This document shows positions 1-28,556 of a DNA stretch of 28,556 bases, piece after piece. The translations under genes were made by a program, and so were the position numbers. Under the pieces are notes generated by a model. It ran no database searches, was not told the origin of the DNA, and worked only from the letters and a program-made list of their open reading frames with translations. Position 1 is the first letter of the stretch; the number at the start of each line of letters is the position of its first letter. The DNA is from a virus: the IMG/VR virus record IMGVR_UViG_3300031951_000934, positions 1 to 28,556 of that record. One strand, written 5' to 3'.

Positions 1-14
1 CGGACTCAACTGAA

Positions 15-290
15 ATGGCACGTTTAATTATACCTAAACAAGATTCTATTATCAGTCAACAAACCGTAACAATCAGTAGTCAAGTAACAGCAATTGAAAA
101 TTTAAACAATGCAATCGTCAACAAAGACTCAACTATCACACTTTTAACACTTTCCCGTGATAGTCTCCAACGAGTAGTCAAAAACATACCAACTCCACCA
201 AAACCACCATTGTTTCCAATGATTACTCGGAAACAAGTATTTGTCGGTGGTGTGATTGGTGGAATACTATTGAAAGTATTCGTATTCTAA
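15..290 (+). CDS. Small protein with C-terminal membrane-anchor-like segment, possibly 5'-truncated
   Basis: I do not recognise this family. The 91-residue product has a polar N-terminal two thirds with heptad-like spacing of Ile/Leu/Val, which fits a short coiled coil. A Pro/Lys-rich hinge follows (around residues 60-68), then a hydrophobic C-terminus (VFVGGVIGGILLKVFVF) that could be a single membrane anchor. The reading frame stays open upstream of the ATG to the window edge (codons D-S-T-E), and no clear ribosome site precedes the ATG. The true start is therefore probably outside the window. It ends just before the terminase gene. T4 has the small terminase gp16 in that place, but the hydrophobic C-terminus argues against that role. 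A spanin, holin or other membrane-associated protein is possible but unproven. Confidence 0.55.
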   Translation: MARLIIPKQDSIISQQTVTISSQVTAIENLNNAIVNKDSTITLLTLSRDSLQRVVKNIPTPPKPPLFPMITRKQVFVGGVIGGILLKVFVF

Positions 291-299
291 GAGGTTTTT

Positions 300-1886
300 A
301 TGAACGCTACGGCGCAACAGTTACGTGACAAAATTAAAGAAGAATTTAAGAAGTGTGCATTAAACCCAGATTACTTCTTATCACGATACTCATACATCCA
401 ACACCCGATTCGTGGTCGGGTGTTGTTTGATTTATATCACTATCAGAAAGATGCTCTAAAAGACTTTGAAAATCACAATTATAATATTGTTCTTAAAGGT
501 CGTCAGATTGGTATTTCTACATTGGTTGCAGGATATGCTTTGTGGTTGATGTTGTTTCACAAAGACAAAAATATTCTAGTTATCGCAACTAAACAAGAAA
601 CTGCAAAGAACTTGGTGACTAAAGTGAAGTTCATGCATGATAACCTTCCTGTATGGTTACGGGGTTCTATTATAACAAACAACAAACTATCTTTACAGTT
701 TGCAAATGGGTCACAAATTAAAGCAGTTGCGTCATCACCGGATGCAGGTCGTTCTGAAGCATTGTCTTTATTGATTTTGGACGAAGCGGCGTTTATTGAT
801 GCGGCCGATATTATCTGGACGGCAGCATCATCCACACTATCAACGGGTGGAAAAGCAATATTACTTTCTACTCCAAACGGTGTCGGTAATTTCTTCCATA
901 AAATGTGGCAACAAGCAGAAACAAAAGCAAATAATTTTAATCCTATATTATTGGACTGGAGAGTTCACCCAGAACGTGACCAAGCATGGCGTGACCGTCA
1001 AACGGAATTGATGGGTGAAATGCAGGCAATTCAAGAACATGATGCATCATTTATATTTTCGGGTAACACTGTCATACCACCAGAAATTATAGAATTTTAC
1101 AAAACGTCATTTGTACAAGAACCCATATCAAAACAAGGATTTGATGGAAATGTGTGGATTTGGGAATACCCACAGGCCGGAAAGTCGTACATTGTGTGTG
1201 CTGACGTTGCACGAGGGGATGGTGAGGACTATTCCACATTTCATGTAATTGATGTAGAACGGTCAATTCAAGTAGCAGAATATAAAGGAAAGGTGGAAAC
1301 TAAACAATTTGGAAATATGTTGGTATCAATTGCTACGGAGTATAATGATGCATTATTGATTCCAGACAATAGTAGTATTGGGTGGAACGCAATCCAACAA
1401 ATTATTGACCGTGGATACAGAAATCTGTTCTATATGTCCAGAGATTTACAATACGTGGATGTAGAACATCAGTTAAATAGAAAGTATTTAAAAGAAGAAC
1501 GAGGAATGGTACCTGGCTTTATGATATCTCAACGTACCCGTCCTCTTATTATTGCTAGACTAAAAGAATATATGTTAGATAATTCGTTTACTATCCGGTC
1601 CACTCGTATGGTTGCCGAACTAGAAACGTTTATTTGGAAAAACGGTAGACCAGAAGCATTATCTGGATATAATGACGACTTAGTGTTAGCATTGTGTATC
1701 GGACTGTGGGTACGGGACACCGCACTTAGATTACGTCAAGAAGGTATAGAATTGACCAAATTGACGTTAGATAAAGCAACATACAGTCAAACTGGGGCTG
1801 GCGTGTATTTTGGTAATCAGCCAAAACCAAATCAACTTGAAATGGAAATTAACGGTCAAAAAGAAAATTTACGATGGTTATTATAA
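300..1886 (+). CDS. 17: Terminase large subunit (T4 gp17-like packaging ATPase/nuclease)
   Basis: This is the motor that translocates DNA into the prohead through the portal and cuts the concatemer. The N-terminal ATPase domain has a P-loop at residues 66-74 (KGRQIGIST), a Walker B at 157-162 (LLILDE) and a coupling motif at 189-194 (LSTPNG). The C-terminal RNase H-like nuclease has acidic residues at D302 (ADVARGDGEDYS), probably D356 (LLIPDNSS) and D459/D460 (SGYNDDLVLAL). These match the T4 D401/E458/D542 arrangement in spacing. At 528 residues it is somewhat shorter than T4 gp17 (610). The canonical P-loop lysine before the Ser/Thr is replaced by Ile, and a Lys sits at the loop's start, as in the deviant Walker A of lambda gpA. 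AAGAGG just after the preceding stop codon supports the ATG at 300. A TATAAATA box overlaps its stop codon. Confidence 0.96.
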   Translation: MNATAQQLRDKIKEEFKKCALNPDYFLSRYSYIQHPIRGRVLFDLYHYQKDALKDFENHNYNIVLKGRQIGISTLVAGYALWLMLFHKDKNILVIATKQETAKNLVTKVKFMHDNLPVWLRGSIITNNKLSLQFANGSQIKAVASSPDAGRSEALSLLILDEAAFIDAADIIWTAASSTLSTGGKAILLSTPNGVGNFFHKMWQQAETKANNFNPILLDWRVHPERDQAWRDRQTELMGEMQAIQEHDASFIFSGNTVIPPEIIEFYKTSFVQEPISKQGFDGNVWIWEYPQAGKSYIVCADVARGDGEDYSTFHVIDVERSIQVAEYKGKVETKQFGNMLVSIATEYNDALLIPDNSSIGWNAIQQIIDRGYRNLFYMSRDLQYVDVEHQLNRKYLKEERGMVPGFMISQRTRPLIIARLKEYMLDNSFTIRSTRMVAELETFIWKNGRPEALSGYNDDLVLALCIGLWVRDTALRLRQEGIELTKLTLDKATYSQTGAGVYFGNQPKPNQLEMEINGQKENLRWLL

Positions 1887-1908
1887 ATACGTAATACTTA
1901 TATAGTAG
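1882..1908 (+). promoter_or_regulatory. Candidate T4-type late promoter (TATAAATA)
   Basis: An exact TATAAATA, the T4 late -10 consensus read by gp55/gp33/gp45-modified polymerase, lies at 1882-1889 across the terminase stop codon. It is followed by AT-rich sequence containing ATACTTATATAG. It sits about 50 bases ahead of the next start at 1938 and would drive the inserted block of small genes. Chance occurrence is possible in AT-rich DNA. No start-site data exist here. Confidence 0.5.
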
Positions 1909-1937
1909 TGTCATTATATATTATTTTGGGGATTATT

Positions 1938-2528
1938 ATGAAGGCAAAAGATATGATACGTCAACTTATACGGGAAGAATTACAATCAGTTCTACAAGAG
2001 CAGTCTAAGAATTGGTGGCATGCTCCTAGTACAGCCGAGGAAGACGCTCATTTGAAACCCAGCGAAGTTCACGAACAAGGAAATACAGGAGAAAAACCAC
2101 GCGTTCGTAAAGGACAACGTGTTGCAAAAGGAAGGGGAGCACGTTATGTTTCTGCAGGTACTATTCCAAAAGAATATAATCCACCAAGAGGTTTAGACCA
2201 AACAAAAGTAAATAATAGAAAAGAAATCGGTGATAAGATGTTAAATGCACACGCACGAAAATCACCATCTGCAGCAAAGTTCAGACAAAGAATTAAGGAT
2301 AATTTAAAACGTAAAGGTAAACCTACGGATTTAATGCACCAATACTCACAAATTTGGGCATGGGCAAGTGGTATGGCGGCGAACGGTAGTACGTCCGCTG
2401 ATTGGAGCCTAGACAATAATAAAACTGCTGGAAAAAAGAAGGCAAAGAAAAAAGCAGTAAAAGCAAAAAAGAAAATTAGCGGTAAACCAACACCACCCCA
2501 GACTCCACCAACACCAGAACAACAATAA
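1938..2528 (+). CDS. Basic phage protein of unknown function, N-terminal IREEL helix
   Basis: Unrecognised 196-residue protein. The ATG at 1938 is chosen over a GTG at 1908 because GGGGA lies 5 bases upstream of it. The N-terminus (MKAKDMIRQLIREELQSVL) is a short amphipathic helix that resembles helices in two other proteins of this window, at 3450-5492 and 13542-14021. A charged, low-complexity linker follows. A better conserved-looking centre (about residues 75-155) ends in the aromatic stretch YSQIWAWASGMAANG. A Lys/Ala-rich then Pro/Thr/Gln-rich tail finishes the protein. Composition and location between terminase and portal suggest a virion or prohead-core component, but this is inference. 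Confidence 0.75.
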   Translation: MKAKDMIRQLIREELQSVLQEQSKNWWHAPSTAEEDAHLKPSEVHEQGNTGEKPRVRKGQRVAKGRGARYVSAGTIPKEYNPPRGLDQTKVNNRKEIGDKMLNAHARKSPSAAKFRQRIKDNLKRKGKPTDLMHQYSQIWAWASGMAANGSTSADWSLDNNKTAGKKKAKKKAVKAKKKISGKPTPPQTPPTPEQQ

Positions 2529-2547
2529 AATCGTTCGGAGATAGTAT

Positions 2548-3087
2548 ATGATACGTTTGACAGGATTAGTTAATATTCCAGCAATAACCGAAAAAAAAGG
2601 TGAAGTTCGCAGTGAACAAGTAACAACAGTACAAGAAGATGTTACTGGCGCAATGGATGGTATGGAACAAGACAAACAACTTGATGACCACGAAGGTAGT
2701 ATGGCAAAAGCAGACCTTCTTGCTATTCACAAGCAAGCCGGTGAATTATATAATATGCTTGGTGAAAACGAAGAATTAGAAGGATGGGTTCAATCAAAAA
2801 TCACTAAAGCGGCAGACTACATTAATTCCGTATACAATAATATGCAATACGAGAAGAATAAGCCAAAGTCGGTTGGTAACGGGATGGGTACTCCTGCTGA
2901 TGGCGAAGCACCTATTAATGAAAGTGAACAACTAGAAGAAAAGGCACCAGTCGGATGGGAAGCAACAGTCAAAAAAATGAAGAAACATCATGAAATTGAT
3001 AATCCATGGGCGTTAGCACACTGGATGAAGAGTAAGGGATACCATCCACACACTGATAAAAAACCTAAGAAGAAAGGAAAGAAGTAA
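2548..3087 (+). CDS. Conserved T4-like phage structural-region protein, unknown function
   Basis: This 179-residue protein has a recognisable central segment, EGSMAKADLLAIHKQAGELY followed by GENEELEGWVQSKITKAADY. I have seen this pattern in small and medium proteins of marine T4-like phages, usually close to head genes; no biochemical role is known to me. The C-terminal part has an EIDNPWALAHWMKSKGY segment and a Lys-rich tail. The N-terminus (MIRLTGLVNIP) is of the MIR-type seen in several neighbours. CGGAG precedes the ATG. It lies 19 bases after the previous gene and 3 before the next, consistent with a polycistronic message. A virion-internal role is plausible but inferred. Confidence 0.78.
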   Translation: MIRLTGLVNIPAITEKKGEVRSEQVTTVQEDVTGAMDGMEQDKQLDDHEGSMAKADLLAIHKQAGELYNMLGENEELEGWVQSKITKAADYINSVYNNMQYEKNKPKSVGNGMGTPADGEAPINESEQLEEKAPVGWEATVKKMKKHHEIDNPWALAHWMKSKGYHPHTDKKPKKKGKK

Positions 3088-3090
3088 TTT

Positions 3091-3453
3091 ATGGAAACTG
3101 TCGCAAAGTTCGTCTCAATATTATTCTCCAGTAGAGAGCAAGCACATATCTTTCATTTACAAACACAATCATATGCCGCACATAAGGCACTGAACAGTTA
3201 TTATGAAGATATCGTAGATTTAGTGGATTCATATGTTGAATCATACCAAGGCAGATACGGTATTCTGGAAGGATACCAACCTGCATCTAAGTTTTTTGAA
3301 GATGATTCTGTAGTCAAGTATTTTGAAGGATTGTTGATGTTTGTGGACAAGATTCGTCAAGAACTTCCACAAGACGGTGAACTCAATAATACGGTAGATG
3401 AAATTGCAGGATTGATTTCTAGTACGATTTATAAACTGAAGTTCTTACAATGA
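3091..3453 (+). CDS. DUF5856-like protein (ferritin-like helical fold)
   Basis: The 120-residue product begins METVAKFVSILFSSREQAHI and continues with FHLQTQSYAAHKALNSYYED and VDLVDSYVESYQGRYGIL. This pattern of His/Glu/Asp in long helices matches my memory of the DUF5856 family of phage proteins, which look like small Dps/ferritin-type four-helix bundles. Whether it binds metal is unknown. In some T4-like genomes such genes sit near head genes. It starts 3 bases after the preceding stop, and its own stop overlaps the next start as ATGA, indicating translational coupling. The Pfam assignment is from memory and was not searched. Confidence 0.75.
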   Translation: METVAKFVSILFSSREQAHIFHLQTQSYAAHKALNSYYEDIVDLVDSYVESYQGRYGILEGYQPASKFFEDDSVVKYFEGLLMFVDKIRQELPQDGELNNTVDEIAGLISSTIYKLKFLQ

Positions 3454-5492
3454 GAGTTGATATGAAAAATAGAAATTTGTTAGAATCAATAGTTGATGAG
3501 CAAATAGAACGTAAAAGATTAAACGAAATCAATCAACTAATTAAAGAGTATGATTCATTAGATTCTATACTTATTGAAAATAAATCATATGATAGAGATG
3601 TCCAAATTGTAGTTCGTTTGGATGAACTTGGCGTGTTTGATGATATTTTAGAAGTAGTTCCTCGTGAACGCAAAGAATCCAGAAAACGAAATATGTTTGT
3701 AAATAGAGAATTACAAAAATTACGTGCTGCAGGACTACCCGACAGTATGATTGAGAAGGAGCGGAAAAACTTAGAAAAATCATGGAACGCCGAACGTACA
3801 ATAGATTCTAGATTAGCTAAAAGTGCAGCAGATATTGAACGTAGGCAGCAAACACAAACAGAACCGGAACAACCTGTTACTAGCAAATCAACATTTGGAG
3901 TTAAAATTGGACAACTTGCTAAAATGTTGGGGTCTGCTGTAAAAAGTGGTAAAACTCAACTTGTTTCGAGGATTAAAGCGGCAATTAATAAAGTTAGAGG
4001 AAAAAAGCCAGATACACCTGTATCGGATATACCTGGAATATCAAAAGACGTAGCTTCAAAAGTAGACGCTACGCCGGCACAAGTATCCGCAAGCCCAGAA
4101 GGAGAAGCTGATTTATTTGGTGGCACATCAACCCCAGAACCAACAAAAAAAGATACTACTGAACCGGAAGCTCCAACTAGTGCACTATCTGACCCTGACC
4201 AAACAAATTTAGATTTTGATACGCCAGCTGAAGAACCAGCCGCAGAAGAACCAAAAGATTCTGTCAGTCCTGAAACCAAGGATAGATTGCAAGCTTTAGC
4301 TGGAATTAAACCAGAAGAACCGGATTCTAAAAAACCAATAACTGAACCTGAAAGTAACACATCAAAAGAACCAACAACTGACCCCGTAAAAACCCCAGAT
4401 ACACCAGAAGAAACTCCTCCAGTAGCAAAAACAGGTACCAAAGGTGGTGGTACTAAAAAAATAACCGGCAGACAACCTAGAGGTACTGATAAAAAACCAG
4501 GTCAATCGGATACTCCTGGTGCTCCAGCCACATCTGATACGGGTACAGAAGGTGGTGAAGATAATACATCTGCTCCTCAAGGTACTTCAACTGAGCCACA
4601 AGGTACTACAGCCGAACCACCTTCTCCGCCAAGTGTTGCACAACAAACAATGGACAAGACGATGAACCGTCTTGGGTTACCAGTAGCGCCGAGTACCGAA
4701 AAAGACACAACTACGGGAACTACCGATAAACCAGACTCAGCTAAAAACTCGCGTATTGTACCGCCACCACCCCCGCCGCCGCCACCTCCACCACCACCGC
4801 CTCCACCACCACCGCCTCCACCGCCTCCACCGCCACCGCCTCCGTCGTCCGGTCCGCAACCAGACACAGCAGAGCCACCAAAACCAGAAACACCTGCTTC
4901 TACACCAGAACCAAAAAAGCCTGTTCAGCCGTGGTCACGGCAAGGAAGAGAAGCAAGAGCTAAAGAATTAGCAGATATGTCGCCAGAAGAAAAGGCACGT
5001 GCAAAAGAAAAAAGTATGCGTCGGATGGGATTTGTTCCTGACAAACGTAGCTTTACTGACAGAGTAAAAAGTGCGGGAAGAGCATTTATGGCTCCAGCAG
5101 GTACTTCTGTAGAAACTGAACCAATGAGTTGGAAGAGTAGATTTGCAGAAGTCCTTCAAATGATGGAAGAACTTCAACAAATAGAACGTCAATTGCACGA
5201 ATTATCTCTTGCCGAAGGATTGGTTGGTGGTCAAAAGAAACTAGATGTTGCCCCACCATATGGTAAATTAACTTCACAAGACTTTGCACAACTCCGAGCA
5301 CGTCGTAGTCATTTACGTAAAGCATTGGTCAAGGAAATGATTCGTGAAGAATTAGAAAAACATAACACTACACTAGCAGGATTAAATCCTCGTCAACGTA
5401 CTGCATTGATGGAATATGTCAAGAAACGTTCCACCAAGATGTGGGAAATGATGGCAGAAGCACGAATGAATGAAACCGTGGGTGACAACTAA
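3450..5492 (+). CDS. Large proline-rich disordered protein with 28-proline tract
   Basis: This 680-residue protein has three parts. Residues 1 to about 185 are charged and helical, with a basic stretch around 150-185 (KIGQLAKMLGSAVKSGKTQ and following). Residues 190 to about 495 are a Pro/Thr/Glu/Ser-rich disordered region holding RLQALAGIKPEE (DNA 4284-4319) and an uninterrupted run of 28 prolines (DNA 4761-4844). Residues 495-680 are helical and include GGQKKLDVAPPYGKLTSQDF, an EF-hand-like segment also seen in other T4-like phages, and a VKEMIREELEKH helix. It shares the RLQxLAGI element with the scaffold and the next protein, so it may be a prohead-core or internal virion protein. The ATG at 3450 overlaps the previous stop; an ATG at 3462 is an alternative. 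Confidence 0.78.
   Translation: MRVDMKNRNLLESIVDEQIERKRLNEINQLIKEYDSLDSILIENKSYDRDVQIVVRLDELGVFDDILEVVPRERKESRKRNMFVNRELQKLRAAGLPDSMIEKERKNLEKSWNAERTIDSRLAKSAADIERRQQTQTEPEQPVTSKSTFGVKIGQLAKMLGSAVKSGKTQLVSRIKAAINKVRGKKPDTPVSDIPGISKDVASKVDATPAQVSASPEGEADLFGGTSTPEPTKKDTTEPEAPTSALSDPDQTNLDFDTPAEEPAAEEPKDSVSPETKDRLQALAGIKPEEPDSKKPITEPESNTSKEPTTDPVKTPDTPEETPPVAKTGTKGGGTKKITGRQPRGTDKKPGQSDTPGAPATSDTGTEGGEDNTSAPQGTSTEPQGTTAEPPSPPSVAQQTMDKTMNRLGLPVAPSTEKDTTTGTTDKPDSAKNSRIVPPPPPPPPPPPPPPPPPPPPPPPPPPPPSSGPQPDTAEPPKPETPASTPEPKKPVQPWSRQGREARAKELADMSPEEKARAKEKSMRRMGFVPDKRSFTDRVKSAGRAFMAPAGTSVETEPMSWKSRFAEVLQMMEELQQIERQLHELSLAEGLVGGQKKLDVAPPYGKLTSQDFAQLRARRSHLRKALVKEMIREELEKHNTTLAGLNPRQRTALMEYVKKRSTKMWEMMAEARMNETVGDN
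4761..4844 (+). repeat. Run of 28 consecutive proline codons
   Basis: All 28 codons are CCN, with CCA and CCG most frequent and CCT and CCC interspersed, so the tract is not a simple one-codon expansion. On the other strand it gives a spurious polyglycine open frame. A run this long would stall ribosomes without elongation factor P. Confidence 0.95.
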
Positions 5493-5493
5493 G

Positions 5494-6459
5494 ATGGACA
5501 AGCAGTACCCACCGGTGGACGATATACAGATAGTACAACGAGAACAAACCACACATCCTGATGGAGATACAACGATGGAAGAACAATACTCACTGGAAGA
5601 ATGGCTCGGTATGTTGGAAGAAGCCGGGTATAGTTTAGAAGAAGGTAGTGTAGAAGATGAAACAAGTGCATTAAAAGCCGCACTATCAGCAAGAGGTAGT
5701 GAAAAAACTTTAGGAAAGGGCATGGCCGATATTAAAACTGCACTTCAAAGATTACAAGCTGCAAGAAAGGCAGCAAAAACTAATGAATCCTACACCCTAG
5801 AAGAATGGATGGGGATGTTGGAAGAAGTAGGATATGACATTAGTGAATATTCCTTATGGCGTCCAAAAGAAAGTGGGGCAAAGTCCACTGGTGTTATGAA
5901 AGACCCAAAGAAGCCAAAGACACCACCAGCAGAACCAACCAAACCAAAAAAGAAGTTAGATGAATTAAGTCCAGAATTAAAAGCTAGATATGCTGCCGCA
6001 GCACACACCCAAGTAGATAAAGAAGTTAATCGTAATTGGAATAGACCAAATCAAGAAAAGATTGCTAAGAGACTAAAGGGTATGTCTACCGCATATCAAA
6101 CTATGCCTGGTACTGAAAAAACGTCACAAGCCGTGGCCGACGTGGGTCATAGAATAGACCAAACATATGCGTTACAACAAAAGGCAGCAAACTCAGCACC
6201 ACGGCCACAACCAACAAACCCAACAACAAATCGTCCACCATTACCACCTCAAACATCGGTAGGTACGGCTAGACCACCACTTCCTGGTAGTAAGCCACCA
6301 GTACCACCGGCAACAAGAAGTGGTCCGCCACCAGTTCCACCACTTCCATCTAAGAAGCCAAAATTACCACCACTTCCAGGTAGAGCTGTGGCAGAGGCTA
6401 TCAACGAAAACACAGTATCACGTTTACAAAGTCTTGCAGGAATTAAACCAACAGAATAA
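5494..6459 (+). CDS. Proline-rich protein with two LEEW...LEEAGY modules and a C-terminal RLQxLAGI motif
   Basis: No known family. Two near-identical 19-residue modules are present: YSLEEWLGMLEEAGYSLEE (DNA 5587-5643) and YTLEEWMGMLEEVGYDISE (5791-5847). The scaffold protein carries a third copy. A basic helical middle is followed by a proline-rich region (PPLPP and PPVPP patterns, about DNA 6230-6390). The C-terminus is INENTVSRLQSLAGIKPTE, whose ENxV..RLQxLAGI core matches the scaffold's C-terminus. These shared elements make a prohead-core or core-binding role likely; this is inference. I prefer the ATG at 5494, just after the previous stop, with GGGTGA upstream. The in-frame ATG at 5470 would overlap the previous gene by 23 bases and add eight residues. 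Confidence 0.75.
   Translation: MDKQYPPVDDIQIVQREQTTHPDGDTTMEEQYSLEEWLGMLEEAGYSLEEGSVEDETSALKAALSARGSEKTLGKGMADIKTALQRLQAARKAAKTNESYTLEEWMGMLEEVGYDISEYSLWRPKESGAKSTGVMKDPKKPKTPPAEPTKPKKKLDELSPELKARYAAAAHTQVDKEVNRNWNRPNQEKIAKRLKGMSTAYQTMPGTEKTSQAVADVGHRIDQTYALQQKAANSAPRPQPTNPTTNRPPLPPQTSVGTARPPLPGSKPPVPPATRSGPPPVPPLPSKKPKLPPLPGRAVAEAINENTVSRLQSLAGIKPTE
5587..5847 (+). repeat. Two copies of a 19-residue LEEW...LEEAGY module
   Basis: The copies lie at 5587-5643 and 5791-5847, separated by a 48-codon charged linker. They are identical at most positions: (Y)(S/T)LEEW(L/M)GMLEE(A/V)GY(S/D)(L/I)(E/S)E. A third copy lies in the scaffold gene at 16146-16202. The pattern predicts an amphipathic helix. 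Confidence 0.85.
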
Positions 6460-6776
6460 TGTCACAGTATAAAAGATTCTTCAATTATTTATACGAAGGA
6501 TATCCGTGGGGTACGTATGATTATACCAAACGGGATGCAGAAACGCAACCGAATGGGGGAAGTGTACCCCAACAAGAACCAAATGACTTGGGAATGATAT
6601 CGGCACGTATCAGTGATATTATTGAAAGCAATACACCCACCAGTCCAGAGAAATGGGCACGTGCCAAAGCAGCGGCACGTGCCAAGTTCAAGGTCTACCC
6701 ATCTGCATACGCTAACTTGTGGGCAGCAAAGAAGTACAAGAGTATGGGTGGTGGATGGAAGAAGGGAAAGAAGTGA
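6459..6776 (+). CDS. DUF5872-like small basic protein
   Basis: The 105-residue product ends in a compact domain, SPEKWARAKAAARAKFKVYP followed by SAYANLWAAKKYKSMGGGWK. I recognise this as the DUF5872 type common in cyanophages and other T4-like marine phages. Its function is unknown to me; the basic, Trp/Tyr-rich character would suit nucleic-acid or virion-interior binding. The N-terminus MSQYKRFFNYLYEGYPWGTY is aromatic and may be a separate targeting segment. The ATG overlaps the preceding stop by one base (TAATG). The stop overlaps the GTG of the next gene. It forms a tight cluster with the two following small genes. Confidence 0.85.
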   Translation: MSQYKRFFNYLYEGYPWGTYDYTKRDAETQPNGGSVPQQEPNDLGMISARISDIIESNTPTSPEKWARAKAAARAKFKVYPSAYANLWAAKKYKSMGGGWKKGKK

Positions 6777-6928
6777 AACGGTTAAAAGATTTCATTCCGG
6801 AGGAATGGACCAAGGAATACAAGAAATCAATTAATTGCAGTAACCCAAAAGGTTTTAGTCAACGAGCCCACTGTGCAGGTCGTCGTAAACGGAAGCGTGG
6901 TGGTCAAACCAAATCCAAACCCGTATGA
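6773..6928 (+). CDS. Short conserved Cys-containing basic phage protein (51 aa)
   Basis: A GTG start at 6773 overlaps the previous TGA (GTGA) and is preceded by AAGGGA at a suitable distance. The 51-residue product contains INCSNPKGFSQRAHCAGRRK, followed by a basic, Gly/Lys-rich end. This CxNPKGFSxxAHCAxR pattern recurs in small T4-like phage proteins, often next to DUF5872-type and DUF6321-type genes as here. The two cysteines and one histidine could bind metal, but that is untested. Its stop overlaps the next ATG (ATGA). An in-frame ATG at 6755 is an alternative start with poorer context. Confidence 0.7.
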   Translation: MKRLKDFIPEEWTKEYKKSINCSNPKGFSQRAHCAGRRKRKRGGQTKSKPV

Positions 6929-7251
6929 TACGATTCACTGATTTACTTGTAGAAGTTGCCTTGGATGAGAAGTATAAACCCAAAGGTGAACTTGGAAAGT
7001 GGTTAAAGGAGAAATGGGTAGATATCTCCAGAAAAGACCCCAAGACCGGCAAGCATCCACCATGTGGAGCTTCGGCTGGTAAAAAGGAACGTAAAGGTGG
7101 GTCGGCAAAATATCCAAAGTGCAGACCAGCTCGCTCTGCAGCACGTATGACTAAAAGTGAAAAACGGTCAGCAGTTGTTCGTAAAAGAAAAGCAGGAAAT
7201 CCAGGTGGAAAACCAACAATGGTATCCACATTTAAGAAAAAGGAAGAATGA
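6925..7251 (+). CDS. DUF6321-like small basic protein
   Basis: This 108-residue protein has an N-terminal segment MIRFTDLLVEVALDEKYKPK and then a domain with KWLKEKWVDISRKDPKTGKH, a PPCGAS cysteine, a PKCRPA cysteine and MTKSEKRSAVVRKRKAGNPG. This order matches what I remember of DUF6321, a very common small protein of marine phages and some other entities; no function is established to my knowledge. The paired cysteines may coordinate a metal. The ATG overlaps the previous stop. The MIRFTDLL start resembles the capsid-targeting-like N-termini of neighbouring proteins, suggesting packaging into the head; this is inference. Confidence 0.85.
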   Translation: MIRFTDLLVEVALDEKYKPKGELGKWLKEKWVDISRKDPKTGKHPPCGASAGKKERKGGSAKYPKCRPARSAARMTKSEKRSAVVRKRKAGNPGGKPTMVSTFKKKEE

Positions 7252-7252
7252 T

Positions 7253-9052
7253 ATGGAACACTTAAATGAAGCCTGTTGGGACGGGTATAAGCAAGTTGGT
7301 ATGAAAAAAGTACAAGGACGCATGGTACCAAATTGTATTCCTATGGAAGAAGGAAAAACTTCACGAACGTTAGCTGGGTTGGGACTTGCGGCCGCAGCTA
7401 CACTTGGTGGGGCAAAAAGAGTACAAAATTTAGAAGAACCGTATAAAAACGTAAAAACATACTCTGAACCGAAAAAAGACGACACACGTAAACTCTCGTC
7501 ATACGGAGACGACATTCCTTTAGTTCCAGTAGACACAACATATAACCCAACTATAAGTGGTCGTCTCCGAGCTGCTATAACAGGACGTTCTCCATATACA
7601 GGAAGACGGGTAGTAAGTCCAGATGGAAAAACGGTTAATGTAATAAATCCAGATAATACTAATACTCCGTTAGACAATCCTAGAAACCAACGTGGTACAA
7701 ATCCGTATAAAATTACAGGCGGAGCTCGGTGGGGACATACCCCGGTTGCAAGTGGAGAAGGTCCAACCCGATATGATGCAGAAGAAGAAGCAAGAAATAA
7801 GATGATAGCACGAGGAGTACCTCCAAGTGAATTAGATAAAGATTATTCTTCTGCTGCTTATTTAGGTCAATCACGCCTACCACCGAACGCACCACAGACA
7901 AGACGGATTCTTGTTGGTGAACCTCCAATACTTGGTAGCAACGGCGAGCGGATACAACCATTTGGTGCATATTTTGGTAAAAAACAAAAATTTATACCTA
8001 GAGATAGACTAGATTTAAGAAATCAAGATACAATACCATCATTTGTTCCTGTACCAGAGAGTTCAGAACCAACAGATGAAGGATTAAAGAATATTGTTCA
8101 AGATTTAAAAAAGGTTGGAAAAGTAACAAGTCATACCATGTTCAGAGAACCTGGAGAAGCTCAAGAACTTATTCGTAAACTAAAAGCACTTCAAGCGACT
8201 AAGGCAGAAAAAGCGACCGCAACCAAAGAAGTCGATGAAGGTAGATTAAGTAAATTAGCGGGAGCAGCCGCATTAGCCTTAGCTGCAGGAAAGGCTGGAG
8301 CACAAGGACACCCAGCGTTAGGACCAGTCGATGCACAACGCGCAGATTCGGCAGCAATGATGACGCATGCTAAAGATTATATGAATGCTCCGACAACATC
8401 AGATGCAGAGATTACGGCACTAAACCGTTTTGGTACAGCGGCAAAGGGTAGAGCTGGTAGAGTATTCACCACACAGGCAAAAAATATTCCTGATTATCAA
8501 GGACCAGAAAACGCTCGTCGTCGGTCAGCAGACTCTACGGCATTTGTTGATGCAAGTATGATGAGTCGTATGGCAGATTTACAAAAACAAAAACAAGCAG
8601 CAACCGGCGCAGGTAATGCTGAACTTGATAGAGAAAGAATTAGTCGTGACGCTGACGCAAACCGAGCATATACTGGAGTACGTGACACCGCACTAAATAC
8701 TTTAGCAGGACAATTAAAACCAAGAGTCCAAGAAGATGAAATTAATGAATATTGCCCACGCTGTTTAATTGAAGTGTTATCAGGTCAACATCCAGAACAA
8801 CTTGGCGAAGCTCAGTACCAAGGTCGTACTGTTTCTCTTGGAAAACCAATGCGAGGGGACGTAAAGAAGTTTAAGGTATTCGTTCGTGACCCACAAACTG
8901 GAAATATTAAAAAGGTCAATTTCGGTGACAAGACGATGAAGATTAAGAAGTCCAATCCAGCCCGCCGTCGTTCATTCCGTGCAAGACATCATTGCGATAC
9001 CAATCCTGGACCAAGAACGAAAGCAAGATACTGGAGTTGTCGGAAGTGGTAA
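7253..9052 (+). CDS. Conserved multidomain phage protein, unknown function (599 aa)
   Basis: The ATG at 7253 directly follows the previous stop, with AGGAAG upstream; a 32-residue upstream extension is in frame but lacks these features. The N-terminus (EACWDGYKQVGMKKVQGRMV, then PNC) is a motif I know from T4-like phage virion-region proteins. A long low-complexity middle contains two Ala/Leu/Gly-rich hydrophobic stretches (DNA about 7349-7417 and 8234-8302). The C-terminus carries CPRC, then LGKPMRGDVKKFKVFVRDPQ and NPARRRSFRARHHCDTNPGP, ending in YWSCRKW. This C-terminal module recurs in marine T4-like phages and looks like a small cysteine-containing domain. A role as a structural or internal head protein is likely but not shown. 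Confidence 0.75.
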   Translation: MEHLNEACWDGYKQVGMKKVQGRMVPNCIPMEEGKTSRTLAGLGLAAAATLGGAKRVQNLEEPYKNVKTYSEPKKDDTRKLSSYGDDIPLVPVDTTYNPTISGRLRAAITGRSPYTGRRVVSPDGKTVNVINPDNTNTPLDNPRNQRGTNPYKITGGARWGHTPVASGEGPTRYDAEEEARNKMIARGVPPSELDKDYSSAAYLGQSRLPPNAPQTRRILVGEPPILGSNGERIQPFGAYFGKKQKFIPRDRLDLRNQDTIPSFVPVPESSEPTDEGLKNIVQDLKKVGKVTSHTMFREPGEAQELIRKLKALQATKAEKATATKEVDEGRLSKLAGAAALALAAGKAGAQGHPALGPVDAQRADSAAMMTHAKDYMNAPTTSDAEITALNRFGTAAKGRAGRVFTTQAKNIPDYQGPENARRRSADSTAFVDASMMSRMADLQKQKQAATGAGNAELDRERISRDADANRAYTGVRDTALNTLAGQLKPRVQEDEINEYCPRCLIEVLSGQHPEQLGEAQYQGRTVSLGKPMRGDVKKFKVFVRDPQTGNIKKVNFGDKTMKIKKSNPARRRSFRARHHCDTNPGPRTKARYWSCRKW

Positions 9053-9053
9053 T

Positions 9054-9323
9054 ATGAAATATACCGATTTTTTCTTAAATGAAGCAAAAACTGTACGTAT
9101 ACGACCAGAAAAAGTAACGGAAACAGAAGCTCGTCGTATTTATAGAATGATGAACTATAAGTTTGATTTTAATGAGTTCCACAAAGGAATGAATGTGGAA
9201 ATGGAACATAAAGATGTAACCAAAGGTGACTTAAAGTTGACAGCAATGATAGCAGCTGCGCACTTGACAGAAGTACCAAATTATTATACATTATTACAGA
9301 AGTACGTGGAGACTAAAAAATGA
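9054..9323 (+). CDS. DUF5661-like small protein with capsid-targeting-like N-terminus
   Basis: The ATG at 9054 lies one base after the previous stop; the upstream in-frame extension would overlap that gene and is rejected. The 89-residue product contains FNEFHKGMNVEMEHKDVTKG followed by TAMIAAAHLTEVPNYYTLLQ. I recognise this as the DUF5661 pattern (F..GM.VE.EH.DVT......IA.AHL.E.P.YY). Function unknown. The start MKYTDFFLNEAK is strikingly like the T4 internal-protein capsid-targeting sequence (MKTYQEFIAEA), so the protein may be packaged in the head. Its stop overlaps the next ATG (ATGA). Confidence 0.82.
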   Translation: MKYTDFFLNEAKTVRIRPEKVTETEARRIYRMMNYKFDFNEFHKGMNVEMEHKDVTKGDLKLTAMIAAAHLTEVPNYYTLLQKYVETKK

Positions 9324-10252
9324 TTAGACTTATAGAATTATTGGAACGTATTGTTCACAAGCACACAGATAATCTACTTGGAGAAGCAAAAGCAAAAAAT
9401 TTACAAGCTGTTACTAAAAAGCAAAGTAAAGCAGCAGCAAAAGCAGCTGCAAAAGCAGCCAAGAGTGCAGAAGGTACCCGTCAAGTAGGTAGTAAGAAAG
9501 GTGTAAAGTGGGAACCAGAAGATGTAGTACGTTCGCCTGGTAAAAAAGAACCAATTAATTGGCAATTTAAAGGACCATTAGCTAAACAAGCAAAGTCTGC
9601 CGCAGAAAGAGAAAAGGCAAGAGAAGATGCAGAATCTAAACGAGCAGCAGAATTACAAGCTCGTGGTGAACGGTCTATAGAAGTCAAACCGTCGGATAAA
9701 GACGAAACACCTGCCGGCGCAGCAGAGAGAGCGGGTAAAAAAGAAAAGGACGCGGGTCCAGAAATAGCACGTGTCCGTCGTCGTAGAGAATCTGGTAAGG
9801 TAGAACCTGTTGATGTAATTGTACCAAAGGGTAAACAAGGAATGAATATTACCGCCTCTGGTACCGGACATCATGAGTCTGAAGCGGAAAAAAGGTTGAA
9901 AAAACAAAAAATAGAACGTAGAAAACAAAAGCAAAGTGCTTCTAGAGAATCACGTTTGGCAGCAGTAGCCAGACACAAAGAATTTAGAAAAAATGTATTG
10001 CCTGGTGCCAGAGCTGAACTTGAAGCATGGGAAAAGAAGAGAGGTATGACGAGATTAGCGGGTGCGGTCAAGAAAGACGATTCAGAAAAACCTAAGTCTC
10101 GTACTATGAAAAATGTAGAAAAAAGTACAAGTACATCATATACCAGAGACACTGAAGATAATATCGGTCACGAAAAGGCATTACGAGCTGCAAAAAGAAA
10201 AGAAGTTGCGGCCGCCGCACGCCGTGCAAAAAAGGAATCAGAAGGTAAGTAA
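9320..10252 (+). CDS. Highly charged Lys/Arg/Ala/Glu-rich protein
   Basis: No domain is recognised in this 310-residue protein. After MIRLIELLERIVHKHTDNLL, an N-terminal amphipathic helix, comes KAAAKAAAKAAKSAEG, an Ala/Lys repeat like those of histone H1-type tails. A long predicted-helical, highly charged region follows, with many Lys/Arg/Glu blocks. No hydrophobic core is evident, so it is probably extended or coiled. It could be an internal DNA-binding or prohead-core protein, by analogy with the small basic internal proteins of T4-like heads; this is inference from composition and location only. It starts within the previous stop codon (ATGA). Confidence 0.72.
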   Translation: MIRLIELLERIVHKHTDNLLGEAKAKNLQAVTKKQSKAAAKAAAKAAKSAEGTRQVGSKKGVKWEPEDVVRSPGKKEPINWQFKGPLAKQAKSAAEREKAREDAESKRAAELQARGERSIEVKPSDKDETPAGAAERAGKKEKDAGPEIARVRRRRESGKVEPVDVIVPKGKQGMNITASGTGHHESEAEKRLKKQKIERRKQKQSASRESRLAAVARHKEFRKNVLPGARAELEAWEKKRGMTRLAGAVKKDDSEKPKSRTMKNVEKSTSTSYTRDTEDNIGHEKALRAAKRKEVAAAARRAKKESEGK

Positions 10253-10281
10253 ACTAACACGTAACCGTTGAGGAAATAGTA

Positions 10282-10638
10282 ATGTCATCAAGACTAAAAG
10301 ATATATTGACCGAAGGACATATTACCAATAGTATGTGGACAGGAACACGTGCTATATCATTGGTTCGTGTTAATTCTTTGTTAAATGAATTTGCACCAAA
10401 ATTAGAAAAGAAAGAACAAGAAAAGTTAGCAGACGCATATGCACAACTTGAAATTCTTGTGGAATCATTGAACAAAACTCCGTATAGTATTTTCAATCAA
10501 GACCAATGGAGACTGTTGAATCTTGTATTGATGGGTAAAGTTGCAGAATTACAATTAGTTGTAGAAGACATCGCAGAAAAAAATAAGGATATTGATTATT
10601 GGCCGTTGGCAAAGGCAATTGAAACAATACTCATTTAA
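10282..10638 (+). CDS. Hypothetical helical protein upstream of portal
   Basis: I do not recognise this 118-residue protein. It appears all-helical and globular: SSRLKDILTEGHITNSMWTG at the N-terminus, a helix with EKKEQEKLADAYAQLEILVE, then NQDQWRLLNLVLMGKVAELQ and a final DYWPLAKAIETILI. Composition is ordinary, unlike the disordered neighbours. It begins about 30 bases after the preceding gene and ends 10 bases before the portal, so it is probably co-expressed with it. A structural or assembly role is a guess from position. Confidence 0.75.
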   Translation: MSSRLKDILTEGHITNSMWTGTRAISLVRVNSLLNEFAPKLEKKEQEKLADAYAQLEILVESLNKTPYSIFNQDQWRLLNLVLMGKVAELQLVVEDIAEKNKDIDYWPLAKAIETILI

Positions 10639-10648
10639 GTGAGGGGTT

Positions 10649-12607
10649 ATGGCAGATACTAGTGTATTTGGACGTTTACGAAAACTGTTTTCAACGAATA
10701 CAGTTGTTCGAAATGTAGGCGGTAAAAAATTAAAAGTTGCCGACACGGATAATATTCAATCCTTTGTAAATCGTAGAGGAATTGACCGTTATCATCGTGT
10801 CTATTCGTCTATGACAGGTGGATATGGGTCATCACATGGAAGATATGAAGCAGCTGCAGCATTTCAAGGTTCACGTTTGCAATTATTTCGTGATTATGAT
10901 ATGATGGATAATGACCCCATCATTTCCTCTGTGATGGACATTTATGCAGACGAGTCAACAGTAAAAGACGAGTTTGGTCAAATACTTAGTATCCGTTCAA
11001 AAAATGAACAAATCCATGATATTCTCCATAACTTATTCTATGATATATTGAATGTTGAATTCAATCTCTGGCCGTGGGTCAGAAATATGTGTAAGTATGG
11101 GGATTTCTTTTTGTTCCTTGATATTGACGAAAAATACGGGGTGGTCAATGTAATCCCACTTTCCGTATATGAAACCATCCGTATTGAAGGACAAGACCCT
11201 GGTAATCCGTTTTCAGTTAAGTTTAAGATTGAAAACGATTTCTTAGCGCTTGGTAAAAAAGATTTTGATAACTACGAAATTGCACATTTTCGTTTATTAG
11301 CAGATACAAACTTCTTACCGTATGGTAAAAGTATGGTTGAAGGAGGCCGTCGTGTTTGGAAGCAATTGCAATTGATGGAAGATGCAATGTTAATTCATCG
11401 TATCATGCGTGCTCCGGATAAACGGAAGGTATTGGTAGACATAGGTAATATTCCTACAAATGAAATAGATGCGCACATGCAACGTATTATAGACCGTATG
11501 AAAAAAACACCTTTAGTTGACCCAAAGACTGGTGACTACAATCTTCGGTATAATATGATGAACATCACAGAAGATTTTTATCTCCCCGTTAGAGGTAGAG
11601 AGTCGGGTACAGATATTCAGAATCTTCCAGGATTGAATTTTAATGCAATAGATGATATTGAGTATCTTCGTAATAAATTAATGGCGGCATTTAAGGTACC
11701 AAAGTCATTTCTTGGATACGAACAAGATACGAGTGGAAAGGCTTCTTTGGCAGCACAAGATGTTCGGTTTGCACGTACTATTGAACGTATTCAACGTATC
11801 GTAGTGTCGGAACTCACTAAGATTGCTATCATTCATTTGTATGTTCAAGGATTTACGGACGAAGACTTAATAGATTTTGAATTAGAAATGACTTCACCAT
11901 CTGTTATCTATGAGCAAGAAAAGCTCAATCTTTGGTCCGAAAAGATTGCCTTGGCAAACAATATTGCTACCAGTAAGTTCTTTTCTCGTGAGTGGATTTA
12001 CCACAATATTCTTCAGGTTTCGCAGGATGAAGCACAAAAAGAATTACAAAAGATTGAAACAGATGTTCGTAAGATGGGAACTATTACTGCGGCAGAAATG
12101 ATGGCATCACAACCACCCGCACCTCCAGCCCCGCCGCAACCTATGCCAGTAGAACCAACTGGTGGAGAACAGGCCCCGACCGAACAACCGACTGCGGAAG
12201 GAGAGCCGTCAACCGAAGAACCAACTCAAGAAGAACCACAAGATGATGTAAACGCAATATTGGCTTCACTTGGGGAACCCGAGGAAGAGTCTGAACTGGA
12301 GGGTGAATATACAGAACCAGAAGAAAAACTGTCTGAGTTTGTAAAAAACCCAGTTGGCCGTCCAAAACGATACCAAGGTAATTATAGAACAGACAAGCAT
12401 CCGTTAGGTCGTGACCCATTTGGTACAGAAGAAAACGCCGACGTATTACAAGGTAGAATCAGACGTAGAAAACCTACCCGTAAATCTCCACTATCACTAG
12501 AAAGACTTGAAATATCACATTTAATTAAACAACTAAACGATAAAAAAGAGTCAGCAACGCCACCAAGTATTTTAAATGAAGAAAACATTTTAGATATAGA
12601 AAATTAA
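10649..12607 (+). CDS. 20: Portal vertex protein (T4 gp20-like) with long C-terminal extension
   Basis: This is the dodecameric portal at one head vertex, the site of prohead initiation, the DNA entry channel and the docking point for terminase and neck. The N-terminal core has the gp20 signature (YDMMDNDPIISSVMDIYADE), LWPWVRNMCKYGDFFLFLDI and the clip/stem-region sequence KLMAAFKVPKSFLGYEQDTS. The core spans about residues 1-485. The rest, to 652, is unusual: a Pro/Glu/Thr-rich disordered stretch from ASQPPAPPAPP, an acidic piece, then a basic GRPKRYQGNYRTDKHPLGRD segment and an amphipathic end. T4 gp20 is 524 residues, so about 130 are extra. AGGGG precedes the ATG. The extension would lie on the head-interior side if topology follows T4, which is inferred. 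Confidence 0.95.
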   Translation: MADTSVFGRLRKLFSTNTVVRNVGGKKLKVADTDNIQSFVNRRGIDRYHRVYSSMTGGYGSSHGRYEAAAAFQGSRLQLFRDYDMMDNDPIISSVMDIYADESTVKDEFGQILSIRSKNEQIHDILHNLFYDILNVEFNLWPWVRNMCKYGDFFLFLDIDEKYGVVNVIPLSVYETIRIEGQDPGNPFSVKFKIENDFLALGKKDFDNYEIAHFRLLADTNFLPYGKSMVEGGRRVWKQLQLMEDAMLIHRIMRAPDKRKVLVDIGNIPTNEIDAHMQRIIDRMKKTPLVDPKTGDYNLRYNMMNITEDFYLPVRGRESGTDIQNLPGLNFNAIDDIEYLRNKLMAAFKVPKSFLGYEQDTSGKASLAAQDVRFARTIERIQRIVVSELTKIAIIHLYVQGFTDEDLIDFELEMTSPSVIYEQEKLNLWSEKIALANNIATSKFFSREWIYHNILQVSQDEAQKELQKIETDVRKMGTITAAEMMASQPPAPPAPPQPMPVEPTGGEQAPTEQPTAEGEPSTEEPTQEEPQDDVNAILASLGEPEEESELEGEYTEPEEKLSEFVKNPVGRPKRYQGNYRTDKHPLGRDPFGTEENADVLQGRIRRRKPTRKSPLSLERLEISHLIKQLNDKKESATPPSILNEENILDIEN

Positions 12608-12610
12608 TAT

Positions 12611-12638
12611 CTAAAAAAATACATACTATTTAATATAG
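12611..12638 (+). promoter_or_regulatory. Possible late promoter upstream of the 290-aa gene
   Basis: The 65-base gap after the portal holds an A-rich stretch (CTAAAAAAATACA) followed by ACTATTTAATATAG. A similar (C/A)TA(C/T)TTA core recurs in other long gaps of this window at 30-50 bases before a start. A small hairpin, CACTA-CTA-TAGTG (12650-12662), lies between it and the ATG. The promoter call rests on composition and recurrence only. Confidence 0.28.
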
Positions 12639-12672
12639 GTGGGTTATTACACTACTATAGTGGACAGGAAAT

Positions 12673-13545
12673 ATGAAACCAAGTATAAAACATAACAAAC
12701 TTAGAAACACGGGCATTTTGTTTGAATTACTAGTACGTCAAATTACAGCCGACGTAATGGAAAACAAACAAAACAGTGCCGCAGTAAGACTTATGAGAGA
12801 ATTTTTCAACTCTAAAAAAGAACTTGGAAAAGAGTTGGTATTATACAGAGCATTTTTTAACGTACAAAATCTTTCTGAACAAAAAGCATTTGAGTTATTG
12901 AAATTAATAACCGAACAACGAAAAAAGTTGAATCAAAATTTGTTAAATGAACAAAAATACAATTTGATTAAAGAAATCAAAAACAATTTTGACTTAAAAG
13001 AATTTTTTGCAGTACGTGTTCCTTCATACAAAATTTATGCATCAATCTATAAAAATTTTGATGTGTCAATTAATGGACTAGATGAAGTTCATACAATAGA
13101 AGAATTGGCAAATAGTCAGTTTACTATTGTAGAACATTTGTGCGGAACTACTAGAAATAAAGAAATTAAAGAACATACCGATTTGTCAAATGTTATTAGA
13201 AATCAAGAAAATGATGTTAGATTCTTATCATATAAAATTTTAATTGAGAAGTTCAATCAAAAGTATGAAGGACTAAATGACAAACAAAAAAAATTATTAC
13301 AAGAATACATTTATAATACATCAAATTCTTCAAGGCTAAAAACGTATATTCAAGCAGAAAGTATGGTATTATCTAAGCAAATTAAAGATGTATCTAATAA
13401 AGTAGAAGATAAAGTGGTACGTATCAAATTAACAGAGGTGGTTTCGCAGTTAAAGAAAATGCAAACTGCGCAAACTATCAAAGAAAATCATATGGTTGCT
13501 ATGTTGATTGCTTACGAAATCCTTAAGGAACTAAAATCACTATGA
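12673..13545 (+). CDS. Conserved helical protein between portal and prohead protease
   Basis: The 290-residue product starts MKPSIKHNKLRNTGILFELL. This N-terminus, with the RNTGILFELLVRQITAD pattern, is one I associate with T4-like marine phages in this position. The rest is almost entirely predicted helix, rich in Lys, Glu, Asn and Gln, with no enzyme motif visible. In T4 the gp20-gp21 interval is filled by the core proteins gp67 and gp68, so a prohead-core or scaffold-accessory role is reasonable; it is larger than either and no homology is evident by eye. Lysine is almost always AAA here, in contrast with the capsid gene. The stop overlaps the next start (ATGA). Confidence 0.78.
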   Translation: MKPSIKHNKLRNTGILFELLVRQITADVMENKQNSAAVRLMREFFNSKKELGKELVLYRAFFNVQNLSEQKAFELLKLITEQRKKLNQNLLNEQKYNLIKEIKNNFDLKEFFAVRVPSYKIYASIYKNFDVSINGLDEVHTIEELANSQFTIVEHLCGTTRNKEIKEHTDLSNVIRNQENDVRFLSYKILIEKFNQKYEGLNDKQKKLLQEYIYNTSNSSRLKTYIQAESMVLSKQIKDVSNKVEDKVVRIKLTEVVSQLKKMQTAQTIKENHMVAMLIAYEILKELKSL

Positions 13546-14021
13546 CTCCGGAAGAAGAAAAAATAAAAGAGTATATTCGGGAATTGGTAAAAAAGGAATT
13601 GGATGAGATTTCCACTTCTGCCGGCGCAGGCGCCTATTTAACGCCACTTGCATTCCAAGGAAATGTACCGAAAAACATAGCAAGACGCCGTAGACTTTCG
13701 CAATTACTAGGATATAAATTGACAAAACGTGGTAAGCAACAACTAAATAGACCGGCAGATAATCTTACAGAAGCAAGAGCACCATACTATGATTTCCGTG
13801 ATGAAGTCGGTATACCACAAAAAAAGTTGGCACAAAAGATATCTGAAATTAACAGAAGTGTAGATATGATTGAACGACTTATCAATATGAGTGAACGATA
13901 TCAAACAGAAGTAGGATTAGGAAGTGAAGATTTGTATAACCGTACAAGACAGGCGTTACATAAGTTAGAAAATAGAATACTTTTGTTGGGTCAGCGTATT
14001 AGAGAAATCAGAGGAAAATAA
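13542..14021 (+). CDS. Small phage protein with GAYLTP motif, probable prohead-core component
   Basis: The 159-residue protein starts in the stop codon of the previous gene. Residues 1-25 form an acidic/basic helix (KIKEYIRELVKKELDEIS) similar to helices in two other proteins here. It is followed by TSAGAGAYLTPLAFQGN, a short Gly/Ala motif ending in YLTPxAF that I have seen in many small phage structural proteins. Then comes a basic segment, and a long C-terminal coiled coil from about residue 85 (QKKLAQKISEINRSVDMIER onward). Location immediately before the prohead protease suggests a head-assembly role. Function is otherwise unknown. Confidence 0.75.
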   Translation: MTPEEEKIKEYIRELVKKELDEISTSAGAGAYLTPLAFQGNVPKNIARRRRLSQLLGYKLTKRGKQQLNRPADNLTEARAPYYDFRDEVGIPQKKLAQKISEINRSVDMIERLINMSERYQTEVGLGSEDLYNRTRQALHKLENRILLLGQRIREIRGK

Positions 14022-14022
14022 A

Positions 14023-14607
14023 ATGCCAAACTTATTAGTAGAATATAATGTAATTGAATACGGAAAAGAACTATTGGCAGAAGCAGCAGATATGACAAAG
14101 CCGTTAGTTCTTAAGAACGTATTGTTACAACAAGCAATAAAAGAAAACCAAAATGGACGTAGATACCCGCAACAAGTTTTACAAAGAGAAGCTGCAAAGT
14201 ATAAAGATAACTTTGTTGCACAACGTAGAGCACTAGGAGAACTAGACCACCCAGAAAGTCCCGTGGTTAATCTGAAAAATGTATGTTGTAATGTCACTGA
14301 TTTATGGTTTGATGGACCAAGAGTGATGGGAAATATTGAAATATTATCCACACCAGCCGGTAACATTGTTCGTGAACTCATCAAGAATAACATTCGTCTT
14401 GGTGTGTCTTCTCGTGGTTTGGGGTCGGTTCGTCCCATTGGCGAAGGAACTGTAGAAGTACAAGACGACTTTTCATTGATTTGTTTTGATATTGTGTCAA
14501 ATCCATCTACTTATGGTGCTTTTATCAACGAAAACAAAGAAACAGTAGTCACACCATATATTAAAATTGACTCTTTAGTTCACCAATTCTTAAGTGAAAT
14601 AAAGTAA
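14023..14607 (+). CDS. 21: Prohead core protease (T4 gp21-like, peptidase family S77)
   Basis: This serine protease sits inside the prohead and, once activated, degrades the scaffold and trims shell and internal proteins. The 194-residue product has the expected catalytic His in GELDHPES (H76) and Ser in LGVSSRGLG (S129 or S130). An upstream NQNGRRYPQQVL segment is typical of phage prohead proteases. The length is close to T4 gp21 (212). It lies one base after the preceding stop and about 1.5 kb upstream of the scaffold gene. Self-cleavage near either end is expected from T4 but no site is assigned. Substrate sites of the T4 type (L/I-x-E) are visible in gp23 (LLSE at 57-60). Confidence 0.95.
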   Translation: MPNLLVEYNVIEYGKELLAEAADMTKPLVLKNVLLQQAIKENQNGRRYPQQVLQREAAKYKDNFVAQRRALGELDHPESPVVNLKNVCCNVTDLWFDGPRVMGNIEILSTPAGNIVRELIKNNIRLGVSSRGLGSVRPIGEGTVEVQDDFSLICFDIVSNPSTYGAFINENKETVVTPYIKIDSLVHQFLSEIK

Positions 14608-14616
14608 TAGTTTACT

Positions 14617-15171
14617 ATGAATAATCCAATAGTAAAAGACTTCATCAAGTTCGTAGTAAAAGAACTCGGATTAAAATCCTTACCAAAACAAATTAAATTC
14701 GTAGATAGTGGCTACGCCGAAGAAAATTTATCATTTGGCGGATATAATCCATTAGAAGAAACTATTGTTATATGCAAAGGAGATAGACATCTTGCAGATG
14801 TTTTAAGAACGTTAGCACATGAACTAGTACATCATAAACAAAAAGAAACTGGTGTAACGTTAGATAACTCAGATGATTCCCCAACAGAACAAGAAGCAAA
14901 TGCAGTTGCTGGTATAATAATGAGAAAATTCAAAACAATTCGTCCAGAGATATTTTTGACGAACCCATCCAATACAGATAAAATTAAAACTATACTAACA
15001 GTCGTGAAGACGGGTAAGCCACAGAAAATTGATGAACAATACGTTGATGTATTTACTGCAAAATTACTAGCAACCGTTCTTCATAAATTGACACCTACAA
15101 ATAAACAAAAGTTCATCAGTGAATCTATTGACAGAATGGTTGCAGTCGCTTATAAAATGATTACTCAATAA
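14617..15171 (+). CDS. HExxH zinc-metallopeptidase-like protein
   Basis: The 184-residue product contains a zinc-protease signature: DVLRTLAHELVHHKQKETG, with HELVH at residues 68-72. Downstream acidic residues in SPTEQEANAVAGIIM (E91, E93) are candidate third zinc ligands, as in gluzincin-type enzymes. The N-terminal region (KFVVKELGLKSLPKQIKFVD) and a GDRH just before the helix suggest a compact minimal metallopeptidase fold. The last 60 residues form a separate helical part. I recall related proteins in marine T4-like phages near head genes; none has a proven substrate known to me. Its position between gp21 and gp22 suggests a second processing enzyme or a zinc-binding structural relic. 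Confidence 0.82.
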   Translation: MNNPIVKDFIKFVVKELGLKSLPKQIKFVDSGYAEENLSFGGYNPLEETIVICKGDRHLADVLRTLAHELVHHKQKETGVTLDNSDDSPTEQEANAVAGIIMRKFKTIRPEIFLTNPSNTDKIKTILTVVKTGKPQKIDEQYVDVFTAKLLATVLHKLTPTNKQKFISESIDRMVAVAYKMITQ

Positions 15172-15172
15172 T

Positions 15173-15177
15173 GGAGG
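15173..15177 (+). promoter_or_regulatory. Strong Shine-Dalgarno (GGAGG) before bS21 gene
   Basis: A perfect GGAGG starts 2 bases after the preceding stop codon and only 4 bases before the ATG. It is the closest match to the 16S anti-SD seen upstream of a small gene in this window. Confidence 0.7.
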
Positions 15178-15181
15178 TTGT

Positions 15182-15400
15182 ATGTACGTTGAAGTCAAAG
15201 GTGATAAACAGGTTGATTTAGACAGAGCATTAGCTCAATTCGTTAAGCAAGTTAAGAAAGCAGAGTTGATGGAAGATTTGAAGAAAAAGGAGTTTCATCT
15301 TAAGAAGTCCAAACGACTCCAAAAGAAACGTCAAGATGCTCTCCGCAGAAGAAAGCGTGAAGAGAGCAAAGCACAAAAGAAACAGGATAATACGTTTTAA
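15182..15400 (+). CDS. rpsU: Ribosomal protein bS21 homologue, phage-encoded
   Basis: The 72-residue basic product aligns end to end with bacterial S21, usually about 60-75 residues. MYVEVKGDKQVDLDRALAQF corresponds to the S21 start (V.V...E..D.ALR.FKR), KKAELMEDLKKKEFHLKKSK to the KAGxLxExRRREFYEKPSxK region, and the tail KRLQKKRQDALRRRKREESK to the basic C-terminus. bS21 sits near the 30S platform, close to the anti-Shine-Dalgarno, and helps initiation. Phage copies are known in pelagiphages and large phages and are proposed to replace the host protein in ribosomes. Here it lies inside the head operon, between a metallopeptidase and the scaffold, with a strong GGAGG site. Whether it enters the ribosome or the virion is unknown. 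Confidence 0.9.
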   Translation: MYVEVKGDKQVDLDRALAQFVKQVKKAELMEDLKKKEFHLKKSKRLQKKRQDALRRRKREESKAQKKQDNTF

Positions 15401-15446
15401 CTAAAAATTGATGTTTTTAAAAAAATAACAATATATATTAAATAGT

Positions 15447-15474
15447 ACACCTCTTTTGGGGTGTGATTTTGTTA
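15447..15474 (+). terminator. Hairpin with T-rich tail between bS21 and scaffold genes
   Basis: ACACCTC (15447-15453) pairs with GGGGTGT (15458-15464) through a TTTT loop, with one T-G wobble, and GATTTTGTT follows. It could be a modest Rho-independent terminator. Alternatively it could be a 5' hairpin of the scaffold/capsid transcript, because AT-rich promoter-like sequence (TTGATG at 15408, TATATT at 15434) lies just upstream. Confidence 0.5.
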
Positions 15475-15530
15475 TATCAATACGTGTTAATGACTTAAAA
15501 TAGTCATTTCTCATCAAGGAGAGAGATTTT

Positions 15531-16742
15531 ATGGCAGAAGTACAAATCACGAACAGACTTCTTAGAGAAGCCATTGCCGATGCAGAAGTCATGAGACAAA
15601 CTGCTATTGAAAACGCAAAGCTTTCATTAGAAGAAACGTTCACACCCCAAATTAAATCCATGTTAGAACGTAAGCTCCGTATGGAAGGAGAAGGCATGGA
15701 AGAAGCAACAGAAATGGACGCACATGAAGCAGAAGCAGAAGGTGGTGAAATGGCAGATTCATCAGAGATTGGTGACGCCGAAAATAAGGAACCATCTGAC
15801 GCAGCATTTGATTCTGCCGAAGACGACACCAGTGGTGAAGGTCATCACGATGGTGGAGAAGATGCATGGTACGAAGATTGGTCAGAATCAGACTTTGACC
15901 TTAAGGAAGTTATCCAAGAACTAGAAGAAGATATTCTAGCCATGGAAGGAAAGGATAAAGATGAAGAAGGTGAAGAAGAAGATAAAGATGAAAGTGAAGA
16001 TGAAGAAGGTGAAGAAGAAGATAAAGATGAAAGTGAAGAAGAATACGAAGAAGGCGAATATCCGGAAGGCGAACCAGCAGGTGATGAAGACAGTAAAAAG
16101 TCAGTTCCTGCAAAGTCTGATGATATTGGTCTTGCAAAAGAAACTTATACTTTAGAAGAATTCCTCACAGCATTAGAAGAAGCAGGATACAACTTAGAAG
16201 AAACACACGCTTCTCAGCAAGGTGTAGACCACCCAGAAATGGGGATGGCTGAAGAAAGTGATTTAAACCTAGAAGAAATTCTAGCTATGATGGAAGCCGA
16301 AGATGCACAACTTCAAGAAGAAGAAACATCTGAAAAAATGGCATCCGAAGTAAAGGCACTTCAAGAAGAGCTCGCAGAATATCGTACGGCGGTTGAGTTC
16401 CTACGAGGCAAGCTAAACGAAGTCAATCTATTGAATGCAAAATTGTTATACACCAACAAAATCTTCCGTAAGGAAGGTTTGACCAACGAACAAAAGGTCA
16501 CTATCGTAGAAAACTTTGACCGTGCAACCACAGTACGTGAAGTCAAGATGGTGTACGCAGTTCTTGCAGAATCATTGGTACCGCAACGTACAAAGGCCGT
16601 TAAGTCAGCCAAGAAAGTTGTTGCAGAAGGATTGGCAAGTAAGCCAACCCCAAGTACCGCACCAAAGACACCAGCACCAGAAGTTATCTCAGAAAACTCT
16701 GTTGCTAAGCGTTTACAACAACTCGCAGGAATAATTTCATAA
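15531..16742 (+). CDS. 22: Prohead core scaffold protein (T4 gp22-like)
   Basis: This is the major scaffold that fills the prohead and is later degraded by gp21. The 403-residue product is strongly acidic. It has an N-terminal helix (QITNRLLREAIADAEVMRQT), a central Glu/Asp-rich region with a perfect tandem duplication, and a C-terminal coiled-coil domain: EVKALQEELAEYRTAVEFLR, then NEVNLLNAKLLYTNKIFRKE, the best gp22-like signature. Residues 206-224 (YTLEEFLTALEEAGYNLEE) copy a module of the 5494-6459 protein. The C-terminus (ISENSVAKRLQQLAGIIS) resembles that protein's end. T4 gp22 is 269 residues, so the acidic insert explains the extra length. AAGGAG precedes the ATG. It lies 19 bases upstream of the major capsid gene. 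Confidence 0.92.
   Translation: MAEVQITNRLLREAIADAEVMRQTAIENAKLSLEETFTPQIKSMLERKLRMEGEGMEEATEMDAHEAEAEGGEMADSSEIGDAENKEPSDAAFDSAEDDTSGEGHHDGGEDAWYEDWSESDFDLKEVIQELEEDILAMEGKDKDEEGEEEDKDESEDEEGEEEDKDESEEEYEEGEYPEGEPAGDEDSKKSVPAKSDDIGLAKETYTLEEFLTALEEAGYNLEETHASQQGVDHPEMGMAEESDLNLEEILAMMEAEDAQLQEEETSEKMASEVKALQEELAEYRTAVEFLRGKLNEVNLLNAKLLYTNKIFRKEGLTNEQKVTIVENFDRATTVREVKMVYAVLAESLVPQRTKAVKSAKKVVAEGLASKPTPSTAPKTPAPEVISENSVAKRLQQLAGIIS
15960..16037 (+). repeat. Perfect 39-bp tandem duplication in scaffold gene
   Basis: Two adjacent identical 39-base units (15960-15998 and 15999-16037) each encode DEEGEEEDKDESE. Identity at every base points to a recent in-frame duplication in the acidic region. 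Confidence 0.92.
16146..16202 (+). repeat. Third copy of LEEW/F...LEEAGY module, within scaffold
   Basis: Residues 206-224 of the scaffold read YTLEEFLTALEEAGYNLEE, matching the two copies at 5587-5643 and 5791-5847. A weaker relative, LNLEEILAMMEAED, follows about 20 residues later. Confidence 0.8.
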
Positions 16743-16761
16743 CCTCATAGGAGAAATACAA

Positions 16762-18345
16762 ATGTCCGACGTAATGAATCTTATCAGCGAAGCCGGTTCA
16801 GCACACCGTGTTATCGTTGAACAATCCCGCCAATTGGCAGGAAAGTGGGAAAACTCAGGTCTTCTTGAAGGCTTGAAGGGAGCAGAAAAGCAAGGTATGG
16901 CAGTCATGCTTGAAAACCAAGCTTCACAACTTCTCTCAGAAAACTCATACACCAACCAAGCAGGCACCTCAGGTGAACAATGGGCAGGTGTAGCACTTCC
17001 ATTAGTCCGTAAGGTCTTCGGAAGTATCGCAGCAAAGAATTTCATATCAGTCCAACCAATGAACCTTCCTTCAGGACTTGTGTTCTACATGGACTTCAAG
17101 TACGGCACAACGGTAAACGGAAAGACCTCAGGTACCTCACTTTACGGTAACAGATTGTCATCAGCATATTCATCATTCGGTAACACAGACGAAGGTGGAT
17201 TATATGGTGCAGGTCAATTTGGCTACACAATTAATGACGCTACATTAACAGTTTCACCAGCAGCAACAACACAATCAGTTTCATTCTCAGATGTTAACTA
17301 CAACCAAACTTACGTAGCAACTGGTTCATACCGTAAGTTCACCGTAACTGGTTCAGCATTCACGAACCCTGACTTCCTTGCAGTACGTACATTCGTACCA
17401 TCAGGTTCAGGTGTGAACTTCGGAACAAAGGTTGTTCCAGAATTCACCAAGTTCAACGTAGCAACTGGTAACGTAGAATTCATCGTAGAAACAACTGCAA
17501 ATGCAACAATTGAAACGATAACGTATGTCAAGCAACCAGTTGACACTGCACGTGGTGACTTCGAAGATAACGGTACAGTAACCGACATTGGAATTCCACA
17601 AATTGATTTGGAACTCAAGTCAGAAACAATCGTTGCGAAGACCCGTAAGTTGAAGGCAGTCTGGTCACCAGAACTTGCTCAAGATTTAAATGCATATCAC
17701 TCAATTGATGCAGAAGCAGAACTCACCTCAATGTTGAGTGACTATATTTCAACGGAAATTGACCTTGAAATCCTTGATATGTTAATTGCAGCAGCACCAA
17801 GTATCACAACCGAATACTGGTCAGCAGAAATCGGAAGTGTATGGAACGGTTCATCATTTGCAGCAGGTTCATTCCAAGGTACAGCATGGACTAACATGAC
17901 CTGGTTCCAAACACTTGGCCAGAAGATGCAAAAAGTCAGTAACAAGATTCATCAATTAACGATGCGTGGTGGTGCAAACTTCGCAGTTGTTTCACCAACC
18001 GTTGCAACAATCCTTGAAACCATCCCAGGCTTCCTTGCTGGAACTGATGGTGACAAGATGGAATTTGCAGGTGGCGTAACCAAGGTTGGTTCATTCCAAA
18101 ACCGTTTCACCATCTACAAGAACCCATACATGAAGGAAAACATCGTATTGATGGGCTTCCGTGGAAATAACTTCCTCGAAACTGGTGCAGTATATGCTCC
18201 ATACATCCCACTTATCATGACACCGTTGGTCTATGACCCAACGAACTTCACACCACGCCGTGGCGTGATGACCCGTTATGCTAAGAAGGTTGTACGTCCT
18301 GAATTCTTCGGTAAGATTCTTATCGACAAGCTCAACCTCGTCTAA
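16762..18345 (+). CDS. 23: Major capsid protein (T4 gp23-like)
   Basis: This is the HK97-fold shell protein of the head. The 527-residue product is close to T4 gp23 (521). Recognisable parts are LPLVRKVFGSIAAKNFISVQ (start of the mature core), PSGLVFYMDFKYGT, LKAVWSPELAQDLNAYHSID and the C-terminal FGKILIDKLNLV. The first 60 residues are the expected propeptide; ENQASQLLSE ends at E60 and fits the T4 gp21 L-x-E cleavage rule, giving a mature start NSYTNQAG. Codon use is distinctive: lysine is nearly always AAG, serine mostly TCA, and Asn/Phe/Tyr tend to end in C, as expected of the most highly expressed gene. AGGAG precedes the ATG, and a strong terminator follows. Confidence 0.97.
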   Translation: MSDVMNLISEAGSAHRVIVEQSRQLAGKWENSGLLEGLKGAEKQGMAVMLENQASQLLSENSYTNQAGTSGEQWAGVALPLVRKVFGSIAAKNFISVQPMNLPSGLVFYMDFKYGTTVNGKTSGTSLYGNRLSSAYSSFGNTDEGGLYGAGQFGYTINDATLTVSPAATTQSVSFSDVNYNQTYVATGSYRKFTVTGSAFTNPDFLAVRTFVPSGSGVNFGTKVVPEFTKFNVATGNVEFIVETTANATIETITYVKQPVDTARGDFEDNGTVTDIGIPQIDLELKSETIVAKTRKLKAVWSPELAQDLNAYHSIDAEAELTSMLSDYISTEIDLEILDMLIAAAPSITTEYWSAEIGSVWNGSSFAAGSFQGTAWTNMTWFQTLGQKMQKVSNKIHQLTMRGGANFAVVSPTVATILETIPGFLAGTDGDKMEFAGGVTKVGSFQNRFTIYKNPYMKENIVLMGFRGNNFLETGAVYAPYIPLIMTPLVYDPTNFTPRRGVMTRYAKKVVRPEFFGKILIDKLNLV

Positions 18346-18380
18346 TCTGACTGAGAGAGCAGCATAACAGGGAATAAATT

Positions 18381-18405
18381 GGGTGGCCGAAAGGTCACCC
18401 TTTTT
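18381..18405 (+). terminator. Rho-independent terminator after major capsid gene
   Basis: GGGTGGCC (18381-18388) pairs with GGTCACCC (18393-18400) with one G-T wobble around a GAAA tetraloop, followed directly by TTTTT. It ends the head operon. Confidence 0.9.
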
Positions 18406-18436
18406 ATTTCTCTACGGTCAAAATATGAATTAATAA

Positions 18437-18460
18437 TTTAATAAAACTATTTATTACTAG
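18437..18460 (+). promoter_or_regulatory. Possible late promoter before the neck genes
   Basis: Between the capsid terminator and the gp13-like gene lies TTTAATAAAA followed by CTATTTATTACTAG. It starts about 40 bases before the ATG at 18480. The TAATAAAA element is only a loose match to T4 TATAAATA. A new promoter is needed here if the upstream terminator is efficient. Confidence 0.35.
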
Positions 18461-18479
18461 TCCCTTAATAGAGAGTATT

Positions 18480-19634
18480 ATGGAAACACAAGAACCAATT
18501 TTTTATGATGGGTCACCAAGTAATCCAGTCGGCGTAACTCCGTTTGGATTTTTTGATACTGATTCCGAATTCCAATCCGATGCACCGAAAGCAGCCGAAT
18601 GGGTTGCGCGGCGGTTAGGATATCCTGTCGTAGAAGTTGAACTAGTAGATAAACAAATTTATGCGTGTTTTGAAGAAGCAATAACAGTATATAGTAACCA
18701 AGTTAATCAGTTCAATGCACGAGAGCACATGATGTCACTACAAGGTGCATCAACGTCAATATCAGCAACACAAAAAAATATTGTAGGGTCTGCAATACCC
18801 CAACTAATCAAAATTGCAAGTGATTATGGTACTGAAGCACAGTCCGGTGGAAACGTTACTGTTAAAAAAGGTTACATATCTGCTTCCATAGGAACACAAA
18901 GTTACGATTTAAAAACATTGTGGGCTGACGTTAGTGAAAGTGGAAAAGCAATTGAAATTCGTCGTATCTATCACTATATGCCACCTGCTATTGCTCGTTA
19001 CTATGACCCATTTGCAACAACTGGTCTTGGATTAACCAATTTGATGAGTGAGTTTGGATTTGACGGATACTCACCACCAGTTACCTTCGTGATGATGCCG
19101 GCATACGAAGACCTCCTTCGTATTCAAGCAATTGAAGTCAATGACATGATTCGTAAGAGTCAATATGGATTTGAAGTATCTAATAATGTTGTTAGATTCA
19201 CTCCAATATTTAAAGAAAGTAAAGTTATTTGGTTTGATTATATGGTAGTCGATGACAAAAAAAATGGGTTATACCAATCGGGTAGTAATATTATCAGCGA
19301 CTTTTCAAATGTCCCATATGACTATATCACATATTCAAAAATAAATGATATGTCAAAAACATGGATATTCAAATATACATTGGCACTTGCTAAGGAATTA
19401 TTAGGAATCATCCGTTCTAAATTTGATAATATTCCGTACCCAGATGGACAAATTCGTTTAGACGGAAATACTTTACGAAAAGAAGGTACAGATGAAAAAA
19501 TGATGTTAATCAAGGAACTTAGAGATACTCTTGAGCAAACCGGTCATCGTGCACAAATGCAAAAACAGATGGAAAATTCTGAAAATATGCAGAAGATGTT
19601 AGCAAATATTCCTACACTTATTTACGTGGGTTAA
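18480..19634 (+). CDS. 13: Neck protein, T4 gp13-like (head completion)
   Basis: In T4, gp13 binds the portal after packaging and recruits gp14 to form the collar/neck. The 384-residue product has TPFGFFDTDSEFQSDAPKAA, then EWVARRLGYPVVEVELVDKQ and IYACFEEAITVYSNQVNQF. This is the gp13 pattern of an N-terminal FGF.D.D..F..DA..v..fv.rRLG segment followed by a helical YxxFEEAxxxY segment. A later GFEVSNNVVRFTPIFKESKV region forms a beta domain. The C-terminus is helical and rich in Met/Gln. It is longer than T4 gp13 (309). It is the first gene after the capsid terminator and lies 4 bases before the gp14-like gene. Confidence 0.8.
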   Translation: METQEPIFYDGSPSNPVGVTPFGFFDTDSEFQSDAPKAAEWVARRLGYPVVEVELVDKQIYACFEEAITVYSNQVNQFNAREHMMSLQGASTSISATQKNIVGSAIPQLIKIASDYGTEAQSGGNVTVKKGYISASIGTQSYDLKTLWADVSESGKAIEIRRIYHYMPPAIARYYDPFATTGLGLTNLMSEFGFDGYSPPVTFVMMPAYEDLLRIQAIEVNDMIRKSQYGFEVSNNVVRFTPIFKESKVIWFDYMVVDDKKNGLYQSGSNIISDFSNVPYDYITYSKINDMSKTWIFKYTLALAKELLGIIRSKFDNIPYPDGQIRLDGNTLRKEGTDEKMMLIKELRDTLEQTGHRAQMQKQMENSENMQKMLANIPTLIYVG

Positions 19635-19638
19635 CTAA

Positions 19639-20097
19639 ATGCCAAGATTTGTAACTCAGAGAGATTACGAGTTTATACAACACATCACCCGTGAAATGAT
19701 TGACGAAACGATGGACGTTGGAGTGGTGTTATACAAAATAGTGTTAGATTCTGTAAAAATTAATTTATATGGAGAGAGTGTCTCAAAACCACGATATACT
19801 CCTGTAAAGGTGAATGCGGTGGTTAACTATAATAAGAACATAGTCACATCCGGTGATGGTTTTGGACTAGAACAACAACAAAGAGTAGATTTTAGATTTG
19901 CACGTAGAATGCTACAAGAAGTAAATGTCTATCCCGAAATTGGTGACATTATAGGATACAATAATCATTATTACGAAATAAATAATATGACGGAAACACA
20001 ATTAATTGCGGGTAAACCAGGATTCAATACAGCAATTATTTGTGCATCACATTTAACTCGTCGTACCAGTATTGATATTGAAGAGGCGCAAGTATGA
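19639..20097 (+). CDS. 14: Neck protein, T4 gp14-like
   Basis: The 152-residue product has YTPVKVNAVVNYNKNIVTSG, then RVDFRFARRMLQEVNVYPEI and GDIIGYNNHYYEINNMTETQ. The order of a variable N-terminus, an FxFxR strand, a P-E-x-G-D-x-I turn and a YYEI strand matches head-closure/neck proteins of the gp14 type. T4 gp14 is 256 residues, so this is a shortened version lacking the extended C-terminus. The assignment is supported by order (gp13-like upstream, gp15-like downstream); sequence alone would not settle it. The stop overlaps the next ATG (ATGA). Confidence 0.65.
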   Translation: MPRFVTQRDYEFIQHITREMIDETMDVGVVLYKIVLDSVKINLYGESVSKPRYTPVKVNAVVNYNKNIVTSGDGFGLEQQQRVDFRFARRMLQEVNVYPEIGDIIGYNNHYYEINNMTETQLIAGKPGFNTAIICASHLTRRTSIDIEEAQV

Positions 20098-22430
20098 CAT
20101 TTAATCCAGAATATAAAGAACCTGTAAAGGTTGTAAATGATAATCAACAAGTTCCTAGACTTCAAAATAGAGCAGATGATACGCAGCAAGAAGATTCTCC
20201 TACTATAAAAGTAACATTATACACGGTAGACAATACCATATTAAGGTATATGTCAGACAGAATAAAACCGATTATTACACAAAATGGAACACAAGTAAAA
20301 GTTCCTGTAATTTACGGTAATCCAGAACGTTGGAAAAGTGCTCAAACTGATGGAATTATAAGAGATTCTATAGGGAAGATACAATTACCTGTTATTATGT
20401 TACGTAGAACAGCGATGAAAAAAGCTGGTATAAATTCAGCAGTTAATAAATACTATGACAGAAGTTTCATTACTGGTTGGAATAGAAGAACTCCATACGA
20501 CAGATTTAGTGTAGTAAATAATATAACACCCTCGCGTGAATATTATAACACTACCGCCGTTCCCGATTATTACAATCTAACTTACAGATGTATGGTATGG
20601 ACAGAATACATGGAACAAATGAATTCTGTGATTGAAAATATATCATTTGAAAGTGATGAGTTCTGGGGGGAACGTAATCAATATAAGTTTAGAACAATGA
20701 TTGATTCTTTTGAACCGATTACAGAATTGCCGGTATCAGGAGATAGAGTAGTCAGAACACAATTTGACATGAATGTATTTGCATATCTCTTACCGGAATC
20801 ACAACTAGACCAAGGTGGGAACAGAGGACGTATAACCAAGAAACGATATGGTGTTAAGAAAATTGTAACATTCAATGAGATAGATAACGGTGACGGAACA
20901 TCTACCATAGACGATGGATATCTAAAAGTTGGTACGTTATACGTTACCGCAGACAAAACAACTGTTTTTGAAGGTGAGTCGGTCACTTTTACTATACGGG
21001 GTACAGGATATATTAACGATGGAACGCCTATAGAGTGGAATAATATAGGGACATCAACTTCTGCCGATTTTGTGGGAGGTGTAGACTCGGGCTCAGTAAT
21101 TTTAAGTAGTTCTACATTGGGTCCGGCAACCGCTACCGTTACCTTAACTGTAGTATCAGATGGAATAACCGATTCGTCAGAAACAATACAACTATACGTA
21201 ATTAAACAAGCTGATGTTAGCTTGGGACTTGGTCGAGCATTTTCTCCGATTGTCACCATCCAAGACCCACAGACACCACAAGGAGAATTATATGCATGGG
21301 GTGGATGGGATGGATATCTCAGATATCCAGATGCATACGATAATTTAGGCATCGGAGCATTCACAGTTAATACAACATCACCCGCACAGGTAGGTTCAAA
21401 TGCAACGTGGACGGATGTACAGCCACAGATTAATTCTACAGTAGCATTACGCTCGGATGGTACGTTGTGGGTATGGGGTGATAATATACTACCAGATTTC
21501 ACCCCGTCACCGATAGTGGGATTAATAGGATTGGGTCCATCAGTAAGTGGTTCAAACACACCGACTCAAATAGGTACTGGATATACGTGGTCTAAAATAG
21601 CTGTTGGTGAAAGATTCTTTGTTGCCCTTCGTTCGGATGGCACTATGTGGACTACGGGAAGAAATGAGTATGGTCAGTTAGGATTGGGAGATACTACTGA
21701 TAGAAATGTATTGACACAAATCGGTAGTGACTCCAACTGGTCAAAAATATTTGCAGGTGATAGTGTTTTCATGGCAATTAAATCCAATGGAACGTTATGG
21801 GCCACAGGACTAAACATAGAAGGTCAGTTGGCGGTGGGAGATAATACGGATAGAAGTGTATTAACACAGGTAGGGTCTGACACTAACTGGGATATGGTAA
21901 GTTCTGCTGGTGGCTATACTATGGCTATTAAAACTAATGGTACTTTGTGGGCAGCAGGAGGAGGTGGATTAAAACCAAATATGGGATTGGGGGCACCAAC
22001 AATAGGTAGTGATGTTACCTCATTTACACAAGTTGGGTCTGATACCAATTGGTCACTTGTTCAAGTTGGTTCCTCTCACACACTTGCATTGAAAACCGAT
22101 GGTACTTTGTGGGCAACCGGATATAACCTAGAAGGTCAATTAGGATTGGGAGATACGACTGATAGAGATGTCTTTACCCAAGTAGGGTCAGATACATGGA
22201 CATATGCCGGCGCCGCTAATTATGCGTCATTTGGTATAAAAACAAATGGTACACTATGGTCATGGGGATACAATAATGACCCGACGGGGACATTTGGTGG
22301 TCGTCTTGGATTGGGGGATTATACAGATAGAAATGTACCTACGCAAATAGGAAGTAATACAGATTGGATAAAGGTGTATGCAGGTAATTCCTATACACAA
22401 TATTCTGTTTTCGGTATACGTGACGTATAA
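20094..22430 (+). CDS. 15: gp15-like tail completion protein fused to Calx-beta domain and RCC1 beta-propeller
   Basis: Residues 1-240 resemble T4 gp15, the ring that caps the tail tube and sheath and joins it to the neck: VKVPVIYGNPERWKSAQTDG, IQLPVIMLRRTAMKKAG, YRCMVWTEYMEQMNSVIENI and VVRTQFDMNVFAYLLPES. T4 gp15 is only 272 residues. Residues about 279-371 look like a Calx-beta/Ig-like domain (VFEGESVTFTIRGTGYINDG, then DSSETIQLYV). Residues about 398-776 hold seven repeats with LW-x-x-G cores (starting near 399, 458, 518, 568, 618, 672 and 721) preceded by A(L/I)(R/K)(S/T)(D/N)GT, the pattern of RCC1 seven-blade propellers. The product is therefore about three times the usual size. The add-on domains probably project from the neck; receptor, glycan or partner binding is inferred. 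Confidence 0.8.
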   Translation: MTFNPEYKEPVKVVNDNQQVPRLQNRADDTQQEDSPTIKVTLYTVDNTILRYMSDRIKPIITQNGTQVKVPVIYGNPERWKSAQTDGIIRDSIGKIQLPVIMLRRTAMKKAGINSAVNKYYDRSFITGWNRRTPYDRFSVVNNITPSREYYNTTAVPDYYNLTYRCMVWTEYMEQMNSVIENISFESDEFWGERNQYKFRTMIDSFEPITELPVSGDRVVRTQFDMNVFAYLLPESQLDQGGNRGRITKKRYGVKKIVTFNEIDNGDGTSTIDDGYLKVGTLYVTADKTTVFEGESVTFTIRGTGYINDGTPIEWNNIGTSTSADFVGGVDSGSVILSSSTLGPATATVTLTVVSDGITDSSETIQLYVIKQADVSLGLGRAFSPIVTIQDPQTPQGELYAWGGWDGYLRYPDAYDNLGIGAFTVNTTSPAQVGSNATWTDVQPQINSTVALRSDGTLWVWGDNILPDFTPSPIVGLIGLGPSVSGSNTPTQIGTGYTWSKIAVGERFFVALRSDGTMWTTGRNEYGQLGLGDTTDRNVLTQIGSDSNWSKIFAGDSVFMAIKSNGTLWATGLNIEGQLAVGDNTDRSVLTQVGSDTNWDMVSSAGGYTMAIKTNGTLWAAGGGGLKPNMGLGAPTIGSDVTSFTQVGSDTNWSLVQVGSSHTLALKTDGTLWATGYNLEGQLGLGDTTDRDVFTQVGSDTWTYAGAANYASFGIKTNGTLWSWGYNNDPTGTFGGRLGLGDYTDRNVPTQIGSNTDWIKVYAGNSYTQYSVFGIRDV
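21285..22421 (+). repeat. Seven RCC1-type repeats (beta-propeller coding region)
   Basis: The repeats are about 50-60 codons each, with cores such as ALRSDGTMWTTGRNEYGQLG, AIKSNGTLWATGLNIEGQL and ALKTDGTLWATGYNLEGQLG. They are usually followed by LGDTTDR and (T)Q(V/I)GSD. Blade 5 lacks the GQLGLGD stretch in its usual form, and blade 1 is the most diverged. Confidence 0.85.
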
Positions 22431-22439
22431 TAATTGATG

Positions 22440-22467
22440 TTTACATAAAAAAACAGATATTTATAAT
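22440..22467 (+). promoter_or_regulatory. Sigma70-like promoter before tail sheath cluster
   Basis: TTTACA (22440-22445) and TATAAT (22462-22467) are separated by 16 bases, in the 71-base gap after the gp15-like gene and about 35 bases before the next ATG. The second element is an exact -10 consensus. The same region reads TATTTATA (22458-22465), which is TATAAATA on the other strand. Confidence 0.45.
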
Positions 22468-22501
22468 ACGAGTTGTATTACACACAAAATGAGGTTATTT
22501 T

Positions 22502-22768
22502 ATGACAGATATTACCAAAGAAGAATTGGAAGAGATTAAAAATCTACGGATTAAGTTGACCAATACGGTAACAGAGTCGGGTCAAGTTAATCTACAAATT
22601 GAGTTACTTCAAGAAGATATCGTAGAACTAAAGAAAAAGGGTGAGCAACATTTAAAGACTTTTAAATCTCTTTTAGAAGAAGAACAACAATTAGTTAATA
22701 GGTTATCTAAAAAGTATGGAACTGGTTCAATTAATTTTGAAACAGGTGAGTTTACATCAGAAAGATAA
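22502..22768 (+). CDS. Small coiled-coil protein upstream of tail sheath
   Basis: The 88-residue protein is nearly all heptad-patterned helix: EELEEIKNLRIKLTNTVTES, then QIELLQEDIVELKKKGEQHL and FKSLLEEEQQLVNRLSKKYG. It ends in a compact tail (GTGSINFETGEFTSER). Similar short coiled-coil proteins ending in KYGxGxI.xxTGE occur in T4-like cyanophages next to tail genes; I know no established function. GAGGT precedes the ATG. It may act in sheath or tube assembly, judged only by its place between the gp15-like and gp18 genes. Confidence 0.78.
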   Translation: MTDITKEELEEIKNLRIKLTNTVTESGQVNLQIELLQEDIVELKKKGEQHLKTFKSLLEEEQQLVNRLSKKYGTGSINFETGEFTSER

Positions 22769-22792
22769 CAAATTTAGTTTGGAGAATACCGT

Positions 22793-25156
22793 ATGGCAGA
22801 AAGAATCGTGTCACCTGGCGTTTTTACGCAAGAACGTGACCAATCATTCCTCGCACAAGGTGTGGCTGAAATTGGTGCCGCATTTGTGGGTCCAACACCA
22901 GATGGACCAGCATTCGTTCCTGTAGTTGTACAAGGTCAACAACAATTTGAAACAACGTTCGGTGTTCCCGATGCAAATTCTTACGTAGGATATACTGTAC
23001 AAAACTACTTGCAGGAAGCAGGTAGTGCTACGGTTGTTCGTGTTCTAGGTTTGAGTGGCTATAATAGCAAAGGCGTATACTTATACACCAGTGGTTCTGC
23101 TGGACTAAAATTGTTAGCACTACTTCACCCAACCACTTCTGGTAGTTTGGGTAGTGGAATTGCAAGTGTAAGTGTGGGCGGTAACACAGGTAGTTTCAGT
23201 ATCTTAATCAGTAGTTCAAATGCAAGTGGACCACATATTTCACAAAGTGGAATAAATTTTGTTGATAATTCTGGTAATCCTAATTATGTAGGAACGGTGT
23301 TTGGCACAGCAGTAAATAACCCAAATTCACCGATATACACTTATGCAGTATTCCCAAATGCACTTGAACAAGCAGGAAGCTACACATCACCAACTAATCA
23401 ATTGTACGCAGTAACGGCAAGTATAAACTTTACTGGGGTTGAATACAGTAACGGTAGTACTCCGTGGATTCAATCACAACCAATCGCAGGTGAAACTAAA
23501 AATCTGTTTAAGATTCATACGATTAATGATGGTGAAAAGGCAAACACAAGATATAAAATTCTCATCACGAATGTTCAAAAAAATATAGATGGATTAAGTG
23601 AATATGGTACGTTCGGATTACAAGTATGTGAATATGACGACAAAACAAACAATGCAACAGTTGTAACAGGTGGAGATTTTACTGTACCACCATTAACACT
23701 AGACCCATCAAGTCCAAACTATATTGCAAGAAGAATTGGTAATAGTGAACCAACATATAATAGTGAAACAGGTGAAACTTATTACGAAGGTGACTTCCCT
23801 AATGTATCACGTTTAATTAGAGTAGAAATGGCGCCAGATGTTGCTCCAACTACCGCTGTGCCGTTTGGATTTGCTGCACTGTTCTCTTCTGTTTCTAGTT
23901 CGCAATCACAGTTGACTTCGGCATCATACAATATTAGTAGATACACCGACCCAAGTACGGGAGCTCGTGGGTATACCACTACGGCAACTGGTCCAGATGC
24001 AACATATTATGGGTTTGATTTTACCAGTAGAACTGCACGTTCGTTACTTGCTCCTGTAGCAAGTACTTCCTTAACAGTCGGAAGTGCATTCAATCTTACA
24101 TCTAGTCTTGGTGCAACGGAATACGCAGGCAACCGTCTATCGTTGGAAGATACCACAAGTACGGCAGCAAGATATCGTAGTTTTGCGGTACCATTCCAAG
24201 GTGGATTCAGTGGACTTAACCCGGCCAGACAAATAGCCATGGGTCCAGCAATAACAAACACAAATACACAAGGATTTAATTTATCAAGTGCGTTATCATC
24301 TGGTTCGGCAGAATATAAGAGAGCCCTAAGAACCCTATCTAATCCAGATAGTGTTGACATGAATCTTTTGGTGATACCTGGTGTACTATATTCACAACAT
24401 TCCTATATTGCACAATATGCAATTGATTTATGTGAAAGTCGTGGAGACTGCTTCTATATCATGGATATGGACACGTTAAACGCATCAATATCAACAGTTG
24501 CTAGTACGGCACGTACTTTAGATACAAACTATGCGGCAACATACTATCCATGGGTACGTATTCAAGACACAAATACACAAACATTTATCTGGGCACCACC
24601 ATCAGTTGTTCTTCCAGAGGTGTATGCATACAGTGATAACGTTGGTGCAGAATGGTTTGCACCGGCAGGATTGAATCGTGGTGGTATTCCGGGTGCAGTG
24701 GGTGTTAAGACTAGATTAACACAAATGGAACGTGATACACTATACGAAAGTAAAGTTAATCCAATTGCACAGTTTCCAGGACAAGGTATCTGCGTCTGGG
24801 GACAAAAGACATTACAACGTCGGTCATCAGCACTTGACCGTGTGAACGTTCGTCGTCTTCTTATCACAGTTAAGAAATTCATCGCAAGTTCAGCACGTTA
24901 CTTGGTCTTTGAACAAAATACTGAAGCAACACGTAATCGTTTCTTGAACATTGTCAATCCATATTTAGCAAGTATTCAACAAAATTCAGGATTAACCGCA
25001 TTCCGTGTTGTCATGGATGAATCAAATAACACACCAGATATTATTGACCGTAATATCTTGGCTGGAGCAATTTATCTCCAACCAACCCGTACCGCAGAAT
25101 TTATCAAGCTTGATTTCAACATTCTTCCAACGGGCGCAACATTTGACACCATCTAA
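22793..25156 (+). CDS. 18: Contractile tail sheath protein (T4 gp18-like)
   Basis: gp18 subunits wrap the tail tube and contract on infection. The 787-residue product starts ERIVSPGVFTQERDQSFLAQ, the usual sheath N-terminus. It has a large variable middle (Ser/Thr/Gly-rich, surface domains) and a conserved C-terminal domain: VRRLLITVKKFIASSARYLV, then FEQNTEATRNRFLNIVNPYL and AGAIYLQPTRTAEFIKLDFN. T4 gp18 is 659 residues; the extra length lies in the exposed domains before the conserved C-terminal half. GGAG precedes the ATG. A perfect 11-bp hairpin overlaps the final codons and the stop codon. Confidence 0.96.
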   Translation: MAERIVSPGVFTQERDQSFLAQGVAEIGAAFVGPTPDGPAFVPVVVQGQQQFETTFGVPDANSYVGYTVQNYLQEAGSATVVRVLGLSGYNSKGVYLYTSGSAGLKLLALLHPTTSGSLGSGIASVSVGGNTGSFSILISSSNASGPHISQSGINFVDNSGNPNYVGTVFGTAVNNPNSPIYTYAVFPNALEQAGSYTSPTNQLYAVTASINFTGVEYSNGSTPWIQSQPIAGETKNLFKIHTINDGEKANTRYKILITNVQKNIDGLSEYGTFGLQVCEYDDKTNNATVVTGGDFTVPPLTLDPSSPNYIARRIGNSEPTYNSETGETYYEGDFPNVSRLIRVEMAPDVAPTTAVPFGFAALFSSVSSSQSQLTSASYNISRYTDPSTGARGYTTTATGPDATYYGFDFTSRTARSLLAPVASTSLTVGSAFNLTSSLGATEYAGNRLSLEDTTSTAARYRSFAVPFQGGFSGLNPARQIAMGPAITNTNTQGFNLSSALSSGSAEYKRALRTLSNPDSVDMNLLVIPGVLYSQHSYIAQYAIDLCESRGDCFYIMDMDTLNASISTVASTARTLDTNYAATYYPWVRIQDTNTQTFIWAPPSVVLPEVYAYSDNVGAEWFAPAGLNRGGIPGAVGVKTRLTQMERDTLYESKVNPIAQFPGQGICVWGQKTLQRRSSALDRVNVRRLLITVKKFIASSARYLVFEQNTEATRNRFLNIVNPYLASIQQNSGLTAFRVVMDESNNTPDIIDRNILAGAIYLQPTRTAEFIKLDFNILPTGATFDTI

Positions 25157-25186
25157 TTAGGTGGTGTCAAATCTGGTTATTTTTTA
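25141..25186 (+). terminator. Terminator hairpin overlapping the gp18 stop codon
   Basis: ATTTGACACCA (25141-25151) pairs perfectly with TGGTGTCAAAT (25162-25172) around a 10-base loop that contains the TAA stop. A T-run (25181-25185) lies 8 bases past the stem, further away than in a standard intrinsic terminator. It may attenuate read-through to gp19 or protect the sheath mRNA's 3' end. Confidence 0.65.
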
Positions 25187-25205
25187 ATAAAAGACTATTT
25201 ATATA
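25187..25205 (+). promoter_or_regulatory. Possible late promoter before tail tube gene
   Basis: AATAAAAGACTATTTATAT lies between the sheath hairpin and the gp19 start. It shares the CTATTTAT core with the gap before the gp13-like gene. Support comes only from recurrence and from the need to restart transcription after the hairpin. Confidence 0.3.
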
Positions 25206-25233
25206 AAATCTCAAATTATGTTTGGAGAGTAAT

Positions 25234-25722
25234 ATGCCACAACTGGTCAACGAACAAGAACTGTTCTTTACTGCGTTTGAACCAAAAACACAAAATAGAT
25301 ATGTCATGTATATTGAAGGTATACCTGCGTATGTTATTCGCGCCACAAATCGTCCAGTATTGACTCAAGATGCTAAATCATTGAATCATATCAACCTACA
25401 ACGGTATGTAAAAGGTCGTAGTGTTTGGGGTGTTGTAACGGTAGAACTATATGACCCTGTAGTTCCATCCGCAGCACAAGCAGTAATGGAATGGGTTCGT
25501 CTTCACCACGAATCAGTTACAGGTCGTGACGGATATGCAGAATTCTACAAGAAAGATATTACCATTAACGTATTAGGTCCAGTTGGTGACAAGGTTGAAG
25601 AATGGATTCTTAAGGGTGCACAAATCACTAAAGTTGAATTTGGTGAGTTGACATGGGATAAGGACGACCCAATCGGAATTACGATGACAATCCAACCAGA
25701 CTATTGCATCCTCAACTACTAA
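25234..25722 (+). CDS. 19: Tail tube protein (T4 gp19-like)
   Basis: gp19 hexamers stack to form the inner tube that conducts DNA. The ATG at 25234 is chosen because GGAGAG lies 4 bases upstream; an in-frame TTG at 25222 would place that site inside the gene. The 162-residue product matches T4 gp19 (163) in length. It has the family's order: NRYVMYIEGIPAYVIRATNR, a PVVPSAAQAVMEWVRLHHES helix, GRDGYAEFYKKDITINVLGP and KGAQITKVEFGELTWDKDDP, ending in ITMTIQPDYCILNY. It is followed by a strong terminator, consistent with separate control of tube and sheath amounts. Confidence 0.95.
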   Translation: MPQLVNEQELFFTAFEPKTQNRYVMYIEGIPAYVIRATNRPVLTQDAKSLNHINLQRYVKGRSVWGVVTVELYDPVVPSAAQAVMEWVRLHHESVTGRDGYAEFYKKDITINVLGPVGDKVEEWILKGAQITKVEFGELTWDKDDPIGITMTIQPDYCILNY

Positions 25723-25737
25723 TAGTGTAGTAAAATA

Positions 25738-25769
25738 TAAAAACCTCACGGTCAACCGTGGGGTTTTTT
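25738..25769 (+). terminator. Rho-independent terminator after tail tube gene
   Basis: CCTCACGG (25744-25751) pairs with CCGTGGGG (25756-25763), with one T-G wobble, around a TCAA loop and followed by TTTTTT. The A-run upstream makes it potentially bidirectional. Confidence 0.9.
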
Positions 25770-25826
25770 GTTATATACCGATACTTTCTGATACTTATAG
25801 TAAGGTATATTTTTCCGAGATAACTT

Positions 25827-26165
25827 ATGGCAGAAATCACTGAATTTAATATTGGTCAAGGGGAAACTTTCAAGGTATTAGCGACTGTTGAAAATGCGGA
25901 TACTGGTGGATATTTAGATATTACAAATTATTCTTTTACTGGACAAGTCCGTGAAAACTTTACTACAGACGAAGTTGCCGCCGCATTTACTATTACAAAA
26001 ATTACTCCACAAACATCTGGAAGTTTTTACGTAGAATTAAGTCCCGCACAAACCGTAACTTTTAGTCAAAGAAAATACGTATACGATATTAATATGACGA
26101 GTGGTTCTATTACTCGTCGTGTCCTTGAAGGATATTTTGTCGTTCGTCCAACAGCAACGAGATAA
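25827..26165 (+). CDS. Small Ig-like/BppU-N-type structural protein preceding tail fibre
   Basis: The 112-residue product has the layout of a small beta-sandwich virion protein: FNIGQGETFKVLATVENADT, then DITNYSFTGQVRENFTTDEV, SPAQTVTFSQRKYVYDINMT and a RRVLEGYFVVRPTATR end. The pattern (an early GetF, a ...G.v.e.f segment, a LSPaqT segment, YvYDi.m, ...vleG...V.P..TR) is common just upstream of phage tail-fibre genes and resembles the N-terminal domain of baseplate upper proteins. It may adapt the fibre to the tail; this is inferred. It has its own gap of about 100 bases after the tail-tube terminator, containing GATACTTATAG about 40 bases before the ATG. Confidence 0.78.
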   Translation: MAEITEFNIGQGETFKVLATVENADTGGYLDITNYSFTGQVRENFTTDEVAAAFTITKITPQTSGSFYVELSPAQTVTFSQRKYVYDINMTSGSITRRVLEGYFVVRPTATR

Positions 26166-26168
26166 TAA

Positions 26169-28556
26169 ATGACCTTGGTTCCAGGAGTACCGAACATCCG
26201 AGTCATTATACGAGAAGCAAACGATGAAAACTTAACGGTAGATGTACCAAACATCTCCGTAAAAATTCTTGATAGTGACCAGTACAATGTAAATATAACT
26301 CCAAACTCCGTTACAACATTGCGTACGGGGTCGTTTAACACATACGCAGATTTTGCAAACATTGCAAACACCGCATCATACGCATTAACGGCATTATCAT
26401 TATCAGGCTCAATTGATTCTGCTTCATATGCAAGTTTTGCATTAACTGCATCATATGTTAGTGGCGCAGCAAGTACATGGGATGACATATCAAATAAACC
26501 GAATGGATTGGTATCGTCTTCTGTACAAGTAATAAACTATAATATATTTGCCACCACGGGGTCAAACACATTTGTCGGTAACCAGATAATCACAGGTTCA
26601 CTTATTGTATCAGGTTCATCTACTCTTACAAATATAGGACCAGCAATATTTAGTGGTTCAATTAACGTCACAGAAGGAATTACCGGGTCGTTGTTTGGTA
26701 CAAGTAGTTGGTCTATTAACGCGGTATCTGCCTCGTATGCAATTACTCCCTCAGGTACATCGGGTACCAGTGGAATTGCTGGTAGTTCTGGTACAAGCGG
26801 TAATAGTGGCTCTTCTGGTACATCAGGTACGACAGGTTCTAGTGGTTCATCAGGAACATCGGGAAATACTGGTTCATCAGGAACATCGGGGGCAACCGGT
26901 TCAAGTGGGACTACAGGCTCGTCAGGAACATCAGGTAGTTCTGGCTCATCGGGTACCAGTGGAGTTACTGGCAGTTCTGGTACTTCTGGTATAAATGGTT
27001 CAAACGGTACTTCGGGTAATAATGGTTCTTCTGGCACTTCTGGGCAGAATGGAAGTGCCGGTACTAGTGGAACTAGTGCAGACGTAATTATTAGTGGAAG
27101 TGCTCCAAGTAATCCAACTACAGGGTCTTTGTGGTACGATGATACCACAGGTAAAACATATATTTATTATGTTAGTCAATCCGTGGGGTCGTGGGTACTT
27201 CAATCAGACCCAACATTTGACCCAGGTCCAACATTACAAGATTTACAAGATGTAACAGATTTAGGTGCAACAACGACAAATGCTATTATAATAGCAAATA
27301 CAACCACCGCAGCAAATACTGGTTCTGGTGCGTTAATTGTTTCCGGTGGATTGGGTGTAAAACAAAACATATACGCTAGTAATATAATTGCCGTGAATAC
27401 AATAACTGCGACGGGGTTTACCGCGTCAGCAGGATATTTTGGTACCGCAAGTTGGGCACAAAATGCGGTTACTGCTTCATACGCCTTAAATGCAAGTGCG
27501 GGTGGAAGTGGTACGGCAGGTAGTTCAGGTACATCGGGCCAAACGGGGTCATCGGGTACGGCCGGGTCGGCAGGAAGTTCAGGGACTAGCGGACAGAATG
27601 GAAGTTCTGGTACATCAGGTCAAAGTGGGTCATCGGGTACGAGTGGTAGTTCTGGTTCATCAGGAACATCCGGCTCAACAGGGTCATCTGGAACATCGGG
27701 GTCATCCGGAACTAGAGGTTCAAGTGGAACATCAGGAAGTTCAGGTACATCAGGAAATAATGGTAGCTCGGGAACATCGGGTTCTACTGGTAGTTCTGGA
27801 ACTTCTGGAAACACTGGTTCATCCGGAACAAGTGGAAACACTGGTTCTTCTGGTACTTCTGGTCAGAACGGAAGTAGTGGAACTGCGGGGTCGTCTGGTA
27901 CAGCAGGTTCATCAGGTACGCAAGGCTCTTCAGGAACTAGTGGAAACTCTGGAAGTTCAGGTACATCGGGTCAAACAGGAAGCAGTGGAACATCTGGTAT
28001 AACCGGGTCATCGGGTACGTCTGGTATAACTGGCTCTTCTGGTACTAGCGGAAACACGGGCTCGTCGGGTACATCAGGTAACACGGGCTCATCAGGAACA
28101 TCAGGAAACACTGGTTCATCGGGAACATCAGGAAACACTGGTTCATCGGGAACATCGGGTTCTACAGGTAGTTCTGGTACATCTGGAAACACAGGTTCAT
28201 CGGGAACATCAGGTAACACCGGCTCCTCTGGAACAAGTGGGTCTACGGGTAGTAGTGGTACATCAGGTTTAACAGGAAGTTCTGGTACTTCTGGAGTATC
28301 TGGTAGTAGTGGAAGTTCAGGTACATCTGGGTCGTCTGGTACTGCAGGACTCACGGGTAGTTCTGGTACATCAGGTAACACGGGTTCTTCCGGTACGTCT
28401 GGACAGAATGGAAGTTCAGGTACATCGGGTGTATCTGGTAGTAGTGGAACATCCGGTTCTACCGGCTCATCGGGTACTTCAGGAAGTTCTGGTACTTCAG
28501 GACAAACAGGTAGTTCAGGTACTAGTGGTAATACGGGTTCATCTGGAACCAGCGGT
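26169..28556 (+). CDS. Collagen-like tail fibre protein (truncated at window edge)
   Basis: An open frame starts at ATG 26169, three bases after the previous stop, and runs without a stop to the last base (796 codons so far). The N-terminal part (about residues 1-190) is Ser/Ala/Thr-rich with SGSIDSASYASFALTASYVS and ITGSLFGTSSWSINAVSASY, motifs frequent in phage fibres. A first Gly-X-Y block covers DNA 26754-27077. A globular linker follows (27078-27500, with GSLWYDDTTGKTYIYYV and a second GTASWAQNAVTASYALNAS). A second block runs from 27501 to the edge. The protein is proline-poor in these blocks; GSS, GTS and GNT triplets dominate. It is expected to form a trimeric collagen-like shaft for receptor contact. 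The distal receptor-binding tip and any chaperone are outside the window. Confidence 0.88.
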   Translation, partial: MTLVPGVPNIRVIIREANDENLTVDVPNISVKILDSDQYNVNITPNSVTTLRTGSFNTYADFANIANTASYALTALSLSGSIDSASYASFALTASYVSGAASTWDDISNKPNGLVSSSVQVINYNIFATTGSNTFVGNQIITGSLIVSGSSTLTNIGPAIFSGSINVTEGITGSLFGTSSWSINAVSASYAITPSGTSGTSGIAGSSGTSGNSGSSGTSGTTGSSGSSGTSGNTGSSGTSGATGSSGTTGSSGTSGSSGSSGTSGVTGSSGTSGINGSNGTSGNNGSSGTSGQNGSAGTSGTSADVIISGSAPSNPTTGSLWYDDTTGKTYIYYVSQSVGSWVLQSDPTFDPGPTLQDLQDVTDLGATTTNAIIIANTTTAANTGSGALIVSGGLGVKQNIYASNIIAVNTITATGFTASAGYFGTASWAQNAVTASYALNASAGGSGTAGSSGTSGQTGSSGTAGSAGSSGTSGQNGSSGTSGQSGSSGTSGSSGSSGTSGSTGSSGTSGSSGTRGSSGTSGSSGTSGNNGSSGTSGSTGSSGTSGNTGSSGTSGNTGSSGTSGQNGSSGTAGSSGTAGSSGTQGSSGTSGNSGSSGTSGQTGSSGTSGITGSSGTSGITGSSGTSGNTGSSGTSGNTGSSGTSGNTGSSGTSGNTGSSGTSGSTGSSGTSGNTGSSGTSGNTGSSGTSGSTGSSGTSGLTGSSGTSGVSGSSGSSGTSGSSGTAGLTGSSGTSGNTGSSGTSGQNGSSGTSGVSGSSGTSGSTGSSGTSGSSGTSGQTGSSGTSGNTGSSGTSG
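26754..27077 (+). repeat. Gly-X-Y collagen-like block 1
   Basis: There are 108 codons in strict Gly-X-Y register, mostly GSS, GTS, GNT and GNN-type triplets with no proline. The block is flanked by non-repetitive fibre sequence. Confidence 0.9.
27501..28556 (+). repeat. Gly-X-Y collagen-like block 2 (continues past window)
   Basis: About 117 Gly-X-Y triplets are visible, with a common nine-residue period G-T-S-G-x-x-G-S-S. Synonymous codons vary freely from unit to unit (GGT/GGA/GGC/GGG; TCA/TCT/TCG/AGT/AGC). The opposite strand therefore shows spurious Pro/Val/Asp/Glu-rich open frames. Confidence 0.92.

What the first reader, a model, noticed from the sequence alone, without database searches (positions are those of the whole stretch)
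15182..15400. Ribosomal protein bS21 homologue inside the head-assembly operon
A full-length S21-like gene with a near-ideal GGAGG site lies between the prohead protease/metallopeptidase pair and the scaffold. bS21 sits by the anti-Shine-Dalgarno on the 30S, so a phage copy could bias initiation toward phage late messages. Its placement among late head genes, rather than early takeover genes, suggests use during the capsid synthesis peak.
Basis: partly seen in the sequence, partly recalled or inferred. Interest (0 to 1): 0.7.

Follow-up and report, generated by a model that had tools for sequence, protein, structure and literature searches.

The report
Phage ribosomal protein bS21 gene
This large aquatic virus of bacteria carries its own copy of a small ribosome part, bS21, beside its shell-building genes; such copies are already known, but related viruses turn out to keep this one almost only when their genes use the Shine-Dalgarno ribosome-binding signal, which gives a testable clue to its function.

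Summary
Window 15182-15400 encodes a genuine 72-residue bS21 (Pfam PF01165 and NCBIfam S21p, both over cut-off), preceded by GGAGG 4 nt from the ATG, a motif kept in 57 of 57 close relatives. It lies between a protease/metalloprotease pair and the scaffold of a T4-like head module.

The phenomenon is published: Chen 2022 (PMC9723584) reports phage bS21 beside head genes, expressed late. This is a new member of a known kind, differing in strand (same as the head genes), place (directly before the scaffold) and residue 54 (Arg, not aromatic).

New here: among 64 relatives with a readable slot, 43 of 46 with bS21 use Shine-Dalgarno (SD) sequences; 0 of 18 without it do. The tree holds only two changes of each trait, so independent evidence is thin. 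Loci resembling Chen's phages carry Tyr54 and use no SDs.

Best reading: phage bS21 replaces host bS21 and supports SD-dependent initiation on phage mRNAs (inferred). SDs occur genome-wide, so a bias to late messages alone is not supported. The host is unresolved; signal peptides of phage proteins hint at Bacteroidota or a relative.

The parts
15182..15400 (+). bS21 (rpsU-like) gene, 72 aa
   Evidence: PF01165 and TIGR00030 over cut-off; 60 relatives
15173..15177 (+). GGAGG Shine-Dalgarno motif of bS21, 4 nt before the ATG; best pairing -10.2 kcal/mol
   Evidence: conserved in 57/57 close relatives
14617..15171 (+). metalloprotease-like gene (HELVH motif) directly upstream
   Evidence: phrog_87 E 3.7e-6; weak Pfam matches; position conserved in the window's wider clade
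14023..14607 (+). prohead core protease (gp21-like)
   Evidence: PF03420 E 3.1e-27; phrog_207
15446..15465 (+). terminator-like hairpin between bS21 and the scaffold, invariant stem
15489..15508 (+). covarying hairpin in the leader of the scaffold gene
15531..16742 (+). scaffold-position gene (gp22-like by place)
   Evidence: position before MCP and homologues in relatives; no family match
16762..18345 (+). major capsid protein Gp23
   Evidence: PF07068 E 4.9e-74
10649..12607 (+). portal protein (gp20-like)
   Evidence: PF07230 E 1e-65

Best explanation
The gene encodes a working ribosomal protein bS21 of a large T4-like phage. Lying at the end of the portal-protease run, it is most likely made with the head proteins (inferred). 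The protein exchanges onto host 30S subunits in place of host bS21 (inferred here; shown elsewhere for a pelagiphage bS21 in E. coli). It has the ordinary helical layout with a basic C-terminal helix and Arg, not Tyr, at the position which in Bacteroidia helps to hide the anti-SD. It should therefore leave the anti-SD free and support initiation on SD-bearing phage mRNAs (inferred). Shown here: identity, conserved place, strong constraint, a strong SD on its own gene, and co-occurrence with SD use across relatives.
For: Family matches. Place before the scaffold on the same strand kept in bS21+ relatives; same general slot in the isolate Mel-JY01, annotated RpsU. Lowest dN/dS of the genes compared. 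Slot bS21 and SD use: 43 of 46 with bS21 are SD users, 0 of 18 without; no bS21 in the whole immuto record (160 kb) or in SD-avoiding records of 132 and 166 kb. Residue 54 is non-aromatic in 39 of 44 listed bS21 of SD-using phages and Tyr in the six distinct bS21 of SD-free loci. Literature: phage bS21 enters E. coli ribosomes (PMC6375957); in Flavobacterium bS21 with Tyr54 helps to hide the anti-SD and ribosomes lacking bS21 favour SD mRNAs (PMC9976891; PMC9723584).
Against: Only two changes of each trait on the tree, so the test of independent pairs has no power. L118 has bS21 without SD use; five SD-using phages have Tyr at position 54. A shared host could explain both traits. The SD-free loci were found with a Tyr54-bearing query, which may bias that class. 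Pelagiphage bS21 left E. coli ribosomes with about 5% activity in vitro (PMC6375957). Starts were taken as the first ATG, not from a gene caller.
Confidence: 0.5

Rival explanations
1. Host tracking only: bS21 and SD use are both set by the host. Phages of SD-using bacteria keep SDs and happen to keep an old bS21, and phages that moved to SD-blind Bacteroidia lost both; bS21 acts as a plain replacement part that keeps ribosomes complete late in infection, with no choice among mRNAs.
For: SDs occur genome-wide, in early regions too, as expected if the host ribosome reads SDs anyway; the SD-avoiding clade includes a phage of Flavobacterium; only two coincident changes on the tree.
Against: Does not explain why bS21 in particular is so constrained and lost along with SDs; SD-free phages resembling Chen's do carry a bS21, of another class.
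Confidence: 0.3
2. Ribosome conversion: the host is SD-blind Bacteroidota and the phage bS21, lacking Tyr54, uncovers the anti-SD so that SD-bearing phage mRNAs are favoured over SD-less host mRNAs.
For: Exported proteins of relatives of the window are cut at A|Q, the Bacteroidetes Q-rule (PMC5837995); Arg54 in the window bS21; bS21-less Flavobacterium ribosomes prefer SD mRNAs (PMC9976891).
Against: Early genes carry SDs too; Q-rule signals also occur outside Bacteroidia, e.g. Ignavibacterium, whose class uses SDs to some extent (PMC10783764); strong TTGACA promoters in the window's clade; host not identified; five SD-using phages have Tyr54.
Confidence: 0.12
3. Packaged or extraribosomal role: bS21 is a core protein of the prohead or is injected with the DNA, as its place beside protease and scaffold may suggest.
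For: Place between protease and scaffold, where T4 has nothing; injection was raised as a possibility by Chen 2022.
Against: The ribosomal protein family profile is intact; other phages carry bS21 far from the head genes.
Confidence: 0.06

Closest known systems
bS21-encoding Bacteroidetes myoviruses, Chen et al. 2022 (PMC9723584)
   Same: bS21 within a few genes of TerL, portal, protease and MCP; large aquatic myoviruses; late expression proposed
   Different: Chen's bS21 is on the opposite strand and has an aromatic residue 54; loci found here that match this are SD-free. The window's bS21 is on the same strand, directly before the scaffold, with Arg54, in an SD-using phage
Pelagiphage bS21 (HTVC008M, Mizuno et al. 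2019, PMC6375957; Mosig EXVC030M)
   Same: bS21 family in T4-like aquatic phages
   Different: in Mosig it lies by clamp and Hsp20 genes, not head genes
Microcystis phage Mel-JY01 RpsU (PP395634)
   Same: bS21 between prohead protease and scaffold-position gene, same strand, SD-using phage
   Different: only about 32% identical; no metalloprotease next to it, and two further genes before the scaffold
Flavobacterium johnsoniae rpsU autoregulation (PMC9976891)
   Same: bS21 gene with a strong SD
   Different: there an extended SD of 9-13 bp stands out in an SD-free genome; here GGAGGU is a stronger form of a signal that most genes carry

Membership tests
Ribosomal protein bS21 (PF01165 / TIGR00030) | profile match above curated cut-off over nearly the full length | tested here: met
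Ribosomal protein bS21 (PF01165 / TIGR00030) | helical layout with a long basic C-terminal helix | tested here: met
   AlphaFold2 helices 10-26, 29-39, 44-71, mean pLDDT 83; Foldseek against the PDB gave no useful match for this small extended protein
Ribosomal protein bS21 (PF01165 / TIGR00030) | incorporation into the 30S subunit | not testable with these tools
   needs ribosome mass spectrometry
Chen-type Bacteroidetes bS21 phages | bS21 on the strand opposite to the head genes | tested here: not met
   same strand in the window and its relatives
Chen-type Bacteroidetes bS21 phages | aromatic residue at position 54 | tested here: not met
   Arg in the window
Chen-type Bacteroidetes bS21 phages | host in Bacteroidetes | tested here: inconclusive
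   A|Q signal peptides in relatives; genome scans found nothing
Bacteroidia-type autoregulated rpsU | exceptional SD (below -13 kcal/mol) in a genome otherwise without SDs | tested here: not met
   -10.2 kcal/mol and most genes carry SDs

The most novel reading that the evidence does not exclude
Phages of this group infect SD-blind Bacteroidota and use a bS21 lacking Tyr54 to uncover the anti-SD, switching host ribosomes to an SD-dependent reading mode that phage mRNAs can use and most host mRNAs cannot.
Probability: 0.12. Interest if true: 0.9.

Novelty: new member of a known kind. Interest (0 to 1): 0.48.

Why it matters
bS21 is the ribosomal protein most often found in phages, and why they carry it is unproved. 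The co-occurrence with SD use, and the contrast between SD-using phages (mostly non-aromatic residue 54) and SD-free phages (Tyr54), turns the general idea of biased initiation into a concrete prediction: phage bS21 should favour or disfavour SD-anti-SD pairing according to its class. This can be tested with reporters in laboratory Flavobacterium and E. coli.

Tried and rejected
Generic Lys/Arg helix: rejected by two curated profiles. Named phages by DNA or by the bS21 itself: no match; relatives were reached through MCP. bS21 in immuto's slot: the 75-aa gene there is unrelated. Metalloprotease as an obligate partner of bS21 (McNutt 2023 speculated about a phage protease against host bS21): it is confined to the window's wider clade and many bS21+ phages lack it. 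Tyr54 as a strict predictor of SD use: five exceptions. Late-only SD use: rejected. No tree of phage bS21 against bacterial bS21 could be made, because no bacterial set was obtained. The IMPDH gene of a 98.8-kb relative has many viral homologues and was not taken further as a host marker. TAnnTTTG promoters were not enriched, not even in the Flavobacterium phage, so that test says little. Structure search in the PDB was uninformative. Rfam: nothing in the window.

Full report
Observation. The ORF at 15182-15400 (+, 72 aa) is bS21: PF01165 E 9.4e-9 (35.3 bits, cut-off 27), TIGR00030 S21p 31.2 bits (cut-off 28.95); PDB sequence matches are almost all bS21 chains. An AlphaFold2 model has helices 10-26, 29-39 and 44-71 (mean pLDDT 83). 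The window is a 28.6-kb virus record with the T4-like order TerL, portal, protease, metalloprotease-like gene, bS21, scaffold, MCP, sheath. In T4, gp21 is followed directly by gp22, so bS21 and the metalloprotease fill a slot that is empty in T4.

Conservation. One scan found 60 viral loci with the same protein in the same gene order. bS21 is the most constrained gene compared (median dN/dS 0.033; protease 0.059, portal 0.082, metalloprotease 0.085; the values for MCP and scaffold, 0.285 and 0.30, are less reliable), and GGAGG precedes it in 57 of 57 close relatives. A second scan used the protease, so as not to choose on bS21. Of 50 records then searched for PF01165, 36 match; 39 of the 50 came from the protease scan, and 27 of these 39 have bS21. 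Where bS21 was found by profile in these loci it lies on the strand of the head genes and, with few exceptions, directly before the scaffold. In the isolate Mel-JY01 two further genes stand between. Flavobacterium phage immuto lacks bS21 in its whole genome.

Shine-Dalgarno use. For each locus, pairing to the 16S tail just upstream of first-ATG starts was compared with control positions further upstream. In the window 70% of genes pass, against 13% of control positions. Of 64 loci with a readable slot, 43 of 46 with bS21 are SD users and 0 of 18 without it are (Fisher p 3.7e-13, which ignores relatedness). On the tree each trait changes twice and the changes go together, too few for a test (sign test median p 0.5). 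Loci with bS21 but no clear SD use are L093, L118 and L141, the last with six genes only. Some of the bS21+ loci came from the bS21 scan, so the proportion with bS21 is not a survey figure. In the 21 read, SD use is at or near background, the bS21 gene itself has no SD, residue 54 is Tyr, and in 20 the neighbouring head genes lie on the opposite strand, as Chen describes. Because the query had Tyr54, that class may be favoured. Among the listed bS21 of SD-using phages, 39 of 44 have a non-aromatic residue there and 5 have Tyr. SD use in bS21+ phages runs through the whole genome, early regions included.

Host. A 98.8-kb relative (G004), G003 and G005 encode exported proteins cut at A|Q, the Bacteroidetes Q-rule (PMC5837995); so do two phages of a second bS21+ group, G037 and G039. 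The stricter script missed short signal peptides that are plain. The Q-rule is also high in Ignavibacterium album, and Ignavibacteria use SDs to some extent (PMC10783764). Promoters in the window's clade are of the type TTGACA-N17-TATATTT. Genome scans gave no host. The host class is therefore open, and with it the choice between a bS21 that serves an SD-reading ribosome and one that converts an SD-blind one.

Mechanism. From the literature: phage bS21 can enter E. coli ribosomes, with strongly impaired translation in vitro (PMC6375957); in Flavobacterium, bS21 with Tyr54 helps to hide the anti-SD, and ribosomes without bS21 prefer SD mRNAs (PMC9976891; PMC9723584). With the data above I infer that the window's bS21 replaces the host protein and supports SD-dependent initiation on phage mRNAs. 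Incorporation, timing and selectivity are inferred, not shown. A bias limited to late mRNAs is not supported.

Known work. Phage bS21 beside head genes, and its late expression, were described by Chen 2022, with a survey of 900 published phages of which 388 have a structural gene within ten genes of bS21. The window is a new member of that kind, with differences in strand, place, residue 54 and SD use. The searches run here found no report of the association between bS21 and SD use; the library holds open-licence papers only.

In passing. A covarying hairpin lies about 25 nt before the scaffold ATG. Its signature (loop ending AAT, closing U-A) is found in 43 of 63 diverse relatives, with and without bS21, against 0 of 63 shuffled leaders and 0-6 loci upstream of other head genes. 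Pair counts show 59 cells changed on both sides against 20.8 in shuffles; these sequences were chosen for pairing, so the percentage paired is biased, while the loop signature was noticed afterwards and not used in the search. No Rfam family matches.

Noticed in passing
window 15489-15508, and upstream of the scaffold gene in many loci: Covarying 7-bp hairpin with a 5-7 nt loop ending AAT about 25 nt before the scaffold ATG; signature in 43/63 diverse relatives vs 0/63 shuffled; no Rfam match. Possible translational operator of the scaffold gene.
   Followed up: partly
window 15446-15465: Terminator-like hairpin TACACCTC-loop-GGGGTGTG with an invariant stem in 15 relatives; its 5' arm resembles the anti-SD (CACCTC).
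   Followed up: partly
window 14617-15171: Metalloprotease-like gene (HELVH) ending just before the bS21 SD, confined to the window's wider clade; McNutt 2023 speculated about a phage protease against host bS21.
   Followed up: partly
L087, L097, L108, L111, L113, L116, L122, L124, L125, L127: A second group of bS21+ phages has bS21 genes without an SD although the rest of the genome uses SDs; several of the proteins have N-terminal extensions.
   Followed up: no
L145-L149 (98.8-kb relative G004): Encodes exported proteins with A|Q signal peptides, an adenylosuccinate synthetase, an IMPDH/GMP reductase and 10 tRNAs.
   Followed up: no
window 26169-28556: Long protein of SSGTSG-type repeats running off the window end, perhaps a tail fibre.
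   Followed up: no

Follow-up and report, generated by a model that had tools for sequence, protein, structure and literature searches.

The locus lies on IMGVR_UViG_3300031951_000934, a partial contig from an uncultured virus, and all 28,556 bases of it (28.6 kb) form the window analysed here. The window has a T4-like build, encoding a large terminase, a gp20-type portal, a gp23-type capsid protein, a gp13-like adaptor, a sheath and a tube, and among named phages its capsid protein comes closest to those of Flavobacterium phage immuto (55%), of an uncultured 484-kb phage (52%) and of Microcystis phage Mel-JY01 (51%). From the capsid gene onwards the order is gp13-like adaptor, a 152-aa protein, the reading frame that concerns us, an 88-aa protein, sheath and tube, an arrangement that is syntenic among relatives, and every neighbour from the capsid protein through a 112-aa gene has relatives among the 79 clade loci. 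The frame itself (20094-22430) is open over 778 aa with no internal stops and sits between the neck genes and the sheath, which is the position expected of the gp15 (PF16724) family. Its product falls into three parts: a gp15-family terminator, a poorly predicted beta-rich linker (about residues 264-397) and an RCC1 propeller (about residues 398-778). Coordinates are collected in Table 1. The first-pass annotation had read a gp13-14-15 neck order at this point; the gp13 slot stands, with its PHROG match, and the gp14 slot holds by position alone, profile comparison of the 152-aa neighbour having given no link to T4 gp14.

Table 1. Features at and around the fusion gene.
Feature	Coordinates	Strand	Basis or remark
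gp13-like head-tail adaptor	18480..19634	+	PHROG 211 (Ad2), E 2.5e-15
152-aa neck-region protein, gp14 position	19639..20097	+	synteny; identity by position only
gp15-family tail terminator / sheath stabiliser domain, residues 1-263	20094..20882	+	complete relative to stand-alone homologues
Conserved C-terminal stretch TKKRYGVKKIVTFNEI	20835..20882	+	last residues of stand-alone homologues; K255/F260/E262 conserved
Whole insertion relative to homologues	20883..22427	+	in frame, up to the stop codon
Linker and beta-rich (Ig/Calx-beta-like) region, residues 264-397	20883..21284	+	
Seven-blade RCC1 propeller, residues 398-778	21285..22427	+	Pfam, motifs, model
Intergenic element	22456..22479	+	conserved 3' of gp15 among relatives, intact despite the insertion
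Tail sheath (gp18-like), expected gp15 partner	22793..25156	+	PHROG 23, E 2.4e-74; PF04984

Several flanking features deserve mention in their own right. The 24 bases of the intergenic element, GATATTTATAATACGAGTTGTATT, have exact copies outside the window in 50 of the fetched loci, some of which overlap; TATTTATA within it recurs upstream of the tube gene at 25196, and the element is a possible late promoter. In the sheath, blocks of 40 residues between about 121 and 480 mostly average 36-46% identity across relatives, compared with 88-95% from residue 601 on, and this fast-changing middle is likely the outer surface. Directly upstream of the capsid gene, a 403-aa protein with a strongly acidic Glu/Asp-rich stretch (15531-16742) had no match in a family search and may be a scaffold-type protein. 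At the far end (26169-28556) lies a protein resembling tail fibres that contains long collagen-like arrays of GSSGTSG, its gene truncated by the end of the contig.

Domain make-up of the fusion protein

By tblastn, the N-terminal part is found alone in immuto, Mel-JY01 and LR756508, and in Mel-JY01 it occupies the same gene place, ahead of the sheath. PF16724, the T4 gp15 family, is the commonest Pfam match in our 52-member alignment of the N-terminal family (A1; 11 members, best E 1.9e-4); the window protein itself scores 14.3 bits (E 0.023), under the cut-off of 25. Aligned by hhalign with ten T4-to-cyanophage-type gp15 sequences, the family gives E 2.4e-5 with a probability of 76% over 152 columns, and the gp15 profile, run against PDB sequences, returned no real match. 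The AlphaFold model of this part has a moderate mean pLDDT of 63.6, with core blocks up to 87, and the best PDB fold for residues 39-236 is T4 gp15 (Foldseek E 2.3e-7); VIA gives T4 gp15 (4huh) Z 13.7 over 150 residues at 3.2 A, above the other terminators, with T5 p142 at 11.7. T4 gp15 (PF16724; PDB 4HUD, 4HUH, 9MKB) shares the predicted fold and the gene position, and at 272 aa it matches the window's stand-alone homologues (263-275 aa) in size, but it has none of the added domains and is only about 13% identical in the fold match. We consider the gp15 identity well supported by predicted fold and position and more weakly by sequence, in keeping with the original reading of residues 1-240 as gp15-like.

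In the propeller, seven LW-x-x-G-type motifs lie at residues 399, 458, 518, 568, 618, 672 and 721, the Pfam families WD40_RLD, RCC1_2 and RCC1 all score above their curated cut-offs, and AlphaFold predicts a closed ring whose blades mostly reach pLDDT 80-94. In model numbering, a strand at 139-145 comes ahead of the first full blade, and the last blade is three-stranded, a predicted strand order consistent with the usual closure of the RCC1 fold. Against 7q40 the model gives Z 47.8 over 350 residues at 1.9 A, and its full-ring matches are HERC2, RCC1 and UVR8 (Z 47.8 to about 42), so that the seven blades first called from the repeats are borne out by motif, profile and model. With human RCC1, the RCC1-like domains of HERC2 and plant UVR8 it has the repeat motif and the closed seven-blade fold in common; here, however, the ring is attached to a phage tail terminator, and Ran or photoreceptor roles are not expected. 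Its nearest RCC1 relatives are about 41-45% identical, no close donor being found above about 45%, and a search of bacterial and archaeal genomes yielded three loci at 37-40% (compared by identity alone).

Between these parts, beta strands are predicted for residues 264-397, but the model stays below pLDDT 50. This part matches phrog_1922 weakly (E 4e-4) and resembles the N-terminus of a protein in which a beta domain precedes RCC1 (locus L323; 37% over 469 residues). Both findings speak for a beta module; the label Calx-beta, given earlier to residues 279-371, is not confirmed, no Pfam match and nothing reliable in a PDB sequence search having been obtained.

In-frame insertion and its rarity among gp15 proteins

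The DNA of relatives aligns with the window to about 20884 and picks up again at the stop codon (22427-22429), and the intervening insert has no match in any of the 79 clade loci. It adds 515 codons with the frame intact, all seven blades present and a coding-like codon-position composition, and the sequence 3' of the stop, including the 24-base element, is preserved relative to relatives. As the stretch between codons 226 and 518 lacks an ATG, initiation at ATG could not yield an intact propeller on its own. Alignment with relatives shows that an ordinary gp15 gene received the module in frame, immediately ahead of its stop codon. A gene end at the junction in relatives had been named beforehand as a sign of an assembly join, and relatives do stop near 20880, which is also what would speak for a chimera of a gp15 gene and an RCC1 gene; read with the surrounding sequence, that stop reflects the in-frame insertion and not a bad join. 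Both flanks belong to one lineage and stand in order, the insert ends in frame at the stop codon, and the downstream element is undisturbed. A second contig (L009) has the same fusion, runs across the two junctions and departs from the window at 4 of 5575 bases, although it may come from the same sample. We therefore reject an assembly artefact as hardly credible.

For the survey of relatives, the best 80 per query of about 480 IMG/VR gp15 relatives were taken for three queries, giving 137 distinct complete gp15 proteins, 80 in a window-like set and 57 in a sister set; leaving out immuto (L005) and Mel-JY01 (L006) from the former gives the clade count of 78. An IMG/VR query with the Microcystis phage homologue gave none that was confirmed. 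Among the best 80 IMG/VR relatives, the complete ones end at 263-275 residues with L009 as the sole exception. The protein of the window and L009 is the only RCC1 carrier among the 78 distinct complete clade proteins listed, and none of the 57 of the sister clade carries RCC1, so the cargo is as unusual as first supposed, and the fusion is known from one phage, in two contigs. It did not appear in the literature searched, an absence that is weak evidence. Fold, profile and relative comparisons together support a gp15 protein fused to a seven-blade RCC1 propeller and unique among its relatives, and we take the join to be genuine, a clean and rare fusion of two kinds already known.

Other extensions occur at the same end of gp15. 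In the sister clade, 49 of the 57 proteins listed carry a different extension of about 100-150 aa there; these immutovirus-type proteins (immuto and relatives) are of the same family, at 34-38% identity, and are extended at the same place, but by a sequence unlike RCC1. Two further T4-like gp15 proteins, from Campylobacter phage F341 (343 residues) and Vibrio phage PVA8 (448 residues), are longer than that of T4, with no confident Pfam domain found in the extra part. To judge from these sequences, the gp15 C-terminus is a repeated attachment point that tolerates other extensions. Across the immuto-like loci (L093-L172) gp15 is mostly extended by 100-150 aa, and in one of them (L121) the extension is a separate downstream ORF, 4004-4285.

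A possible role at the neck

Phage terminators elsewhere form hexamers, and the gp15 core would likewise form a hexameric ring under the neck, still capping tube and sheath. In Vibrio phage XM1 the C-terminus of the terminator contributes a strand to the sheath, and there are spikes bound to the neck (PMC10457771); in P1, N- and C-terminal parts of the terminator likewise join the sheath, though T4 gp15, according to that paper, had been believed not to use such a handshake (PMC10304247). By analogy with XM1 gp5 and P1 gp24, the stretch TKKRYGVKKIVTFNEI may be a sheath-binding strand, this conserved last gp15 strand likely pairing with the top sheath ring. Because the last element of the stand-alone homologues is a conserved strand, KKxVTFTE, the new domains probably begin at the sheath surface; the T4 crystal is without the gp15 C-terminus, and the place proposed for it in the window phage follows the same analogies. 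The beta-rich linker and then the propeller would point outward, with up to six propellers of about 40 kDa each per virion, and the module would most likely serve as an accessory binding surface for a glycan or protein of the host envelope. The XM1 neck (terminator gp5, collar spike gp40) offers a parallel in that the terminator C-terminus reaches the sheath and Ig-like domains tie the spike proteins to the neck, but there the spike is a separate protein. It had also been suggested that the propellers stand in for fibritin-type whiskers. This finds no support: T4 fibritin docks on domain III of gp13 (PMC12270204), an older review having placed the fibritin loop at gp15 (PMC3004832), and a partial contig cannot show that a whisker gene is absent.

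We lean, with somewhat better than even confidence, towards a gp15 terminator that still caps tube and sheath and bears a C-terminal display module, likely an accessory binding surface. The propeller might instead bind other parts of the virion, such as neck proteins or tail fibres in the retracted state, much as whiskers hold fibres, or might stiffen the neck, in either case making no host contact. RCC1 propellers are indeed protein-interaction platforms, complexes with Ran, COP1 and TEM-1 being among the fold matches, and T4 neck fibres touch the long tail fibres (PMC3004832, PMC12270204). Yet relatives with a nearly identical neck and sheath lack the propeller, which argues against a general structural need, and we hold this alternative to be unlikely, if worth keeping in view. 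An insertion with no function, tolerated because the gp15 C-terminus is free, would account for a singleton among the 78 distinct clade proteins listed and for an RCC1 domain whose best relatives are only about 41-45% identical; the frame kept over all the added codons, with every blade in place and a coding-like composition, makes it distinctly improbable. Least likely of these is a cleavage that would release the propeller in soluble form, perhaps as an inhibitor of the type of BLIP-II, a secreted RCC1-fold protein among the fold matches (1jtd, Z 27.7), since no independent ATG start is available and no cleavage signal was recognised. A portable binding module on the neck ring, likely in six copies, is in our view the best reading, and it is reasonable to suppose that the propellers would surround the neck and may bind host or glycan, a view with comparative support from related phages, where RCC1 occurs in fibre-type genes and as a swappable C-terminal cargo.

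RCC1 modules in other phages

Among the related records searched, RCC1 is found in three (G004, G022, G040) and is missing from most. In G004, whose gp15 is 65% identical and which holds locus L073, an RCC1 domain about 40% identical to ours follows the core, of about 110 residues, of another small protein. The same core is bare, at 115 residues, in two records (G001, G002), is followed in a third (G003) by a Thr-rich linker and another C-terminal sequence, and in a more distant relative (G019) by yet a different one; the cargo of G003 and G019 was considered as a LamG lectin and the assignment dropped, the Pfam match in G019 being sub-threshold (E 0.023) and a PDB sequence match for G019 not being obtained. 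In G022 and G040 the RCC1 repeats lie within fibre-type proteins, and outside the clade phage RCC1 proteins adjoin fibre-type genes (L089-L092, L323). As far as gene context tells, these are the places expected of exchangeable surface modules.

Phage RCC1 proteins are labelled in PHROGs as DNA or chromosome factors, and DNA ordering has been proposed for them (PMC7247149); in phage GAP32 the RCC1 protein is a virion protein (PMC5259590). Our propeller shares its repeats with these proteins (PHROGs 7220, 4219 and 16766; GAP32 Gp1; the phAPEC6 paralogues) but those fetched or described are separate or fibre-type proteins, not terminators. For none of the phage RCC1 proteins was a ligand found. 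That a propeller is fused to an external virion protein speaks against reading such proteins as DNA or chromosome factors, and the fusion offers a testable surface role for them. Tail terminators are usually seen simply as parts needed for assembly. That this one carries a large display domain, and that the sister clade has another extension at the same position, suggests that the neck ring is a site where surface modules can be attached and can evolve. We speculate further, and regard it as possible though rather doubtful, that six propellers form a binding crown in the terminator, placing host recognition at the neck and not the baseplate, and that the C-termini of small structural proteins are general sockets for interchangeable binding modules.

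Two of the loci can be given more exactly. The RCC1 fusion of G004 lies at about 82011-83550 of that record (517-2052 of locus L337), and in L323 two paralogous genes for a beta domain followed by RCC1 (2635-4026 and 5864-7279) alternate with fibre-like genes.
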